Shown here: in pieces, positions 1 to 64,000 of the stretch
How the letters are laid out: every line of letters starts with the position of its first letter
How positions within the stretch are numbered: the stretch's first letter is position 1
NCBI GenBank assembly: GCA_021734395.1
Contig: JAIPJB010000001.1
Location: 62,001-126,000 of the forward strand
Reading direction: 5' to 3'
Length of the DNA: 64,000 nucleotides
From: Candidatus Altimarinota bacterium
GTDB lineage: Bacteria > Patescibacteriota > Gracilibacteria > UBA4473
The notes under the pieces: generated by a model
Told to the model about the DNA's origin: nothing
Databases searched by the model: none
What the model saw: the letters and a program-made list of their open reading frames with translations, nothing else
Position numbers and translations under genes: made by a program

Positions 1-5
1 AAAGA

Positions 6-30
6 GTAGGGACAGAACAGTGTTCTGTCC
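6..30 (+). repeat. GTAG-headed hairpin (REP-like)
   Basis: GTAG at 6-9 is followed by a perfect 10-bp stem (GGACAGAACA, 10-19; TGTTCTGTCC, 21-30) around one unpaired base. It has the same layout as the hairpins at 1211, 13799 and 44387. A GTAG tetranucleotide at the foot of a hairpin is what TnpA-REP (RAYT) proteins recognise in enterobacterial REP elements, and a RAYT gene lies at 13571. Confidence 0.55.
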
Positions 31-227
31 GATTCTGCAGTGTGTCTGGGATACGAATTCTCTTTTAAAGAGGAAATATTGGCAAAGGAAAATGAGAATC
101 TAAATCCCCCTCATTCCCCCTTCGGCTTCGCTCAGGGCAGGGAGAAGAAGTATAAAGTATTGAATGTTCAGTATGAAGAATCGAAAATTAATAATAATTG
201 ATAATTGAAGATTGATTATAGAGTTTT

Positions 228-262
228 GGATTCGAACCCAAAATATCCGAGGGTTCGAATCC
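228..262. repeat. 12-bp inverted repeat resembling tRNA T-arms
   Basis: GGATTCGAACCC (228-239) and GGGTTCGAATCC (251-262) are perfect inverse complements separated by 11 bases. Each arm reads like a tRNA T-arm (GGTTCGAATCC). No complete tRNA can be folded around either arm. It may be a relic of tRNA 3'-end pieces placed head to head, or just a hairpin. Confidence 0.4.
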
Positions 263-335
263 TATTATTATCTTTCCTCCAATTGAAGATTAATAATTAA
301 TAATTAATAATTACTCATTCCTCATTATTCATTAT

Positions 336-1007
336 TCATTTCCCCCCTCTGCCTCGGATTAAATTTCGAAAAGTTCGAAATCCTTCTCTCCACCCTTGTC
401 CTTTACTGAGGGAATATTCGGAATATTCTACATAAATAGGAACTTCGTGAATCCGAAGCCCCATTTCCTGAATCTCAGAAAGAAACAGCGAAGCAAACTC
501 AAACCCGTCTGCAAAAAGATGAAGTTCTCGTGCCACCTTCCGAGTAAATCCTCGAACTCCAGTCTGCGAGTCGCTCACCCATACCCCAAAAAAGAATCCC
601 GTAATAATATTGGCTATTTTATTAGCCAAACGACGACTCAGAGGAATGCTGTTTTTCTGTAAAAAACGAGACCCCAAGACACAGACATGATTTTGGAGAG
701 CGGTCAGAACCACAAGTAAGTCTGAGGCTTTTTGCTGTCCGTCTGCATCAATCGTAAGAAAATATTTGAATTCGTGTGCTAATCCGTATTCAATTCCCCG
801 CTGAGTTGCGGCGCCCATCCCTCGATTTTTTTCACGGCGGAGAACCAGTGCTCCTGATCTTTTAGCAAGAGTGGCTGTTTGGTCAGCAGATCCATCATCG
901 ATAACAACAACATGAGGAAAACCTGATCGGCGAACATCAGACACCACTCTCCCAATTGTTTCTTCTTCGTTGAAAGCGGGAATAATCACCAGTGTTTGGC
1001 TTCTCAT
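336..1007 (-). CDS. Family 2 glycosyltransferase (dolichyl-phosphate-mannose-synthase-like)
   Basis: This 223-residue protein is a GT-A fold, inverting glycosyltransferase of family 2. It starts with the usual beta strand and PAFNEEETIG motif (residues 10-19). It then has the nucleotide-binding VIDDGS segment (about 35-40), the metal-binding DADG (87-90) and a DSQTGVRGF acceptor-loop motif (146-154), all typical of polyprenyl-phosphate mannose or glucose transferases. It lacks the C-terminal membrane helices that some relatives carry, so it is probably peripheral at the cytoplasmic face. The sugar and acceptor cannot be told from sequence. It is transcribed away from tRNA-Arg and has no close partner gene on its strand in the window. 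Confidence 0.9.
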   Translation of the reverse strand: MRSQTLVIIPAFNEEETIGRVVSDVRRSGFPHVVVIDDGSADQTATLAKRSGALVLRREKNRGMGAATQRGIEYGLAHEFKYFLTIDADGQQKASDLLVVLTALQNHVCVLGSRFLQKNSIPLSRRLANKIANIITGFFFGVWVSDSQTGVRGFTRKVARELHLFADGFEFASLFLSEIQEMGLRIHEVPIYVEYSEYSLSKGQGWREGFRTFRNLIRGRGGK

Positions 1008-1020
1008 ACAGCTTCCAATG

Positions 1021-1029
1021 TGCTATAAT
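1021..1029 (+). promoter_or_regulatory. Extended -10 promoter element upstream of tRNA-Arg
   Basis: TGC immediately precedes a perfect TATAAT (1024-1029), giving an extended -10 box. It lies about 55 bases before the tRNA-Arg 5' end. No good -35 hexamer is visible at the standard distance, as is usual for extended -10 promoters. The upstream part overlaps the 5' end of the divergent glycosyltransferase gene. Confidence 0.5.
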
Positions 1030-1083
1030 ACTGAAAATTTGGCAAGCCTGATTTTCGCATTACAATGCGACGTGTTCTTCCTC

Positions 1084-1158
1084 GCCCTCATAGCTCAACG
1101 GATAGAGCAGCGGCCTTCTAAGCCGACGATCCAGGTTCGATTCCTGGTGAGGGTACCA
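1084..1158 (+). tRNA. tRNA-Arg (anticodon TCT)
   Basis: A full cloverleaf can be drawn: acceptor GCCCTCA pairs with TGAGGGT (a G-U at the first pair), the D-arm contains AGCTCAACGGATAGAGC, and the T-arm contains GGTTCGATTCC. The seven-base anticodon loop CTTCTAA places TCT at the anticodon, reading AGA. The CCA end is encoded (1156-1158). Confidence 0.92.
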
Positions 1159-1210
1159 TCGCTTGTTTTGAGACAAGCAACGAGCAAAGCGAGAAAACGA
1201 CCTGATACTT

Positions 1211-1234
1211 GTAGGGAACAGACATGTCTGTTCC
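1211..1234 (+). repeat. GTAG-headed hairpin (REP-like) behind tRNA-Arg
   Basis: GTAG (1211-1214) is followed by a perfect 20-bp palindrome (GGAACAGACA at 1215-1224 and its complement at 1225-1234). The tract after it is A-rich rather than T-rich, so it is a poor terminator for the upstream tRNA on the plus strand. The layout matches the other GTAG hairpins in the window. Confidence 0.55.
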
Positions 1235-1280
1235 TCAAAAAATCTGAAAAAAGAATTTTTATTCTTTTTTTTTATTCCTT

Positions 1281-1841
1281 CTATTGCGCCCCAGATTTTT
1301 TGAATCTTCGCGCCCCATTGGTGGGAAAATTTTCTCGGGCTTTTTTGTTCGGATTTTTCCAATCTGATCCTTTCGGAGAAAACCCTATTGCTTCACAGGC
1401 CTCCTTAACCTGAGAATGTGGATTTTGAAATCGCTCCGAGAGTCCATCCATTTTGTCCCACAATTCTGGATATTGGGGATGATCAAGAAATTTTTTTCGA
1501 GCTGATTTCCCGGCACGCACAAAGGGAATATAGAGTTTGTGATTTTCATATTCCGTGATGATGTCTTTCAAACGAAGATAATATTTTTCTACGAGTAAAG
1601 CGCCACTATGACTTTCGGGAGTTGGAAGATCTATAAATTCATCGAGGAGATTTTCAAAATCAGAAACTTTTTCTTCGAAAAAAGAGAGAAAAGCCTCCAG
1701 ATCAGAAAACCACTCTTGTTGTTCTTGGATGTCTTTCCCTTCCGGATCGAGTTCGTTTTCTATCCGGAGAGGCTTATTGCCAGGAGAAGCAAAATATTCA
1801 AAATCTGAATTCAAAAATGTGCCATTGTTTTTTTCACTCAT
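1281..1841 (-). CDS. Hypothetical protein, 186 aa
   Basis: I do not recognise this protein. It is soluble, highly charged and acidic in its first half (several Glu/Asp-rich stretches with heptad-like spacing at about residues 35-70) and basic at the C-terminus. There is no signal peptide, membrane segment or cysteine cluster. It stands alone between tRNA-Arg and a secreted orphan, both separated from it by non-coding spacers. Amino-acid composition and length make a real gene likely, but no function can be offered. Confidence 0.6.
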   Translation of the reverse strand: MSEKNNGTFLNSDFEYFASPGNKPLRIENELDPEGKDIQEQQEWFSDLEAFLSFFEEKVSDFENLLDEFIDLPTPESHSGALLVEKYYLRLKDIITEYENHKLYIPFVRAGKSARKKFLDHPQYPELWDKMDGLSERFQNPHSQVKEACEAIGFSPKGSDWKNPNKKARENFPTNGARRFKKSGAQ

Positions 1842-1913
1842 ATAAAAATAGAATTAATAACAATGCTAAATATACGTATCTTTTGTTCTTTGTCAATGCT
1901 TTCAAAAAGAAAA

Positions 1914-2405
1914 TTACTTTTTCTTTTTCGGGAAAGAGCCCGCAAAATCCCATGATTTTCGAACGACAAACGTTCCCAAAAACAAGATCAACACTCCTCC
2001 AATTATTTTGCCGAGTTTCCAGAAGAAAATCTTGCCCCAACTTTTCTCTTTCCAGTCGTAATTTTTGTATTTACACCCACTTTTTTGATGCGGATATTCT
2101 TTTTTCTCAAAATGATTATCAACATCATACATCTGCCTCATATGATCCATGTGTTCCCATCCCATACGCGTATCAGGCATTGTCTGGCGGCGCATTTGCA
2201 TCATCGGAAAACTTTCGGGAGAAGGCGCGTCTATTATTTCTTCCATTTCCATCATCATGGAATCCTCTCCCCTATCTTCTGGAGTCATTTGATTTTGTTC
2301 TTCTGAAGAAGGTACATCTCCCATCTCTTGCTCTTGAGCAAAAGCAATGCCCAAAAAGAACAGGGGAAGAAAGAATACCGAAGCCGTTTTGGAAATTATG
2401 TTCAT
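1914..2405 (-). CDS. Hypothetical secreted or anchored protein, 163 aa
   Basis: The N-terminus is a convincing signal peptide: a hydrophobic core (SVFFLPLFFLGIAFA, about residues 9-23) ends in an AFA-Q cleavage site. A Met- and Glu-rich low-complexity middle region follows (about 25-90), with several MM and EME motifs. A single hydrophobic segment at about 133-152 is followed by a lysine-rich tail, giving a one-pass membrane anchor with a short cytoplasmic end. The met-rich external segment could bind metals such as copper, but there is no recognisable domain and that idea is inference. It is upstream of, and on the same strand as, elp3. Confidence 0.55.
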   Translation of the reverse strand: MNIISKTASVFFLPLFFLGIAFAQEQEMGDVPSSEEQNQMTPEDRGEDSMMMEMEEIIDAPSPESFPMMQMRRQTMPDTRMGWEHMDHMRQMYDVDNHFEKKEYPHQKSGCKYKNYDWKEKSWGKIFFWKLGKIIGGVLILFLGTFVVRKSWDFAGSFPKKKK

Positions 2406-2453
2406 GAACTCTTTTTATGTATACGCACAAATCATACAGATTCTTTCAGAATT

Positions 2454-4148
2454 TTATAATTTTTTTGTCATATAGGTCGCCCGTAATTCGTAGTCAAATT
2501 TTCGGTAGTATTCTCGTGTCCCAATCCCGGCAATGATCGTCATGCGCTTCATCTGCCACTCGTCCCGTGCAATGCGTTCGGCTTCCGCAATAAGCTTACG
2601 ACCCAATCCGCGATGCTGACCAATTCCTGCCACGTCTCCAACGGAAATCTCTGACCCATAGGAATGAACTTCTCGGATCAATGCCGCATCATGGAGCACT
2701 GATCCAAACTGAGAAAATTTCTGACCAGATGGACGACGCAGTCGCAAGAGGGCAAAAAGATGCTTTTCGTCTTCTGTTTCAAAACTCAAGAATGTTTCCG
2801 TCCCATCGGAAGCTTCGTAATCTCTTCGCTTCAGGACTGGCTTGTCTTTTTCCGGATCAATCTTTTGAAGATCAGCAAAACCAATTTCTCGACAGCGCAC
2901 ACACTGACACGGCCAACCCTGTACTTTTTGATTTTCGACAAACTCTTCTCCGACAAGTTCTTTCAATTTCTTGGGTTGAGATTTCAAAATCTGACGAAGG
3001 TTGGAAAGCTTTGCCCCATCCAAAATATTGCTCACCGGAATATCACGCATGAGTCGCATGATGCGTGCCCATGGCGGAACAAATGCTTTGAATTTCAAGA
3101 GTAACTGTATTAATTCTTCATCGCGTAATGGCTGATATTCTCCTTTTTCCCACCAAGATTTTAATTCCGCTGTTTCGAGAACCACGCAGGGGTAAATTTT
3201 CACAAAGTCCGGTCGAAAATCCGGATTTTCAAAGATCTCTTTCATCCACTCCAAATCTTTTTCTGGCGTCGACCCAGGAAGTCCGGGCATGAGGTGATAG
3301 CAGATTTTAAATCCAAAATCGCGCATGAGTTTGGTGGCACGGATCACATGCCGTCGATCGTGTCCTCGTTTGGTGAGCTTTTGGACTTCATCGTCGAGTG
3401 TTTGAACCCCAATTTCGATGCGAGTACACCCATATCGTCTCATGCGAATGAGTTCTCGTTCATTGATAAAATCCGGTCGGGTTTCGAGCGTGAGTCCAAT
3501 AATCCGTTTATCGACGGTCTCATTTCTTTTCTGTGCTTCAGATAAATTTTTCGCCCGCATGCCATTTGCCGCATCATACACGCGCTTAAGATACCAGCTC
3601 TGATAATTATGCGGCAGAAAGCTCCAGGTTCCCCCCATCACAATAACTTCTAATTTTGATACTGGATGCCCCGAATCTTGCAGTGCGGATATCCGATTGT
3701 GAACCTGGTCATAAGGATGAAATTTATTGCGCAAAGCCCGAGCTGCTGCCGGTTGATTGGACATATAGGATTTGGGCATGCGAGCCTCAGTCGGGCAGTA
3801 CACGCATTTGCCCGGACAGGGGTAGGGCTTGGTGAGAATCGCGATCGGCGAGACCCCTGAAATCGTACGCACCGCCCGTTTGCGGAGTAAATTTTCTAAT
3901 TCTGTAGGAGCGACCGAACTTTGTTCTATCTGCTCTGCCCGCGCTTTTTGAATCATCGCAATCAGATCCCGATTGAGAATCGGCTCTGTTTTCTCTCGAG
4001 CACAAAAAGCACGCTTTCTTTTTTCGAGTTCTCGAGCATCCCGAGGAAGATCCTCTTGGAGTTCTTTCAAAAATTTCCGAACTTTTGCTGGATTCTGCAC
4101 TTTTTGTCGGACACCAAAAATTTGTTCTCTCTTCATAGCACGAGCCAA
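2454..4148 (-). CDS. elp3: Elp3-type tRNA U34 carboxymethyl-modifying radical SAM/GNAT enzyme
   Basis: This 564-residue protein has the two-domain layout of Elp3, which uses S-adenosylmethionine and acetyl-CoA to place a carboxymethyl-type group on wobble uridine of tRNAs. The radical SAM cluster cysteines are in the motif CPGKCVYCPTE (Cys 111, 115 and 118), and the C-terminal acetyltransferase domain shows the acetyl-CoA loop GQHRGLGRKL at about 505. The N-terminal basic segment is also typical. Elp3 is standard in eukaryotes and archaea but patchy in bacteria, where MnmE/MnmG usually act on U34. A single-subunit enzyme is enough in archaeal and bacterial cases, and no other Elongator subunit is seen here. 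The start could also be the Met four residues later. Confidence 0.95.
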   Translation of the reverse strand: MARAMKREQIFGVRQKVQNPAKVRKFLKELQEDLPRDARELEKRKRAFCAREKTEPILNRDLIAMIQKARAEQIEQSSVAPTELENLLRKRAVRTISGVSPIAILTKPYPCPGKCVYCPTEARMPKSYMSNQPAAARALRNKFHPYDQVHNRISALQDSGHPVSKLEVIVMGGTWSFLPHNYQSWYLKRVYDAANGMRAKNLSEAQKRNETVDKRIIGLTLETRPDFINERELIRMRRYGCTRIEIGVQTLDDEVQKLTKRGHDRRHVIRATKLMRDFGFKICYHLMPGLPGSTPEKDLEWMKEIFENPDFRPDFVKIYPCVVLETAELKSWWEKGEYQPLRDEELIQLLLKFKAFVPPWARIMRLMRDIPVSNILDGAKLSNLRQILKSQPKKLKELVGEEFVENQKVQGWPCQCVRCREIGFADLQKIDPEKDKPVLKRRDYEASDGTETFLSFETEDEKHLFALLRLRRPSGQKFSQFGSVLHDAALIREVHSYGSEISVGDVAGIGQHRGLGRKLIAEAERIARDEWQMKRMTIIAGIGTREYYRKFDYELRATYMTKKL

Positions 4149-4175
4149 TGTAACGAAAAAATCTTATTTGCAAAA

Positions 4176-4805
4176 TCAGTTCCGAGTTTTCAAATGCCAC
4201 ACGCCTTCATCAAATATCATTCGAAATCCACCGGTTTTTGAAACCGACACGAGAGGTGTTGATTTTTCCTGAGCAAAATGGACGAGTTTTTTGGAAGGAG
4301 CCCGACTTCCCAAATGAAGAATCCCTTCCTCTGGGGGAGGGAGAAAGTCCGGAAATGCATTTTTTTCCAAAATCCAGAGGTCACCTGAAAACGAAATTTG
4401 CTGAGACTTGAGCTGTATTAATTCTGATTCGGAAAAATCACCCAAAAACCAAATGACCTGATCATCAAAAACACCCCGAATAATGTGAGGAGAAAAAAGC
4501 TGAATTACGAAATCTTTTCCCTGCAGAGCCCTTCCCTCGTATTCTGTATCCATTGCAAAAGAGTTTAAGGCGAGGATTGATGTCTGCAAAAAATAGGGGC
4601 TCAGCGATCGGGTAATGGATTCTGCGAGAGAACTGTCGGTATTCCTAAAGCCAATAATTCTCCCTTCTCGTGTGTGGATTAAGGCAATATTTTCTTCACA
4701 GACAATCTGAAGCTCTCGTCCTCGAACCAAAAAGAATTCCCGCCCCAAGAAAATGAGTATGATTGCTATTCCTATTGCGAGCCACGTCTTATTCAACGGC
4801 TTCAT
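4176..4805 (-). CDS. Hypothetical membrane-anchored protein, about 209 aa
   Basis: I do not recognise a family. From the ATG at 4805 the protein starts with a short basic stretch and one hydrophobic helix (about residues 7-25), followed by a roughly 180-residue soluble domain with many beta-prone segments, so it is probably anchored with the domain outside. The start was chosen because it gives a clean signal-anchor; a longer frame upstream would run far into the preceding gene. It overlaps the end of the upstream membrane-protein gene by 17 bases, so the two are likely co-translated. Confidence 0.65.
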   Translation of the reverse strand: MKPLNKTWLAIGIAIILIFLGREFFLVRGRELQIVCEENIALIHTREGRIIGFRNTDSSLAESITRSLSPYFLQTSILALNSFAMDTEYEGRALQGKDFVIQLFSPHIIRGVFDDQVIWFLGDFSESELIQLKSQQISFSGDLWILEKNAFPDFLPPPEEGILHLGSRAPSKKLVHFAQEKSTPLVSVSKTGGFRMIFDEGVWHLKTRN

Positions 4806-5775
4806 GAGATTCTTCCTCTGGATAAGAAGGAGGGGGAGTGTTTTCGGCTGAAAATTGCAGTGTTTCCTGTTTGGCGCGAAATACTGTAAAAGCGCGTTCC
4901 CATACGGCCGTCGAAAAAACATCCAGAATGGCCGTCAAATAAGCCGTCAAAGCCAAAAGCCCCAAACCCACTAAAATAGCGGCCACTACCGCAAAACTCA
5001 ACCACGCCGATTGAGCCAAAACAGAAATAAGAAAAAGAATTCCCAATGGAACTCCGACCACCACCAAGACATTAATGACAACTCGCAGGTTCACCAAAAA
5101 CATCAGCAGTATGATAGCCATGGTTTGACCAAAATTCACAAATACCAATCCAATGCTCTTTTTTACAGCCTGCCCTACCGCATACCCTTCACACACAATA
5201 TAATAAGGCGCAAACGCAATAAAAACATTGAGAAAAAGAGCCAAAATCGAATAGAGAATCAAAATGGGCAAAAGGATGGCAGTGAAAATATCACCGTGGT
5301 AATAGCGAAAAAGTGTCACCCCAAAAAGCCCGATCGTTATCATCGCGAAAGGAGAGAAAATCGCATGCAATTCGAAAAGACGAAAAAAATGCGCTGACCC
5401 TTCAATAATTTTCTGACGCAATGAAAGTTCTTTCTCAGGGACTGTAAATTGCTGGCGAACGGAGAGAATCAGTGTTGAAAGAATCCAGGAAGGAAAAACA
5501 AATTCGAACAGAATAATAAAAAGACCCACAAAAATACCCCACCCCAAAAGATGGTGATCCGCCAAGAAACCCAAAAAAGAGCCTATTTTGCTGTATACGA
5601 AATGTCCCTCAACCCCAAAAAGATGGAACTCTTCAACGATGAGTGAGCCCTGCCAAGCGAGTTCTAGTACAAACACGACCACCGCCGCAAAACTGGGAAT
5701 AAAAACAAACCACTTGAGTTTCGAGCAATGAACCGTGAGATTCCACGCTTCATGGATTATTTTTCCATAGTTCAT
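4789..5775 (-). CDS. Hypothetical polytopic membrane protein
   Basis: About 328 residues with six or so hydrophobic segments. One pair lies in the first third, separated by an external loop, and a dense group lies between about residues 145 and 290. A short acidic, Pro- and Ser-rich cytoplasmic tail ends the protein. I see no transporter signature, and the family is unknown to me. The ATG at 5775 is preferred; the frame extends to a TTG at 5811 that abuts the korB stop codon. It precedes the anchored protein at 4176-4805, and the two may form one membrane complex (inference). Confidence 0.75.
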   Translation of the reverse strand: MNYGKIIHEAWNLTVHCSKLKWFVFIPSFAAVVVFVLELAWQGSLIVEEFHLFGVEGHFVYSKIGSFLGFLADHHLLGWGIFVGLFIILFEFVFPSWILSTLILSVRQQFTVPEKELSLRQKIIEGSAHFFRLFELHAIFSPFAMITIGLFGVTLFRYYHGDIFTAILLPILILYSILALFLNVFIAFAPYYIVCEGYAVGQAVKKSIGLVFVNFGQTMAIILLMFLVNLRVVINVLVVVGVPLGILFLISVLAQSAWLSFAVVAAILVGLGLLALTAYLTAILDVFSTAVWERAFTVFRAKQETLQFSAENTPPPSYPEEESHEAVE

Positions 5776-5811
5776 CACGCCTGATTGTGCGATTTTCCTG
5801 GCAAATGTCAA

Positions 5812-6714
5812 TCACTCCAATGCTGAGAGAAATTCTGTGATATCGCGAGGGATGACCTCTCTGGTAGGAAAATGGGATGCCGGATCTCGGTCGGGCAGAG
5901 TGTGTAAGAAATCTTTCTGCGCAGTATCAAGAAAAAGAATGCCAAGAGGGATTTTTTCTTTTTGTGCCACAATGCGTCGCGCGGCCCAAATGTCGGTCGG
6001 ATCATAATCTTTTTGCTCTTCAACTCTCTGAACATGGCGCAAATACCATTCATTTGTTGCCTCACGATTGTAGGTCGGACATCCCTGCAAAATATTCACA
6101 AAAGCAAACCCCTGATGGCAGAGAGCTTTTTGGAACACATCAGTCATGTGATCAATGTCTGCCGACAATGTCTGAGCCACAAAAGATGGCTCGAGTGAAA
6201 GAACCAACTGGAGCGTGTTGATGGGATCGGTCATAACTCCTTGGGGAGCAGCATTCATGGGACATCCTTTTTTGGTTGTTGCTGAGGGCTGTCCTGTGGT
6301 CAAGGCATAATTTTGATTGTCATGATGGAAAAAAGCGAACGGATAATTACTGCGAACCGTATGGATTAAATGATTTATTCCTTCGCTCATAGTTCCTCCG
6401 TCGCCGGCAAAAGCCATTACTTTTATATCTGGATCAACTGTCATGCTGGCACCAGCAGCCAGAGGCAAAACTCGTCCATGTAAGCCGTGAATAGTATAGC
6501 CTTCAATTTTATCGGATCCATTTCCGTGGCAACCGATATCAAAACACATCAGTGTTTTGTGGGGGGGAATCTTTTGGAGCACAAGAGCGCGTTTGAGAGC
6601 ATTTTGGATAGAATAGTTTCCGCATCCACCACACCAGGTGAGAACTTCATCACTCTCATACGCATTATATGCGTCTGATTGGTGCACCAATTCTGAGAGT
6701 CTTTTTTTATCCAT
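5812..6714 (-). CDS. korB: 2-oxoacid:ferredoxin oxidoreductase, beta subunit
   Basis: The 300-residue beta subunit binds thiamine diphosphate in the enzyme that oxidatively decarboxylates 2-oxoacids to acyl-CoA with reduction of ferredoxin or flavodoxin. It has the CGGCGN motif near the N-terminus (28-33), the ThDP/Mg motif GDGG (104-107) and the following HDNQNYALTTGQ segment (131-142). The start at 6714 fits family length and overlaps the alpha-subunit gene by 8 bases; upstream extension would run into that gene. 2-oxoglutarate is likelier than pyruvate from the two-subunit KorAB layout, but substrate cannot be fixed from sequence. Confidence 0.92.
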   Translation of the reverse strand: MDKKRLSELVHQSDAYNAYESDEVLTWCGGCGNYSIQNALKRALVLQKIPPHKTLMCFDIGCHGNGSDKIEGYTIHGLHGRVLPLAAGASMTVDPDIKVMAFAGDGGTMSEGINHLIHTVRSNYPFAFFHHDNQNYALTTGQPSATTKKGCPMNAAPQGVMTDPINTLQLVLSLEPSFVAQTLSADIDHMTDVFQKALCHQGFAFVNILQGCPTYNREATNEWYLRHVQRVEEQKDYDPTDIWAARRIVAQKEKIPLGILFLDTAQKDFLHTLPDRDPASHFPTREVIPRDITEFLSALE

Positions 6715-8452
6715 GCTGAGAAATATGATCACGAATATAAGAATCGACGTCCTCAAGGAAAAACGGGCGTCCATTATACTTGAGAAGCTTTCCTCGGAAT
6801 GAAAATCCTTCTCGCTCCAAGAGTTGCCCCAGCTGTCCTTGGTAATTTCCTTCGAGAAGATGGATATTGGAGTTACGAGAAAAGAATTCTTGAACAAATT
6901 TTTTGTTCAATGGAGAAAGGCATCGAAAATGGAGGAGGTTCACTGATATTCCTTTCTTGCGATAATCCTCAATGATGTCTTTCAGAACAGTCAAAGAACT
7001 CCCCCATCCCACAAAAGAAATGTCTGCTTGTTTCTCTTTGCCGATAATTTCAGGCGGCGGGAGTTTCTCCCGAATTGTTTCTTCTTTCCTCATGCGTTTC
7101 TGATACATTTTTTCCACCTCATCCGCTTCCTCGGTAATGGTTCCTTTTTCCCAGTGTTCATCGCCGTTTGCAAAATAGTATGTTTCACTGCTGCCAGGAA
7201 TCCAGCGAGAAGAAATACCACTGGGGGTTATTTTGAATCGGTCCTCGGATTTTAATTGAGATAATTTTTCTGGTGGGACAAGTCCTCGTCGAATCGGAAT
7301 CTTTTTGAATCGTTCGGAATCAACCGTCATTTTGGATTCGCAGACCACTTTTTCACTGAGAACAATGACCGGCACCTGATATTCTTCAGCTAAATTAAAA
7401 GCATGCTGAATAGATTCAAATCCATCTCCTGGATCGGCAATCGACATCACGATGCGCGGAAATTCTCCATGCGAAGAATAAAGAGCGAGATTGAGATCCG
7501 CCTGTGCCGTCCAGGTCGGCAAGCCGGTCGCGGGTCCCGGTCGCTGTCCAATGAGAACCACAAACGGGGACTCGATCATCCCTGCCAAACTGACCGTCTC
7601 TGTCATCAGATCATACCCTCCACCGGAAGTCGCGGTCATTGATCGGGTACCAGCAGTCATAGCCCCGAGACTCACCTGAGCAGCGGTAATCTCGTCTTCG
7701 GCTTGCTTGACAATAATCCCCGTACGGGACGCCATCTCCGCCATATACGACAAAATCGAACTCGAAGGACTCATGGGATAGGCAGAATACACACGCATTC
7801 CCGCTTGGATTGCTCCCAACGCTACTGCCTGATTTCCGTCCAGAAGGAGTGTTTTTTTCTTTTTGACTGGCACATCAATCGTCAGTTGTGAATCAACCGC
7901 ATCGTATCCTGCTCCCAAGCAGCGGAGAGCTATATCAAGGATTTTCTTTTTGTTTTTAAATTTTTCTCGTACCAAATCCTCTACCTTTTTGAGCGGAAAT
8001 CCGAGCACCTTCCACAGCATTCCGGTGAGAATGATATTCGCCATTTGTTCGGTTCCTCCGTTGTCAAACGCAATCTTCCGGGATGGGGCGAAAACCGTCT
8101 GTATCTTTTTCTTTTCGGCCTGCTGCAAAATATCCTGAATTCCAGCTGTTCGCTCATATCCATGAATAAAAATCCCCTCTTTTTTGAGAGTGTCAAAATA
8201 TGCCACTAAGCTGTGTTTGTCGATAGCCACGAGAATATCGGCGGTATCTGATAAACTGCGAACGGGAGATTCGGAAAGATTAATCGTGTAGCACGAATGC
8301 CCTCCCTTAATCAGGGATGGATACTCGCGATCCGCACAAAGGAAAAAGCCCAGTCTCTGAAGAGCTTTACTCACAATCTCCCCCACGGTCAAAAGTCCGG
8401 ACCCGCTCTGCCCGACAATTTTAATCCTGAGACGTGTATCCTGAAGATTCAT
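6707..8452 (-). CDS. korA: 2-oxoacid:ferredoxin oxidoreductase, fused gamma-alpha subunit
   Basis: At 581 residues this is a fusion: an N-terminal gamma-type domain (about 1-180, with the GQSGSGLLTVGEIV loop and a REYPSLIKGG motif) joined to the alpha (pyrimidine-binding) domain from about 195 onward (VALGAIQAGMRVYSAYPMSP). The fused gamma-alpha form is characteristic of two-component KorAB enzymes. It pairs with korB directly downstream (8-bp overlap). Its own ATG at 8452 overlaps the TGA of the flavodoxin gene in an ATGA junction, so the three genes are one translational unit. No ferredoxin-like delta domain is seen. Confidence 0.93.
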   Translation of the reverse strand: MNLQDTRLRIKIVGQSGSGLLTVGEIVSKALQRLGFFLCADREYPSLIKGGHSCYTINLSESPVRSLSDTADILVAIDKHSLVAYFDTLKKEGIFIHGYERTAGIQDILQQAEKKKIQTVFAPSRKIAFDNGGTEQMANIILTGMLWKVLGFPLKKVEDLVREKFKNKKKILDIALRCLGAGYDAVDSQLTIDVPVKKKKTLLLDGNQAVALGAIQAGMRVYSAYPMSPSSSILSYMAEMASRTGIIVKQAEDEITAAQVSLGAMTAGTRSMTATSGGGYDLMTETVSLAGMIESPFVVLIGQRPGPATGLPTWTAQADLNLALYSSHGEFPRIVMSIADPGDGFESIQHAFNLAEEYQVPVIVLSEKVVCESKMTVDSERFKKIPIRRGLVPPEKLSQLKSEDRFKITPSGISSRWIPGSSETYYFANGDEHWEKGTITEEADEVEKMYQKRMRKEETIREKLPPPEIIGKEKQADISFVGWGSSLTVLKDIIEDYRKKGISVNLLHFRCLSPLNKKFVQEFFSRNSNIHLLEGNYQGQLGQLLEREGFSFRGKLLKYNGRPFFLEDVDSYIRDHISQHG

Positions 8453-8904
8453 AGAGCAGTCAATTTTTGGTCTAATTTTTCCACCCACTTCACTACTTTT
8501 TTCTCCAGATAAGGCAAGGGGCTTTTCGCGATTTTGAGTGGGTCGAGAAGAATTTTTCCGTTATGAGATTGGAAGTAATGCGTCAGCTTTTTTTCCGATT
8601 CCAAAAAATAATCCAGATCATATTTGGGATCTCCCAGAGCGATCACCGCACAGGGTAATTTTTTCAAATTCATGTGTTCGATCTGGGGTAAGAATTTCGC
8701 AAAATGCATTTCCAAAAGTCCATGCCCATAGGTAGGACTGGCCAAAATAAGACAATCACAGTCGGTGATTTTTTGGGGATCGGTCAACTCACACCGCTCC
8801 ACCAAAACAGTATGTCCGCGTTCTTCCAAATCAGCGGCTACTTTTTGGCAGACAATTTGTGTGTTTCCTCCCGTCGTACCGTACACAATCCGGATATGAG
8901 CCAT
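8449..8904 (-). CDS. Flavodoxin
   Basis: This 151-residue protein has the flavodoxin fold. The FMN-phosphate loop YGTTGGNTQ is at 8-16, the first isoalloxazine loop is ASPTYGHG (about 55-62), and ALGDPKYD is the second (about 90-97). It is the first gene of the flavodoxin-korA-korB unit and overlaps korA by 4 bases. The natural reading is that it is the electron acceptor or donor for the oxidoreductase, replacing ferredoxin. That partnership follows from position and is not proven by sequence. Confidence 0.93.
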   Translation of the reverse strand: MAHIRIVYGTTGGNTQIVCQKVAADLEERGHTVLVERCELTDPQKITDCDCLILASPTYGHGLLEMHFAKFLPQIEHMNLKKLPCAVIALGDPKYDLDYFLESEKKLTHYFQSHNGKILLDPLKIAKSPLPYLEKKVVKWVEKLDQKLTAL

Positions 8905-8952
8905 ACGTACTTGTATTGTGCGGAAAACTCAGCGTAAAATCAACGCGAAAAA

Positions 8953-9609
8953 ATGCACCTGATTCTTCCGCTTCGGCCACAGCATAAAAAAGAATGGAAA
9001 TCACTTCTCTCGAAAGTTCCAGCCCATATTGACTTTGTGGAAGTGTGGCTGGATCACTTCGATCAAATCGATCTTGAGCTCAAAAGAGTCCCCGAATCCG
9101 GGATGAGATTTCTGGGCTGTTGTAAATCGCCAAAAGAAGGAGGGCGTTTTCATGGTTCCCCAAAAGAGCGACTCACGATTCTGCAAATGTTTCTTGATGG
9201 GGGTGGCGACTTCGTTGATCTGGACATCCAGCACAATCCCTCCGAGCTAATTCGTCATATCCCCTCCGAAAAACTCATGTTGAGTTTTCATGATTTCGAA
9301 GGAAATTTGGGGGAAGACGACGAAAATCTTCGTTCCGTTTTTCAAAAAATGCAATCCTTCAGTCCAGCCATGTATAAATTTGCCATCACAACAAACGATG
9401 AAAAATCTCTCGAAATCTTCCTCTCTTGGGCGCGGAAGATCCATTCTCAAGGGAAAATCATTTTTTCTCCCATGGGGAAACTTGGAAAACGGGGACGTCA
9501 AATTCTGCAAAAAGAAAAACTGACCTGGGGAGAATTTGTCACGCGAGATAAAAATTCACGAACGGCTTCCGGTCAGAGAATTCTCAAAGAAATAGAAAAC
9601 TCACCCTAA
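8953..9609 (+). CDS. aroD: 3-dehydroquinate dehydratase, type I
   Basis: The third step of the shikimate pathway: dehydration of 3-dehydroquinate through a Schiff base. The 218-residue protein shows the substrate-binding EVWLDH (30-35), the catalytic histidine in SFHDF (His113), the Schiff-base lysine in YKFAITTN (Lys142) and the MGKLG loop (174-178). The usual SR after that loop reads GR here (181-182), a small deviation in a normally conserved spot. It is monocistronic and divergent from the flavodoxin gene with a 48-bp gap. aroC (35.6 kb) and aroB (58.7 kb) are in the same window but not linked to it. Confidence 0.93.
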   Translation: MHLILPLRPQHKKEWKSLLSKVPAHIDFVEVWLDHFDQIDLELKRVPESGMRFLGCCKSPKEGGRFHGSPKERLTILQMFLDGGGDFVDLDIQHNPSELIRHIPSEKLMLSFHDFEGNLGEDDENLRSVFQKMQSFSPAMYKFAITTNDEKSLEIFLSWARKIHSQGKIIFSPMGKLGKRGRQILQKEKLTWGEFVTRDKNSRTASGQRILKEIENSP

Positions 9610-9693
9610 ACCCTTATTATACCATATATAGACACAAAAATCAAGGATTTGTGTTCTGAAAGCTGATCCTGTTACTTTTTCTCAGAATTTCCG

Positions 9694-9699
9694 TATAAT
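9694..9699 (+). promoter_or_regulatory. -10 box upstream of the DUF4349 gene
   Basis: A perfect TATAAT sits 26 bases before the ATG at 9726. The -35 region is weak (nothing close to TTGACA at 16-18 bp). The gap between aroD and this gene holds no other signal I trust. Confidence 0.45.
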
Positions 9700-9725
9700 A
9701 CAAAGGATTTCTTATTTTTTTCCTC

Positions 9726-10667
9726 ATGTCAAAATTTCAGCACTGGTATTCGGCCGCTCATCGCTTTATGAGAGAGCATTTCCTTTTGTTTCTGGTTCTT
9801 TTCCTCGTCGGATGGTGGGTCTTGGATAATGGCACATCTGTTCATTACACGATGGAGCAATCCAATAGTGCTTTTCGAGGAGAATATGGAGCAGATTCAA
9901 TGGCTCCCCAAGCAAAAATGGTCGCTCGAGACGAAGGGATGAACATTGTCTCTCCTGCGTATGCGGACTTTGATCCTGAAGCAACCGAACGAAAAATTAT
10001 CAAAAATGGAAGTTTGGAACTGGAGGTAGAAGACACCCAAAACGCAAAAAAAGAAGCCGAAGATCAAATCCAGGATCTGGGAGGAAGCATTACGCACAGC
10101 AACTCCTGGGAAATTCGACCGAATATTTTGGCTTATAATATGACACTTCGCGTCCCTTCTGAAAAATTCGAGGAAGCCATCGAAAAGCTTTCCTTTCTCG
10201 GTATTAAAAAAAGCGAAAGTTTCTCCACCTCCGATATTACTGCCCAATATCGAGATACCGAAAATAGGCTCAAAAATCTTGAATCCCGACGCGAGAGGCT
10301 GCGGGAACTCATGGAGCGAGAAACAACAAATCTGGCTGATGTTTTACAAATCGATAAAGAACTCAGCAATGTCCAAACTCAGATTGAAAATTTACAGCAA
10401 ACACTTCGTCGCCATGATGCAAATGTCGCGTACTCTGTCTTACAATTAACACTGCGACCAGAACCGCAGATTGGAGACGTTCAGAATCCTCACTGGAGTG
10501 CGCAAAAAACATGGCGCCAAGCAATGAACGAGCTGATTCAGGATGCTCAGAAACTCGCTGATAAATTTATTTTCTTGATCGCATACATTCCGATCTGGGT
10601 ACCATTGTTGATCATTTTTTGGTGGCTCAAAAAAAAGTTTTGGAATAAAAAGAAAACGGCAAAATGA
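9726..10667 (+). CDS. DUF4349 membrane protein
   Basis: The 313-residue protein has an N-terminal membrane segment (about 18-36), an extracytoplasmic domain with the DUF4349 pattern, a long coiled coil and a C-terminal membrane helix (about 280-300) with a lysine-rich cytoplasmic tail. The domain runs from a strand ERKIIKNGSLELEV (from about residue 86) through LRVPSEKFEEAIEKL and a DITAQYRDTENRLKNLESR segment. The coiled coil spans about 175-230. The molecular role of DUF4349 is not established. Its stop overlaps the start of holB by 4 bases, so the two are translated together. Confidence 0.88.
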   Translation: MSKFQHWYSAAHRFMREHFLLFLVLFLVGWWVLDNGTSVHYTMEQSNSAFRGEYGADSMAPQAKMVARDEGMNIVSPAYADFDPEATERKIIKNGSLELEVEDTQNAKKEAEDQIQDLGGSITHSNSWEIRPNILAYNMTLRVPSEKFEEAIEKLSFLGIKKSESFSTSDITAQYRDTENRLKNLESRRERLRELMERETTNLADVLQIDKELSNVQTQIENLQQTLRRHDANVAYSVLQLTLRPEPQIGDVQNPHWSAQKTWRQAMNELIQDAQKLADKFIFLIAYIPIWVPLLIIFWWLKKKFWNKKKTAK

Positions 10668-11425
10668 TCCCCGCTCAAATCCAAAAATGGCTCAAGTCTG
10701 ATAATTTCCCCCAAAGAGTTCTCCTCTCTGGGGGAAATATCGGAAAAGAAATAGCCCTAGAAATAGCCGCTCAATTACAAAAAACAACTCCTGAAAAAAT
10801 CAAAAAAGGAATTTACTCCGATGTTTTATTTTTTCCGGACACCGGAAAAAGCTTCAAAATTGATTGGTCCGATGCCGCCAAAAAAGACGAGCAGAGTGAA
10901 TACGAAAACGTTCGCGGCTTGATCCGCTGGTCACATCAGAAACCCAATGAAGGCACATATCGCATTGTCATCTTGGAAAATATTGAACGTCTTTCTCGAG
11001 AGTCTCCTCATGCACTACTCAAATTAATCGAAGAACCACCGCTCAAAACTATCTTTCTTTTTACCACTCGCAATCATCATCAGCTTCTGGAAACGGTTTT
11101 GTCCCGAGTGACCATTGTCCGACTCCCCACTCAGGACAAAGATTTTGAAGTTTCAGAAGATATCAAAAATTTTTTTGAAGGAAAATCACTCATTCCCAAA
11201 TTTCAAAAAATCGACGAACTCGATAAAGCGTCGAAAGACAACAAAGACAAAAAAATCGATCGACGTGTTTTTCTGTCTTTCCTGGAAGACTTGATCCGGT
11301 ATATTCGATTGTTTCGAAAATATCAGGAACACATGGGAATTCTTTTTGAAACCCATCAAGCCATCGGACAAAATATCAATCCTCGTCTGTGCTTGGAACG
11401 ATTAGCTGTCAAAATAACAGGATAA
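10664..11425 (+). CDS. holB: DNA polymerase III delta'-like clamp-loader subunit
   Basis: A 253-residue AAA+-type protein resembling delta'. The N-terminal segment SGGNIGKE stands where a Walker A would be but is degenerate, as expected for the non-hydrolysing delta' subunit. The family-typical stretch SRESPHALLKLIEEPP (about 108-123) and the sensor-1-like FLFTTRN...LLETVLSR (about 128-146) follow. No zinc-binding cysteines are present. It is shorter than Escherichia coli HolB, which mainly reflects a reduced C-terminal collar region. It overlaps the DUF4349 gene and converges on a small orphan with no gap. Confidence 0.85.
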   Translation: MIPAQIQKWLKSDNFPQRVLLSGGNIGKEIALEIAAQLQKTTPEKIKKGIYSDVLFFPDTGKSFKIDWSDAAKKDEQSEYENVRGLIRWSHQKPNEGTYRIVILENIERLSRESPHALLKLIEEPPLKTIFLFTTRNHHQLLETVLSRVTIVRLPTQDKDFEVSEDIKNFFEGKSLIPKFQKIDELDKASKDNKDKKIDRRVFLSFLEDLIRYIRLFRKYQEHMGILFETHQAIGQNINPRLCLERLAVKITG

Positions 11426-11710
11426 TCACCACTGTTTTTTGGTTTCTAGGAAATTTCCAACTTCGTCGCCCAAAGAAACAATCTTTGCGATTACCTCTGC
11501 TCGAATTTGATTAAAGAGAAGTCGAGATCGATGATCTAATGAGTCCGCAGAAAAATCTGTTTCCGATTCCTCCGGCAAAAATTCTTTTCTGAGAATTGCT
11601 GTTATTTTTTCTATTGCGGGATAATGATAAAAACTTTTTTCACTTTGGTTGAGGAAAGCGCGTACTTCTCCTTTGGCGAGATCTTCGGAAGTGAGTTTTT
11701 TTGTTTCCAT
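11426..11710 (-). CDS. Hypothetical protein, 94 aa
   Basis: A small, charged, soluble and probably helical protein with no recognised domain. Its stop codon abuts the stop of holB on the other strand. A good promoter lies just upstream (TTGACA, 17-bp spacer, TATTTT), leaving a very short leader, which supports it being expressed. Nothing in the neighbourhood suggests a role. Confidence 0.6.
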   Translation of the reverse strand: METKKLTSEDLAKGEVRAFLNQSEKSFYHYPAIEKITAILRKEFLPEESETDFSADSLDHRSRLLFNQIRAEVIAKIVSLGDEVGNFLETKKQW

Positions 11711-11730
11711 AAGGAATTATTATTTCTCCT

Positions 11731-11759
11731 AAAATAAAACCAAAAAATAACATTGTCAA
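11731..11759 (-). promoter_or_regulatory. Sigma70-type promoter for the 94-aa orphan
   Basis: On the minus strand TTGACA (11759-11754) and TATTTT (11736-11731) are separated by 17 bases. The predicted start of transcription is only some 14 bases before the ATG at 11710. Confidence 0.6.
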
Positions 11760-11844
11760 TTTCTTGCCCTTTTTTCTCTTTCGCAGTACATTCCCACTGC
11801 TCTTCAATTAATAATTGAAAATTCGTAATTTGTAATTGATTTTC

Positions 11845-13167
11845 ATGTCGCTCTCTCCTCTCGATGGTCGCTACGCACAAAAAGTTGCTGAACTGGAACC
11901 CATTTTCTCTGAATTCGGATTGATGTGGGCGAGAACAACAGTAGAAATCGAATGGTTGCTCTTTCTCAGTGAGAAAAAAATAGCGCCAAAACTGGATCCA
12001 AAAAAACTACGTACACTGCAAGTAAAATTTGGCGAAAAAGAATTCCAAGCTATCAAAAAAATCGAAGCCAAAACCAATCATGATGTCAAAGCGGTGGAGA
12101 TTTTCCTGCGTGAATATATTCCAAAAAATATGTGGAGTTGGATACACTTCGGCTGTACGTCCGAAGATATCAATAACACCGCATACGCGCTCCTTTTTCA
12201 AAAGGGAATGGGGATTGTTCTGGCTTCTTTGGATACGGTCATGGATGACATACTCAAAAAAGCAAAACAATGGAAATCGGTTCCGCTTTTGTCTCGAACT
12301 CATGGACAGCCCGCCACTCCCACGACCATGGGAAAAGAATTTTTGGTCTTTCTTTCTCGTTTGGAACAAGCCAGTAGTGGATGGGTGAATCTCCCTTTTC
12401 CGGCAAAATTCAGTGGCGCTACCGGCACTTTCGCGGCTCATGTGGCCGCCTTTCCAAAAGTTGATTGGATCTCCTTCTCTCAGGAATTTGTCGAAGAAAA
12501 ATTGGAACTGGATTGGAATCCCCTGACGACACAGATCGAACCCCACGACGGGCAAGCGCTTGCTCTAAATGAATTGTCTCTTGCCAGTACGATTTTGATC
12601 GATCTGTGCCGTGATATTTGGGGATATATTTCGCTGGGATATTTCGGACAAAAAGTAGTCAAAGGAGAAGTCGGGTCTTCCACCATGCCCCATAAGGTCA
12701 ACCCGATTGACTTCGAAAATGCAGAAGGAAATCTAAAGCTTTCACGAGGAATAGCCCGAGTCTTAGCCGATGAATTGCCTATTTCTCGCTGGCAACGAGA
12801 CCTGACCGATTCCACATTGCAACGAAATTTTGGACTGGTTTTTGGTCATTTTTTACTCGGTTTAAAGTCACTGCTCAAAGGACTCGGAAAACTGGAAATC
12901 AAGAAAGACCGACTGGAAGAAGACTTGAAAAATGCACCAGAAGTCCTGACTGAGGCCGTACAAACAGTGCTACGTGCACACGGACACGCAGATGCGTACG
13001 ATCAGCTCAAAAAGTTTTCTCGGGGAAAAGCGCTCTCACTCAAAGAAATTCAAAAATTTATTGATTCGACGGATCTGCCAAAAACAGAAAAAGCCCGACT
13101 CAAAAAACTGACTCCTCAGACCTACACAGGGCTCGCAGAAAAATTGGTCTCTTTTTTCACAGAATAA
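11845..13167 (+). CDS. purB: Adenylosuccinate lyase
   Basis: PurB splits SAICAR and adenylosuccinate in purine synthesis, releasing fumarate. The N-terminus has the signature LSPLDGRYAQKV, followed by FGCTSEDINNTA (about 100), RTHGQPATPTTMG (about 152-164) and the catalytic fumarase-superfamily loop SSTMPHKVNPIDFEN (about 275-289). The ATG at 11845 is chosen over one 9 bases earlier because family members begin with this short MSLSPLDGRY. The stop shares a base with the ATG of the next gene (TAATG). No other pur gene lies in the window. Confidence 0.95.
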   Translation: MSLSPLDGRYAQKVAELEPIFSEFGLMWARTTVEIEWLLFLSEKKIAPKLDPKKLRTLQVKFGEKEFQAIKKIEAKTNHDVKAVEIFLREYIPKNMWSWIHFGCTSEDINNTAYALLFQKGMGIVLASLDTVMDDILKKAKQWKSVPLLSRTHGQPATPTTMGKEFLVFLSRLEQASSGWVNLPFPAKFSGATGTFAAHVAAFPKVDWISFSQEFVEEKLELDWNPLTTQIEPHDGQALALNELSLASTILIDLCRDIWGYISLGYFGQKVVKGEVGSSTMPHKVNPIDFENAEGNLKLSRGIARVLADELPISRWQRDLTDSTLQRNFGLVFGHFLLGLKSLLKGLGKLEIKKDRLEEDLKNAPEVLTEAVQTVLRAHGHADAYDQLKKFSRGKALSLKEIQKFIDSTDLPKTEKARLKKLTPQTYTGLAEKLVSFFTE

Positions 13168-13574
13168 TGTGGATATTTTGGGCATTGGTAGCGATGGCAG
13201 GATCAGCGATCTGGTACATTGCTCCCCGTCTTGCCCCATCGGAAAATCCTTTTTCACCGCTTGTATTTTCTGGTGTTGTGGCGATCTTCTTCGGACTTAT
13301 TTTTTCCAAAATTTTTCATAAAACTTGGTTTGATGTCTCGAGTTGGCCGTTAGGACTTCTTATTTCGGCAACTGTTTTTTCCACGATTGGATTGATCTTG
13401 GCACTGAATGCCGGCGGAAAAATCGGAGCGGTTTCGGTGATTGTCGAGCTTTCCCTTCTCATCGCCGTTCTTTTTTCGATGTGGGTCTGGCGGGAACAAA
13501 TCAATTGGATTCAGATGATTGGTATTTTTTTGACCGTCATTGGCGTGAGTCTGGTATTGTATTTCGAGAAATGA
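13167..13574 (+). CDS. Small EamA-like (DMT superfamily) membrane protein
   Basis: The 135-residue protein has four hydrophobic segments (about 1-18, 30-47, 58-80, 85-133 in two parts) and ends in a short charged tail, matching a single EamA repeat. The segment GLILALNAGGKIGAVSVIVELS resembles the central EamA motif. Half-size DMT proteins act as dimers in the small multidrug resistance relatives; whether this one exports a substrate is unknown. It starts on the last base of the purB stop and its TGA overlaps the ATG of the next gene in an ATGA junction. Confidence 0.8.
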   Translation: MWIFWALVAMAGSAIWYIAPRLAPSENPFSPLVFSGVVAIFFGLIFSKIFHKTWFDVSSWPLGLLISATVFSTIGLILALNAGGKIGAVSVIVELSLLIAVLFSMWVWREQINWIQMIGIFLTVIGVSLVLYFEK

Positions 13575-14038
13575 AATTTCAGCGTCGATTGTCGTCGCTC
13601 CGCTTGAGAGATTTTGATTACAGTGAAGAAGGGGCTTATTTTGTGACAATTTGTACCAAAGATAAAAAATGCTTTTTTGGCGAGGTAAAAAATAAAAATG
13701 TAGTACTCAACGAAGCGGGAAAAATTGTCCAAGAAGAATGGAACCATACTGTGATTATGCCCAATCATATTCACGGCATTGTTTATATGCATAAACCCGT
13801 AGGGGCGCATTGCAATGCGCCCCTACCCAAAAACAATTTATCGTGGATTATCCGCGGATTTAAATCAGCAACCACTACAAATATCCGAAAATTTCTCCCT
13901 CATTTCGCCTGGCAAAGATCTTTTTATGATCGTATTATCCGAAACGAAAAAGAGTTAGAATGTATTCATGAATATATTCTCTTGAATCCCGAAAAATGGG
14001 AACTCGAAAAAGATTTTCCTGAAAACCTAAAATTATGA
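13571..14038 (+). CDS. REP-associated tyrosine transposase (RAYT, HUH superfamily), internally shortened
   Basis: The 155-residue protein is a Y1-type HUH nuclease of the TnpA-REP group. It opens with the RAYT hallmark DFDYSEEGAYFVTICT, has the metal-binding HUH motif in MPNHIHGIVYM, and a C-terminal SFYDRIIRNEKELECIHEYI helix that carries the likely catalytic tyrosine. Relatives normally have about 15-20 residues between the VQEEW motif and VIMPNHIHG; these are missing in frame, which may cripple it. A 28-bp palindrome lies inside the frame (see 13799). Unusually for a transposase, its ATG and TGA both overlap neighbours by 4 bases, so it is translated as part of the EamA-folK-folE run. Confidence 0.85.
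   Translation: MKFQRRLSSLRLRDFDYSEEGAYFVTICTKDKKCFFGEVKNKNVVLNEAGKIVQEEWNHTVIMPNHIHGIVYMHKPVGAHCNAPLPKNNLSWIIRGFKSATTTNIRKFLPHFAWQRSFYDRIIRNEKELECIHEYILLNPEKWELEKDFPENLKL
13799..13826 (+). repeat. 28-bp perfect GTAG palindrome inside the RAYT gene
   Basis: GTAGGGGCGCATTG (13799-13812) is followed directly by its exact complement (13813-13826), so the whole 28 bp is a perfect palindrome with GTAG at both ends. It is read in frame as part of the RAYT protein (VGAHCNAPL). It is the probable cognate REP-type hairpin of that transposase. Confidence 0.75.
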
Positions 14039-14490
14039 TTTTCATTGGCGTTGGCTCCTCAATCGGTGATGCGAAAAAAATCTTCGCATCGACCGAAAAA
14101 TCGCTCGAAGAAAAAAATATACACGTCCTGCGTAAATCTTCTGTGCTCAAAAATGATCCTTTTGGAGGTGTTGCTAAAAATAAATTTTCCAATGCTGTCT
14201 GGGAGATTCATACTGATTTGAAACCAAAAGAATTGCTGACTGCTTTAGAGAAAGTCGAAGAAGAGCACGGTCGGAAAGACAAGTTTTTGCAACAACGATG
14301 GGATGACCGAACCCTCGATCTGGATATTCTCCTCTACCACGATCAGATTGTGCAGACACCAGAATTAGAAATCCCTCATCCTCGAATGATTCACCGAGAT
14401 TTTGTCCTGCGCCCCTTGAGCGAACTGGTTGACGAAAGTTTCGAAATTTCTACATTAGGCACACTTGGAGAATGTCTGCGCAATCTATGA
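14035..14490 (+). CDS. folK: 6-hydroxymethyl-7,8-dihydropterin pyrophosphokinase
   Basis: FolK transfers pyrophosphate from ATP to 6-hydroxymethyl-dihydropterin in folate synthesis. The 151-residue protein begins with the short strand and loop IGVGSSIGDAKK, and has the highly conserved RWDDRTLDLDILLY segment (usually RWGPRTLDLDIL; about 88-101) and the closing PHPRMIHRDFVLRPL motif (about 115-129). It overlaps RAYT upstream (ATGA) and folE downstream (ATGA), so it sits in a translationally coupled run. Confidence 0.95.
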   Translation: MIFIGVGSSIGDAKKIFASTEKSLEEKNIHVLRKSSVLKNDPFGGVAKNKFSNAVWEIHTDLKPKELLTALEKVEEEHGRKDKFLQQRWDDRTLDLDILLYHDQIVQTPELEIPHPRMIHRDFVLRPLSELVDESFEISTLGTLGECLRNL

Positions 14491-15035
14491 ATATTCAAGA
14501 TCATATTCGAGAAATACTGAAGCTTATCGGAGAAGATCCTGAGCGGGATGATCTAATCGAAACTCCGCAGCGCATTGCCGATAGTTACAAAGAACTTTTT
14601 TCGGGATACAAAGAAGATCCGCGAAAGGTAATCAAAACTTTTGAAGCCAATGGATACGAAGAAATGATCTTGGTCAAAAACATCGATTATTTTTCGACAT
14701 GCGAACACCATATGATTCCTTTTTTTGGCATGGCGCACATCGCTTATATTCCGGATAAAAAAATAACCGGTCTGTCAAAACTCCCTCGAATTGTAGATAT
14801 CTTCGCCAGGAGACTTCAAAATCAAGAACGACTGACTGTCCAGGTCGCTGACGTACTGCATGAAGAACTCAATCCCAAAGGCGTGGCTGTCCAAGTCAGT
14901 GGACGCCATCTCTGCATGTGCGGACGCGGTGTCAAAAAAGTCGATGCCGAAACGGTCACAACTGCTTTTCGAGGAGCATTTAAAACAAAACCCGATCTAA
15001 AAAACGACTTTTTCAATCAGATCAAGACGTCGTAA
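14487..15035 (+). CDS. folE: GTP cyclohydrolase I
   Basis: FolE opens the folate pathway by converting GTP to dihydroneopterin triphosphate. The 182-residue protein has the zinc and catalytic motifs FSTCEHHMIPFFG and GRHLCMCGRG, and LPRIVDIFARRLQNQERLT. An upstream in-frame ATG at 14472 exists, but 14487 gives an ATGA overlap with folK, matching the style of the neighbouring junctions. With folK and the pabA/trpG-type amidotransferase at 43965 it points to a folate route. folP and folB are not in the window. Confidence 0.95.
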   Translation: MNIQDHIREILKLIGEDPERDDLIETPQRIADSYKELFSGYKEDPRKVIKTFEANGYEEMILVKNIDYFSTCEHHMIPFFGMAHIAYIPDKKITGLSKLPRIVDIFARRLQNQERLTVQVADVLHEELNPKGVAVQVSGRHLCMCGRGVKKVDAETVTTAFRGAFKTKPDLKNDFFNQIKTS

Positions 15036-15040
15036 AATAA

Positions 15041-15068
15041 GGATTCGTATCCTCAGGGATACGAATCC
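15041..15068. repeat. 12-bp stem hairpin between convergent folE and tsaD
   Basis: GGATTCGTATCC (15041-15052) and GGATACGAATCC (15057-15068) form a perfect stem with a TCAG loop, 5 bases after the folE stop. There is no T-run, so it is not a typical intrinsic terminator, but its place between convergent genes suggests it helps end or protect both transcripts. The word GGATACGAAT recurs at about 48-57. Confidence 0.55.
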
Positions 15069-15090
15069 CATTGTAAAAATTGAAGATTGA

Positions 15091-16116
15091 TTATTGGTCA
15101 TTAATCGCTAATCCTGCCTCCCCATCTACAAATTGAACCTGAGCAACATCTGGATTTTTTTGGACGAGAAAATATGCTGCTCCGGCAATCATAGCCGCAT
15201 TGTCGGTGGAATACTCGAATTTCTGCGTTGTAAAAAATTGTTTTTTGTGAACATGACATAGGTTTTTAATTTCTTCGCGAAGTCTTTTATTGGCTGATAC
15301 TCCTCCTACAAAATGGAGCTCATGAATATCTGGATATTGCTGAAAAACACGGACAATTTTTTTGAGAAAAATATCCACGACTGCTTCCTGAAAACTCGCG
15401 CAAACATCCGCAATAAATGATTCCTCTTGAACCGAATCGCTTTCTTGAGTGAGTCGATACACAGCCGCTTTGAGTCCAGAAAAAGAAAAATCCAGAGAAT
15501 CTTTTTCGAGGAAAATGCGCGGCAGATCAAATGCTTTTGGATTTCCCTGATCGGCTTTTTGCGACACAATTGGCCCCCCAGGATAGCCAAGCCCGAGCAT
15601 TTTAGCGACTTTGTCGTAGGCTTCCCCAGCCGCATCGTCTCTGGTCTGTCCTATTTTTTGAACGTCAATAAAATTTTTTCGCAGATAAAAATCCGTATGT
15701 CCTCCTGAAACCGTGAGCACCACCGAAGGAAATTGAAATTTTGATGGATCACGTTCGAGCGCTGTCGAGCAAACATGTCCCAAAACATGATGCACCGGAA
15801 TAAGAGGTTTCTGATGTAATAGTGACAGAAAGCTCGCCGCAGTTGTCCCCGTCAAAAGCGATGTCTGCAGTCCTGGCCCATTGGTCACCGCCAGATAATC
15901 GATATCTGATATCGAGCAATTCGCCTGAGACAAACACTCTTCCAAAACCGGGCGCCAGCGCTCCGAATGCAGTCGCGCCGCAATCTCAGGCACAACTCCG
16001 CCGTACGGTTCGTGCTCGACCTGTGAATGACGCACTGAAGCCAGAACATCTGTACCATTTTCTACAATCGCTACAGCCGTATCATCACAGGAAGTTTCAA
16101 AGGCCAATATCTTCAT
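15091..16116 (-). CDS. tsaD: tRNA N6-adenosine threonylcarbamoyltransferase
   Basis: TsaD transfers threonylcarbamoyl to A37 of ANN-decoding tRNAs. The 341-residue ASKHA-fold protein starts with ILAFETSCDDTAVAIV, has the GVVPEIAARLHSERW segment, the metal-binding HxxxH in HHVLGH (about 105-110), SGGHT in the nucleotide-binding part, and the late metal ligand in STDNAAMIAG (about 312-321). The ATG at 16116 is preceded by GGAG at good spacing, so a frame starting nine codons earlier is rejected. Its usual partners TsaB, TsaC and TsaE are not in the window. Confidence 0.95.
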   Translation of the reverse strand: MKILAFETSCDDTAVAIVENGTDVLASVRHSQVEHEPYGGVVPEIAARLHSERWRPVLEECLSQANCSISDIDYLAVTNGPGLQTSLLTGTTAASFLSLLHQKPLIPVHHVLGHVCSTALERDPSKFQFPSVVLTVSGGHTDFYLRKNFIDVQKIGQTRDDAAGEAYDKVAKMLGLGYPGGPIVSQKADQGNPKAFDLPRIFLEKDSLDFSFSGLKAAVYRLTQESDSVQEESFIADVCASFQEAVVDIFLKKIVRVFQQYPDIHELHFVGGVSANKRLREEIKNLCHVHKKQFFTTQKFEYSTDNAAMIAGAAYFLVQKNPDVAQVQFVDGEAGLAINDQ

Positions 16117-16195
16117 CTCCAAGTACCATAACAAAAAAAACAAAAAATGAAATCTATTGACTATTTGTCAATTTTTAGTAAAAAAGTATCTCGCT

Positions 16196-16386
16196 CTTTG
16201 ATAGCTCAGCTTTAAAGAGCTCTCGTGGATTTTTTCCTCTTTTTGATAATAAGAGAGAAAGAATCCCTGACGAGAGAATTGTGAAAAGACTTTGGCAAGA
16301 AGGGCTGAAGGTGCATTTTCTGTGCCTTTGATCCTTTTTGTCAAAGCAACACAAAACAAACTATCAAATAACAAACGGAGGTCCTT
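16196..16386 (+). promoter_or_regulatory. Long structured leader of the 259-aa orphan gene
   Basis: About 190 bases before the ATG lies CTTTGA (16196-16201), then TCAGCTTT (16206-16213) and AGAG (16216-16219), a motif set that recurs upstream of the orphan genes at 23014, 23454 and 24176. Downstream, CTCTCGT (about 16221) pairs with ACGAGAG (about 16271), and CTTTGA pairs with TCAAAG at about 16326-16345. A strong Shine-Dalgarno (ACGGAGG, ending at 16382) precedes the start. Whether the motif acts as RNA or as a non-standard promoter cannot be told. Confidence 0.5.
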
Positions 16387-17166
16387 ATGTCTCAGATTTA
16401 TTGGTATTTTTCACTGACTCCACAGGTCTTGTATTTTTCCCAACTTCCTCCTCGGGAATTTGGAGAATATTTGGCTCTCGGAGAAAGCAAAGCCGCTCGA
16501 GGGCAGGCTCTTTTTATTGAGCTTATTCCCTTCGAAAGCGATTATTTCCCTTTCGAAGAAGCTGAAAAGCTCTGTCAAGAGCATCCTGACGGCAGGCCGA
16601 AAGCTTCGCTTTTGGTTTCTCAATACGGTGTATTAGAGCATATCCCCATAGGTAATTTGGGAAACCTGTATTTCACAACAAAAGACGGCTTGGTTCTGGA
16701 AATTCCTCAGAGCCAAAAAACTCCTCCCGAGTCGGAAGGAACATGTCATCTCTACCAAGAAATGTCTCCTCGGGCGGTGGAAGTCGTAAGCAGTCTTCAG
16801 CCCTTAGAATTTGGTCAATGGCTGACAAGCAAAGAAAATACTCGTCACTTTATGCCCAAATTAATGTTTGTTGAGCTCAAGCTCAACGGACTTCAAAATG
16901 ATCCAGATACTCCGGCAGAAAATCTTCCTTATTCAAACGTTGAAAACCTCAGGGCATGTTTAAGAAAATTGACAGTAAAAAACACACTCCCTGGGAAGCT
17001 TTTCAACCGAGATAGTTCGAATATGTATATTTTGGCCAGAACTATCAAAGGAGGATTTTATATCACAGAAGGGATTAAATTTGCTTTTTATTCCTTTCCT
17101 ACCGAAGAAGAATTAGAAACCAAATACCACAGCTGGTGGAGGTCCGCCAGTAATGCAACACTGTAA
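16387..17166 (+). CDS. Hypothetical protein with two related halves, 259 aa
   Basis: No known family is evident. The protein has an internal duplication. The N-terminal half reads FSQLPPREFGEYLALGES then QALFIELIP. The second half, from about residue 125, reads VSSLQPLEFGQWLTSKEN then KLMFVELKL. Both copies place an aromatic-Gly-aromatic turn before a beta strand and then a short acidic helix. It is soluble, with no signal peptide. It has a strong Shine-Dalgarno and a long leader shared in style with the orphan genes at 23-24.5 kb. It lies 29 bases upstream of the membrane pyrophosphatase gene, so it may be co-transcribed with it. Confidence 0.7.
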   Translation: MSQIYWYFSLTPQVLYFSQLPPREFGEYLALGESKAARGQALFIELIPFESDYFPFEEAEKLCQEHPDGRPKASLLVSQYGVLEHIPIGNLGNLYFTTKDGLVLEIPQSQKTPPESEGTCHLYQEMSPRAVEVVSSLQPLEFGQWLTSKENTRHFMPKLMFVELKLNGLQNDPDTPAENLPYSNVENLRACLRKLTVKNTLPGKLFNRDSSNMYILARTIKGGFYITEGIKFAFYSFPTEEELETKYHSWWRSASNATL

Positions 17167-17195
17167 ATTTTTTCAAAAAATAAAGGGGAATAAAA

Positions 17196-19184
17196 ATGTT
17201 CAATGACCTTTTTTGGATTGTCCCAACTTGTTCTGTTATAGCACTCGGATTTGCCTATTTCTTTTTCAAACAAATGATGGGCAAAGACGAAGGAACTGAT
17301 TTGATGAAACAAATTGCTCAACACGTTCGTGATGGAGCAATGGCGTATTTACGGCAACAATACAAAATCGTTGCTATTTTCTTTGTCATCATGACGATTG
17401 CATTTGCTCTGATGGCATATGTCTGGAATCTACAAAATCCATGGGTTCCGTTTGCATTTATCACCGGTGGTTTTTTCTCCGGTTTGGCGGGATTTTTTGG
17501 AATGAAAACTGCTACTTATGCTTCTGCGCGTACCACAAATGAAGCCCGTAAATCGTTAAACGCCGGTTTACAAGTTGCTTTTAGAAGTGGCGCCGTTATG
17601 GGACTCGTCGTTGTTGGTTTAGCACTGCTGGATATTTCACTTTGGTTTATTGTGCTGAACGCTTTTTATCCGACGACCCTGACCGATGGACATAATATGG
17701 TTGTTATTACCACAACAATGTTAACCTTCGGAATGGGTGCTTCCGCTCAGGCACTTTTTGCCCGAGTCGGCGGCGGTATTTTCACCAAAGCCGCTGATGT
17801 GGGCGGGGACCTAGTCGGTAAAGTCGAAGCTGGTATTCCCGAAGATGATCCTCGTAACCCTGCAACTATTGCCGATAATGTTGGCGATAATGTAGGAGAC
17901 GTCGCCGGCATGGGAGCAGATCTGTATGAATCATATGCAGGTTCGATCCTTGCGACAGCGGCATTGGGATCTTCGGCATTTTTAGCCGATCCATCCATGC
18001 AATTCAAAGCTGTCATCGCTCCGATGCTGATCGCAGCTGTCGGTGTGATTCTTTCCATTCTCGGCATTTTTGCCGTGAAGACGAAAGAAGACGCGACACA
18101 AAAAGATTTATTGCATTCATTATCCAGATCAATAAATCTGAGTTCTATTTTTATCGTTCTCTTTTCCCTTGGCGTTATTTACTTCTTAGGATTAGAGAAT
18201 CCTTTCGGCATCTGGGCTTCGGTCGTTACCGGACTCGTTGCTGGAATCGTGATTGGAAAAGCGACAGAATATTACACCTCCGCTTCATACAAACCGACAC
18301 AAAGTATAGCTGAAAGTTCTAAAACCGGTCCGGCTACCGTTATTATTTCTGGTCTTGGAGTCGGTATGATGTCAACTGCTATACCGGTTTTAGCTGTGGC
18401 AACAGCTATTACCCTTTCCTATTTATTTGCATCCGGATTCGAATTCGCAAAAATAAATATGGGATTATACGGGGTTGGTATTGCCGCTGTCGGTATGCTT
18501 TCTACGCTCGGACTAACTCTGGCAACAGATGCATACGGGCCTATCGCCGATAACGCAGGTGGTAATGCGGAAATGAGTAACCTTGAACCTGAAGTCAGAG
18601 AAAGAACCGATGCTCTGGATTCACTCGGGAATACAACTGCCGCAACCGGTAAGGGTTTTGCAATCGGTTCGGCTGCTTTAACAGCACTCGCTCTTCTTGC
18701 ATCATATATTGAAGAGTTAAAAATCGGTATGCTTCGAATCGGACAAACTGTTATGGATCTGGGTCATGGTATTATTGTCGATGTTCAGACCGCAGAATTC
18801 ACCGATTTTATGAAATATTTCGATGTCAACCTAATGAATCCGAAAGTATTAGTCGGAATGTTTATCGGTTCGATGATGGCATTTATCTTCTGCGGTTTAA
18901 CCATGAACGCCGTCGGAAGAGCCGCGCAAAAAATGGTGGATGAAGTGCGACGACAATTTCGGGATATTCCCGGAATCCTCGAAAGAAAAGCCACTCCCGA
19001 TTATGCACGCTGCGTAGAAATTTCAACAAAAGGTGCGCAGATGGAAATGATTCTTCCCTCTACACTCGCCATTCTCGTTCCTGTTTTGGTCGGCGTTATT
19101 TTTGGCGTCGCCGGAACGATGGGACTTCTGACTTCTGGTTGGCGGTCTTGCTGCCGGATTCGTCTTGGCTGTCTTTATGGCTAA
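17196..19184 (+). CDS. hppA: Membrane-bound K+-dependent pyrophosphatase (main part, frameshifted near the 3' end)
   Basis: This integral membrane enzyme couples pyrophosphate hydrolysis to proton and/or sodium pumping. About 640 residues match the family: many membrane helices, the catalytic [21 protein letters not shown] segment (about 201-221), DNVGDNVGD (about 228-235) and GNTTAA (about 475-480). Ala rather than Lys at the last motif marks the K+-dependent class. A strong Shine-Dalgarno (AAAGGGG) precedes the start. After about residue 641 the frame runs into unrelated sequence and stops, while the missing C-terminus continues in another frame at about 19140. Removing one base in the GGTTGGCGG tract at about 19140 restores a 733-residue protein ending at 19398. 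A sequencing error or a recent mutation is likely. Confidence 0.93.
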
Positions 19185-19398
19185 CTCAGGCGGTGCCTGG
19201 GACAACGCCAAGAAATATGTCGAAGAAGGAAACTTGGGAGGCAAAGGCTCCCCCGCGCATAAAGCAACGGTGATCGGTGACACAGTCGGCGATCCTTTCA
19301 AGGATACGTCTGGCCCCAGTCTCAATATACTTATTAAGTTAATGAGTATGGTGGCTATCGTTATGTCGGGACTCACTGTTGCCTATTCTGTATTATAA
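19165..19398 (+). CDS. hppA: C-terminal fragment of the membrane pyrophosphatase
   Basis: This frame encodes the highly conserved pyrophosphatase C-terminus: [18 protein letters not shown], then [20 protein letters not shown] (the late catalytic acidic motif) and a last membrane helix. The coding match begins some 8 codons before the ATG at 19165 ([11 protein letters not shown]), so it is not an independent gene but the 3' part of hppA displaced by one base. No ribosome-binding site precedes 19165. It ends just before an intrinsic terminator. Confidence 0.85.
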
Positions 19399-19420
19399 TT
19401 CACAATTCTCTCATCTTAAA

Positions 19421-19453
19421 AGCAGGACATCTTCGGATGTTCCTGCTTTTTTT
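19421..19453 (+). terminator. Intrinsic terminator after hppA
   Basis: A stem (AGCAGGACATC with GATGTTCCTGCT, one bulged base) is closed by a TTCG tetraloop and followed by a run of seven T. It begins 22 bases after the hppA C-terminal stop. Confidence 0.9.
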
Positions 19454-19530
19454 CTGTATCAGGGGAAAATTTTTGCCAAATAAAATTTTTTCCTCTACCG
19501 TTTGTCTCGAAATTTTCAGACACAAATCCA

Positions 19531-21846
19531 ATGGCAAAAAATCTAGTTATCGTAGAGTCCCCCGCCAAAGCCAAAACCATCGAGAAATTTCTAGGGAAAG
19601 ATTTTAGCGTGAAATCTAGTTTCGGACATATCCGAGATCTCCCCAAAAAAGAAATGGCAATTGATATCGAACACGGATTTGAACCCCAGTACGAAATTTC
19701 TCCCGACAAGAAAAAAACTGTCACCGAACTCCGAAAGCAGTCCAAAGACGCACAAACTATTTGGCTCGCCACAGATGAAGATCGAGAAGGAGAAGCTATT
19801 GCTTGGCATCTCAGCGCGGCACTCAAGCTCGAGGAAAAATCGACCAAGCGCATTGTCTTTCATGAAATCACGAAGCCTGCCATCTTGAAAGCTATTGAGA
19901 ATCCCCGAACCATTGATAAAAAACTTGTTGATGCTCAACAGGCTCGTCGGGTTCTGGATCGGCTAGTCGGATACGAACTCTCTCCGGTCCTCTGGAAAAA
20001 AGTCAAAACTGGCCTTTCTGCCGGACGTGTGCAGTCAGTCTCAGTACGTTTAATCGTAGAACGTGAACGAGAAATCCAATCATTCAAACCCGAATCGAGT
20101 TTTAAGATTACGGCCGAATTTGATCTGGGAAAAGGATCTGTCTTATCAGCCGAACTGCCCACGAAATTCAAAACCGCCAAGGAGGCGATGCGGTTTCTGG
20201 AGCAGTGCGTAGGGGCCGAATTTTCGGTCGAAGATCTGGAAAAAAAACCTGGTAAAAAGTCGCCTTCTCCACCTTTTACTACTTCGACCCTTCAGCAAGA
20301 AGCCAGTCGAAAGTTAGGATTTTCGGTCAAACAAACCATGGTGGTGGCTCAGCGACTGTACGAATCCGGAAAGATTACCTACATGCGTACCGATTCGCTC
20401 AATCTTTCTGATACCGCTCTCTCCCAAGCCGCCAAACAAATCGAATCCAAATACGGCAAAAATTTTGTCCAGATACGAAAATACAAAACCAAATCTGCCG
20501 GCGCCCAAGAAGCGCATGAAGCCATCCGCCCGACCGATCTGAGCAAAGAATCGGTTTCAGGTGATCGCAATGAATCACGCTTATATGAACTGATCTGGAA
20601 ACGCACTATTGCCTCTCAGATGGCTGATGCCAAAATCGAACGCACGACCGCGACTATTAATATTTCAACCCGATCCGAAAAGCTCAAAGCCCAGGGAGAA
20701 GTCGTTCAATTCGAGGGATTTTTGAAGGTGTATTTCGAAGGAACGGACGAAGAAAATGGCAACGGAGTTTCCAAAATATTGCCCCCAATCAAAAAAGGGC
20801 AACCGCTCGCGCTCCAGCAAATGAAAGCTCGACAGACGTTTTCTCGTCCTCCTGCTCGCTACACCGAAGCGAGTTTGGTAAAAAAAATGGAAGAAATGGG
20901 GATTGGTCGCCCCTCAACCTATGCGCCAACAATTTCAACGATTCAAGATCGCGGCTATATCGAAAAAGGTGATCGCGAAGGAAGACCTCGATTTTTTACG
21001 GTCCTCACCCTCAAAGACAAGAAAGTAACCAACGATGAAGAACAAGAAACTATTGGTACTGAACGAGGAAAACTTTTTCCTACAGACATCGGTGAAGTGG
21101 TAAATGATTTTTTGGTGCAGTATTTTCCCTCAATCGTAGATTATGATTTTACAGCCAAAGTCGAACAGGAATTTGATGCTATCGCACAGGGAAAGAAAAA
21201 ATGGAATATGATGATTTCGGAATTTTATAAACCCTTTCATAAAACCGTAGAAGAATCGGCTGAGATCAAAAAATCAGACGCCCAGGGTATGCGTGAGCTC
21301 GGTACGGATCCAAAAACAGGAAAACCGGTCATTGTCCGTATTGGTCGATACGGTCCGATGATTCAGATTGGCTCTGCAGATGACGAAGAGAAGCCTCGTT
21401 TTTCATCTCTGCCTACTGGCAAAAAAATGGACGATGTAACCCTCGAGGAAGCACTCAAAATGTTCGAACTTCCTCGCGTTTTGGGAAAAACAAAAAAAGG
21501 TGATGAGATTACGGCTAATTTCGGACGTTTTGGTCCCTACGTCCGATACGGAAAAACATTTGTTTCGATTAAACCCGAAGATCCTTTTTCTATCACACTG
21601 GAAAAAGCCAAAGAGCTCATCGCTCAAAAAGAAAAACAAGAAGCCGAAAAATATATTCAGACGTTCAAAGACTCCGACATCCAGGTGCTCAATGGTCGTT
21701 ATGGACCGTATATCACTGACGGCACCAAAAACGCCAAAATCCCCAAAGACAAAGAACCTTCCAAGCTCACGCTCGAGGAATGTAAAGAACTCCTAGAAAA
21801 AGCTCCCGCCAAAGGAGCACGACGAAGATTCCCCAGAAAGAAATAA
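19531..21846 (+). CDS. topA: DNA topoisomerase I (type IA)
   Basis: TopA relaxes negative supercoils by single-strand passage. The 771-residue protein has the Toprim domain with VESPAKAKTI (7-16) and the acidic TDEDREGEA (about 84-92). The catalytic tyrosine is in ITYMRTDS at about 285, and GRPSTYAPTI follows at about 467. Instead of zinc fingers the C-terminus carries three copies of the GRYGPM/GRFGPYV/GRYGPYI repeat (about 602, 668 and 727) and a basic tail, the actinobacterial/CPR-like form of the C-terminal domain. It stands alone between a terminator and a tRNA. Confidence 0.96.
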   Translation: MAKNLVIVESPAKAKTIEKFLGKDFSVKSSFGHIRDLPKKEMAIDIEHGFEPQYEISPDKKKTVTELRKQSKDAQTIWLATDEDREGEAIAWHLSAALKLEEKSTKRIVFHEITKPAILKAIENPRTIDKKLVDAQQARRVLDRLVGYELSPVLWKKVKTGLSAGRVQSVSVRLIVEREREIQSFKPESSFKITAEFDLGKGSVLSAELPTKFKTAKEAMRFLEQCVGAEFSVEDLEKKPGKKSPSPPFTTSTLQQEASRKLGFSVKQTMVVAQRLYESGKITYMRTDSLNLSDTALSQAAKQIESKYGKNFVQIRKYKTKSAGAQEAHEAIRPTDLSKESVSGDRNESRLYELIWKRTIASQMADAKIERTTATINISTRSEKLKAQGEVVQFEGFLKVYFEGTDEENGNGVSKILPPIKKGQPLALQQMKARQTFSRPPARYTEASLVKKMEEMGIGRPSTYAPTISTIQDRGYIEKGDREGRPRFFTVLTLKDKKVTNDEEQETIGTERGKLFPTDIGEVVNDFLVQYFPSIVDYDFTAKVEQEFDAIAQGKKKWNMMISEFYKPFHKTVEESAEIKKSDAQGMRELGTDPKTGKPVIVRIGRYGPMIQIGSADDEEKPRFSSLPTGKKMDDVTLEEALKMFELPRVLGKTKKGDEITANFGRFGPYVRYGKTFVSIKPEDPFSITLEKAKELIAQKEKQEAEKYIQTFKDSDIQVLNGRYGPYITDGTKNAKIPKDKEPSKLTLEECKELLEKAPAKGARRRFPRKK

Positions 21847-21912
21847 AATCTCTTCTGAGGGATATGATTATTGGATATTGATTCAAAAATCAGTAGAATC
21901 GGCTCGTTCTTC

Positions 21913-21988
21913 GGGCAAGTAGCTCAGTGGTTAGAGCAGGGCGCTCATAACGCCTTGGTCGCAGGTTCAATTCCTGCCTTGCCCACCA
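21913..21988 (+). tRNA. tRNA with CAT anticodon (probably Ile2, otherwise elongator Met)
   Basis: The acceptor GGGCAAG pairs fully with CTTGCCC, followed by ACCA. The anticodon loop is CTCATAA, giving CAT. The G1-C72 pair excludes the initiator. The D-arm AGCTCAGTGGTTAGAGC and the CTTGGTCGC variable region resemble the lysidine-modified tRNA-Ile2 of other bacteria more than elongator tRNA-Met, so Ile2 is preferred. Its last 34 bases (21955-21988) recur twice downstream. Confidence 0.9.
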
Positions 21989-22253
21989 ATAGAATGAAAC
22001 CGATAATAAAAAAACCGTGCGTTTATATTCTTCAAGGAAAAAGATTTTATGTTGGCTCGACTCAAAATTTGAATCAGCGTATTGAACAACATAAAAATAA
22101 AAATTGCTATACCACAAAACGCATAGGAGAGTGGAAACTCGTTCGAGTTATCTCTTGCAAAACAATGAAGGAGGCTTTGTCTTTAGAACAAAAAATTAAA
22201 AAGTCAGGGCATCCAGAACGTTGGTGCAAAGACAGCTCCGCTGGATAGCGGAG
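21955..22253 (+). mobile_element. Unit 1 of the tRNA-tail/GIY-YIG tandem array (299 bp)
   Basis: The unit begins with the last 34 bases of the tRNA (TTGGTCGCAGG ... CCA), then 5 spacer bases, a GIY-YIG gene and a short hairpin (CTCCGCT-GGAT-AGCGGAG) that ends at the next tRNA-tail copy. Unit 2 repeats it with the same 299-bp period and only transitions as differences. The arrangement equals an insertion at the 3' end of a tRNA gene in which every copy carries its own replacement 3' end. Confidence 0.7.
21994..22248 (+). CDS. GIY-YIG endonuclease-like protein, copy 1
   Basis: An 84-residue single-domain GIY-YIG protein of the UvrC/Slx1-like URI group. CVYIL (9-13) stands for GIY and FYVGS (18-22) for YIG. 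They are followed by the usual RIEQH helix start (about 29-33) and a late EALSLEQKIKKSG helix (about 61-73) with the conserved metal-binding glutamate. The ATG lies only 5 bases behind the tRNA CCA end, with no Shine-Dalgarno. Frames reading through from the tRNA (to 21871) are rejected as starts. Copy 2 differs at two residues. Such a protein could cut at tRNA 3' ends to move the unit, but activity is inference. Confidence 0.8.
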   Translation: MKPIIKKPCVYILQGKRFYVGSTQNLNQRIEQHKNKNCYTTKRIGEWKLVRVISCKTMKEALSLEQKIKKSGHPERWCKDSSAG

Positions 22254-22552
22254 TTGGTCGCAGGTTCAATTCCTGCCTTGCCCACCAATAGAATGAAATC
22301 GATAATAAAAAAGCCGTGTGTTTATATTCTTCAAGGAAAAAGATTTTATGTTGGTTCGACTCAAAATTTGAATCAGCGTATTGAACAACATAAAAATAAA
22401 AATTGCTATACCACAAAACGCATAGGAGAGTGGAAACTCGTTCGAGTTATCTCTTGCAAAACAATGAAGGAGGCTTTGTCTTTAGAGCGAAAAATTAAAA
22501 AATCAGGACATCCAGAACGTTGGTGCAAAGACAGCTCCGCTGGATAGCGGAG
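22254..22552 (+). mobile_element. Unit 2 of the tRNA-tail/GIY-YIG tandem array (299 bp)
   Basis: The tRNA-tail (22254-22287) is identical to 21955-21988. The following gene and hairpin are near-identical to unit 1. No 5' half of a tRNA precedes this tail, so it cannot make a tRNA itself. Confidence 0.7.
22293..22547 (+). CDS. GIY-YIG endonuclease-like protein, copy 2
   Basis: This copy differs from the first by eight base changes within the gene that I can find by eye. All are transitions and six are silent; the two replacements are Pro to Ser at residue 3 and Gln to Arg at about residue 66. All domain motifs are kept. The excess of silent change indicates that both copies have been held to a working protein since duplication. 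As in copy 1, the ATG follows the tRNA-tail CCA by 5 bases. Confidence 0.8.
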   Translation: MKSIIKKPCVYILQGKRFYVGSTQNLNQRIEQHKNKNCYTTKRIGEWKLVRVISCKTMKEALSLERKIKKSGHPERWCKDSSAG

Positions 22553-22586
22553 TTAGTCGCAGGTTCAATTCCTGCCTTGCCCACCA
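22553..22586 (+). repeat. Third copy of the tRNA 3' end
   Basis: This matches the last 34 bases of the tRNA at 21913-21988 with one change (TTAGTC for TTGGTC), again ending in CCA. It closes the array, and no GIY-YIG gene follows. It looks like the far junction of the inserted units. Confidence 0.85.
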
Positions 22587-22598
22587 AAGATCATAGTC

Positions 22599-22618
22599 AT
22601 CTCCGCGGAGGCGGAGAT
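22599..22618. repeat. 8-bp stem hairpin behind the array
   Basis: ATCTCCGC (22599-22606) pairs with GCGGAGAT (22611-22618) around GGAG. It resembles the CTCCGCT hairpin that ends each GIY-YIG unit. Confidence 0.5.
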
Positions 22619-22690
22619 CCAAAGCTCTCAAAATGAAAAAGTCGGTGTTAATATTTGTTTCCTACCAATCTTCTAGAATAGAAGTTCTGG

Positions 22691-22713
22691 ATTCCCTTCT
22701 ACAAGGGAATGAC
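22691..22713. repeat. Hairpin of the ATTCC/GGAATGAC repeat type
   Basis: ATTCCCTT (22691-22698) pairs with AAGGGAAT (22703-22710) and is followed by GAC, giving the GGAATGAC end also seen in the element at 61369-61451. Repeats of this kind are common miniature palindromes in many genomes. No gene overlaps it. Confidence 0.45.
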
Positions 22714-22730
22714 ATTAAATATTAAAAAAT

Positions 22731-22758
22731 TTGACAAGCCCTCCTGCATCCATAGACT
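22731..22758 (+). promoter_or_regulatory. Promoter of a short untranslated transcript
   Basis: TTGACA (22731-22736), a 16-bp spacer and TAGACT (22753-22758). Transcription would start near 22765 and meet a terminator at 22853-22877, with no reading frame or ribosome-binding site between. Confidence 0.5.
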
Positions 22759-22764
22759 CACAAA

Positions 22765-22877
22765 CGATGAGAAATTTCCGCAAGCTTTTCCTCTTTATTA
22801 TTCACCCGGTCAGGCGAGCGGCATAGTTTTCATACACAATAGAAAAACAAAGCCCGCTCGCAAAGAGCGGGTTTTTT
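22765..22877 (+). ncRNA. Putative small RNA or attenuated leader, about 110 nt
   Basis: The segment between the promoter at 22731 and the terminator at 22853-22877 has no start codon with a Shine-Dalgarno and no frame of useful length. It could be an independent small RNA, or the attenuated first part of the leader of the orphan gene at 23014. The exact 5' end is inferred from the promoter. Confidence 0.35.
22853..22877 (+). terminator. Intrinsic terminator
   Basis: CCCGCTC (22853-22859), a GCAAA loop and GAGCGGG (22865-22871) are followed by six T. Confidence 0.9.
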
Positions 22878-22911
22878 AGTTCTTTCAAAAATCATGCCGG
22901 AAAAGTATGTG

Positions 22912-22959
22912 AAAGTGGCGATGAGCGCTTTGAACTCTCAGAGTTCTTTTTGCCACTTT
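22912..22959 (+). promoter_or_regulatory. Nested hairpins in the leader of the 73-aa orphan
   Basis: AAAGTGGC (22912-22919) pairs with GCCACTTT (22952-22959) and encloses the perfect hairpin GAACTCT-C-AGAGTTC (22932-22946). The motif CTTTGA (22928-22933) followed by TCAGAG (22938-22943) is shared with the leaders of the other orphan genes nearby. The ATG is 55 bases further on. Confidence 0.5.
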
Positions 22960-23013
22960 CTCTGCTGAAGTGGACAAAAAACAATCCATTCACAAAACAC
23001 AAAGGAGTTCTTT

Positions 23014-23235
23014 ATGGGTAAATTGAAGAAAAAACAAGTTACCGCAAATGGGGGAGACCAACATTCTGGTTTCGGAGGGGAATCTTCCCCGGAAGTTTCG
23101 GGGACTGATTCCCCTGAAGAATTTTCAATAATTGAGTATATTGAAAATCAATTCAATCCAGAATGGGAAGGCTTCAGTACTAAGCAAGAAACTGAACCTT
23201 TCGATAACCCTTATTATTTTATTCCTTCAGCGTAA
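23014..23235 (+). CDS. Hypothetical small protein, 73 aa
   Basis: No family is recognised. The protein is basic for its first 10 residues, then Gly/Ser-rich and acidic (about 15-35), and ends in an aromatic-rich stretch (DNPYYFIPSA). It looks largely unstructured. Support for a real gene comes from its setting: an AAAGGAG Shine-Dalgarno at ideal distance, a structured leader and its own terminator 14 bases behind the stop. It is the first of three similarly packaged orphan genes. Confidence 0.6.
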   Translation: MGKLKKKQVTANGGDQHSGFGGESSPEVSGTDSPEEFSIIEYIENQFNPEWEGFSTKQETEPFDNPYYFIPSA

Positions 23236-23249
23236 AGTGGCAATCTCTC

Positions 23250-23285
23250 TTCCGGCACCTGAAATATGGTGCCGGAAATTTTTTT
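23250..23285 (+). terminator. Intrinsic terminator of the 73-aa orphan gene
   Basis: TTCCGGCACC (23250-23259) and GGTGCCGGAA (23268-23277) form a perfect 10-bp stem followed by a run of T from 23279. Confidence 0.92.
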
Positions 23286-23291
23286 CACATT

Positions 23292-23411
23292 CTTTGACAT
23301 CCCGAATTTTCAGAGCTTCATTCTCTTTGTTTCCTTTGGAGATGATTATTTTATTCCTTCTTGGAAATAAAATAATTTCCCGGAACAAGCAAGGAGATCG
23401 GGCTCTGAAAA
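23292..23411 (+). promoter_or_regulatory. Structured leader of the 128-aa orphan
   Basis: CTTTGACAT (23292-23300) is followed after 7 bases by TTTCAGAGC (23308-23316), which pairs with GCTCTGAAA at 23402-23410 and closes a loop of about 85 bases. The inner part can also fold (TTATTTTATTCC with GGAAATAAAATAA). The same motif with an altered but still paired stem precedes the gene at 24176. It starts right behind the upstream terminator. Confidence 0.55.
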
Positions 23412-23453
23412 GTCCAATTTTATTTATTCATTAAATTATCTAGAGGAGGCTCT

Positions 23454-23840
23454 ATGACTAGTATTTCTGAACAAGCAAATCCCATCGAAACAAATGGTGA
23501 TATTATTCTGTCGCTTTCAAACGAATTTCTTAAAAAAGAAATTTCTCTTTCCTATCCTGAAAATCTAAAAAAAGTAGGAGAGGAAAAGAAAAAATATGAA
23601 AGCGACAAAAAAAATATTCGAATGCAGGAGGAATTAATTAGGGCAATGCTCAATTGCCTTGATGAACACAAAGAAGGAGAAAGATATCTATATCAAAAAT
23701 TGCACCGTCTTTACTGGGAATGCCCTAGCGGTCCCTCTTTTCCTGATAATGTTGTCCAAGAAAGGAACAACAAGATGGTGGAAATATTAAAAGAAGTTTT
23801 TCAGAATTTAAAATTGGATTTTGCTTTTCCGTCCCGATAA
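23454..23840 (+). CDS. Hypothetical protein, 128 aa
   Basis: No family is recognised. The protein is soluble and mostly helical by composition, with a lysine- and glutamate-rich segment at about 35-65 that could be a coiled coil, then an aromatic patch (RYLYQKLHRLYWECP, about 82-96) and a second amphipathic helix near the C-terminus. A strong Shine-Dalgarno (GAGGAGG) lies 6 bases before the ATG. The gene has its own structured leader and a perfect terminator, like its two neighbours. No sequence similarity to those neighbours is visible. Confidence 0.65.
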   Translation: MTSISEQANPIETNGDIILSLSNEFLKKEISLSYPENLKKVGEEKKKYESDKKNIRMQEELIRAMLNCLDEHKEGERYLYQKLHRLYWECPSGPSFPDNVVQERNNKMVEILKEVFQNLKLDFAFPSR

Positions 23841-23846
23841 ATTTTT

Positions 23847-23875
23847 GAGGGGTCGTCGCGACGACCCCTCTTTTT
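23847..23875 (+). terminator. Intrinsic terminator of the 128-aa orphan gene
   Basis: A perfect 24-bp palindrome (GAGGGGTCGTCG and its complement) begins 6 bases after the stop and is followed by five T. Confidence 0.92.
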
Positions 23876-23882
23876 CTTGATA

Positions 23883-23911
23883 TTGACTTTCGTGTCTATA
23901 TATGATATAAT
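23883..23911 (+). promoter_or_regulatory. Strong sigma70-type promoter
   Basis: TTGACT (23883-23888), a 17-bp spacer and a perfect TATAAT (23906-23911). It faces the orphan gene at 24176 with about 258 bases of leader between, and lies directly behind the preceding terminator. Confidence 0.85.
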
Positions 23912-23917
23912 TAAAGA

Positions 23918-24170
23918 GTAGGGTGGTTTACAAAATTTTGCCGGAGAATACAATCCGGCCAGAAATTGCTTCGAGATCTTTGACATATATCAGCTTTCAG
24001 AGTCTTCCTCTCTTCATTTTGATGATCAGAAACTCTTTTGACGCTCTGATCTCACATTTTGTGAGGAGAGTACGGACTCTGAATAACATTTGAGTCAGAA
24101 CCGAGAAATGGATATTTCTGCATTTCTGAGCTCTGACTCAAATCAACTTATTCTCAAAATCTAAGGGAGG
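23918..24170 (+). promoter_or_regulatory. Long, highly structured 5' leader (candidate riboregulator)
   Basis: The leader folds into several perfect hairpins in order: GCCGGA with TCCGGC (about 23940-23959); TTCAGAGTC (23996-24004) with GACTCTGAA (24075-24083), enclosing GATCAGA with TCTGATC; and ATTTGAGTCAGA (about 24088) with TCTGACTCAAAT (about 24132), enclosing an AGAAAT/ATTTCT hairpin. CTTTGACAT at 23978-23986 matches the motif in the leader at 23292. A strong Shine-Dalgarno (GGGAGG) ends it. It does not match a riboswitch class I know. Confidence 0.6.
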
Positions 24171-24175
24171 CACTA

Positions 24176-24547
24176 TTGCAACTACAACATGAAATGAAAC
24201 TTGTCCCATCTCCAAAAGCAAATGGGACAAAGAACAAACCTTCAACCTTTGAATGGGAAATTCAGGAGAGTAATCATCCTAAATTTCTAAAAGGGAAATC
24301 TCTTGACTGGAACTTCATGGAAAATGAAATTCCAGAAAACACCCAGATTTCTTTTTCTCTGCTTTTTATGAGCGATAATCCGCTCATGCAGGTAGAATTC
24401 GAAGGTCATGAAGTAAAAGAAAAATGTGTAAAAATTTCTTCTATGAAAAAATCCATAGGGGAAAAATCCACGGACAAAACCGCAAGATTAATTGCAAAGT
24501 TGGTCCGTGGCGGTGCTTCAGTAAAGCTCCGCCCCCCAAAAGATTAG
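24176..24547 (+). CDS. Hypothetical protein, 123 aa
   Basis: No family is recognised. It is a soluble, basic protein: a Lys/Pro-rich start, a beta-prone middle with FSLLFMSDNPLMQVEFEGHEV (about 60-80), and a basic tail. The TTG at 24176 is taken as the start because the GGGAGG Shine-Dalgarno lies 5 bases before it; the first ATG is six codons further in and has no such site. The gene has a strong promoter, a leader of about 258 bases and its own terminator, so it is a regulated single-gene unit. Confidence 0.65.
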   Translation: MQLQHEMKLVPSPKANGTKNKPSTFEWEIQESNHPKFLKGKSLDWNFMENEIPENTQISFSLLFMSDNPLMQVEFEGHEVKEKCVKISSMKKSIGEKSTDKTARLIAKLVRGGASVKLRPPKD

Positions 24548-24558
24548 GTCCGTACTTC

Positions 24559-24592
24559 AGAGCCGCACATTCCAAGTGCGGCTCTTTTTTTA
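24559..24592 (+). terminator. Intrinsic terminator of the 123-aa orphan gene
   Basis: AGAGCCGCAC (24559-24568) and GTGCGGCTCT (24576-24585) form a perfect 10-bp stem with an ATTCCAA loop, followed by a run of T. Confidence 0.93.
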
Positions 24593-24689
24593 TTTCCATT
24601 CAAAACCACAGTTGAATTCGAGATAAGCAAAGCGAATCTGAAGATACTGTGTGCCGTATTTGATACGGGATCCCATAAATTTCTGCAAT

Positions 24690-25625
24690 TTATCGCCACT
24701 CAAAACTATCATATATCCAGCTCAATAACTTTTTTGTTTCCCCGAATCTATCACTCGATCCCAAGATTATCGTCATCACTTCATTGCCCATCTCCGTCTC
24801 TCCCAGAGCGATAAAGCATTCTCCAGCCATATAGGTATAGCCGGTCTTCATGCCCTTGAGATTGAGAAAAGTACCGAGAAGTTGATTGGTCGATGGTTTT
24901 TCGTGAAAGAATTCTTCGTCCACTGAGGTCCCATAAAAATGTGGCTGAGCAATCGCTTCTCTCACAAAATCGTACTGCAATACGATTCGCGCAAGTCTCG
25001 CCACATCCTGAGCCGACATCAGATTGGCCAATATTTCGGGCTCGGTATCTTTGGGATCGTCTTCCTCTCGTGGCTCCAAAACATCCAGTCCTGTAGAGTT
25101 GTAAAATTTCGCTGAATCTAAATCTAATTGCTTCGCTCGTTCATTCATTTCTCGGACAAACTCTGCTTCCGATCCTGAGTGAAATATAGCAAGCGCGACT
25201 GCCGCATCATTCGCTGAGCCAATGAGAATCGCTTCCAAAAGTGTCCCTACGTTCAGTTGCTCGTACTGATAAATATCAATGGTAGAGCTGTTTATCTTGG
25301 TTGCTTCCAAAGGGGTCGTGACCACTTCGTCCAATTCATGATTTTCAAGAATAACCAGGGCCGTCATCAATTTCGTCAATGAAGCAATCGGCTGAGATCG
25401 AGTAGAATGAGACGAAAGCAGGATTTTGGAAGAATCCAAATCCATTGCCAAAATTGCTGTCGCCGGATCATCTAAAAGAACAGGTGTTACTTTTTTATTT
25501 TTTTTCTGTGGAATCCGAGAAGGATCCAAAACTTCGATCTTTGGCAATTGGTAAGATGATTCCGATTGCTCCAAAAAACCCTGAGCAGTCGGTGACAATA
25601 AAGCCAAAATAAGAAGTTCCAGCAT
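24690..25625 (-). CDS. dacA: D-alanyl-D-alanine carboxypeptidase (serine type, PBP5-like)
   Basis: A penicillin-binding peptidase that trims stem peptides of peptidoglycan outside the membrane. It has an N-terminal hydrophobic anchor or signal (about 1-16) and the three active-site motifs: S-LT-K in ASLTKLM (Ser82, Lys85), S-A-N at 137-139 and KTG at 260-262. At 311 residues it lacks the C-terminal beta domain of larger PBP5 proteins. The frame stays open upstream to an ATG at 25835 inside cysS, but that extension is made of a hairpin repeat (25672-25791), so the ATG at 25625 is preferred. No Shine-Dalgarno decides between them. Confidence 0.88.
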   Translation of the reverse strand: MLELLILALLSPTAQGFLEQSESSYQLPKIEVLDPSRIPQKKNKKVTPVLLDDPATAILAMDLDSSKILLSSHSTRSQPIASLTKLMTALVILENHELDEVVTTPLEATKINSSTIDIYQYEQLNVGTLLEAILIGSANDAAVALAIFHSGSEAEFVREMNERAKQLDLDSAKFYNSTGLDVLEPREEDDPKDTEPEILANLMSAQDVARLARIVLQYDFVREAIAQPHFYGTSVDEEFFHEKPSTNQLLGTFLNLKGMKTGYTYMAGECFIALGETEMGNEVMTIILGSSDRFGETKKLLSWIYDSFEWR

Positions 25626-25671
25626 AATAACGAAAGCGATTGTATGGGTTTCGGGCGAATCATCAAGTAAA

Positions 25672-25791
25672 CCCTCCCTCTTTAAAAAAGAGGGAGCTGG
25701 AGGGAGATTGTATTTCAAATCCCTCTCTCTTCGAGTCCGAGTAAAGATCGCCTCAGAGTCGAGGACTAGCTCTCCCTTTGATAAGGGAGAG
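25672..25791. repeat. Paired C-rich/G-rich hairpin repeat between cysS and dacA
   Basis: Two hairpins, CTCCCTCTTT with AAAGAGGGAG (25674-25683, 25687-25696) and CTCTCCCTT with AAGGGAGAG (25770-25778, 25783-25791), flank a mixed segment with TCGAGTCCGAG. The pattern resembles widespread CCCTCC/GGAGGG miniature repeats. It leaves the frame open, so it is read as a false N-terminal extension of dacA. Confidence 0.6.
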
Positions 25792-25800
25792 GAGAAATAA

Positions 25801-27243
25801 TTATTGTTTTTTCCAGATTGTCTTTCCTTCTTCATCGATCAGTTCGATCCCCCGAGCTGCCAGCTCATCACGAATCTGATCGGCTCGCGCCCAATCTTTC
25901 TCCTCGCGAGCCTGATTGCGTTCTTGTATTTTCTTTTCGATTTGCGCCCTTTCTTCAGGAGAAAAAGAAACTTCTTTTCCCGGAAGAACAGCAATAACAT
26001 CCTCGAAATCTTCTTCCAAAAACTGCACAATAGAAGCCGCTGAAGCGGAACTCAGTTTTTTTTCTTCCCGAAGTTTCATTCCCGTCTTGACCAAATCAAA
26101 AGCCACCGATAAACCATCCGCCATATTCAAGTCATCAAAAAGAGCTTCTCGAAATCTTTCTCTGACTCCTCGCGCGAATTCATCGGGAGGAGTACCATTT
26201 GCTTCTTCTCGGAATATTCGAACCGCTTCGGATAAACGCTCGATAGAACTCCGTGCCATCTGAAGCGAATCCATTGTAAAGTTGAGCGATGTTCGATAGT
26301 GCCCAGAAAGAAGAACATACCGAATTTCATTGCCTTTCCATCCCTGCGAGAGCAAATCGCGAATCGTATAAAAATTGCCTTTTGATTTCGACATTTTTTT
26401 CCCTTCTACCTGTAAGTGCTTCACGTGTAGCCAGTAATTCACTGATTTCTGACCTCCGTGAGAACATTCGTTTTGAGCAATCTCACATTCGTGGTGTGGA
26501 AAAATATTGTCTTCTCCCCCGGTGTGAATATCAAACGGCAACCCAAGAAGTTTCGTACTCATCGCCGAACACTCTGCATGCCATCCTGGAAACCCTCGTC
26601 CCCAGGGACTTTCCCACTGCATCAGATGAGAAGTATCAGCTTTTTTCCAGAGCGCAAAATCGAGTGGGTCTTCTTTTTCGCTGTTGATTTCTACTCGTGC
26701 TCCGGCCACCAAGTCTTCCAGTTTATTTTTCGATAATTGTCCGTAAGATTCGTATTTTTTTGTCCGAAAATATACCGATCCATTGACTTCATACGCATAT
26801 CCTGCGGCAATCAAATCCTGCGCGAGCTGTATTTGCTCAAGAATGTAATCGGTCGCTCGGGGTCGGTATTGGGGCGGAAGAATCCGAAGACTTTTTTCAT
26901 CTTCGATAAATGCTTCTTCGTATCGACGCGCAATCGCAAAAGGATCGAGTTTTTCCTGAGCGGCTTTTCGGGCAATTTTATCTTCTCCTGCGCTATCAGC
27001 TGTATCATCTTGAGTGAGATGTCCGACATCGGTAATATTTTGAGCCTTGATCACTTCATACCCAGCATACTGAAATACGCGCACCAAAATATCCGCCATA
27101 ATGAAAGATCGAAAATTTCCGATATGCGCATAGTCATATACTGTCGGCCCACACGAATAGATCTTTACTTGTCCCAATTGAATGGGCTGAAATTTTTCTT
27201 TTTTTCCCGAAAGAGTGTTGTGCAAAAAAATGTCCGGAATCAT
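25801..27243 (-). CDS. cysS: Cysteinyl-tRNA synthetase
   Basis: A class I synthetase of 480 residues. It has the zinc ligand Cys31 in IYSCGPTVYDYAH, the HIGH-type motif HIGN (40-43), the second zinc-binding part in GWHAECSAMS (about 223-232) and KMSKSKGN (about 282-289). The C-terminal anticodon-binding helices and the IRDELAARGIELID segment are complete. Length is normal. The gene follows yggT on the same strand with a 54-base gap. The 3' end overlaps only the rejected long form of dacA. Confidence 0.97.
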   Translation of the reverse strand: MIPDIFLHNTLSGKKEKFQPIQLGQVKIYSCGPTVYDYAHIGNFRSFIMADILVRVFQYAGYEVIKAQNITDVGHLTQDDTADSAGEDKIARKAAQEKLDPFAIARRYEEAFIEDEKSLRILPPQYRPRATDYILEQIQLAQDLIAAGYAYEVNGSVYFRTKKYESYGQLSKNKLEDLVAGARVEINSEKEDPLDFALWKKADTSHLMQWESPWGRGFPGWHAECSAMSTKLLGLPFDIHTGGEDNIFPHHECEIAQNECSHGGQKSVNYWLHVKHLQVEGKKMSKSKGNFYTIRDLLSQGWKGNEIRYVLLSGHYRTSLNFTMDSLQMARSSIERLSEAVRIFREEANGTPPDEFARGVRERFREALFDDLNMADGLSVAFDLVKTGMKLREEKKLSSASAASIVQFLEEDFEDVIAVLPGKEVSFSPEERAQIEKKIQERNQAREEKDWARADQIRDELAARGIELIDEEGKTIWKKQ

Positions 27244-27297
27244 CGAGCTCTATCGTACGAAGAGACGGATTTTAGGCAAGTTAATTCCTCATTCCTG

Positions 27298-27573
27298 CTA
27301 TACCAAAAGCTGCTTCAGGAGCTCCACAATGTATCGACCGACAAAATCAATAACTAATAAAGCCAAGATCGGGGAAAAATCAAACATTCCGATTCGTGCC
27401 CATCGAAATAGGCGAAAAATAGGACGCACAATTTGCTCCAACCACATTCCGAGTCGCGTCCGCCCCACAGCAAACCAAGATAAAATCACATGAATAAAAA
27501 TCGCCCAAAAAAGAAGCGTGCTCAGCACTTCAATAAAATAAATAGCAAAAATAATAAGGTGTTTAATATCCAT
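27298..27573 (-). CDS. yggT: YggT-family membrane protein
   Basis: A 91-residue protein with two long hydrophobic stretches (about 5-35 and 64-88) and the YggT pattern IHVILSWFAVGR, then EQIVRPIFRLFRWARIG followed by DFSPILALLVI. Family members are linked to membrane and cell-division gene neighbourhoods, but their function is not settled. Its start overlaps the end of the DUF5665 gene by 11 bases, so both are co-translated. Confidence 0.88.
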   Translation of the reverse strand: MDIKHLIIFAIYFIEVLSTLLFWAIFIHVILSWFAVGRTRLGMWLEQIVRPIFRLFRWARIGMFDFSPILALLVIDFVGRYIVELLKQLLV

Positions 27574-27865
27574 TCGACGGGCTAAATTGTTTCAAAATGT
27601 TCAGAAGCTCTTGAAAGTATTGACCGATGAGCGGGAAATTCACCATCTGAGACAAAACCCATACCAAAAGAGCAATGACAACCGTCATCCCAATGATAAT
27701 CCCTAATCCGCGAAAAATTCCTGCCAAAAGATTCGCCCACAAAATACGCCACGGAGAGCGAAGGTAAGCAATAAAATCCGACATACTTTCTCCCAAAAGA
27801 AGTTTTTCGGTTCGTTTTTTGAGTTCTTTGTCGTCTTCGAGCGTTTTTTTCTGAGAAGTTTTCAT
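27563..27865 (-). CDS. DUF5665 membrane protein
   Basis: About 100 residues: a charged N-terminal helix (about 1-40), then the family segment LRSPWRILWANLLAGIFRGLG (from about 37) running into one membrane helix (about 55-80), and a short amphipathic end. Function of the family is unknown. The ATG at 27865 is chosen because upstream codons run into the divergent uvrC start. It overlaps yggT and is divergent from uvrC with a 43-base gap. Confidence 0.75.
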   Translation of the reverse strand: MKTSQKKTLEDDKELKKRTEKLLLGESMSDFIAYLRSPWRILWANLLAGIFRGLGIIIGMTVVIALLVWVLSQMVNFPLIGQYFQELLNILKQFSPSNGY

Positions 27866-27908
27866 CAGAGTTATTTTAATTTCTGCGCCAGAAAAGTAAA
27901 CTGAAGCT

Positions 27909-29726
27909 GTGAAAAAAGAAAAAACGGAATCATTTGCGTTCAATTCCAAAAAAATACCCACTGCCAGCGGGTGTTATCTATTTTGGGATGAGAATGAAAA
28001 CCTGCTCTATGTCGGAAAAGCAAAAAATATACGAAAACGAGTTGCCAGTTATTTTCAGAAAAAAAACAGCTCCCCGCGAATCGATATCATGGTTTCTAAA
28101 ATTGCTCGTATTGAACCACGAGTTGTTAATAGCGAAATGGAGGCACTAATCATGGAAAATAATCTCATCAAAGAATTTCAGCCACGATTCAATGTGCGAT
28201 TGCGAGACGATAAAAATTTTGTGTACCTCAGAATTACGAATGAAAATTTCCCCAAAATGGAAATTACTCGTCGGATAATTCGGGATGGCAGCATCTATAT
28301 CGGTCCAAAAACATCAGTCAAAGAATTCCGAGAAACGGTTCGGTTTTGTCAGAAATTTTTTCGGGTACGTATGACCCGATCTTCACTGGATTATTATCCG
28401 CATGTGGCGGCTGGAGGATTCGAAGACGATCCTGCGGAATATCAAAAGAATGTAGATCTGATGATTGAATTTTTGAAAGGGAAAACAAAACCCGTGCTGC
28501 AGAATCTGCAACAAAAAATGCACCGCTTCGCGGGAGAAAAAAATTTCGAAGCTGCTGCTCGAATGCGAGACCTCATTCAATCGGTTGAAAAAAGCACTGA
28601 ATCTCAAACTGTCCAGCTCACCGATCCGGTAAATCGAGATTTTGTGCATTTTGTGCGAGATGAGCGAAATGCATACTGCGTGAGAATCGCTTTTCGTGAA
28701 GGAAAACTGCTCAATCAAAACGAAGTTGTTCTCGCAGCCGAAAAAGATATTCCGGACGAAGAAGTTCTGGAAGGATTTTTGATGCAATTTTATGAGAAAG
28801 TATATGATGCGCCGGACGAAATTTATCTGCCCCTGAAACCAGAAGATCGGGAGAAAATTCAGGAATTTTTGTCATCCGAAATTTTCCCCGAACACAGCGT
28901 GAAAATTTTTGTTCCTCAGCGAGGAGTCAAAAAAGAAGTCCTTCTGATTGCCCAAAAAAACGCGAAAAATTTTGCCGAGCGCAAAAAAATCGAAGCTCTT
29001 TCCCATGCGGAAAATTTTTCCAAGGCTCTGCCAGAGCTTTCAGAAGCACTGGATCTAAAGAATTCTCCTCGGCGAATCGAGTGCTTTGATATTTCTCATT
29101 TCTCAGGAGAAGCAACCGTTGCCAGCCAAGTAGTTTTCATTGATGGAGAGCCCAAAAAAAGCGAATACCGACGCTTTCGTATCAAAACTTTGGAAAAAGG
29201 AAAAATAGATGATTTCGCGGCTATGAAGGAAGTCTTGTCACGACGATTCGCGCGCAAAGATGATAAACGTTTTGCTGAAAAGTTTCCTGATCTGATCGTC
29301 ATTGATGGCGGAAAAGGACAACTTTCGAGTGTTCTCAAGGGAGTGGAAGAAGCCAAAAAAGAAAAAATTTTCCCGAGAAAATTTTCCCCCAAAAAACAAA
29401 TTATTGCTCTGGCAAAACGTGAAGAACAAATTTTTCGTCCAGAAAAAAAAGAGCCCCTCGAGCTTCCCTACGACAGTGCCGCATTAAAACTCTTGCAACG
29501 AATTCGGGATGAAGCTCATCGATTTGCGATTGGGTTTAATCGATCCACACGAAAAAAACAGGCCACTCAATCAATCCTGGATACAATTCCTGGAATCGGC
29601 AATACTACCCGAAAAAAACTCATCCAAAAGTTTGGATCCATTGCCGGAGTAAAACAAGCCACCGAAAAACAATTACGAGAAATTCTGAATGAAAAACAAT
29701 TCAAAAATCTGAAAAAAAACATCTGA
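27909..29726 (+). CDS. uvrC: Excinuclease ABC subunit C
   Basis: UvrC makes the two incisions of nucleotide excision repair with UvrA and UvrB. The 605-residue protein has the N-terminal GIY-YIG nuclease (GCYLF ... LLYVGKAKNIRKR, about 21-45), a UVR motif (about 205-235, MHRFAGEKNFEAAARMRDLI), the RNase H-like 5' nuclease with CFDISHFSGE and VIDGGKGQLSS, and a C-terminal helix-hairpin-helix (DTIPGIGNTTRKKLIQKFGS). All domains are complete. It is monocistronic apart from a tiny frame that overlaps its stop. Confidence 0.96.
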   Translation: MKKEKTESFAFNSKKIPTASGCYLFWDENENLLYVGKAKNIRKRVASYFQKKNSSPRIDIMVSKIARIEPRVVNSEMEALIMENNLIKEFQPRFNVRLRDDKNFVYLRITNENFPKMEITRRIIRDGSIYIGPKTSVKEFRETVRFCQKFFRVRMTRSSLDYYPHVAAGGFEDDPAEYQKNVDLMIEFLKGKTKPVLQNLQQKMHRFAGEKNFEAAARMRDLIQSVEKSTESQTVQLTDPVNRDFVHFVRDERNAYCVRIAFREGKLLNQNEVVLAAEKDIPDEEVLEGFLMQFYEKVYDAPDEIYLPLKPEDREKIQEFLSSEIFPEHSVKIFVPQRGVKKEVLLIAQKNAKNFAERKKIEALSHAENFSKALPELSEALDLKNSPRRIECFDISHFSGEATVASQVVFIDGEPKKSEYRRFRIKTLEKGKIDDFAAMKEVLSRRFARKDDKRFAEKFPDLIVIDGGKGQLSSVLKGVEEAKKEKIFPRKFSPKKQIIALAKREEQIFRPEKKEPLELPYDSAALKLLQRIRDEAHRFAIGFNRSTRKKQATQSILDTIPGIGNTTRKKLIQKFGSIAGVKQATEKQLREILNEKQFKNLKKNI

Positions 29727-29917
29727 TGACGTATTCTCCAAATCGAAAATTTTCCTATCAACCTCTATCACGCATGGAAGAATTCGGAACACCAACAAAA
29801 GACCGAATTGATGTAAATCGAATAAAAGACAAAACAAAAAAGAAAATACTTAAAAATCTTCCCAGCCAATATTCGGTAGATGCTCACAAGAAATTTCTCC
29901 TTGCTCTATTTCAATAA
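29726..29917 (+). CDS. Possible small protein behind uvrC, 63 aa
   Basis: A short basic frame whose ATG shares a base with the uvrC stop (TGATG). No domain is visible. It overlaps the 3' end of yraN on the other strand by 68 bases, which argues against it, while the coupled start argues for it. Of uncertain reality. Confidence 0.3.
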   Translation: MTYSPNRKFSYQPLSRMEEFGTPTKDRIDVNRIKDKTKKKILKNLPSQYSVDAHKKFLLALFQ

Positions 29918-30227
29918 TAACAGCATCAACCCGAAAAAAAGGAATCTCATATGTTTTTAATTTTTTACGAAAAAAATCTTCCGCCGCTTTCAGGATTTTT
30001 TCGAATTTCGTCTTGGTAATAGAAACCTCCCCCGTACCAAAATTCTTATTGGTGCGGGTTTTCACTTCTACAAAAATATATTCATCTTTCTTCTTGTCGT
30101 ACATAACTAGATCAATCTCCCCGCCCTGAGCATGAAAATTCCGATCCACGCATTCCAGCCCTTTTCGGAGCAAAAACTCTTCGGCGATCTGCTCTCCCCG
30201 ATCACCGAGTTCTTTTTGTCGTGTCAT
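29850..30227 (-). CDS. yraN: YraN/UPF0102-family nuclease-like protein
   Basis: A 125-residue protein of the UPF0102 family, which has a restriction-endonuclease-like fold. The motifs are GDRGEQIAEEFLLRKG (8-23), the acidic GGEIDLV (35-41) and the E-V-K motif in FVEVKTRT (about 52-59). The D-ExK arrangement is intact, so it may cut or bind DNA, although family activity is poorly defined. Its ATG overlaps the gmk stop in an ATGA junction, placing it at the end of the def?-ftsH-gmk-yraN direction of transcription. Confidence 0.92.
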   Translation of the reverse strand: MTRQKELGDRGEQIAEEFLLRKGLECVDRNFHAQGGEIDLVMYDKKKDEYIFVEVKTRTNKNFGTGEVSITKTKFEKILKAAEDFFRKKLKTYEIPFFRVDAVIIEIEQGEISCEHLPNIGWEDF

Positions 30228-30796
30228 TTTGTTTCTTGAGCAATAACTTTTTCTACATCTTCAACCATACGATCAATCTCCCCATGATGAGATAAAACAG
30301 TATGATCGTAGAGGTTTTCTTGGGCAATCTCTTGCTTCATAGAATGAATTCTATGCTGTAATTCTTCTTCGGAAATAGGGGCTCTCTCCTGAATTCTCTG
30401 GACTAAGATATCTACTCCTTCAGCAGGTTTGAGAAAAAGAGATATATAGTATTCCCGAGGGAGCTTCTCTCGTGCCTGAGCAAATCCCTGCACATCAAAT
30501 TCTCGAACAACAATATTTCCTGACTCTACTCCTTCGACCAAGGGTCGACGAAGCGTGCCATACAGGTTTCCGTTATGCACCTGGGCATATTCTAAAAACT
30601 CACCTTTTTCGATACGCTTTTCAAATTCTTCCCGAGAAATAAAAAAATACGTATCCCCATCTTTTTCTCCTGGACGAGGAGAGCGAGTCGTACAGCTGGG
30701 AGGAAATTTCCATTCTGGGTGTCTTTTTTGAAGGGCAGAAATGACTGTTCCTTTTCCTACCCCAGAGGGCCCAGAGATGAAAATAATCTTTCCCAT
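30224..30796 (-). CDS. gmk: Guanylate kinase
   Basis: Gmk phosphorylates GMP and dGMP. The 190-residue protein starts with the P-loop ISGPSGVGKGT, has the GMP-binding TTRSPRPGEKDGDTYFF segment (about 37-53) and the LIEYAQVHGN-like EYAQVHNGNLYGT (about 69-81). The ATG at 30796 overlaps the ftsH stop (TGATG); a TTG one codon earlier is not favoured. Coupled to ftsH upstream and yraN downstream. Confidence 0.95.
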   Translation of the reverse strand: MGKIIFISGPSGVGKGTVISALQKRHPEWKFPPSCTTRSPRPGEKDGDTYFFISREEFEKRIEKGEFLEYAQVHNGNLYGTLRRPLVEGVESGNIVVREFDVQGFAQAREKLPREYYISLFLKPAEGVDILVQRIQERAPISEEELQHRIHSMKQEIAQENLYDHTVLSHHGEIDRMVEDVEKVIAQETK

Positions 30797-32643
30797 CAAA
30801 CCTTTTTTTTCTGAGTTTCAAAATACGCTAAAAATTCTTCTCGGGAAAGATTTTCTTTTTCGAGAAGATCCGTCGCGATTTTTTTCAACAATGGAAGATG
30901 TTTCTTCAGTGTTTTTTCGCATTCTTTTTCTGCTTCCAAAACAAAACGCTGTACCTCTTGATCAATAGCTCGAGCGGTTGCTTCCGAAAAATCCTTTTCG
31001 TGAAAATCAAGCCCTGCATAACTCTTTGATTTTTCCGCAAAAACCACCGGGCCAATCTTTTTCTGATCTCCCATGCCGTAGGTCATAATCATAGATCGAG
31101 CAATACGAGAAATGCGCTCCAAGTCATTGGATGCACCACTCGTGGTCTGACCAAAAATCAAACGCTCTGCTACTCGTCCTCCATGGAGTGAAGTCATTTC
31201 GTCCTTCATCTTTTGTTCACTCATAAGATACTTATCCTCCTCCGGCAAAAACCAGGTCACTCCCAAAGCCGAACCACGAGAAATAATTGAAATTTTATGA
31301 ACAGGTTCCCCATTTTCAGTAAAATGCCCAGCAATCGCATGACCGACTTCGTGGTGAGCAATGATTTTGCGTTCACTTGGAGTAATGCGTCGAGATCGGC
31401 GCTCTGGTCCCATAGAGACTTTTTCTACGGCTTCATTCAGATTTGCTTGAGTAACTGTCTTCTGTTGTTTTTTCACTGCCAAAATAGCCGCTTCATTCAT
31501 TACATTTTCCAAGTCTGCACCAGAAAATCCTACCGTTTGGGATGCTACTTTTTTGAGATCAACCCCTTTGGAAAGCGTTTTATTTTTCGCATGTAGTTCT
31601 AATATTTGAGCTCGAGCATCCATGTCCGGCATATCAATATGAACTCGACGATCAAACCGACCCGGCCTCAGAAGTGCTTTATCTAAAACGTCTGGCCGAT
31701 TGGTCGCAGCAATAACAATTAAGGAAGTATCAGGATCAAATCCATCCAGTTCTGTCAAAATCTGGTTGAGGGTTTGCTCACGCTCATCATGTCCTCCACC
31801 CATACCCTGTCCACGTTGTTTCCCAATAGCATCAATTTCATCGATAAAAATAATTGCCGGAGCATTCCTTTTTGCGCTCTTAAAAAGATCCCGCACACGA
31901 CTCGCCCCCACGCCGACAAACATTTCTACAAATTCAGATCCCGAAACCGAGAAGAAAGGAACATCCGCTTCTCCGGCAATAGCTCGCGCAAGGAGTGTTT
32001 TTCCCGTCCCCGGAGCCCCAACCAGTAAAATTCCTTTGGGAATTTTTGCTCCCATTTTGAGATATTTTTTTGGGTTTTTGAGAAAATCAACGACTTCTAC
32101 AACTTCATCTTTCGCTTCTTGTGCTCCAGCAACATCGGTAAATTTAGTTCGATGTTTTGTCTTGTCATAAATTTTGGCTTTTGATTTCCCAAAACCAAAA
32201 GGACCGCCGCCTTCTCCACCGCCCATGGAGCCAGCTGCTCGACGAGAAAGAAATATCAGGAAAAAAACCAAGAGTAAAAATGGCGCTACCCCGATCAAAA
32301 TGTTCATCCACATTTTTCCACCGGAAGTATCGATTACTTCTACAGAAGTATCCTTGGTCAAATCATTAAATCCTAAATCTTGAATATTCGCGGTAGGTTC
32401 TTTGTAAGATCGAAACATTTCCCCTTCAAGGCTTTCGGCTAAGACTTGATTGTCTTTAATCTCCACTGTTTTTAGCTGATTATTCTCATATTTTTCCATT
32501 AACCGTGTTATGGGGATTTCTTCCACTTGTTGTGGTCCCAGCAAATTCATGTCTCCAGAAAAAAGAGCAAAAGCTGCTCCGATCAGGGCAATAATAAAAA
32601 GATACACAAACGGGTTTGTCTTTTTGGGAGCGTTTTTAGGCAT
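30796..32643 (-). CDS. ftsH: ATP-dependent zinc metalloprotease FtsH
   Basis: A membrane-bound AAA+ protease that degrades misfolded membrane proteins and regulators. The 615-residue protein has two membrane helices (about 10-28 and 107-127) around a periplasmic domain, Walker A GAPGTGKT (about 203-210), Walker [12 protein letters not shown], the SRH in the NRPD...RPGRFDR region, and the zinc site HEVGH (about 416-420). A Gly-rich stretch follows the second helix, as usual. The ATG at 32643 gives the normal short cytoplasmic start; upstream codons lie in the def gene gap. def follows upstream on the same strand. Confidence 0.97.
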
Positions 32644-32704
32644 GAAGAAAAGAGAAAAACAAAATCGCGGCAATCCTAGCAAAATTCCCCCAAGAAGCAA
32701 TGTT

Positions 32705-33208
32705 TTAGAGGGCCGTAGGACGGTCTACCTGATGTCCCTGCAGGTAATCAATAAAAAGGATTCCTTCCAGATGGTCGTATTCATGAAGAAAAATACGCGC
32801 ATCCCAACCATCAAATTTTTTCTCGCACCAGTGTCCCTCCAAATTTTGCCATCGAACCTGAACTTTTGCTGGACGGGAAACTTTCCCAAATACTCCTGGC
32901 AAGCTCAAGCATCCCTCTTCCATCAATACTTTTTTTTCAGAGAGATCTAAAATTTCTGGGTTTATCATCGGCAAAATTCGATGATCCTTCTGAGTCCCGA
33001 CATTGAGAGTAATCAGAATAATACGTGCATCGATATTCACTTGCGGTGCTGCTAAGCCGACACCCGTAATTTTTTCTTTTCCCTGAGGAGCCAGCATTGT
33101 TTCTGTCATTTCACGAACAATTTCTTCTAAGGCCTCATCAAATTTTTCCACAGGTTTACACTTCGTGCGGAGAATTGATTGGTTCTCACCGGTGACAATA
33201 TCGAACAT
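32705..33208 (-). CDS. def: Peptide deformylase
   Basis: Def removes the formyl group from nascent proteins. All three motifs are present in the 167-residue protein: GVGLAAPQVN (about 46-55), EGCLSLPG (about 92-99) with the metal cysteine, and HEYDH (about 137-141). The ATG at 33208 was chosen over one 12 codons earlier because it starts with the usual short leader to ENQSILRTKC. It is followed by ftsH, 61 bases downstream, and separated from rplL by a terminator. Confidence 0.95.
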   Translation of the reverse strand: MFDIVTGENQSILRTKCKPVEKFDEALEEIVREMTETMLAPQGKEKITGVGLAAPQVNIDARIILITLNVGTQKDHRILPMINPEILDLSEKKVLMEEGCLSLPGVFGKVSRPAKVQVRWQNLEGHWCEKKFDGWDARIFLHEYDHLEGILFIDYLQGHQVDRPTAL

Positions 33209-33245
33209 CGAGTTCGATAATGAAAATATTGGAAAAAAAAGCAAA

Positions 33246-33273
33246 TAAAAAGCCGACCCTTTGTGGGTCGGCT
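33246..33273 (-). terminator. Intrinsic terminator after rplL
   Basis: On the minus strand AGCCGACCC pairs with GGGTCGGCT (33265-33273 and 33251-33259), followed by a run of T. It lies about 20 bases beyond the rplL stop and ends the rplJL operon. Confidence 0.9.
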
Positions 33274-33293
33274 CTCGAATCCAAATGAAAAAA

Positions 33294-33719
33294 TTATTGC
33301 AATTCTACGGTTGCACCAGCATCCTCAAATTTCTTTTTCATTTCTTCGGCTTCTTGCTTCTTCACATTTTCTTTGACTGTTCCACCATTATCAGCCAAGC
33401 CTTTGGCATCACCAAGACCGAGTCCTGTCAATTCGCGGATAACCTTGATTACCGCAATTTTTTGTCCTCCTGCTTCTTTCAGGACAACATTGTAGGAAGA
33501 TTTTTCTTCGGCTTCCTCTTCTCCATCACCTCCAGCGGGCGCACCAGCAGCTACTGCCACAGGGGCTGCCGCGGAAATACCATACTTCTCTTCGAAGTAT
33601 TTAGCGACGTTATTTGCCTCCACGACCGTAAGTTTTTCGATCGAGTCGACAACGGCCTGCTCAGATTTACTGAGTTTGACCTCTTCTTTTTTTTCGGTTG
33701 CATTTGCTTCTTCAGCCAT
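33294..33719 (-). CDS. rplL: Ribosomal protein L7/L12
   Basis: The stalk protein of the large subunit that recruits translation GTPases. The 141-residue protein has the N-terminal dimerisation part (LSKSEQAVVDSIEKLTVVEANNV), a Gly/Ala-rich hinge extended by acidic residues (about 55-75), and the C-terminal domain with KIAVIKVIRELTGLGLGDAKGL. It is slightly longer than usual because of an acidic N-terminal tail and hinge. It follows rplJ with a 30-base gap in the standard order. Confidence 0.97.
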   Translation of the reverse strand: MAEEANATEKKEEVKLSKSEQAVVDSIEKLTVVEANNVAKYFEEKYGISAAAPVAVAAGAPAGGDGEEEAEEKSSYNVVLKEAGGQKIAVIKVIRELTGLGLGDAKGLADNGGTVKENVKKQEAEEMKKKFEDAGATVELQ

Positions 33720-33749
33720 AATAAGAAAGGGTTAAAAAATACTGAAATA

Positions 33750-34295
33750 TTAAGACGCGAATTTCTCCGCGTTCTGAAGCACATTATAAAGACCTTGAAA
33801 TCCGGAATTGAAAACTCCATGAAGTTTTTGCGTTCCGCCACGAAGCATTCCCACGATTTTACCAAGAGATTCTTCTCTGGTTGGAGTATCTGCCAGTGCA
33901 GCCGCTCTGGCTGCATCAATAAATGCTCCTTCGAAAACCGCACCTGCAAAATCTAATTTGGATACTTTCGTCTTTTTGTCTAGAAACTCCTTTTTGTATT
34001 TCTTTAGTGCTGCAAAAGGAGCAATCTCATCTTCAGGAGAAACTAAAACGGCTACCGGCCCTTCCAGTTCTGATGAGCTCACATCCGCAAGTCCGGCTTC
34101 CTTTGCGGCCAATTGGATCAATGTTTTTTTAATAACGGTATAGCTAATATTTTGCTCTCGAAGGTCATTGCGCATGGATTGTACTTCCTCCACGCTAATG
34201 CCACTATAACGAGCAAAAGCCACACCTTTGGCGTCCTGAAATTTTTCTTTCAGCGCTTGTAACTGTTCGGTTTTTTTCGATTTAGAAGTAGCCAT
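33750..34295 (-). CDS. rplJ: Ribosomal protein L10
   Basis: L10 anchors the L7/L12 stalk to the ribosome. The 181-residue protein has the family pattern from KTEQLQALKEKFQDAKGVAFARYSG through MRNDLREQNISYTVIKKTL to the LEGPVAVLVSPEDE segment and the C-terminal helix that binds L12 dimers. There is no Shine-Dalgarno before the ATG; instead a hairpin and run of eight T end 5 bases before it, so expression is likely controlled by the leader upstream (34296-34432). Confidence 0.96.
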   Translation of the reverse strand: MATSKSKKTEQLQALKEKFQDAKGVAFARYSGISVEEVQSMRNDLREQNISYTVIKKTLIQLAAKEAGLADVSSSELEGPVAVLVSPEDEIAPFAALKKYKKEFLDKKTKVSKLDFAGAVFEGAFIDAARAAALADTPTREESLGKIVGMLRGGTQKLHGVFNSGFQGLYNVLQNAEKFAS

Positions 34296-34432
34296 GAGAT
34301 AAAAAAAATGTCTTTGGCGGTCAAAGACACTGAGACTTTCTTTTTCCTCTCTCGCACAGGGCGAGGAGAAGAAAATGATATGTTCGTCTCGGTTGGTTTT
34401 ATGGCACAGAGCCTACCAACTGTCTTCGACCA
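34296..34432 (-). promoter_or_regulatory. L10-type leader RNA of rplJL
   Basis: The transcript from the promoter at 34439-34466 has about 130 bases before rplJ. It contains GTTGGT ... ACCAAC enclosing GGC ... GCC, a second stem (CTCCTCGC with GCGAGAG), and then an attenuator. This agrees with the autogenous L10 leaders of other bacteria, where the L10-L12 complex binds the leader. The agreement is by layout and partial sequence only. Confidence 0.65.
34301..34328 (-). terminator. Attenuator hairpin directly before rplJ
   Basis: On the minus strand GTCTTTG (34328-34322) and CAAAGAC (34316-34310) form a 7-bp stem followed by A and eight T (34308-34301). It ends 5 bases before the ATG, so it can stop transcription before rplJ unless blocked. 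Confidence 0.75.
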
Positions 34433-34438
34433 GCTCAA

Positions 34439-34466
34439 ACTGTAGGGGGGAATTAAAAATTGTCAA
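34439..34466 (-). promoter_or_regulatory. Promoter of rplJL
   Basis: On the minus strand TTGACA (34466-34461), a 16-bp spacer and TACAGT (34444-34439). It overlaps the stop of the upstream Nudix gene. Confidence 0.75.
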
Positions 34467-35005
34467 ATATTTTTTCTGCATTTCTCTGCGAAAGCCAAAG
34501 CACTTACCGTCGCTGCGGCTGTTTTGGTTTTGGGATCGGTGAGTATCTTTCTGGTCTCCATCAAATCGGAAGCGGTAAAAAGCTCGACTTGTTCGGCTTC
34601 ATCAAGATCCTGCTCAGCAATTTTTTTGCAGTCTTCCGCCACAAAAAAATAGTATTTCATAGTTGACCCCGTGGGATTGGCAAATACTTCTCCAATAAAA
34701 TGGAGCTGTCCCTTATATCCGGTCTCTTCGAGTAATTCTCGCTCAGCAGCATGGATCGGTTTTTCACCATCATCAATCAATCCCGCGCAAAATTCTGTCA
34801 CAACTTCTCGTGATCCGTGCTTATAATTTCTCTGAAGCAAAACTTCCCCACTCGACAGGATAGGCACAACAACAACCGCCGAATCAGTAGTATTTACATA
34901 CCACTCCGTAGTTTTTCCGCTGGGCAGTTCTACGATGTGTTTTTCGACTGGAGAATATTTCGCATCCAGAATTTTTTCGCGAGAGAGAATTTTAAATTTT
35001 TTCAT
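34463..35005 (-). CDS. Nudix hydrolase (ADP-ribose pyrophosphatase-like)
   Basis: A 180-residue Nudix protein with a complete Nudix box from GLIDDGE through REL-EETGY (about 75-97). The N-terminal beta domain with LPSGKTTEWYVN and the RNYKHGSREVVTEFCAG stretch before the box match the NudF/ADP-ribose pyrophosphatase branch, which acts on ADP-ribose and related sugar nucleotides in the cytoplasm. Substrate is inferred from the branch. Its ATG overlaps the stop of the GNAT gene upstream. Confidence 0.9.
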   Translation of the reverse strand: MKKFKILSREKILDAKYSPVEKHIVELPSGKTTEWYVNTTDSAVVVVPILSSGEVLLQRNYKHGSREVVTEFCAGLIDDGEKPIHAAERELLEETGYKGQLHFIGEVFANPTGSTMKYYFFVAEDCKKIAEQDLDEAEQVELFTASDLMETRKILTDPKTKTAAATVSALAFAEKCRKNI

Positions 35006-35574
35006 GAGTCTTGTTTTTGAAATTCATCAACGATCATTTCGTATTGCTTATCATTCCACCATTGCCCAAAACGAAAAAAATGATCTCGAAGTTCTCCAAC
35101 AAATCGAAACCCAAGTTTCTCAATAACTCGCTGTGAAGCACTATTCTGGGGCAAATGACCTACGGTAATTTTATGAAGTCCCAATTTTTCAAATCCGAAT
35201 GCCAATACCGCTTGTCCAGCTTCGGTCATAATCCCTTGACCGTGAAATAGTGGGTCTAGCCAGTAGCCAAGCTCCGCTCGATCAATTTTCCAAGCATTTT
35301 GTGTCCGGCAAATATCTTCCAGACTAATAATCCCGACCAGTTTATCCTGGAAAAAAATACTCCACACGACACTTTTTTCGGGGAATTCTTTTTCTTTTTC
35401 GAGAAAAAATTTTTGGGTATCTTCAATTTTTTCTGGAGGATCAAAACTCATAAATCGAGTCATTTCCGGATTTTCGTTCAGAATTTCAAAAACACGTGAG
35501 ACATCTTCCATCCTTTTAGGACGGAGAAAGAGTCGTTCTGTTTTTATTTCGTACTGTATTGATTTGGGAGACAT
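35002..35574 (-). CDS. GNAT acetyltransferase, RimJ/RimL-like
   Basis: The 190-residue protein has the RimJ/RimL pattern: TERLFLRPKRMEDVSRVFEI at the N-terminus, the strand AELGYWLDPLFHGQGIMTEA with the acetyl-CoA loop (about 110-129), and HKITVGHLPQNSASQRVIEKLGF (about 145-167). Relatives acetylate N-termini of ribosomal proteins or small molecules. The target here is unknown. It overlaps the Nudix gene by 4 bases and follows aroC by 20 bases of AT-rich spacer. Confidence 0.9.
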   Translation of the reverse strand: MSPKSIQYEIKTERLFLRPKRMEDVSRVFEILNENPEMTRFMSFDPPEKIEDTQKFFLEKEKEFPEKSVVWSIFFQDKLVGIISLEDICRTQNAWKIDRAELGYWLDPLFHGQGIMTEAGQAVLAFGFEKLGLHKITVGHLPQNSASQRVIEKLGFRFVGELRDHFFRFGQWWNDKQYEMIVDEFQKQDS

Positions 35575-35594
35575 TTATAATTGAAGATTGAAGA

Positions 35595-36689
35595 TTAATT
35601 TCCGCATTGTGCTCGGTGCAAAAGCAAATGATCGACCAAAACCAATGCTGTCATGGATTCTAAAACAGGAATAACACGAGGCAGAATGATCGTATCATAG
35701 CGACCTTCTATTTTGATTTTTACTTTTTTTCCAGAAGAATCAATTGTTTCTTGGGATTGACCAATTGAGGACGGAGGTTTTACGGCTACACGAAACCAAA
35801 TATCTTCGCCCGTAGAAATGCCACCTAAAATGCCTCCATTCGCATTGCGTTGAGTCAAAAAAGACTGGTCTTTAAAATCCTTTAAGACCGATTTTGATGA
35901 AGAATTGAGAAAAGAATCATTCGCTTCTGAGCCATTCATTCGCGAGAGCGCAAATCCTTCCCCGATTTCAAATCCTTTCACCGATCCCACTGACAAGCAG
36001 GCTCGTGCAAGATCTGATTCCAATTTCCCGAATACGGGAGACCCAAGCCCCGCAGACGGATTCTGGACGTGAATCTCAGCTACTCCACCTAAAGAATCTT
36101 TTCCCTCCTTTGCTTGTTTCAAAATCTGAAGGGCTTTTTTATAATTTTTTTTATCGGCCATGCGCAGAGGATTTTTTTTGATATATGAAAAATCTACATG
36201 CTCAAAAAACTGACCGCCAATTTCTCGTGAAAAACCAATAATTTGAATTTTCTGCTGAGCGAGAATTTTTTTCGCAATAGCCCCTCCAATAACACGCGCT
36301 ACGGTTTCCCGTCCGGAGCTTCTGCCTCCACCTCGATAATCACGAATTCCGTATTTGAGTTGATAAGTCAAATCTGCATGAGAAGGTCGATAAATATTTT
36401 TGAGAGATTCATAATCTTTTGACTGAACATCAGTATTGCGAACAAGAACCGAAATCGGCATACCGGTTGTTTTCCCTTCAAAAACACCAGAAAGAATCTC
36501 ACACCGATCATTCTCTTGTCGGGGACTACTTCCTATGTGTTGTCCTGGGCGACGACGATCCAGTTCTTTTTGTATATCGGATTCTGATAATTCCAATCCT
36601 GGAGGGCACCCATCAATAAGAGCCCCCAAAGCTCGACCATGAGATTCGCCCCAGCAGGTCAAACGAAATACCGTCCCGAATGTATTCAT
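35595..36689 (-). CDS. aroC: Chorismate synthase
   Basis: AroC makes chorismate from EPSP with reduced FMN. The 364-residue protein shows the signature GESHGRALGALIDGCPPG (about 14-31), RRRPGQ, RPSHADLTYQLKYGIRDYRGGGRSSGRETVARV (about 101-133) and the late GGISTGEDI region (about 288). Length is normal. With aroD and aroB in the window it shows a shikimate route, although the genes are scattered. It ends near a small AT-rich repeat. Confidence 0.97.
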   Translation of the reverse strand: MNTFGTVFRLTCWGESHGRALGALIDGCPPGLELSESDIQKELDRRRPGQHIGSSPRQENDRCEILSGVFEGKTTGMPISVLVRNTDVQSKDYESLKNIYRPSHADLTYQLKYGIRDYRGGGRSSGRETVARVIGGAIAKKILAQQKIQIIGFSREIGGQFFEHVDFSYIKKNPLRMADKKNYKKALQILKQAKEGKDSLGGVAEIHVQNPSAGLGSPVFGKLESDLARACLSVGSVKGFEIGEGFALSRMNGSEANDSFLNSSSKSVLKDFKDQSFLTQRNANGGILGGISTGEDIWFRVAVKPPSSIGQSQETIDSSGKKVKIKIEGRYDTIILPRVIPVLESMTALVLVDHLLLHRAQCGN

Positions 36690-36731
36690 GCTCGGTAGAA
36701 AGTGTAGTCAAAATGGGATTCTCGCCAAGTA

Positions 36732-37250
36732 TTAGCCCGTTTCTTTGTCGCGACGAAAAAAGGCAAATGGTCGTCCCTTCTCTTGTTGCTGAACAATATA
36801 AGCCCCAAAGTCTCGACGTGTCCCCTGTATATATTGATCCATGGATACTGATTTTTCTCCGCCTTGAAAATGCACAATACTGATATTTTTTCCTCGAATA
36901 ATCGGCGAACTCATAACTGAGGTTCCTTTTTCATATCGATTGGTTCTCTCCATTGCTGTTTGTACTTGTCGAGAGAGAGTCCGTTCTCGAGCATTCAGAA
37001 CAGTTCGAACTTGCGACTCCTGAAGACTTCGACTGCGCCGCGAAAGTCCCGCAAAAAGTTTTCGTGCGTCTTTTTGTTCCTGAAGAGTGAATTTTTCTGT
37101 CTGCATCAGTGTCGTTCGAACAGAACGAGAATTCTGTCTGATAATATGTGAACGATGCGGATAAAATCCTGTATTTTGAGCCGCAAAGACAAATCCAGGA
37201 GCAAAGACAAAAAAAGTAAAAACGAATGATCGAACAACAAATTTATTCAT
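36732..37250 (-). CDS. Hypothetical secreted protein, 172 aa
   Basis: A signal peptide is clear (VRSFVFTFFVFAPGFVFA, about 6-23, with AFA-like cleavage before AQNTG). The mature part is basic and Arg/Ser/Gln-rich, with a long helical region (about 50-105, many Arg-Glu pairs) and a C-terminal stretch around IIRGKNISIVHFQGGEKS. No domain is recognised. It sits between aroC and an RluA-type gene on the same strand. Confidence 0.65.
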   Translation of the reverse strand: MNKFVVRSFVFTFFVFAPGFVFAAQNTGFYPHRSHIIRQNSRSVRTTLMQTEKFTLQEQKDARKLFAGLSRRSRSLQESQVRTVLNARERTLSRQVQTAMERTNRYEKGTSVMSSPIIRGKNISIVHFQGGEKSVSMDQYIQGTRRDFGAYIVQQQEKGRPFAFFRRDKETG

Positions 37251-37304
37251 AGAAAAATATTTTAAATTTTGGTCAAGGGGGTTTTATTCGCGAAAAATAA
37301 AAAG

Positions 37305-38222
37305 TCAATATTTTTCTTCCTTCTTGTGAGCAAAAAATCCTGGAGGAACCGGTGATTGAACACAACGGAAATTTCCTTTCTGATCAGGATCTGGAAAAGA
37401 TAGTTCTGTTGCATGCAAAAACATTCGTGCGTCTTTTTTTCCGCCGTATTTTTGATCCCCTACAATCGGGAATCCTATTTCGCTCAGATGGACACGGATT
37501 TGATGTGTTCGTCCTGTGGGAATTATTATTTTTAGGAGAGATGTCTCATGATGTGTTTCTATCCGTTCAAACCTTGTCACTGCGTCCTTTGCTTTTGCTG
37601 TCTTCCCCACAGTCATTTTTTGCCGATTTTTTTCATCGCGCTGAATCCCAGCTTCAATCCGACCTCTTGAGGGGGGGATCCCGGAAACAACCGCATAATA
37701 TATTTTTTGAACTTCCTTCCAGTGTTGTTGAAAAAAACGATGAGCTTCGTTGGTTTTGGCTACCAAAAGAAGACCCGAAGTTTCTTTATCCAATCGGTGC
37801 ACAAGTCCTGGACGAGAAATTGGCTGCCCAGAAACTTCGTCAATATTTTCTGAAAGGGTTTTCCCGAACTGATGGACGAGTGCGTTGACTATTGTTTTTG
37901 GTTCTGGGGCACTCGAGGAAGGATGAACTGATATTCCCTCCGGCTTTTCGATCACAACCCAAGAATCTGATTCAGCGAGAACTTTGAGGGGGAATTTCCA
38001 GGGGGTTATTTCTTTTTGCTCGGACAATTCAAGCAAGCACTGCACCTGCCACTTTTCACCAGCATGAACTTTTGTTTTTCCAGGTTTTTCTGCGTCATCC
38101 AAAAAAAAGTGACCATGTTTTTGCCATGTACTTCGAGAAAATAATGGAAAGAGTTGTGCACACACAACTTCGATTCGCTTCCCTGCCTGATCTTCAGCAA
38201 TTACAATATTTTCTTGAATCAT
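37305..38222 (-). CDS. RluA-family pseudouridine synthase
   Basis: The 305-residue enzyme isomerises uridine in rRNA or tRNA. It has an S4-like N-terminal segment (about 5-75), the catalytic HRLDKETSGLLLVAKT (about 143-158) with the aspartate, and the GRTHQIRVHLSEIGFPIVGDQKYGG motif (about 237-261). Its RluD/RluA/RluC specificity cannot be set from sequence. It follows murJ by 12 bases on the same strand. Confidence 0.94.
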   Translation of the reverse strand: MIQENIVIAEDQAGKRIEVVCAQLFPLFSRSTWQKHGHFFLDDAEKPGKTKVHAGEKWQVQCLLELSEQKEITPWKFPLKVLAESDSWVVIEKPEGISVHPSSSAPEPKTIVNALVHQFGKTLSENIDEVSGQPISRPGLVHRLDKETSGLLLVAKTNEAHRFFQQHWKEVQKIYYAVVSGIPPSRGRIEAGIQRDEKNRQKMTVGKTAKAKDAVTRFERIETHHETSLLKIIIPTGRTHQIRVHLSEIGFPIVGDQKYGGKKDARMFLHATELSFPDPDQKGNFRCVQSPVPPGFFAHKKEEKY

Positions 38223-38234
38223 AGATATAAAAAG

Positions 38235-39545
38235 TTATGAATGCCTTTCGGGAGAATAAAAATAACGACGGAAGAGTACCCAACCAAAAAGAAGTGCTGA
38301 CACGCTACTGGCAATAAGATTCCCCAATGCCAGACCCAAAATGGCTCGCTCTGGTGGAAGAATTACCAAAGCCAAAAGTGCGGCAGAGGAAGTCGCCAGA
38401 AACAGGGAAAAAGCAGAAATTTTCATAGGTGTGAGTACATCGTCATTCGCAATCAAGGTACGCGAAAGAATGGGGATCATACAGGTCGCGGGAAGCGCCA
38501 GAATTGTCCAGAAAAAAACTGTTGTTGCCATCCTGAGAGTTTCGCCTTCCAAGGAAAAAAGAAGCTGAAGAATCGGGCGAGCAAAAAACAACCCGATGAT
38601 AGTTGGGGGAATCGTAAAGAAAAGTATCCACAGCAGTGATGTTTTGAGTATCGCTCCCTGTACTTCTGTATTGTGCTTTGCTTTTGCCAAGCGAGGGAAA
38701 GCTGAATTCGCGACAGAAAACCCTACGATTGAGAGCAGAACAAATCCTAAATTTGAGCCGATAGAAAAAGCACCGACTGCTCCAGCCGTCAAAAAACTCG
38801 CAATAAGAACATCAGCTGATTGATTGATCTGAAATGCAGAATTGTTGAGAACTCGATAGACAAAATCTTTTTTGAATCGCTGCCAAGCTTCGCTGGGTTT
38901 TTTCCAAGCCCAAATAATTTTGCCCCCGTGCAGAAAAAATCCGATGCCGTTCGCTAAAAGATGGAGCAACGCCCCCCCCAAGGCCGCTATCCCTACCGTC
39001 ATAAGTCCGAATTCATTTCGAAAAACAAAAAGCCCTGTACAAATGCCTCCAGTATAGAGTACCGGTGCGATAGAAATCGAAAAAAATCGGTGATGACTCT
39101 GTTGAAAAGCAGAAAAAACAGAGGACACCGACAGCAGAAAAACTGATCCAAAAAGAAGACGAGAAAGCGGTATCATCTCTTGCCGTAAACTTTCCTCAAA
39201 TCCTCCCGCAAAAAGCAAAGACAATGGTTCTGTAAAAAGAATCCCCAGTCCACAGAAAAGACCAAATAATATCACAACCCCCCACAAAAAACTGGAAAAA
39301 AATTGCGTCTCTTTTTTTTCTGAATCCAGAGATGCCATACGCGGCAGGAAAAGCGTAGACACCGTGCCCCCAATTAGTAGGAAAAAGAAAAAATCCGGAA
39401 TACGAAACCCCGCAAAAACCAGGTCGATTTCTGCCCCACTCCCAAAAATATCGACCAACAATCGATCTCTCAATAAAGCCAAAGCCTTCGACAGTATAGC
39501 TGAAATCCCTAAGAGTGAGCCGCCACTGAGCAGAAGTTTTTTCAC
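38235..39545 (-). CDS. murJ: Lipid II flippase MurJ (MviN family)
   Basis: A MATE-like membrane protein of 436 residues with about 12-14 hydrophobic segments, proposed to flip lipid II for peptidoglycan synthesis. It starts with the family pattern SLLGISAILSKALALLRDRLLVDIFGSG (about 11-38) and the FRIPDFFFFLLIGGTVSTLFLPRM stretch. It is somewhat shorter than the roughly 510 residues of many MurJ proteins, lacking some C-terminal helices. Expressed on the minus strand, divergent from the lamin-tail protein gene. Confidence 0.9.
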   Translation of the reverse strand: MKKLLLSGGSLLGISAILSKALALLRDRLLVDIFGSGAEIDLVFAGFRIPDFFFFLLIGGTVSTLFLPRMASLDSEKKETQFFSSFLWGVVILFGLFCGLGILFTEPLSLLFAGGFEESLRQEMIPLSRLLFGSVFLLSVSSVFSAFQQSHHRFFSISIAPVLYTGGICTGLFVFRNEFGLMTVGIAALGGALLHLLANGIGFFLHGGKIIWAWKKPSEAWQRFKKDFVYRVLNNSAFQINQSADVLIASFLTAGAVGAFSIGSNLGFVLLSIVGFSVANSAFPRLAKAKHNTEVQGAILKTSLLWILFFTIPPTIIGLFFARPILQLLFSLEGETLRMATTVFFWTILALPATCMIPILSRTLIANDDVLTPMKISAFSLFLATSSAALLALVILPPERAILGLALGNLIASSVSALLFGWVLFRRYFYSPERHS

Positions 39546-39637
39546 GTCGATGAGTTTTGGTCAGAATGGGATTTTTTGCAAGAAAAGTTGTTTTCTTTGG
39601 AAACTTCAATAGAGTATAAGGTTATCTATCGGCAAAT

Positions 39638-41590
39638 ATAAAGAAAAAAACAAATATTCCATTTTTTCTTCTTTTTGGGGGAGGAATACTTGCAACTCTG
39701 CATATTTCCTGGGCGCTTGAATTTCAATCCGGACAAGCAAATGTCACCATTACCGAAATCTGCCCTCATACTATTGGAACACAAAAAGAATGGTTTGAGT
39801 TTTCGCTCGAAGGGAATGAAGCCATTGATATTACCGATTGGAAAATATCAAATACAAAATCAACCAAAACATTCGAAGAAAAACAATCACAATTATTTCT
39901 GGGATCGGGAGGAGAAAAAATTACTGGAAAAGAAGTTCTGCTGACCGGGTCAGGAACTGTGATGAGTGGATCGGGTTTCTCGGGAACCGGATACACGGGA
40001 TGTGGTAGTGTAAAGCTTGCTGAAGATCGACTCATTTTTTTGCCCAAAAATCGTGCCTGGTTTTTCTGGGATCCTTCGCCTATTTCATTGACCAATTCTG
40101 GGGGAATAATACAGATTTTGAACGAGCAGAATGAAGTATTAGATCAGATCCAATATCTCGATACGAAATCTGGAACCTATCAGAGAAAAGATTATGCGGA
40201 TGTCTGGAATCGCCACGAAAAAAAAGAAAACATCCTTTTTCCACTTACCGTAAGAGAAGAAGGATCTATGGATTTCCAACCAACCCCCGGAGAAAAAAAT
40301 AAAAATGCACCGACCTTCTCGGAAGATATTGAGCTTCTGATTTCTGAAGTTTCTCCCGACCGAGATCCTGCTTTTGGTTTTGATTTTCTAGAACTTTTTG
40401 TCCGATATTCTTCTGAAGACCCTATAAATCTAAAATATCTAGAAATCAAACACAACGGAACACAACTCTTTTTTGCAGAGCAAGATTTTTGGGTGCAGCA
40501 GGGTGACTATATTGTGGCGGAATTCAATAATATGGCACCAGCACTAGTGAGAAATAGTAATCCTCACAGAATCTCTACCAACGCACGAAATAATATTTCC
40601 GCTGGCTCGGGAACCATCGAGGTAATCCTCTATTCGGGAACTGGCTGGGAAAGGAACGAAGATTTTGTATGCTGGAAAGACGGAGAATTAAGTCAGACAG
40701 AACAGTCGCGTGTGGAAAAACAGATCGACGAGGGCAATTGGTCTGGTGCGTGCATTGATATTGCCAATCTTATTTCCAACGAGTCTCTGGCACGGATTCC
40801 TTTGGGGAAAGACACCAATACAAAAAGCGATTTTTTTCGTCATTTTAATGGCTCGGAAGGCGTCGAAAATACATCGCACAATAATGCTCCTCAAGCACTT
40901 ATAAGTGTCCAAGGAGGACACAAAATTTTTCGTGGATGGCTCAATTTTACTGGCGAAAATTCAACTGATCCTGACGGAAGTCATGATATAAAATCGTTTC
41001 TGTGGACGATCAATGAAGAATCTTGTCCCAGCGAAAGCGCAGGGTGGTATTGGAAAAATAATTGTACTGAAGAATCCGTTCGATCGAACCCCGATACTCT
41101 TTATTTCGAAAAATTAGGAGACTATACAATCCAGCTTCAAGTTACCGACTTTTCCGAGACGACTTCTACTCATGCCGTGGTAATTACTGTTACCGAGCAA
41201 GGAATCGATCCTTTTGGGATTGGATTTTCTGGGGGGGCAGAAAATGCTTTTTCTGGTTCGCTCAAAAGATGGCTTCAACAAGAACTCAAAAAAGAATCGC
41301 CCTACACTGAAGAAATGCGAGACCAGCAAGCAAGAAGTCAGAAATTTCTTTCCTCTCATTTTTTCGAAAAATTTTTGGATTCTGTTTCTCCCCAATGGCT
41401 TCATCTCATGGAAAAAAGGGCGCAAAAAATACAAAAGCGAGAAGTACTCCATTTCGATCAAGATCTTTCCCATTGGTCTTTCTCTCAGAAATTTGAGAAC
41501 CAAGATCCACAGCTGTTCCAATGGCAAAAAATTTCTCCCGATATTCAAAAGCGCGCACTCCGAAATATCGGAATTATTTTTGAACAATAG
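39638..41590 (+). CDS. Large secreted protein with lamin-tail and PKD-like domains, possible AUA start
   Basis: The frame is open from 39620 and encodes KKKTNIPFFLLF followed by GGGILATLHISWALEF, a textbook signal peptide, then a lamin-tail-like domain (VTITEICPHTIGTQKEWFEF). An ATG only appears at 39959, inside that domain. The codon in the right place for the start is ATA at 39638, giving about 650 residues. A second lamin-tail-like unit (IELLISEVSPDRDPAFGFDF) and a PKD-like domain (DPDGSHDIKSFLWTI ... DYTIQLQVTDFSE, about 440-520) follow, and the C-terminus is a helical region with no membrane anchor. Such proteins are usually cell-surface or secreted. Either AUA is used, or the sequence has a base error. 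Confidence 0.75.
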   Translation: MKKKTNIPFFLLFGGGILATLHISWALEFQSGQANVTITEICPHTIGTQKEWFEFSLEGNEAIDITDWKISNTKSTKTFEEKQSQLFLGSGGEKITGKEVLLTGSGTVMSGSGFSGTGYTGCGSVKLAEDRLIFLPKNRAWFFWDPSPISLTNSGGIIQILNEQNEVLDQIQYLDTKSGTYQRKDYADVWNRHEKKENILFPLTVREEGSMDFQPTPGEKNKNAPTFSEDIELLISEVSPDRDPAFGFDFLELFVRYSSEDPINLKYLEIKHNGTQLFFAEQDFWVQQGDYIVAEFNNMAPALVRNSNPHRISTNARNNISAGSGTIEVILYSGTGWERNEDFVCWKDGELSQTEQSRVEKQIDEGNWSGACIDIANLISNESLARIPLGKDTNTKSDFFRHFNGSEGVENTSHNNAPQALISVQGGHKIFRGWLNFTGENSTDPDGSHDIKSFLWTINEESCPSESAGWYWKNNCTEESVRSNPDTLYFEKLGDYTIQLQVTDFSETTSTHAVVITVTEQGIDPFGIGFSGGAENAFSGSLKRWLQQELKKESPYTEEMRDQQARSQKFLSSHFFEKFLDSVSPQWLHLMEKRAQKIQKREVLHFDQDLSHWSFSQKFENQDPQLFQWQKISPDIQKRALRNIGIIFEQ

Positions 41591-41593
41591 TCT

Positions 41594-42754
41594 TTATTCT
41601 GAAATTTCTTGTCGTGCCCGCCACTCACTAGGAGTGAGTATCCGGTCAAGCGGATCCCCGGGGAAATTAACTACCCGAATCCCCGCTACTAATGCATCTC
41701 GATTGGCCACAATGTTTTCGTATACCTGACGAAAAGAACGATCATACGCTTCCATATGCCCCAAAAGATATCGACGAATTTCCTGCTGAGAACGAGCAGC
41801 GACGATGTTTTGTTCGGCTTGTATTTTTTCCAATACATCGCTTTCTGAATATGGCTGATCCAAATCCCGCAATGATATCTGAAGTGTTCGTGATGCTTCT
41901 TGGGCTTCCCCTTGAGCGATCTCAATGGACTGATTCAGTTCTTGTATTTGAGAAACAAGTCCTTCTCGGAGTAATAGTGATTCTTCAAGGAGAGAACGAA
42001 TCGATTGCGTCAGTTGCTGAATCTGTGTCGTTCTTTTTTCGCGTGTTTCTCCGGACACCCATTGCTGGGCTGGAATATCAAAAAAAGATTCTGCGCGAAT
42101 AATCCAATCCCAAGAATCAAAGACTACTCCTCTCTGCTCATATTGCCGAAGGTCTCGTATCCATTGATGCCATTGCCCTGCAGTAAAAATTGTCTGATCT
42201 CGAGAAAATACCAAGGAAGAATCTGCCGAAGGAGTGCGCGTCTTTTTTTCTTGCTGTTTCTTTGAAGACTGGGGAGGCTTTTTTTGTGACGGTTTGGTTT
42301 GTGAGATCGGAGGCATTTCTTCTCGCTCGCGAGAAAGAGGGTTATCTTGCGGATTCCAGATAACCCAGATCAAAAAAATAATGAACCCAATAACAACTCC
42401 TATTTTTAGAATACTCCAGAGTACTTTCTGAAAAATCCAAAACAAATCCCCTTCTTGATCTTCCAAAAGTTCTTCGTCTATATTCTCTGGCTCAATAGCT
42501 TTTGGGGAAGCTTCTTCTTTTTTCTTCGACTCTGATTTTTCAGAAGAATTTTTTTGGTGAGCGGGAGTGACTGTTTCGGGGAGATCCTCTGATTTCTTTG
42601 CTTGAGATTGAGCGTCGCCTGAAGGTTGTTTTTGAGGATTTTCCTGTTTCTCAGGCAGAGATTTTCGTTCTTCCGTGCTTCCTTCTTTTTTTATCTCTTC
42701 TGAAGAAGAAGGAGTACCGGACGAAAAAGGAGAGGATGGGCGACTATCTTGCAT
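41594..42754 (-). CDS. Hypothetical anchored protein with disordered N-terminus, 386 aa
   Basis: The first 105 residues are Ser/Glu/Lys/Pro-rich and disordered. One membrane helix (about 115-135, ILKIGVVIGFIIFLIWVIW) follows, then a Lys/Pro/Gln-rich linker and a largely helical C-terminal domain (about 190-386) with a probable coiled coil (TQIQQLTQSIRSLLEESLLL, about 245-300). No family is recognised. The topology is cytoplasmic tail inside, coiled coil outside, or the reverse. It lies 12 bases behind ruvC and converges on the lamin-tail gene with 3 bases between the stops. Confidence 0.7.
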   Translation of the reverse strand: MQDSRPSSPFSSGTPSSSEEIKKEGSTEERKSLPEKQENPQKQPSGDAQSQAKKSEDLPETVTPAHQKNSSEKSESKKKEEASPKAIEPENIDEELLEDQEGDLFWIFQKVLWSILKIGVVIGFIIFLIWVIWNPQDNPLSREREEMPPISQTKPSQKKPPQSSKKQQEKKTRTPSADSSLVFSRDQTIFTAGQWHQWIRDLRQYEQRGVVFDSWDWIIRAESFFDIPAQQWVSGETREKRTTQIQQLTQSIRSLLEESLLLREGLVSQIQELNQSIEIAQGEAQEASRTLQISLRDLDQPYSESDVLEKIQAEQNIVAARSQQEIRRYLLGHMEAYDRSFRQVYENIVANRDALVAGIRVVNFPGDPLDRILTPSEWRARQEISE

Positions 42755-42766
42755 CTTTTTATTATA

Positions 42767-43255
42767 TCATTTTTTACTCGAAAAGTCAACGCTTTGTGCT
42801 GCCCAATAAGCGACCGCTAATGCATCTGCCGCATCATCCACTCGAGGAGATTGTTCGAGTTGAAAAAGAATCTGTGCCATTTTTTTCATCTCTGATTTTG
42901 TGGCCTTTCCATTGCCGGTAAAACAGTGTTTTACCTCCACGGGTTTGGGCTGTCGTATCCGAACTCCAGCTTTCTGACAGAGAAAGATTAGAACTCCTCG
43001 TACATGTGCCACATCCATTCCTGTGGTCACATTTTGAACAAAAAACAAATCTTCGATTGATACCACTTCTGGTTTGTGTAGATCAAGTAATCCTTGAAAA
43101 TCATCCGCTATTTCGCTCAATCGATCCGCAAATTCTTTTTTGGCTGATGTTCGAATAACCCCAAATGTTTTGAGATGTGGAATTTCTGATTTACGGGTCT
43201 GCAGAACCGCAAATCCACAAAGCCCAAATCCAGGATCAATACCAAGAATTTTCAT
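42767..43255 (-). CDS. ruvC: Holliday junction resolvase RuvC
   Basis: RuvC cuts Holliday junctions as a dimer in the RuvABC complex. The 162-residue protein has the acidic catalytic residues in ILGIDPGFGLCGFAV (Asp7), VSIEDLFF (about 67-74, Glu) and RVDDAADALAVA (about 139-150, two Asp), plus the NVTTGMDVAHVRGVL segment. The start is taken at the second of two Met codons. The last residues run to 42767, where the orphan membrane protein follows. Confidence 0.95.
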   Translation of the reverse strand: MKILGIDPGFGLCGFAVLQTRKSEIPHLKTFGVIRTSAKKEFADRLSEIADDFQGLLDLHKPEVVSIEDLFFVQNVTTGMDVAHVRGVLIFLCQKAGVRIRQPKPVEVKHCFTGNGKATKSEMKKMAQILFQLEQSPRVDDAADALAVAYWAAQSVDFSSKK

Positions 43256-43323
43256 CATTCATATTCTCTCACAAAAGAACTTTCATTGCGAGAACGAGGC
43301 TTTTTGGGCACAATACCTCCACC

Positions 43324-43968
43324 ATGAAAAAATCAACAATCACACAAAAATTTCAACAAAATTGGCAAAAATTTGCTCCTCAATTTGGCACAAAACAGTG
43401 GGAAGAAAATCCTGATTTTCTCTATTTCATAGAAGCTCCTCTTCCCAAAAATCTCTGGCCAGAGATGGAACAGCTCTCCGAAAATTTACAGCAGATAAAA
43501 AAAATGTCGGGAATCTGGTTTCCTCCTGAAAACATGCATATCACACTCGCTCTCCCAGGAAGAAAGGGGGTTCATTTTCAGGCCCATGAAGTCAGCACAC
43601 TCAAAAAAACCATCGAAAGAATTGTCAGAGAGCAGTCGTCATTCTCGGTGACACTGGGACATTTGAATTGTTTCGCTGATGTTCTTTTTCGCGAAGTGTG
43701 GGATAAAGAAGAAAAACTCTTCTCCCTGCACAAAAAATTCTGCGAAGAAATTCCTTTTGCGCAGGATCCAGAATACAAAATGAAGAATTACCTTCCTCAC
43801 ATCTCGCTCTTTTTGGGGAAAGGTGATCCTGCATTTTTCGAGCATCCAAAATTTTCTCGCGAACTCCCGCCCTTGGAAATGAAAGTAGAAAAAATAGTAT
43901 TCGGACAGGCACGTGATGAAAGTGGGAAATATAATCGTAAAATTCTCAAAGAATTTTCACTCACATGA
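43324..43968 (+). CDS. 2H phosphoesterase / RNA 2',3'-cyclic phosphodiesterase (2'-5' RNA ligase-like)
   Basis: The 214-residue protein has the two HxT/Sx motifs of the 2H superfamily, HITLAL (about 78-83) and HISLFL (about 159-164), in a ThpR/LigT-like fold. Such enzymes open 2',3'-cyclic phosphates or 2'-5' linkages in RNA. The ATG at 43324 follows a short leader and makes the protein normal in length; a longer frame upstream lies antisense to ruvC. Its stop overlaps the amidotransferase start by 4 bases. Confidence 0.85.
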   Translation: MKKSTITQKFQQNWQKFAPQFGTKQWEENPDFLYFIEAPLPKNLWPEMEQLSENLQQIKKMSGIWFPPENMHITLALPGRKGVHFQAHEVSTLKKTIERIVREQSSFSVTLGHLNCFADVLFREVWDKEEKLFSLHKKFCEEIPFAQDPEYKMKNYLPHISLFLGKGDPAFFEHPKFSRELPPLEMKVEKIVFGQARDESGKYNRKILKEFSLT

Positions 43969-44552
43969 AAAAAATACTTCTGATCGATAACTATGACAGC
44001 TTTACCTACAATCTGCTGCAATGCTGTCGGGAGTTAAAAACTGAGGTTTTTGTGCAAAAAAATGATGAGATAACCGTTTCTAAAGCGCAAAAAATAGACC
44101 CCGATTTTCTTCTTTTTTCGCCAGGACCGGGAACCGCCGAATGCCAAAAAGATATCGGAAATGGTCTCGAAATTTTCGAAGCATTCCGAGGAAAAATTCC
44201 GATTTTGGGGGTATGCCTCGGACACCAGATGATCGGAAAATACTTTGGCGCAAAAATTAAAAAAGTTCCCCCCGCACACGGTAAAAAATCTATCATTCAG
44301 ATTCTTCAGAAATCTGGACTCTTTCAAAACTTCCCCGACCAGATTGAGGGGATGCGATACCATTCTCTAGTAGTTGATATTAATGGAGAGGCGCGATTCA
44401 TCGCGCCTCTACGAGTAACAGCAAAAACCGAAGACAGTCTCATCATGGCTCTGGAAATACCGGAACAAAAAATCTATGGGATTCAGTTTCATCCTGAATC
44501 CATTGGCACTAAGATAGGGAGGAAAATCTTGGAAAATTTTCTTTCCTTATGA
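43965..44552 (+). CDS. pabA: Class I glutamine amidotransferase (PabA/TrpG type)
   Basis: This is the glutaminase component that feeds ammonia to aminodeoxychorismate or anthranilate synthase. The 195-residue protein has ILLIDNYDSFTYNL (4-17), SPGPGT (about 52-57), the nucleophile loop GVCLGHQMIG (about 83-92) and the catalytic His and Glu in FHPES (about 177-181). A hairpin repeat of 26 bp lies in frame at 44387-44412, in a variable surface part (NGEARFIAPLR). No synthase partner (trpE/pabB) is in the window. With folE and folK present, the folate role is the better guess. Confidence 0.85.
   Translation: MKKILLIDNYDSFTYNLLQCCRELKTEVFVQKNDEITVSKAQKIDPDFLLFSPGPGTAECQKDIGNGLEIFEAFRGKIPILGVCLGHQMIGKYFGAKIKKVPPAHGKKSIIQILQKSGLFQNFPDQIEGMRYHSLVVDINGEARFIAPLRVTAKTEDSLIMALEIPEQKIYGIQFHPESIGTKIGRKILENFLSL
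44387..44412 (-). repeat. GTAG-headed hairpin inside the amidotransferase gene
   Basis: AGAGGCGCGA (44387-44396), a TTCA loop and TCGCGCCTCT (44401-44410) form a perfect 10-bp stem. On the minus strand GTAG (44412-44409) lies at its foot, as in the palindrome in the RAYT gene. It does not break the reading frame. Confidence 0.65.
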
Positions 44553-45002
44553 ATGATGGATATACAAATAATATCTTTAAACTCTCCTTTATTTCATGAG
44601 TTCTCTGAACTAGCCAGAAAAGAATGGCCTAAAGATTTTGACATTGATATAAAAAATTTTAGGGAAAATTTAACCCCGCTCATTATTCAGGATGATCAAA
44701 AAAAAGTCCTAGGAGGATGCTTTGTTTCTAATTGCATTGTAAATGAAACTTCTGCTGCAAAACACGAATCCGTAATCGAAAGGATCAAGACTCAAGGATA
44801 TAAAAATATTTCGTACGTGGTGATTGCGAAAAAAAACAGAAACAAGGGAATCGGAAAATTTCTTCTTCAGGAAGTAATAGAAAAATATCCTCGTCTCTGG
44901 CTTTCTTCTTTTCCGAAAACCGCCCCTTTTTATGAAAAACTAGGCTTTAAAATTATTTCCGATATCAAAGACGGAGAACTTATAATGGCAACCAAACCAT
45001 GA
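44553..45002 (+). CDS. GNAT acetyltransferase
   Basis: A 149-residue member of the GNAT fold: a VLGGCFVSN strand, the acetyl-CoA-binding YVVIAKKNRNKGIGKFLLQEVI (about 90-111), and FPKTAPFYEKLGFKI (about 121-135) near the end. The target is unknown. The first Met of two is used, just one base after the amidotransferase stop, so the two genes are coupled. The last bases overlap the next gene (ATGA). Confidence 0.85.
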   Translation: MMDIQIISLNSPLFHEFSELARKEWPKDFDIDIKNFRENLTPLIIQDDQKKVLGGCFVSNCIVNETSAAKHESVIERIKTQGYKNISYVVIAKKNRNKGIGKFLLQEVIEKYPRLWLSSFPKTAPFYEKLGFKIISDIKDGELIMATKP

Positions 45003-45829
45003 AAAAAATATTTTTTCTCAAATGGCTCATCACACTCGTGATTATTTATATTATCTGGATCGTTGTTCTTTTTTTTCTGCAAGAAAAATTTATTTTCTTT
45101 CCCACTTTGGAATACTCTCATCATCCGGTTCCTTCGGAATTAGAATGGGAAGAAGTGACATTCCAAACATCTGACGGATTCGAGCTCTCCGGCTGGTGGA
45201 TGGATAATGAAGCTGAACGAACGGTTCTTTTTTTCCACGGAAACGCAGGAAACATTTCTCATCGGACGGGACAACTTTTTATTTTCCAACGGTTGGGACT
45301 CAACGCACTACTATTTGACTATCGAGGATACGGAAAAAGCGAAGGAAAGATTTCTTCCGAAGAAGATTTATATCGAGATGCCGAAGCCGGATGGAATTTC
45401 CTCACAGAGGAAAAAAATATCGATCAGAAAAATATAATTATTTGGGGAAATTCTTTGGGTGCTGCTGTGGCTCTAGAAATAGCACAAGAGAAAAATATTG
45501 CTGGCGTTGTTCTGGAATCTCCTTTCTTGTCACTTCGGGAAATAGCACAGCTGCAGTATCCATTTTTACCGGTTCGATGGCTTTTGAAGTATGGGTTTGA
45601 AAACGAGAAAAAAATCCCCCACATCCAAGCACCACTCATCCTTCTGCACAGCCAGGAAGACGAAGTTATTCCTATTTCACACAGTGAGGTATTATTGGAT
45701 TTGGCTCCCTCTCCGAAAACACTTATCCCTCTTACGGGAGCACATCTGCGAATGCAATTTGATTCCACAAAAGAATATTTTCGGGCACTCAAAGATTTTC
45801 TGGATGACAAAAAATTACTTTCTCCTTAA
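44999..45829 (+). CDS. Membrane-anchored alpha/beta hydrolase
   Basis: A 276-residue serine hydrolase with an N-terminal membrane anchor (LITLVIIYIIWIVVLFFL, about 10-27). The catalytic fold shows VLFFHGNAGN (oxyanion loop, about 77-86), the nucleophile elbow WGNSLGAA (about 146-153), the acid in LLHSQEDEVIP (about 220-230) and the histidine in TGAHLRMQF (about 249-257). It belongs to the Bem46/YfhR-like serine aminopeptidase-like group, whose substrates are mostly unknown. Overlaps the GNAT gene by 4 bases and precedes a lipoprotein gene by 15 bases. Confidence 0.9.
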   Translation: MKKIFFLKWLITLVIIYIIWIVVLFFLQEKFIFFPTLEYSHHPVPSELEWEEVTFQTSDGFELSGWWMDNEAERTVLFFHGNAGNISHRTGQLFIFQRLGLNALLFDYRGYGKSEGKISSEEDLYRDAEAGWNFLTEEKNIDQKNIIIWGNSLGAAVALEIAQEKNIAGVVLESPFLSLREIAQLQYPFLPVRWLLKYGFENEKKIPHIQAPLILLHSQEDEVIPISHSEVLLDLAPSPKTLIPLTGAHLRMQFDSTKEYFRALKDFLDDKKLLSP

Positions 45830-45844
45830 AATCAGGAACAGCAC

Positions 45845-46522
45845 ATGAGGTATAAAAAAATTTTCTCACTGATATTTTTGACGGGACTTACTGTGGGCTG
45901 CAGTCAGGAGGAGATTGATTTTTGGGAAAAAGAAGTACGCGAAGCACCGGTAAAAGTCGCTGTTGATACTATTGAAAAGCTCATTCGTGCCGAATCGTTG
46001 TTTCGAGATCCGGATTCTCAATATGTTTTTTCCGAAAACGATCTCGTCCGACTTTTTCAGGAAAATGAATATGAAATTTTAGTAGAGGACTATTATTTCT
46101 TCTACTGCTATGAACCGAAAAACAAAGAAAACTCTTCAGAAAGTAATTTTTTAGTTCTGGCGCAAAGTAATTATGGAGACCTTTTGGGGAGAGGCACTGC
46201 TTCTTTCCGAAAAAAAACAGAAAATCTTCAAAATCTTGCCCTCCATCAAAAAACACTCGAAACATTTGAGCAGGTTCTCGAAGTAGAAAATGGTGCCTGT
46301 ATCCGGGTTCCTATTGTTGCTTCATCAAAAAACACACATGATGATTTGCATGCTGATACAAATACTCCCCAAGAGCCCGTTTCTATTCTTTCCCCTGAAG
46401 AAAAAGCAGAAATAGAACGAGAGGTTCTCGCGAAGCTTCGAGCTCAGGCGGAAGAGGAGGGCGAAACTTTTTTCCCACCAGAGGCAGAACACGGAAATAT
46501 CCCTCGTGTTAATCTGCGTTAA
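45845..46522 (+). CDS. Hypothetical lipoprotein, 225 aa
   Basis: The signal peptide ends in a lipobox (LTVGC, Cys at about 19), so the protein is likely lipidated and exported. The mature part is acidic, with no recognised domain and a Pro/Glu-rich C-terminal third (about 165-215) with repeated Glu-Glu runs. It follows the hydrolase and converges on glmS. Confidence 0.7.
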   Translation: MRYKKIFSLIFLTGLTVGCSQEEIDFWEKEVREAPVKVAVDTIEKLIRAESLFRDPDSQYVFSENDLVRLFQENEYEILVEDYYFFYCYEPKNKENSSESNFLVLAQSNYGDLLGRGTASFRKKTENLQNLALHQKTLETFEQVLEVENGACIRVPIVASSKNTHDDLHADTNTPQEPVSILSPEEKAEIEREVLAKLRAQAEEEGETFFPPEAEHGNIPRVNLR

Positions 46523-46532
46523 TATCGCTTGT

Positions 46533-48281
46533 TTATTTTACAGTAACACTCTTGGCCAGGTTTCTTGGCATGTCCGGATCCAGTCCTCGCAGAAGTGCCA
46601 AATGATACGCTAAAATCTGTACCGGAATAATGGAAGCAATGGCTTGGGCCCCATTACAATCAGGAACACGGAGCCATTCCTGGAAGACATCATGACGAGT
46701 AGGAGAAACGCCGATAAGAGAAGCCCCGCGAGATTTTAATTCTATTGCATTGGAAAGCGTTTCTGGATCATCCCCCAAAACCAAACAGGGAGTGTTTTTT
46801 TCGATCAGGGCAATTGGACCGTGTTTGAGCTCTCCAGCCGCAAATCCTTGAGCATTGATATAGGATACTTCCTGAATTTTTATGGCGGATTCTAGTGCCA
46901 TAGGATAAAGGCTTTTCCGACCGATAATAAAAAGGTTTGGTTGCTGGGAAATTCGTTCTGCCACTGAACGAATATAATTTTCATACCGAGGATTGAGCAT
47001 GTCATTAATCGAAGAAGCCGTCGAGCGCAAAATCTGTCGTCCGACATTTGCCTGCCCAATTTCGGTATAGGCTAAAAGAAAGAGGAGTGCCATTTGAGCC
47101 GTCGCGGCTTTTGTGGAAGCGACCGCCTTTTCTGGTCCTGCATTAATCGGAAGATGGACATCAGCCAAGCGAGCCATAGAAGAACTCACGACATTTGTAA
47201 GCGCGAGAATCTTGGCGCCTTTCTTTTTTCCACGTTCCAAAATTTCCAGTACGTCGGCCGTTTCTCCTGATTGAGACACAGCAATGATCACTGTTTTCGG
47301 ATTAACAAATCGCTCAAAACTCGGCATTTCTGACGCTGGTACCACGTTAATTTTGCGTCCCACAATATCCGCAAAAAAATATTCGGCCGCCATAGCAACC
47401 TTATGTGCTGTCCCACAGGCAACAAAATAAGCGCCATTGGAATTTTCGAGGAGTTTGGCCGCTTGCTGTAGTTTTCGATCTTCATGGTCAATCGCCTTTT
47501 GGATTGTTTTTTTCTGATCAAAAATTTCTTTAATCATAAAATGAGGCCAATCACCTTTTTCTGCATCTTCCACTTTCCAGGGAACAGAAATATTTCTTTT
47601 TTCAATCGGCGTTCCTGTTTCTAAATGAAAAAAATGCGCCTTATTGCCCACAACGTGAACCATTTCGTCGTCATCCAAATAATTGACAACGTTGGTCTGT
47701 TCCAGAAAAGCCGGCACGTCCGAAGCAATGAATGTCTGTGTTGCTCCTCGTCCGATAATAAGAGGAGATCCTCGTCTTGCCGCAAATATTCCTTCTCTCC
47801 CTTCAATCATCACTAAAATAGCGAATCTTCCTTTGATACAACAAGCCGCTCTCTGAAGAGCCTGAAGAGGTTCTATGTCCTGTGCTAAAAAACTATCAAT
47901 CAAGGCCGCGATAACTTCTGTGTCGGTTTCGGAGGCAAACGCATAAGCAGAAAGTTTTTTCTTTTCATCAAGATAGTTCTCAAAAATCCCATTGTGCACC
48001 AATGTCACACGACCAACTTTGTGGGGATGTGCATTTGTACGAGTCACTCCTCCATGGGTGGCCCAACGAGAATGTCCGATCGCCTCCCGGCCAGCAGGAA
48101 AATCTCTTTTGACGGTGGATATTTTTCCGACTTCTTTTTCGATAAATATCGTCCCACTTTCTTGCTCACGAACACAGACTCCCCAAGAATCATATCCTCT
48201 GTATTCGAGTTTTTTGAGCCCCTTCAAAACGGAAGAGCCTGCTTTGGAAGAGTCACCAGAGACCGCAAAAATACCACACAT
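46533..48281 (-). CDS. glmS: Glutamine-fructose-6-phosphate aminotransferase
   Basis: GlmS makes glucosamine-6-phosphate for peptidoglycan. The 582-residue protein begins with the nucleophile Cys2 in MCGIFAV, has the glutaminase motifs LEYRGYDSWGV and GHSRWATHGGVTRTNAHPH (about 65-83), and two SIS domains with VACGTAHKVAMAAEYF (about 285), AVSQSGETADVLEIL (about 330-344) and the C-terminal ...GLDPDMPRNLAKSVTV. The start is the Met directly before Cys2, because that Cys must become the N-terminus. An ATG three codons earlier is rejected. No glmS ribozyme is evident upstream. Confidence 0.96.
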   Translation of the reverse strand: MCGIFAVSGDSSKAGSSVLKGLKKLEYRGYDSWGVCVREQESGTIFIEKEVGKISTVKRDFPAGREAIGHSRWATHGGVTRTNAHPHKVGRVTLVHNGIFENYLDEKKKLSAYAFASETDTEVIAALIDSFLAQDIEPLQALQRAACCIKGRFAILVMIEGREGIFAARRGSPLIIGRGATQTFIASDVPAFLEQTNVVNYLDDDEMVHVVGNKAHFFHLETGTPIEKRNISVPWKVEDAEKGDWPHFMIKEIFDQKKTIQKAIDHEDRKLQQAAKLLENSNGAYFVACGTAHKVAMAAEYFFADIVGRKINVVPASEMPSFERFVNPKTVIIAVSQSGETADVLEILERGKKKGAKILALTNVVSSSMARLADVHLPINAGPEKAVASTKAATAQMALLFLLAYTEIGQANVGRQILRSTASSINDMLNPRYENYIRSVAERISQQPNLFIIGRKSLYPMALESAIKIQEVSYINAQGFAAGELKHGPIALIEKNTPCLVLGDDPETLSNAIELKSRGASLIGVSPTRHDVFQEWLRVPDCNGAQAIASIIPVQILAYHLALLRGLDPDMPRNLAKSVTVK

Positions 48282-48411
48282 CGGAGGCAATTATTAATGA
48301 ACAATCAAGAATTATCAATAAAATCTAATTCATCATTCTCTCTTGAGGAGAACCCAAAGCTCTTAAAAGAATGGAAAAAACTTGTAGGCGAACAAGCTCT
48401 CGCAGAATTAT

Positions 48412-48439
48412 TTGACAGAAAACGCCTTTTTACTACACT
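48412..48439 (+). promoter_or_regulatory. Promoter of rpsP
   Basis: TTGACA (48412-48417), a 16-bp spacer and TACACT (48434-48439), about 30 bases before the rpsP ATG. Confidence 0.75.
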
Positions 48440-48468
48440 CGCCCCCGCTTTTTCTCAAACATTTTCTC

Positions 48469-48966
48469 ATGCTCACTATTCGCTTTGTCCGCCAAGGACG
48501 CCGCAATCAATCCTTTTTTCACCTTGTTGTGGCAGAAAAATCACAAGCAGTGCAAAAAAAATACATCGAAAAGATTGGATACTATAATCCCCATACCGAA
48601 AAAGGAAAAGGGGAATTCGTCTTTGATGAAGAACGAATAAAGCACTATCTTAAAAATGGAGCTGGTATGTCTCAGGCTGCTGCTCGAATACTGACGAAAA
48701 ATGGTGTAAAAGAAGCAGGGAAATTTATTGAAGAACGTGTTTCGAAACCCAAGAAAACAGAACCACCTCAAACGGAAGCCCCAAAAAAAGAAGCTTCTGG
48801 GGAAGTAGAATCTCCTCAAACCGAAGCTCCCAAAGAAGAAGCTCCTGAGCAAGAAGAAGAAAAAAAGAGTGAGACTCCTCCTTCTGAAAAAGAAACAAAT
48901 ACTGATAAAGAAGAGAAAAAAACTTCCGAAGGAGAAAATAAGGAGAAAGAAGAGAAAAAAGAATAA
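48469..48966 (+). CDS. rpsP: Ribosomal protein S16 with long acidic C-terminal tail
   Basis: The first 80 or so residues are a standard S16 (MLTIRFVRQGRRNQSFFHLVV, then EKIGYYNP and AARILTKNGV). The 165-residue protein then carries a tail of about 75 residues rich in Glu, Lys and Pro that contains an imperfect repeat (PPQTEAPKKEA and SPQTEAPKEEA). Usual S16 proteins are about 80-90 residues. The ATG at 48469 is fixed by the protein start and lies behind a promoter. khpA follows after 36 bases, the common rpsP-khpA order. Confidence 0.95.
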   Translation: MLTIRFVRQGRRNQSFFHLVVAEKSQAVQKKYIEKIGYYNPHTEKGKGEFVFDEERIKHYLKNGAGMSQAAARILTKNGVKEAGKFIEERVSKPKKTEPPQTEAPKKEASGEVESPQTEAPKEEAPEQEEEKKSETPPSEKETNTDKEEKKTSEGENKEKEEKKE

Positions 48967-49002
48967 TTGCCTTGAATACAATTCTGAGAGTACAATTATG
49001 TC

Positions 49003-49260
49003 ATGTCTGAAAATGAATCCGTTCTCGACTTCTTGCGATATGTCTTAGAACAGATCTGTGATCATAAATCTGATATTTCTTTAGAACAAACCGAAGATAG
49101 TCTTGGAACTCTTATTTCTATCCGTGTGAATGACGAAGACATGGGAAAACTGATCGGAAAAAACGGGCAGACTATTTCGGCTCTTCGTCTTTTGTGTCGT
49201 TCTATCGGAGCTCGCAATGGGCAAAGGGTAAATCTTAAAGTTTTAGAACCCGCTTCTTAA
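49003..49260 (+). CDS. khpA: KH-domain RNA-binding protein KhpA
   Basis: An 85-residue single KH domain with the GXXG loop in MGKLIGKNGQTISALR (about 47-62). KhpA proteins bind RNA, act with KhpB/EloR in many Gram-positives, and often sit behind rpsP, as here. The domain is complete. It precedes an orphan membrane protein by 12 bases. Confidence 0.93.
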   Translation: MSENESVLDFLRYVLEQICDHKSDISLEQTEDSLGTLISIRVNDEDMGKLIGKNGQTISALRLLCRSIGARNGQRVNLKVLEPAS

Positions 49261-49272
49261 TCTCTTCTTTCT

Positions 49273-49731
49273 ATGGAAAACGAACCCGTCCCTCCTATTT
49301 ATTACAGCAATGACCCCTTGCCTTCGGATACCGGCATGGGAATTTCGAATAACTTCGGTGGCGCACTCGAAACAGTAAATAACTATACGATGATTGATCT
49401 CGTTCAGCTTTTCATCGTCTATGCTTTTATTATTGTTGGAGCGCTTGCAGCTATATTTATTTTTGTTGGAGGTGTTTCTTTTATTTTGTCCGGAGGAAAC
49501 GACGAAAAAATAAAAAGTGCCGTCAATACTATTCGGTATTCTATTGTTGGTCTGATCGTAACGATCTTAAGTTTCACATTTGTCATGATCGTAGGACGAA
49601 TTTTTGGCTTAAATCTCCTGAATTACATTTCTTATGAGCAGATCAAATGCTCTATTAATCGTCTTGTAGAATTTGGAGAAGATCCCACGAATAGCAGCTG
49701 TCAGCAGTACCTGAATATTCCTCGTCGGTAA
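49273..49731 (+). CDS. VirB2/TrbC pilin-like membrane protein
   Basis: The 152-residue protein has a short polar start and two membrane helices (about 50-73 and 88-112) separated by a polar turn (LSGGNDEKIKSAVNTIRYS). This is the TrbC/VirB2-like major pilin layout that is frequent in CPR genomes next to type IV pilus or secretion genes. Two cysteines in the C-terminal part could form a disulfide. There is no signal peptidase cleavage motif. No other secretion gene lies in the window, so its partners are elsewhere. Confidence 0.65.
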   Translation: MENEPVPPIYYSNDPLPSDTGMGISNNFGGALETVNNYTMIDLVQLFIVYAFIIVGALAAIFIFVGGVSFILSGGNDEKIKSAVNTIRYSIVGLIVTILSFTFVMIVGRIFGLNLLNYISYEQIKCSINRLVEFGEDPTNSSCQQYLNIPRR

Positions 49732-49737
49732 ACCAAG

Positions 49738-50403
49738 ATGAAAGCCAATTTTCCTCTCTTGCGTCAATCATGGACGTGGTTTTTGGAGGCACTTTTCCCT
49801 GCAAAATGTTTGGTGTGTCATGAAGAAGGGAGCTATCTCTGTTCTAATCACAAAAAGTTTCAGACAGCACCTATAAATCAGGCCATCTTTGAATATCTGG
49901 ACACAATTCATGCCGCCGTGAAATATTACGAACCAACCGCAGAAAAACTTGTGGAATACTTAAAGTTCCATGGATTTCGGGAATTGGCTGATATTATGGC
50001 AGAAGAGATGGTTCATTCATTTCCGAATAACTTTCGGGGGAATGTTCTCCTGGTTCCTATTCCCCTGCACTGGTCGAGAAAGTTTTGGCGAGGATTTAAT
50101 CAGGCCGAACTCATCGCACAGGCAATCCAGAAAAAAAATCCTGATGTGTCGGTATTTTCTCTTCTCAAACGCTGTCGAAGAACACGACAGCAGTCACTAC
50201 TCCCCCGCCACCAGCGAATTGTGAATATGCAGAACGCTTTTTGTGTCCCTTCAGACATCCCCCCCAAATCGAAAGAAAAAAATATTATCCTGATCGATGA
50301 CGTCGTTGCGACTGGGGCAACACTCGATGCTGCCGCCAAAACTTTAAAGAAAAAAGGATTCAAACATGTGCAGGCTGTTGTCTTCGCACGAGGAGGACAG
50401 TAA
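49738..50403 (+). CDS. comF: ComF-family phosphoribosyltransferase-like protein
   Basis: The 221-residue protein has the ComF layout: an N-terminal cysteine motif (CLVCHEEGSYLC, about 24-35) that is reduced compared with the usual two pairs, a central helical part, and a type I phosphoribosyltransferase domain with IILIDDVVATGATLDAAAKTL (about 180-200). ComF proteins are required for DNA uptake in competent bacteria and may handle incoming single strands; a metabolic role is also possible. It starts 6 bases after the pilin-like gene. Confidence 0.9.
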   Translation: MKANFPLLRQSWTWFLEALFPAKCLVCHEEGSYLCSNHKKFQTAPINQAIFEYLDTIHAAVKYYEPTAEKLVEYLKFHGFRELADIMAEEMVHSFPNNFRGNVLLVPIPLHWSRKFWRGFNQAELIAQAIQKKNPDVSVFSLLKRCRRTRQQSLLPRHQRIVNMQNAFCVPSDIPPKSKEKNIILIDDVVATGATLDAAAKTLKKKGFKHVQAVVFARGGQ

Positions 50404-50439
50404 AAGCAGTCATTCTTCCTGGATTTCCCGCTTTTTTTG

Positions 50440-50448
50440 TGGTATAAT
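50440..50448 (+). promoter_or_regulatory. Extended -10 box before the MBL-fold gene
   Basis: TGG followed by a perfect TATAAT (50443-50448), 26 bases before the ATG at 50474. No clear -35 hexamer. Confidence 0.45.
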
Positions 50449-50473
50449 GAGGAGAAGAGCAGACAAAAAACTC

Positions 50474-51958
50474 ATGAAACTTGAATTTTCCGGAGCAGCG
50501 CGAAACGTCACAGGATCGAAGCACTTGCTCCACGTGAACGGAAAAAAAATACTCTTGGACTGTGGTCTCTTTCAAGGACACCGTCGAGAAGCAATCGAAG
50601 CAAATTTGAATTTTCCTTTTGATGCTCGAGAAATCGATGCATTGGTTTTGTCTCACGCGCACATCGATCACTCAGGAGCAATCCCGATCTTGGTCAAAAA
50701 GGGATTTCGTGGACCCATATACTGTACCCATGCGACACGAGACTTGTGCTCCATCATGCTCCGAGACTCAGCGTACATCCAAGAAAAAGATGCCGACTGG
50801 GTGCGAAAGAAACTCAAAGATCCTGAAGCCGAGCCTCTCTACACGATGGAAGATGCGGAGAAATCTTTGTCTCTTTTTCGATCAGTGAGATATCATCAAA
50901 TATTTTCTCCTGCGCCAGGCGTGAAAGTTCGATTTTTGGATGCCGGACATATCTTGGGATCAGCCATGGAAGAATGGGAAATCGAAGATAAAGATATCGG
51001 AAAAACAATACGACTGGGATTTACAGGCGACTTAGGACGAAAATCACTTCCTATCCTCCGCGACCCCGAACAGCTTGAAAATCTGGATCTCCTCATTACC
51101 GAATCCACATACGGAAATCGTCTTCACGATGAAATTGCTGATGTGGAAGAAAAATTTTCCAAAGAAGTCGGAGAAGCCCTTGCTCGACAAGGAAAAATTA
51201 TCATTCCCGCCTTTGCGGTCGGCCGAACACAGGAAATTTTGTATTTGGTGCGCGAACTGCAAAAAGAAAAAAAACTTCCCTCTTTTCCTGTTTTTATCGA
51301 CTCCCCACTGGCCACATCGGCCACTGAAATCTTTGCACTGCATCCTGAATGCTATGATAAAGAACTACAAAAACTCATCCATGCCAAACAAGATCCATTC
51401 TGTCCAGATTGTAATGGTGTTCGCTTTACACAAGACGTAGAAGAATCTAAGGCTCTCAATAACTTCCCAGGACCAGCGATGATTATTTCTGCGAGTGGGA
51501 TGTGCGAAGCTGGGCGAATCCGACATCATCTGAAAAATAATATTGAGGATCAGAAAAATCTGATTCTTATCGTCGGTTTCATGGCCGAAAACACACTCGG
51601 ACGAAAAATTGTAGAAGGAGAAAATCCGGTCAATATTTTTGGCGATCCTTATCAGCTCAATGCAGAAGTAAAAATCTATAATGCCTTTTCTGCTCATGCG
51701 GATCTCAATGGTCTTTTACGGTTTGCTCGAAGTTGCGGGAAACCAAAATCTGTTTTTTTGGTACACGGAGAAGATCAAAGCATGAAGGATTTTCGACAAT
51801 CTCTCAGCAAAGAAAAAAATCTTTCCCAATCCGATATCGAAATTCCGACTCCGGGCGATATTTTCGAGCTTCAAATCGATAAAACTTGGAAGAAACTCAA
51901 TTATACAAATGATATTTCTCGGAACCTTTTGGGAGGAGACTGGCCAGAACTGAAATAA
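50474..51958 (+). CDS. Metallo-beta-lactamase-fold ribonuclease (CPSF/Ysh1-like)
   Basis: A 494-residue RNA-processing hydrolase with an MBL domain (LDCGLFQG, then the zinc motif HAHIDHSGAIP at about 56-66 and further His/Asp ligands) and a beta-CASP domain with the FIDSPLATSAT stretch (about 275), SGMCEAGRIRHHL (about 345-357) and a late HADLNGLL. This layout is that of bacterial relatives of CPSF-73, which act as exo- or endoribonucleases. The start is the ATG behind an extended -10 box; upstream frame is read through comF. Unlike RNase J, there is no C-terminal extension beyond the fold. Confidence 0.92.
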   Translation: MKLEFSGAARNVTGSKHLLHVNGKKILLDCGLFQGHRREAIEANLNFPFDAREIDALVLSHAHIDHSGAIPILVKKGFRGPIYCTHATRDLCSIMLRDSAYIQEKDADWVRKKLKDPEAEPLYTMEDAEKSLSLFRSVRYHQIFSPAPGVKVRFLDAGHILGSAMEEWEIEDKDIGKTIRLGFTGDLGRKSLPILRDPEQLENLDLLITESTYGNRLHDEIADVEEKFSKEVGEALARQGKIIIPAFAVGRTQEILYLVRELQKEKKLPSFPVFIDSPLATSATEIFALHPECYDKELQKLIHAKQDPFCPDCNGVRFTQDVEESKALNNFPGPAMIISASGMCEAGRIRHHLKNNIEDQKNLILIVGFMAENTLGRKIVEGENPVNIFGDPYQLNAEVKIYNAFSAHADLNGLLRFARSCGKPKSVFLVHGEDQSMKDFRQSLSKEKNLSQSDIEIPTPGDIFELQIDKTWKKLNYTNDISRNLLGGDWPELK

Positions 51959-51962
51959 AAAC

Positions 51963-51990
51963 TTGACGAGGAAAAGCTTTTCCATACAAT
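51963..51990 (+). promoter_or_regulatory. Promoter of rpmB
   Basis: TTGACG (51963-51968), a 16-bp spacer and TACAAT (51985-51990), about 24 bases before the rpmB ATG. Confidence 0.75.
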
Positions 51991-52013
51991 CGCGCAGCAC
52001 TTTTGACTTTTCT

Positions 52014-52484
52014 ATGGCTCGTACTTGTCAAATCACCGGCAAAAAAACTTCGAGTGGAAATACTCGTCCTTTTTCGCTCAAAACAACGAAACGAACGTTC
52101 CGTCCGAATCTCTTTATGAAAAAAATCTGGAATCCTCTGACTGGAAAAGTCGAACGCATAAAGGTTTCTGCAAAAGGCATCAAGACGATTAAAAAAATTA
52201 TGCGTGATCGCGGTATCCAGACAGAATACGATAAAAAAATTCAAGCCGCTACAGAAAGAGCTGCCAAAACCACGAATCAGGAAAAAGGACGCGTCAAAAA
52301 AACCAAACTGACTCCAAAACAAAAGAAAGAACTTCAAGCTCAAAAAGAACAGGCCACAAAGGAAGAAATGAAACCAGAGGTCGTCAAGGAAATCGAAGAG
52401 GGAAAAAAATCTTCTACAGCAAAAGCTCCAAAAGCAAAAGAAGAAGCAAAAAAGAAAACTACAAAAGAGAAAGAAAAAAAGTAA
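52014..52484 (+). CDS. rpmB: Ribosomal protein L28 with long basic C-terminal extension
   Basis: The first 60 or so residues are an ordinary L28 (ARTCQITGKKTSSGNTRPFS, then the MKKIWNPLTGKVERIKVSAKGIKTI core). The 156-residue protein then continues for about 90 residues of Lys-, Glu- and Thr-rich sequence, helical by composition. Most L28 proteins are 60-80 residues. Start and promoter agree. The neighbouring SpoU methyltransferase begins 11 bases after the stop. Confidence 0.95.
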   Translation: MARTCQITGKKTSSGNTRPFSLKTTKRTFRPNLFMKKIWNPLTGKVERIKVSAKGIKTIKKIMRDRGIQTEYDKKIQAATERAAKTTNQEKGRVKKTKLTPKQKKELQAQKEQATKEEMKPEVVKEIEEGKKSSTAKAPKAKEEAKKKTTKEKEKK

Positions 52485-52495
52485 GAATAAACACG

Positions 52496-52954
52496 ATGAA
52501 GCGTGTTTTGATTCTGGACAACATCCGCTCTCTCCACAATGTGGGGGCTATTTTTAGAACGGCAGATGGAGCCGGTTGGGACAAAATATATCTCTGTGGA
52601 TATACCGGTTGCCCCCCAGACCGGAGAATCGAAAAGGTTTCGTTGGGAGCCGAAAAGTCTGTTGCGTGGGAAAAATGTGAATCGGCTGTAGAAATAGAGG
52701 GCATATTGCGATCCCAAGAATTTGAAATTCTGGCATTGGAGCAAACCAATCGCTCGGAAAATATTTTCGATGCTTCGTTTGAATCCGAAAAAATAGCACT
52801 CATAGTCGGCAATGAAGTTGAAGGAGTGAACAAGGAAATTTTAGATCTATGCGATCGACATATAGAAATTCCCATGCAGGGAAAAAAATCATCACTCAAT
52901 GTTTCCATCGCTGCCGGAGTAGCAATGTATGAGTTAGGAAGAAAGACAAATTGA
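52496..52954 (+). CDS. SpoU/TrmH-family RNA 2'-O-methyltransferase
   Basis: A 152-residue trefoil-knot methyltransferase. It has the SpoU pattern: LDNIRSLHNVGAIFRTADG (about 7-25, with the Arg-Asn part), a VGNEVEGVNKEIL segment (about 101-113) and the closing IPMQGKKSSLNVSIAAGVAMYEL (about 122-144). It lacks an extra N- or C-terminal domain. The modified nucleotide could be in tRNA or rRNA. It precedes tRNA-Tyr with 38 bases between. Confidence 0.9.
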   Translation: MKRVLILDNIRSLHNVGAIFRTADGAGWDKIYLCGYTGCPPDRRIEKVSLGAEKSVAWEKCESAVEIEGILRSQEFEILALEQTNRSENIFDASFESEKIALIVGNEVEGVNKEILDLCDRHIEIPMQGKKSSLNVSIAAGVAMYELGRKTN

Positions 52955-52992
52955 CTTTTAGAATCAGAAAAATACACTCTTTCCGTTCTTAT

Positions 52993-53077
52993 GGGTCGGT
53001 AGCGAAGCGGTCAAACGCGGCAGACTGTAAATCTGTTGGCTCAGCCTTCGCAGGTTCGAATCCTGCCCGGCCCACCA
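52993..53077 (+). tRNA. tRNA-Tyr (anticodon GTA)
   Basis: The 85-base sequence has an acceptor stem GGGTCGG pairing with CCGGCCC (one G-U), encoded ACCA, a D-arm with AGCGAAGCGGTCAAACG, the anticodon GTA in the loop CTGTAAA, and a long variable arm, as expected for bacterial tRNA-Tyr. Its last 18 bases are repeated at 53236-53253. Confidence 0.93.
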
Positions 53078-53253
53078 GTACTAAAAAACAGAAGAATTTA
53101 TTTTCTCGTTTTTCTCGTTTTATTCTCTCTGGGAGAAGGATGAGAACCTACGGGTTCGAAGATTTGCACTGAGGAGCAAAGCGACGAGGATGCAAATCCC
53201 TCGAGGAGTCCGCCGCAGGCAGACGTCACGAGAGCATCCTGCCCGGCCCACCA
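53060..53253 (+). repeat. Duplicated tRNA-Tyr 3' end enclosing a 158-bp remnant
   Basis: The last 18 bases of the tRNA (ATCCTGCCCGGCCCACCA, 53060-53077) recur exactly at 53236-53253. The 158 bases between contain an inverted repeat (ATTTGCA with TGCAAAT, about 53163-53198) and no intact gene. The layout is the same as the tRNA-tail/GIY-YIG units at 21955-22586 without the gene, so it may be a decayed copy. Confidence 0.6.
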
Positions 53254-53262
53254 TCTATTTGT

Positions 53263-53991
53263 ATGGAAAAACTGATCCTTGTCTTCATTGTGACTTTCTT
53301 GGTCAGGATTGTAGGTGTTATTACGGGAGGCGGAGGAATGGTTTTGATTCCTTTTCTTGTCTTTTTGGGACTTCCTCCTTCGGAAGCTCTCGCTACCAAT
53401 CGATTTGGAGCATTGGGTGTCAACTGTTCCCTTCTTGAATTTCACCGACAGAAACAGGTTCAGTGGAAACTCGGACTCAGTCTGCTCATTCCTACAATTT
53501 TAGGTTCCGTCATTGGATCTTTTTTTGTGGTATCAATCGATCAACAGCTTTTTCAAAAACTTTTGGGAATCGTCATTCTTTTGTGCATCCCTCTCCTTCT
53601 TTTTCAAAAAGATATCGGCACGCAAGCCAAAAAAATATCTCGTCCCCGTTTCTGGACTGGTATTTTCCTGACTCTCGTTGCTGGATTTATGGGCGGACTT
53701 TTTGCTTCTACGGGGATTTGGTATTCCTATCTTTTCTTCTTTTTCGGACTGACAATGCTGCAAACAGCCGCTACTCGAAAAATTATTGGTTTTGCGGTAG
53801 CGCTGAGTAGCCTCTTTATCTTTATTCCAGCAGGTCTTATAGACTGGACACTCGGAATAACAATGCTCATCGCAAGCCTGCTGGGAGGAATACTCGGCGC
53901 AAAAATAGGAATCAAGAAAGGAAATGTCTGGGCAAAAAATGTATTTCTTTTTGTTGTTTTCCTGGCTGCACTCAAAATGATTTTGGGATAG
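53263..53991 (+). CDS. TSUP (TauE/SafE) family membrane transporter
   Basis: A 242-residue protein with seven or eight hydrophobic segments and the TSUP-family pattern of an N-terminal FLVRIVGVITGGGGMVLIPFLVFLG with NRFGALG (about 46-52), repeated in weaker form in the second half (GFMGGLFASTGIWYSYLFF, about 143-161). Members export sulfite, sulfoacetate and related organic anions or take up taurine; substrate unknown here. It begins 9 bases behind the tRNA-Tyr 3' repeat. Confidence 0.88.
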   Translation: MEKLILVFIVTFLVRIVGVITGGGGMVLIPFLVFLGLPPSEALATNRFGALGVNCSLLEFHRQKQVQWKLGLSLLIPTILGSVIGSFFVVSIDQQLFQKLLGIVILLCIPLLLFQKDIGTQAKKISRPRFWTGIFLTLVAGFMGGLFASTGIWYSYLFFFFGLTMLQTAATRKIIGFAVALSSLFIFIPAGLIDWTLGITMLIASLLGGILGAKIGIKKGNVWAKNVFLFVVFLAALKMILG

Positions 53992-54034
53992 AGAACTATT
54001 TACCACGAAAAACATTTCCAGTATTATTTCGAAG

Positions 54035-54700
54035 ATGCACCTTTTTCGAAAAATAACCGCATTTTGGAATCTTGTCCGTTCTCACCACAGTCAGGCAAAA
54101 GCCATCGTGGAATTCCAGGAACAACTCCTGCATAATTTCACATTTCTTTTTCTCATTTTCCTGGCCGGCTGTATTGCGAGCATTGGATTACTGCGAGAGA
54201 ACCTAGCTGTTGTCATTGGAGCTATGATTATTACTCCTCTGGTGAACCCTTTTATGGGTATCCCTCTCGCACTTCTCACCGGACGATGGAAATTATTCTG
54301 GAACTCTCTAGGAAAAGTCCTGAGCGGGACAGCTCTGTTTTGGGGCGTGGCTTTTTTTCTGGGAAGCGTTTTGGTGCCCATTGATCACCAACCTTCTATG
54401 ATTGTTGCTCACCCGATAGAATTGCCGGAAGTTCTGATTGCTGTTTTCGCCGGAATGGTGGCGGCATTAGCACTGGCCTCAGCAAAAATTTATAACCGTA
54501 TTTCCGGAGCGGCTATTTCTCTGGCACTCGCTCCACCGCTGGCAATATCGGGCATTGGCTTCGCTCTCGGACAGGTAAATGTGTTTTGGAATGCGTTGAC
54601 GCTCTTTGCTATCAATGCGACAGGGCTTATTGTGATGGGATTCTTTGTCTTTTTGATTTTTGGATTTCAGAAGCCCGACGACATTAATCCTCTGAACTAA
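54035..54700 (+). CDS. DUF389 membrane protein
   Basis: A 221-residue protein with five or six membrane segments. The family hallmark is the conserved AVVIGAMIITPLVNPFMGIPLALLTG (about 57-82), followed by RISGAAISLALAPPLAISGIG near the end. DUF389 proteins are of unknown function. It directly abuts the dicarboxylate symporter gene (TAA then ATG), so the two are coupled. Confidence 0.88.
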   Translation: MHLFRKITAFWNLVRSHHSQAKAIVEFQEQLLHNFTFLFLIFLAGCIASIGLLRENLAVVIGAMIITPLVNPFMGIPLALLTGRWKLFWNSLGKVLSGTALFWGVAFFLGSVLVPIDHQPSMIVAHPIELPEVLIAVFAGMVAALALASAKIYNRISGAAISLALAPPLAISGIGFALGQVNVFWNALTLFAINATGLIVMGFFVFLIFGFQKPDDINPLN

Positions 54701-56047
54701 ATGCACCTTCTCCCTCATTTTCAGAACGTAAAAGATCTCACGCATACGCTTCATCGACTGACACGTCATAAATTGTGGCTTCAGATTCTTATCGGAATGG
54801 TTGTGGGTTTGGGAATAGGAATTCTTTTTAGCCCAAATGTAGACCTCGTTTCTCGTGAAACTGCGGAAATTATAGGAAGTTGGATTTCCTTGCCAGGACA
54901 TTTCTTCTTGACGTTGGTTCAGATGATTATTGTTCCATTGGTAGTTGCTTCTGTCATACGAGGCATTGGCGACAGTGGGAGCTTAGAGCAAATCCAAAAG
55001 ATGGGATGGCGACTCGTCCTCTATTTTTTGATGACCACGACTATCGCTATTATCATCGGTGTCAGTCTGGCCACCTGGATCAATCCCGGAGCACATATAG
55101 ATCAAAGTATGGTTGCTCAAAATGCAGATATTCACCTCGAAGAAATCGGTCCGGCTCAAAGCATCGACTGGAAAACGATTCCCACGTCCATGATTAACAT
55201 CCTTCCCGCCAATCCTATCGGGGCCATCGTCAACAAAGAAATGCTCCAGATCGTTCTTTTCTCGATTATTGTTGGATTGGCATTGATCAGCCTCCCCGAT
55301 GGAACGTCCAAACCTTTTATTCGATGGATCGGAGCTATCCAAGCAGTATGTCTAAAAATAGTAAATTGGGCGATGCACATTGCCCCTCTCGCAGTCATGG
55401 GGCTTCTCGCACAGATCACTATCAAAACCGGGGTCGATGCTATGCTTGGCATGAGTTTTTATATGGGAACAGTCCTTTTGGGACTGATGTGCCTTTTGGG
55501 AGTCTATCTTCTGATCGTCTGGATTGTGGGGAAACGCAATCCTTGGAAATTTCTCTCCGCATTACGCGAGGTGCAACTGTTGGCTTTTTCGACTTCTAGT
55601 TCGGCGGCCGTTATGCCACTGTCGATCAAAACAGCCGAAGAAAAATTAAAAGTGCATGAATCCACCGCTCAGTTTCTCATCCCTCTGGGAACGACAATCA
55701 ATATGGATGGAACGGCTCTTTACCAGGGCGTAGCCACTGTTTTCTTGGCACAGGTTTTCGGGATTTCTCTGGGAATGCCAGAACTCATCATGGTCGTATT
55801 AACTGCTGTCGGTGCCTCAATCGGAACTCCCGCAACACCGGGGGTTGGAATCATTATTTTATCGGCCGTACTCAGCAGCGCCGGAGTGCCTCCCTCAGGA
55901 GTAGCACTTATCATTGGTGTGGATCGAATTTTGGATATGTGCCGCACAACATTAAATGTTACCGGAGACCTGACAGCAAGCGTTGTTATTGATCGATTCA
56001 CACACCGATCGCTGGTACAGAAGATTGCTCATCCGTTTTCATCGTAA
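54701..56047 (+). CDS. Dicarboxylate/amino acid:cation symporter (DAACS family)
   Basis: A 448-residue GltP/DctA-like sodium- or proton-coupled uptake carrier for glutamate, aspartate or C4-dicarboxylates. It has the family hairpin stretch LLAFSTSSSAAVMPLSIKTAEE (about 288-310), the NMDGTALYQGVATVFLAQVFG motif (about 330-350) and GTPATPGVGIIILSAVL (about 368-384) with the late DRILDMCRTTLNVTGDLTA. A purely uptake role suits a reduced organism. Starts immediately after the DUF389 stop. Confidence 0.94.
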   Translation: MHLLPHFQNVKDLTHTLHRLTRHKLWLQILIGMVVGLGIGILFSPNVDLVSRETAEIIGSWISLPGHFFLTLVQMIIVPLVVASVIRGIGDSGSLEQIQKMGWRLVLYFLMTTTIAIIIGVSLATWINPGAHIDQSMVAQNADIHLEEIGPAQSIDWKTIPTSMINILPANPIGAIVNKEMLQIVLFSIIVGLALISLPDGTSKPFIRWIGAIQAVCLKIVNWAMHIAPLAVMGLLAQITIKTGVDAMLGMSFYMGTVLLGLMCLLGVYLLIVWIVGKRNPWKFLSALREVQLLAFSTSSSAAVMPLSIKTAEEKLKVHESTAQFLIPLGTTINMDGTALYQGVATVFLAQVFGISLGMPELIMVVLTAVGASIGTPATPGVGIIILSAVLSSAGVPPSGVALIIGVDRILDMCRTTLNVTGDLTASVVIDRFTHRSLVQKIAHPFSS

Positions 56048-56075
56048 GAAAGGTTAAAAAAGAGACGAAAATACT

Positions 56076-56103
56076 TTGAATTTTTCCCTCTTTTCCCTAC
56101 AAT
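56076..56103 (+). promoter_or_regulatory. Promoter of gyrA-aroB-tspO
   Basis: TTGAAT (56076-56081), a 16-bp spacer and TACAAT (56098-56103), about 22 bases before the gyrA ATG. No clear Shine-Dalgarno follows. Confidence 0.65.
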
Positions 56104-56125
56104 CTATGGGAATTTTTGAGTATTC

Positions 56126-58699
56126 ATGAACGACGAAAATAAACTTCCATTGGACGAGGAAAACGAACCTTCTGAATCCCTTCCTGAAAATCCAGAAGCC
56201 GAACCCGAAATACCGTTCTATGACGCTTCTGGTAGTGCGCGAGAAGTGTTCAGCCGTGAAATTTCGAGTGATATGGAGGAGGCCTACCTCTCATACGCGA
56301 TGAGCGTCATTGTTTCACGAGCACTTCCTGATGTCCGAGACGGACTCAAGCCCGTGCATCGAAGAATTCTCTATGCGATGCATGAAAACGGGCTTCGCCC
56401 CACTACAAAATATCGAAAATCAGCCAATGTTGTGGGTGCGGTTTTGGGGAAATATCATCCACACGGAGATTCCGCTGTGTATATGTCAATGGCTCGTATG
56501 GCGCAAGATTTTTCTCTGCGCTACATGTTAGTCGACGGACAGGGAAACTTTGGTTCTATCGACGGAGACAATCCCGCCGCTATGCGATATACCGAGGTCA
56601 GAATGGGAAAAATTGCCGAGCTCATGCTCGCCGATATTGAAAAAGAAACCGTTGATTTTCGCCCCAATTATGATTCCACAGCTGAGGAACCAGTCGTTCT
56701 TCCGAGTCTTGTTCCTAATTTACTTCTCAATGGAACTATGGGAATCGCGGTCGGAATGGCGACCAATATCCCGCCCCATAACTTTGGGGAAGTTGTAAAC
56801 GCAACGCTTCATTTACTGGAGAATCCAGAAGCCAGTGTCGAAGACCTCCTTCAATTCATTAAAGGTCCAGACTTTCCGACCGGAGCAGAAATATATGATG
56901 GTGGAGCGGTAAAAGAAATGTATTCCACCGGACGAGGAGGAATTATGATGCGAGCAAAAGCTCAAATCGAGGAAACCAAAAGCGGAAAATCTGCCATCAT
57001 CGTCACTGAAATCCCCTATCAGGTCAATAAAGCCGACCTGATCATAAAAATTGCCGATCTCGTGCGGGACAAAAAAATTACCGGCATTGCCGATCTCCGA
57101 GATGAATCAAATCGCGAGGGAATCCGTGTTGTTATTGAGCTCAAGCGCGATGCTTATCCCAAAAAGACACTCAATAAGCTTTTCAAACTTACGCCACTGC
57201 AGAAATCATTCAATCTGAATATGATCGCCCTGGTGGAGGGAATTCATCCGCGATTGCTCAATTTGCAGGAAGTCCTGCAGTACTTCTTAGATCACCGTTT
57301 TGAGGTGGTCCGCCGTCGTGCGGAATTTGAACTAAAAGTTGCCAAAGCTCGGGCGCACATTTTGGAAGGACTCACAAAAGCGCTCGACCACATCGATGAG
57401 GTCATCAGCATTATTAAAAAATCAGAAACCAAAGAGATCGCGGGCGAGCAATTACAGAAAAAATTCGGGCTCTCCGAAACCCAAGTCAAAGCAATTCTTG
57501 AAATGCGATTGCAGACATTGGCGGGACTCGAACGAAAGAAAATAGAAGACGAACTTGCCGAAAAACTGAAATTGATCAAAGAACTGGAAGGCATTCTGGC
57601 TAGTCGAGAAAAACAATCCGATATCATTAAGGCGGAACTAATAGGGGCAAAAGAAAAATTTGATGATGGACGCCGCACCAAAGTGAACAAAAATGCACTC
57701 GGGGAATTTAATGCCAAAGACACAATTCCTGATGAAGAAATGATTGTCGTCCTTACCGAGCAAAACTATGTAAAACGATTGAATCCATCTGTTTTTCGTT
57801 CCCAAAAACGAGGAGGAATCGGCGTTGTCGGAGCCAAAACAAAGGAAGAAGATTTAATCGTCAAAGCTCGATTTGGCAGCAATCACAATGAACTTTTGTT
57901 CTTTACCAATAAAGGACGTGTTTTTCAGCTGCCGATGTATGAAATCCCAGAGGCGAGCAGAACCGCGAAAGGAACGCCTATTGTGAACCTTTTGCAATTA
58001 CAACCTCAGGAAAAGGTCACCGAGATTCTGAATCTCAGCCGATATACCGGAAAATACATCTTTATGTGTACGACTGGCGGAACCGTGAAAAAAACAGAAC
58101 TATCGGATTTCCAGAATGTTCGACGATCAGGGCTCATTGCCTGCAAACTCCGAGATGGAGAATATCTGCACTGGACAAAACTCTCTAGTGGCGGAGATGA
58201 AGTTTTCATTGTCACACGAGAAGGAAAATCTATTCGATTTAGTGAAAAAGATGTCCGCCCTATGGGGCGATCTGCCGCAGGGGTCCGAGGCATAAAACTC
58301 GGGAAAAATGACGAAGTGGTAGAGATGGATCTCTTGCCTGCAGAAGATGCAAAACTCTTAGTAGTGGCTGAAAATGGATTGGGGAAAATGTCCAAAGTCG
58401 TGCAGTATCGTCTTCAAGGACGCGGAGGAACGGGTATCAAAGTCTCCAATATTACATCTCGAACCGGAAAAATTGCCGGAGCACGAGTGATAGAGAATGG
58501 CACAAAAGGAGATTTGCTTCTTGTTACGAAAAAGGGACACACCCTGCGAACCGACGTGGAAACCGTAAAAACATCCGGACGATCTACACAAGGAGTCATC
58601 CTCATGCGTCCAGCAAAAGGAGATTTTATCTCGTCTATCCTGCTGATCGAAGACGACGAATCCAACGGGCAAAAAACACTCATCGAGGATAAAAAATGA
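56126..58699 (+). CDS. gyrA: DNA gyrase subunit A
   Basis: GyrA cuts and rejoins DNA in the supercoiling enzyme. The 857-residue protein has an acidic N-terminal extension of about 30 residues, the winged-helix segment [33 protein letters not shown]-like region (about 48-80), the active-site tyrosine in [10 protein letters not shown] (Tyr at about 155) and the C-terminal beta-pinwheel with [11 protein letters not shown] (about 560-570), the GyrA-box-like stretch. Length is normal. It overlaps aroB by 4 bases (ATGA). Confidence 0.96.
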
Positions 58700-59709
58700 A
58701 ACCTCTCGAGGTCCAGATTCCATCCGCACAAAAAACGCACCGAATCGAATTTCCAGAATCACAAGATGATCTGGCGCGAGAGCTCAAGCAATATATTGAG
58801 AATCGTTCGTATGTTTTGGTAACGGATGAGAATGTACGAAAATTTTCGGATCTTCCAAAAATTTTTCCCTCGGAAAATATTTTTGTCCTGCCCGAAGGCG
58901 AAGAAGCCAAGACCTGGAAATGGAGCGAAAAACTTTTGTCATTTTGTTTTGAAAAACATCTGGATCGTAGTTCTGTCCTTATTTCTCTGGGAGGTGGGGT
59001 CGTGACAGATGTGACGGGCTTTGCGGCTTCACTTTTCATGCGAGGGACGAATGTTGTCCATATCCCCACATCACTGCTAGGAATGGTTGATGCGGCCATT
59101 GGTGGAAAAACAGCCATTAATTGTGAGTACGGCAAAAATCTGATCGGAACGATCCATCAGCCCGAAAAAGTTTCCTGTTGTAGAAAGTTTCTACAGTCTC
59201 TCCCAGAATCAGAAATCAAAAATGGCCTCTGTGAAATGATCAAACATGGCATCATCGCATCGCCTCAGCATTTCGAAGATTTAGAAAAAATTGCCAATCC
59301 TCATCCCACGGGAGATCAGATTTTTCCTCTGATCCGAGATTCAATTGAGATCAAAATGAAATTTATCGAGGAAGATGAAATGGAAAAAGACGCCCGCCTA
59401 GCGCTCAATCTCGGACATACATTTGGCCATGGGATAGAACTTTTGAGTGAATACAAAATCTCTCACGGACAAGCTGTCGCGATCGGCTGCGTGATGGCGG
59501 CCAATTATGCGGTCGAGCATGGAATCTGTGATGAAAAAACTCGGGATCGAATCGAAAATATTTTTCATGCTTTTAAAATAAATACCCGCTGCGATTTTGC
59601 CGAATCTGACATCTGGAAAGCTATGCAACACGACAAAAAATGCGTCAACGGACGTATTCGGTTGATCTTGCCGACAAAAATCGGAGCTATTACTGTGGTA
59701 ACCGTATAA
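58696..59709 (+). CDS. aroB: 3-dehydroquinate synthase
   Basis: AroB converts DAHP to 3-dehydroquinate using NAD and zinc. The 337-residue protein has the NAD-binding [14 protein letters not shown] (about 97-110), the [20 protein letters not shown] segment (about 121-140) and the zinc ligands in [11 protein letters not shown] (about 238-248). It is slightly shorter than the usual 350-370. It is coupled to gyrA by an ATGA overlap and to tspO with no gap, an unusual operon for a shikimate gene. Confidence 0.95.
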
Positions 59710-60117
59710 ATGGAAACTAATTTTCTCTGGTATCAGACCCTCGAAAAACCATTCTTTGCGCCTCCTGCATGGATCTTTGGACCGGTCTGGACGGGGTTAT
59801 ATATTCTCATATTCATAAGCTTTGGATTTGTTTTTTGGAAAGCATTCCAAAAAGAAATTCCTGCAAAAATCGCCCTCCCCTTTGTGCTGAATTTAATCTT
59901 TAATTTTCTTTTTACACCCATTCAATTTGGACTCCAGAATCTCCTGCTTGCGTCACTTGATGTTATTTTGGTACTCATCACAATTATTTGGGCAATGAAG
60001 GTCATCTGGCCTTACTCTCGGTGGGTAACGTATGTTCAGATTCCGTATCTTGTATGGGTCAGTTTTGCAACAGTATTACAAATTGCGATTACCGTGGTGA
60101 ATTGGGGAGGGAAATAA
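59710..60117 (+). CDS. tspO: TspO/MBR family protein
   Basis: A 135-residue membrane protein with five helices and the TspO pattern WYQTLEKPFFAPPAWIFGPVWTGLYILI (about 6-33), then the central NFLFTPIQFGLQNLLLA (about 72-88). TspO proteins bind tetrapyrroles and other ligands; the role here is unknown. Its ATG directly follows the aroB stop, so it is the third gene of the gyrA operon. Confidence 0.93.
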   Translation: METNFLWYQTLEKPFFAPPAWIFGPVWTGLYILIFISFGFVFWKAFQKEIPAKIALPFVLNLIFNFLFTPIQFGLQNLLLASLDVILVLITIIWAMKVIWPYSRWVTYVQIPYLVWVSFATVLQIAITVVNWGGK

Positions 60118-60124
60118 TGACGGT

Positions 60125-61015
60125 TTAGAAATTTGTCGGTTCTGATGTAAATTCATGATTCTGAAAATCATTCCAATATTTTTCTTTGCAATCATTAACA
60201 AGTTCCCGAAAATCTAAGGGTTCTTCATCTATTCTTTTTATAAAATAATTTCCCTGTTCAAAAACTCCTTCAATGTGTCTTTGTGGGGAAACAACATCTT
60301 CTGAAATATAATTTCTTCCCAAGATTTCCTTATTGAAATACTTTATAACTTTTTTATGAATTTCCTCAACATAATCTATATCATCGGTTTCATTAAAATA
60401 TTCACCATGAGAGAGACGATGTCTCAATCCAGCTGTTTGAGCAAACAATTTGTCACGCAATTCTTCCCCCAGTATTTTCTTTCTTAAAACCCCCTTATTT
60501 TCTTTGGTAAGAGCCTCTATAGCAGCGCACATTGAAAGTATTTTTGCAGGATAACTAAATACGTTTACTGCATCATTCCAATGATAATAAAATTCTTCTG
60601 GAATAGAATCTATTTGTAACAATTTTTTGAGTCCATTTTCTTGTTCTTCACAAAATCCTAATCCACATGAGCGACGTTTAAATGAATAATGAAAGAATCC
60701 AATACTTCTATTATGCTTTTGAGTTATTAAGAAAGGTTCATCAATTAAGTTAACATAACACTGAACAATAAGAGAGAGTCTCGGAATTATTTTCTTAAGT
60801 TTTTTAAAAAATACAGCATATGCTTCTTTATGATTAGATGCTTCTATATCAAGTTTTGCAATCCAAGCATCCCCAAAACATCCCTTTTCTAAAGAATGTC
60901 CCCATTGGGAAAATATTAATCCATCTTCTTGAAAAAAAACGTTCGCTATTGCTGAATGGTCAACCATAATCTGAGCTAATGTCGTAATATTGCTCTCTAT
61001 TGTATATTGAGGCAT
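60125..61015 (-). CDS. HEPN-like (ApeA-type) protein, 296 aa
   Basis: A soluble protein with no close homologue I can name. The C-terminal half carries a helix AAIEALTKENKG (about 160-171), followed by LRDKLFAQTAGLRHRLSHGEYF. The RHRLSH string has the R-x4-H spacing of HEPN ribonucleases and sits where ApeA-like HEPN domains have it. The N-terminal half is mixed alpha/beta. HEPN RNases serve in toxin-antitoxin and phage-defence systems, but a lone chromosomal gene could also be unrelated. It converges on the gyrA operon with only 7 bases to the tspO stop. Its lower GC and A-rich codons differ from the neighbouring genes. Confidence 0.6.
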   Translation of the reverse strand: MPQYTIESNITTLAQIMVDHSAIANVFFQEDGLIFSQWGHSLEKGCFGDAWIAKLDIEASNHKEAYAVFFKKLKKIIPRLSLIVQCYVNLIDEPFLITQKHNRSIGFFHYSFKRRSCGLGFCEEQENGLKKLLQIDSIPEEFYYHWNDAVNVFSYPAKILSMCAAIEALTKENKGVLRKKILGEELRDKLFAQTAGLRHRLSHGEYFNETDDIDYVEEIHKKVIKYFNKEILGRNYISEDVVSPQRHIEGVFEQGNYFIKRIDEEPLDFRELVNDCKEKYWNDFQNHEFTSEPTNF

Positions 61016-61020
61016 TCAAA

Positions 61021-61239
61021 AAATATTTAAATTATTTTTAAATATTTTACCCCACAGTCTGTAAAAATGGTAGTTGGAGTGGGAGCACTTTCCCGCTAGG
61101 GCAGCGGAGTCCGAAGTCGAGAACTTTTCTTTGGCTCATTTCATTCGCCAGAAAAGCGAACCCTGTCGCTCCGCGACACGTGGGTTCTTCAAAAAATAGT
61201 CGTTCCCGATATTTAATACCTGGTATTTAATATGTGTTC
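61021..61239 (-). other. Non-coding stretch behind tRNA-Lys, possible decayed tRNA-linked element
   Basis: No gene is seen. On the minus strand, directly behind the 3' end of tRNA-Lys, there are several short inverted repeats (GTCGC with GCGAC around 61168-61181, and GGTATT with AATACC around 61218) and pieces of compositionally similar, GC-richer sequence (CGGAGTCCGAAGTCGAG) that resemble the remnant behind tRNA-Tyr in style. No duplicated tRNA 3' end can be found here by eye. Confidence 0.35.
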
Positions 61240-61314
61240 TGGTGGGTTGGGTGGGGCTCGAACCCACAGCCAATAGCTTAAGAGGCTACTGCTCTACCAT
61301 TGAGCTACCAACCC
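61240..61314 (-). tRNA. tRNA-Lys (anticodon CTT)
   Basis: On the minus strand the acceptor GGGTTGG pairs fully with CCAACCC followed by ACCA. The D-arm is AGCTCAATGGTAGAGC, the anticodon loop CTCTTAA gives CTT (AAG codons), and the T-arm has GGGTTCGAGCCCC. Confidence 0.93.
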
Positions 61315-61368
61315 GAAAAGAACGGGCAAATTGTAGATTTGGAGCGGCTTTTGTCAAATTTGCCTCCC

Positions 61369-61451
61369 GTCATTCCGGCCTTCCTGCCAGCAGGAAGGCT
61401 TATCCTAAATCCTGTGCCCAACCGATTAAATGCCGAAAAGCAGGAAATGAC
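61369..61451. repeat. GTCATTCC-type palindromic miniature element
   Basis: Ends GTCATTCC (61369-61376) and GGAAATGAC (61443-61451) are near-inverted, and a perfect hairpin (CCTTCCTGC with GCAGGAAGG, 61379-61398) lies inside. It resembles the common GTCATTCC palindromic repeats of many bacteria; a shorter relative is at 22691-22713. Located between tRNA-Lys and recJ. Confidence 0.5.
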
Positions 61452-61488
61452 ACAACGATAGTATTTCTCATTCGTAATTCGTAATTTC

Positions 61489-63180
61489 TCATTCGTAAAT
61501 TGATCTCATGTCCACCACCCGCAACTGTAACCGTCTCTGTCCTCGCCAAAAGTTTTCTCCGACGGTAAAAAGTATGTCGAGTTTTTGTCCGACCTGAATA
61601 CTCGCAATCCAGCCTTCCACAAAAAATGCCACCAGTTCCAAATCCCGATTTTCACATGACACCTGGAGTCGCAAATGATTTCCGTCTCGCCCCATGGAAC
61701 GATAGTCTGTCACGACAACACTTCGAACTCCGAATACCGGCTCCAGATTCCCATTCCCAAAGGGTGACAAATCTTTGAGAAAATCGACTAATTCGAAGTC
61801 GATCAACCCGCAATCCAAAAACCCATTCACACGAAGAGCCCCCTCAGCTCGCTTTTGACGAGAGAAATGTTTTTCTAGTGTTCGGTGAATAGGTTCTTTT
61901 TTTTCTGGTAATGCCGTAAATCCGGCCGCACCGTCATGCCCTCCAAACTGTCGAAAAAGATCACTATGCTCCTGCAATGCTCCCACCATTGAACATCCCT
62001 CCGGTGCACGACAGGAGGCGGCCAGAAGTCCATCTTCACGAATACAAGAAGCCACCACCGGCACATTCAACGCCTCGACCTGTCGTCCTGCAAGCAATCC
62101 CAGAATGCCCGGATTCCAGTCTGGTTGATAAAAAAACTGCATTGCTGCTCCCTTGCGAACTTGAAAGCTACTCTGCCGAAAAGCACTTTGGGTCAATTTT
62201 TTTCGCTCGTTATTCAATCGATCGAGCTTAGTAATACGACTGGGATGCAGGTCTTTTTCTCCGAGAAAAAGCTGAGTTGCCGTCAGTACATCTCCGATCC
62301 GCGAGGCCGCATTGAGCCGAGGGGCAATCGCAAACCCAATCGTTTGTTCATCAATATTTTGAGGATCTACACCGCAGTGTTCCAAGAGTTTTGCTAAACC
62401 TGGCCACTGAGTTTGATGCATTTTTTCCAGACCAAATTTCGCTAGGATTCTGTTTTCCCCGATCAAAGGAACGCAATCGGCAATCAAGCCAATCGCACAG
62501 ATCTCAAAAAATTTTTCTAAGAATTGAACGAGTTCTTTTTCGTCCGAAAAAAACTTTTCTCCCAGTGCCATGATAAATTTGAAGGCCACGCCCGCACCGG
62601 ACAAATTCTTTTCTGGGTACGCACAGTCTCCTACCTTCGGATTTAGAACCGCTACTGCCTCCTGAGGAAAAGCATTTTCATTGCCTTCGTGGTGATCGGT
62701 GACGATCACATCAATTCCCTGCTGAACAGCAAAAGCAATTTCCTGAGTATCATTCACAGCACAATCACAGGTAATAATGAGTTTTACTTTTTTTTCTGAT
62801 AGTTCTTCCACATGCGAGTGTTTGAGCCCATGGGATTCTGTTTTCCGTTCGGGGATACGATAGGATACTTCTGCGCCACAGTCTCGCAATGCCTGAACCA
62901 AAATAACCGTCGAGGTAATCCCGTCCGCATCAAAATCTCCAAAAACAACGATTCTTTCTTTTTTTTCGATCGCCCGCAGTGTTCGTTCGACCGCACGATC
63001 CATTCCTTTAATAAGCCACGGATCGTGCAGATCAGCCAGTTTCGGATGCAAAAAGCTATTTTGTTGTTCTTCTGTTTGTAATTCCCGAGATGCCAAAAGT
63101 TCTTTTTGTATAAGCTCTAGCTTTTCCCACTTGGGAGCCGAAGTCCAGGGTTTCCCCGAGAAAGAAGCTTCTTTTTTCAT
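61489..63180 (-). CDS. recJ: Single-stranded-DNA-specific exonuclease RecJ
   Basis: RecJ digests single-stranded DNA 5' to 3' in recombination and repair. The 563-residue protein has the DHH-family motifs: VVFGDFDADGITSTVIL (about 79-95), ITCDCAV (about 134-140) and the DHH signature VIVTDHHEG (about 156-164), then SGAGVAFK, and the DHHA1 domain motif FGGHDGAAGF (about 413-422) near the C-terminal oligonucleotide-binding part. All catalytic motifs are present. The start at 63180 suits family length. Confidence 0.95.
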   Translation of the reverse strand: MKKEASFSGKPWTSAPKWEKLELIQKELLASRELQTEEQQNSFLHPKLADLHDPWLIKGMDRAVERTLRAIEKKERIVVFGDFDADGITSTVILVQALRDCGAEVSYRIPERKTESHGLKHSHVEELSEKKVKLIITCDCAVNDTQEIAFAVQQGIDVIVTDHHEGNENAFPQEAVAVLNPKVGDCAYPEKNLSGAGVAFKFIMALGEKFFSDEKELVQFLEKFFEICAIGLIADCVPLIGENRILAKFGLEKMHQTQWPGLAKLLEHCGVDPQNIDEQTIGFAIAPRLNAASRIGDVLTATQLFLGEKDLHPSRITKLDRLNNERKKLTQSAFRQSSFQVRKGAAMQFFYQPDWNPGILGLLAGRQVEALNVPVVASCIREDGLLAASCRAPEGCSMVGALQEHSDLFRQFGGHDGAAGFTALPEKKEPIHRTLEKHFSRQKRAEGALRVNGFLDCGLIDFELVDFLKDLSPFGNGNLEPVFGVRSVVVTDYRSMGRDGNHLRLQVSCENRDLELVAFFVEGWIASIQVGQKLDILFTVGENFWRGQRRLQLRVVDMRSIYE

Positions 63181-63275
63181 TCACAAAGAGGGTACTCCAT
63201 TCTCGAAAAACCAAAAACATTTCTGCATTTCCCCGATTTGATTTTTGACACGAAAGCAGGTACAAACGGGTGCGA

Positions 63276-64000
63276 ATGAAAGTCCACTTGTACGATTTTC
63301 GATGGCAAGATGAATCCACTACGGAATTCCAGGCAAGTGCTGATGGAAAATTTGGAAGAAAAAAATTACATCTCGAAGATGATGTATCGTTGTCTGTACA
63401 AAGTAGTGTGTTTTGTGCTGGCAGCAGAACAGACGACACCTGGTCTCCTTGTCCTCAAAAAGCAACGGGAAAAGCAAAATGTGATATGTGCAAAGCGCGG
63501 GAACGAAATTTTGTATTTACTGCTTTCGACGGGTTTGATCGATCCAATGTGACAGACTTAGATCTAGAGCAAATTTCTGGCTCTCACGTCGTGTACCTGG
63601 CGCTTTTTGATGAAAGCAAAATCAAGATTGGAGTTGCTCGTCTTTCACGAAAAATTCTTCGTCAGCTCGAACAGGGCTCTCATGCGACTCTTTTTATTGC
63701 TGAAACTCCTGATGGTATTGCTGCTCGACAAATAGAAACCTTGATGCGCAAAGACGGAATCGCAGATAAAATCATGGCCTCCCAAAAAAAAATTTCCTGT
63801 GTCCTGATATTTCTCGTGCCCAGTCGCAAAAAAAACTGCAAGAAATTTTTGAATCACATATAAAAGCGCTCGACGAATATCCTCATCTCAAAAACTATCT
63901 TTTGTCCGAGCCAATATTTCACTGGTGGGAAGCAACCTATCGAATTGATACCATCATAAAAAATCCCAAGTCATTTCATTCTGTTCAACTTCAAAAAGGA
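63276..64000 (+). CDS. DUF2797-like protein, frameshifted in a poly-A tract and cut by the window end
   Basis: The first 165 or so residues fit the DUF2797 pattern: a cysteine cluster (CPQKATGKAKCDMCKARERN, about 69-88) and a central VYLALFDESKIKIGVARLSRKILRQLEQGSHATLFIAETPDG region (about 115-155). At 63784-63792 there are nine A in a row, and the original frame stops at 63863. The coding pattern (PDISRAQSQKKLQEIFESHIKALDEY) continues in the -1 frame to the end of the window. The A-run fits the A AAA AAA slippery heptamer, so a real -1 frameshift, an assembly slip or a mutation are all possible. The start is ATG 63276 rather than an upstream GTG. Confidence 0.7.

Follow-up and report, generated by a model that had tools for sequence, protein, structure and literature searches.

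Introduction

Elements that carry a tyrosine integrase insert at the 3′ ends of tRNA genes, where the tRNA is restored and a fragment of its 3′ end is found at the far side. In T-even phages, the endonuclease SegB cuts within tRNA genes at the motif RAWTSGAAC, and tandem tRNA-segB repeats of 718 bp form via homologous recombination (PMC13096335). In fungal mitochondria, an endonuclease ORF (mORF) can enter a gene and bring a replacement for its end, the native end being displaced downstream; this has been described for atp6 of Allomyces and for atp6, atp9, cox2 and nad3 of Glomus, and one of these cases uses a GIY-YIG enzyme (PMC3630166). In the open-access literature we found no description of COG2827/GIY-YIG genes beside tRNA genes in bacterial chromosomes.

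Here we analyse a window, i.e. the whole stretch of 64,000 nucleotides under study, from a genome of 1.02 Mb (6 contigs, 43 tRNAs) that belongs with Candidatus Gracilibacteria. What resides there behind a tRNA-Met gene recurs at many different tRNA genes of numerous little-studied bacteria. It appears to represent a very widespread and so far undescribed kind of mobile element, which occupies tRNA genes but leaves them intact. Among the relatives used for comparison, G001 is of the same genus and G010 of the same family as the source genome.

Results

Two tandem units behind tRNA-Met(CAT)

A preliminary description, made from the sequence alone, had reported the tRNA, its repeated tails, a period of 299 bp and two GIY-YIG genes separated by eight transitions, of which six are silent; all of this is correct to the base (Table 1). 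The direct repeat 21955-22253/22254-22552 has 97% identity, and the last 34 nt of tRNA-Met occur in three copies. That both genes have been kept functional, as was also claimed, is hinted at by the six silent changes, and the catalytic residues are intact in both copies. Absent from the preliminary description is the perfect palindrome CTCCGCTGGATAGCGGAG, which directly precedes each displaced tRNA-Met tail and contains the stop codon of the unit 1 gene. In the third tail, identity with the intact tRNA-Met stops 1 nt past CCA. The flanks match the cognate tRNA with a score of 68 and non-cognate tRNAs with scores of at most 36. This cognate match, together with the recurrence of the layout at dozens of other tRNA genes, places the arrangement far beyond chance.

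The 299-bp unit encodes the GIY-YIG ORF alone, hence no site-specific recombinase. A group I intron was not found in the tRNA-Met region of the window, where the tRNA is intact. The array of two units goes back to local duplication, in tandem, of a single inserted unit, and the palindrome ATCTCCGCGGAGGCGGAGAT just beyond it is a possible scar of an older unit. The proposal that the element inserts at the tRNA 3′ end does not agree with the junction: in the window clade, homology breaks at the anticodon arm (nt 27/43 of the tRNA). The replaced stretch is exactly nt 28-42 in L095 (G010) and L130 (a Peregrinibacteria MAG), both of the window nuclease clade.

Table 1. Features of the tRNA-Met locus in the window, and further loci of the source genome with the same layout
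Feature	Position	Strand	Basis or remark
Intact tRNA-Met(CAT), host tRNA of the element	21913..21988	+	ARAGORN; Rfam tRNA 75.4 bits
GIY-YIG gene, unit 1, 84 aa, single domain	21994..22248	+	PF01541 E=1e-13; ORF limits
Palindrome CTCCGCTGGATAGCGGAG, 18 bp, 7-bp stem, junction with displaced tRNA part	22236..22253		takes the place of the anticodon arm
Displaced tRNA-Met nt 43-76, identical to intact gene	22254..22287	+	repeat search; flank comparison
GIY-YIG gene, unit 2, 84 aa, 2 substitutions	22293..22547	+	PF01541 E=9e-14
Second copy of palindrome CTCCGCTGGATAGCGGAG	22535..22552		directly before third tail
Outer end of the element: tRNA-Met nt 43-76 for the third time, with one change	22553..22586	+	repeat search (tail to 22587, 35 nt)
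GC-rich palindrome ATCTCCGCGGAGGCGGAGAT, just beyond the array	22599..22618		palindrome search
(tRNA-Leu nt 1-24)-GIY-(tRNA-Leu)	source genome		tRNA-linked layout
(tRNA-Pro 5′ part)-GIY-(tRNA-Pro)	source genome		tRNA-linked layout
(tRNA-Gln 5′ part)-GIY-(tRNA-Gln)	source genome		tRNA-linked layout

A bare GIY-YIG domain

Both window ORFs match the GIY-YIG domain PF01541 (E about 1e-13), and the catalytic residues Y11, Y19, R29, H33 and E65 are invariant in the alignment. The domain match and the catalytic Y, Y, R, H and E place the proteins in the GIY-YIG nuclease superfamily. An AlphaFold2 model has a pLDDT of 80.7, and among solved structures UPF0213 (1zg2) and the UvrC N-terminal domain (1yd5) are closest in fold. 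A second domain for reading a long target is absent. The sole match in a PHROG search was one endonuclease family (3.8e-4), and a viral scan for the nuclease yielded remote relatives only, none of them with a tRNA nearby.

One subfamily is tied to tRNA genes

The source genome has 13 GIY-YIG matches, and the layout of the window pair recurs at three further loci (Table 1). Small GIY-YIG proteins of 20 relatives fall into three subfamilies, of which only subfamily iii is tRNA-linked with partial tRNA copies; the one gene of its element encodes a single-domain nuclease of 80-100 aa. Subfamily iii is present in 145 of 192 genomes sampled across the phylum, which has to be taken as an upper estimate because the profile, applied with E up to 0.001, also catches some members of other small subfamilies.

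Within subfamily iii, a tRNA gene lies within 350 bp of 83 of the 92 assessable genes, drawn as best-scoring matches and not at random, and all 83 linked genes are on the same strand as the tRNA; tRNA proximity would be expected by chance for about 3% (43 tRNAs in 1.02 Mb). As the profile had been seeded with tRNA-linked members, the fair figure is that outside the seed genomes, where 61 of 69 genes are tRNA-linked, all on the same strand, 39 of them with a cognate copy. In the sister subfamily ii no gene is tRNA-linked (0/31), and in subfamily i 5 of 25 are, none with a tRNA copy. The host tRNAs of subfamily iii comprise at least 16 isotypes. Its members extend beyond Patescibacteria to Bacteroidota and Planctomycetota, and the full layout is seen for members or close relatives in Saprospiraceae, Phycisphaerales, Peribacteria, Peregrinibacteria and Uhrbacteria. 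Many cases of the family at other tRNAs with matching partial copies, which the preliminary description had proposed to look for, thus exist.

No tRNA copy is detectable for 27 of the 83 linked genes, many of which are at tRNA-Ser. The tRNA-Ser members L221, L222, L224, L237, L244 and L246 are mostly without a detectable partial copy; they may have a different junction or be of greater age. At two loci of G057 (L182 and L183), GIY genes lie 107-264 bp past tRNA-Gln with a 15-nt 3′ tail only, preceded by a TTCAGTCAACGAAGC-like sequence in lieu of the usual palindrome. An apparent tRNA-Lys copy spanning two contigs of G001 was discarded, as it is in fact one truncated gene without a tail.

Displaced tRNA copies end at the mature tRNA and carry a palindrome

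Where the intact tRNA lies downstream of the GIY gene, 32 of the 35 upstream copies begin within nt 1-3 of the tRNA; where it lies upstream, 17 of the 21 downstream copies continue to the 3′ end of the tRNA. In most relatives the gene is located 5′ of the tRNA. With most copies 5′-anchored, insertion solely at the tRNA 3′ end is ruled out. In nearly all copies, identity past the mature tRNA end ceases within 0-2 nt, and because it stops there, a target-site duplication of random length is disfavoured. Displaced and intact copies differ by 10 mismatches over 1296 aligned outer bases; tRNAs sharing an anticodon diverge by about 17% among the sampled genomes. Copy length ranges from about 16 nt up to the whole tRNA.

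Of 56 copies, 40 have a perfect, GC-rich palindrome inside them or directly at them, which usually replaces the D or the anticodon arm or is embedded in it. Junctions on the left cluster around nt 23-25, most of them between 16 and 31; taken together, junctions occur between nt 8 and nt 54. Six loci at tRNA-Leu, -Arg, -Met and -Ile genes, with Saprospiraceae (Bacteroidota) among the hosts, have gained the 20-bp palindrome CCTGCCTGCCGGCAGGCAGG by insertion alone, without losing a base. The Saprospiraceae junctions read GGATA[pal]GAGCAAC at Arg(tct) and GGATA[pal]GAGCACC at Arg(acg), i.e. the flanks of the palindrome (pal) fit the local tRNA. In a tRNA-Ile copy of G057, nt 17-77 are identical to the intact gene and the palindrome is the sole difference. 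Insertion of a homing gene should destroy its own target in the filled allele; here the palindrome interrupts the displaced copy, but an intact tRNA persists alongside.

Empty sites and a nuclease tree that follows the target

The site of the window element, topA followed by tRNA-Met, is empty in G012, with the tRNA in the same orientation. In G001 the tRNA-Met at this site is inverted and without element, and in G010 a nuclease of the window clade lies near topA, on the 5′ side of tRNA-Met. Two conserved places in one genus, different from that of the source genome, show reciprocal states: tRNA-Leu(gag) has the element in G039 but lacks it in G030 and G057, and tRNA-Leu(tag) has it in G030 but lacks it in G039, G049 and G057. 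All these comparisons are between species, each represented by one genome. Close relatives therefore have filled and empty alleles at one site, as is characteristic of homing genes.

It is important to note that zero-unit sites had been named in the preliminary description as the test of mobility: an array fixed in one place, never empty and linked to no other tRNA, was to be taken as a local duplication. The empty sites and the family at many other tRNAs answer this test in favour of mobility and rule out local duplication as the sole account. What stands of the original reading is an integrase-free element at a tRNA gene that is left intact; insertion at the 3′ end does not.

The nuclease tree tracks tRNA identity and palindrome type and hardly host family. 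Isotype requires 45 changes on the tree compared with 62.5 after shuffling (0/200 as low) and host family 59 compared with 61.6 (19/200), the tree being built from 78 columns; palindrome class, assigned by eye, requires 14 compared with 33 (0/500). With by-eye classes and a tree of 78 columns single branches are weak; what matters is how tRNA identity and palindrome class compare with host family. A phylogeny that follows the target and not the host is a second characteristic of homing genes.

Remnants and nuclease-free forms

Palindromes of the form TCCGC..GCGGA occur 15 times in the source genome, compared with 2 for a reversed control pattern, and comparison with the tRNA list places about 11 of the 15 within 300 bp of a tRNA. 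Some pseudo-tRNAs have no nuclease gene. At L199 (G000:C1 near 88192), tRNA-Trp has a near-full upstream pseudo-copy with CCCCGCCAAGGCGGGG and no GIY gene. At L191 (G057), tandem tRNA-Val pseudo-copies with the palindrome TCCGCCTAGGCGGA precede an intact tRNA-Val(tac), again without a nuclease gene, in what looks like a non-autonomous form. The remnant palindromes and pseudo-tRNAs suggest that the element has been gained and lost repeatedly.

The window holds another tRNA element, distinct from the GIY-YIG element. Behind tRNA-Tyr (52993-53077), the segment 53078-53253 ends by repeating the last 18 nt of the tRNA exactly (53236-53253), about 160 bp downstream of the tRNA and with no GIY gene in between. 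Such 3′ copies, from about nt 57/58 to CCA, are found at 10 of the 30 source-genome tRNA loci examined; the segments measure 118-187 bp, and a tandem case 301 bp. The Rfam family RtT (RF00391), which is known after E. coli tyrT, matches below its cut-off (23.8 bits vs 45) at window 53119-53253, G000:C1:13889-14023 and G000:C6:190851-190940, and weak matches occur in 8 of 21 related genomes. Judged by these matches, the segments are possibly distant relatives of rtT repeats, present at many tRNAs.

Discussion

From the sequence comparisons, we consider it fairly probable that the unit is a minimal mobile element of tRNA genes, which spreads by a nuclease break and repair from a resident element and which regenerates the tRNA intact. 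Judging by the junctions, the nuclease would cut or nick tRNA genes of the identity it prefers, somewhere between the D arm and the anticodon arm. The break would be repaired from the resident element, the two tRNA halves serving as homology, and the gene would arrive with a replacement for one tRNA half. In the resulting layout, the nuclease gene stands between the intact tRNA and the displaced half, which is anchored exactly at the mature end and bears a clade-specific palindrome at the junction. The palindrome would destroy the target within the displaced copy, and the same-strand arrangement would allow the tRNA still to be made by read-through transcription. In the window, the unit would then have been duplicated in tandem between identical tRNA tails. 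The element may thus work like a homing endonuclease gene, with a putative cleavage step, although we do not assign it to that class. Since the presumed target persists in the intact tRNA, the element must somehow escape its own nuclease. Other points against homing are the linked genes without a copy (27/83) and the scatter of junctions.

The near-identity of displaced and intact copies also speaks against the homing account. If the replaced halves derived from a donor, they should often mismatch, considering how far tRNAs of one anticodon differ between genomes; the duplicated half may hence come from the host. A likewise mobile element that duplicates the host's own tRNA part, with nicking both at the end of the tRNA and within the D/anticodon region, gap filling or copying of a processed RNA, and the palindrome inserted in the reaction, similar to the target duplication of a transposon, is thus a serious rival, even though we regard it as rather unlikely. 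Both copies fit the host tRNA almost perfectly, as do the palindrome flanks at the two Saprospiraceae tRNA-Arg genes; the duplicated part starts or stops at the mature end, and CCTGCCTGCCGGCAGGCAGG was purely inserted at all six loci. On the other hand, the element encodes no transposase, no reverse transcriptase and no terminal repeat, the copies vary in length, and exact mature-tRNA ends are unusual for nick-and-fill duplications.

The palindrome could also be the mobile or recognised unit, as in REP/RAYT systems, with the GIY-YIG protein as its enzyme and tRNA genes as favoured landing sites. Palindrome class indeed tracks nuclease clade (14 changes vs 33 expected) more tightly than isotype does (24 vs 37), and palindromes without a GIY gene lie near tRNAs, some in solo pseudo-tRNAs. 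Such co-segregation is equally expected if the palindrome merely rides inside the element, and with 7 GC-rich palindromes in the 64 kb of the window, they are rare, unlike REPs, which rules out ordinary REPs for the source genome. REP/RAYT systems pair high-copy palindromes with a Y1 transposase; here the palindromes are rare and the nuclease is of the GIY-YIG type. We hold this explanation to be improbable. Still less credit can be given to a non-mobile, vertically inherited and locally duplicated host gene that is co-transcribed with tRNAs and acts in tRNA processing, repair or defence. The strict same-strand linkage would suit co-transcription, and the window array is itself a tandem duplication, but reciprocal empty sites within one genus, linkage to so many isotypes, a nuclease phylogeny that ignores host family, the occurrence of the gene on either side of the tRNA and the displaced tRNA halves contradict it.

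Returning to a mobile element of tRNA genes, we tentatively raise the possibility that it represents an undescribed chromosomal type of about 0.3 kb, among the smallest autonomous ones, which by a mechanism other than classical homing, and with a bare GIY-YIG domain, duplicates a part of the tRNA, marks the copy no longer in use by putting a clade-specific palindrome where a tRNA arm would be, retains the intact tRNA and has spread through most of Patescibacteria as well as to other phyla. Patescibacteria commonly have small GIY-YIG genes, one subfamily of which now clearly resembles a tRNA-gene parasite. It may account for duplicated or broken tRNA genes in these genomes, as well as for small proteins with reading frames that extend into tRNAs. 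The natural series of elements of about 0.3 kb, with sharp junctions, clade-specific palindromes and isotype preference, makes it directly testable how a bare GIY-YIG domain picks one tRNA gene among forty.

Comparison with known systems

Proteins of the UPF0213/YhbQ type (PDB 1zg2, 1ywl) and the UvrC N-terminal domain (1yd5) share the fold and the catalytic residues, whereas the YhbQ-like subfamily i has no displaced tRNA copies in this data set. Integrase elements likewise restore the tRNA gene and leave a fragment of its 3′ end on the far side. In contrast to them, the present element has no integrase, measures 0.3 kb, has its junction in the D and anticodon arms and is commoner on the 5′ than on the 3′ side. 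The fungal mORFs are a precedent, in structure, for the displaced gene end. They differ in that they reside in mitochondrial protein genes and not in tRNA genes, lack a palindrome tag and replace the 3′ end only, whereas either end is concerned here; moreover, their replacement ends are diverged donor sequence (64-81% identical), while the copies described here are nearly identical (PMC3630166). SegB and the other free-standing GIY-YIG homing endonucleases of T-even phages are alike in that the gene lies beside tRNA genes of many isotypes (PMC13096335, PMC2988022), and SegB provides a biochemical precedent for the cutting of tRNA genes and for tandem repeats. The present family would link this phage biology to bacterial chromosomes. 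It differs from SegB in its location, chromosomes instead of phage genomes, and in its displaced pseudo-tRNA with a palindrome, which the parts of the SegB description consulted do not report; furthermore, it encodes nothing more than a bare GIY-YIG domain, and its clades each favour a particular tRNA identity.
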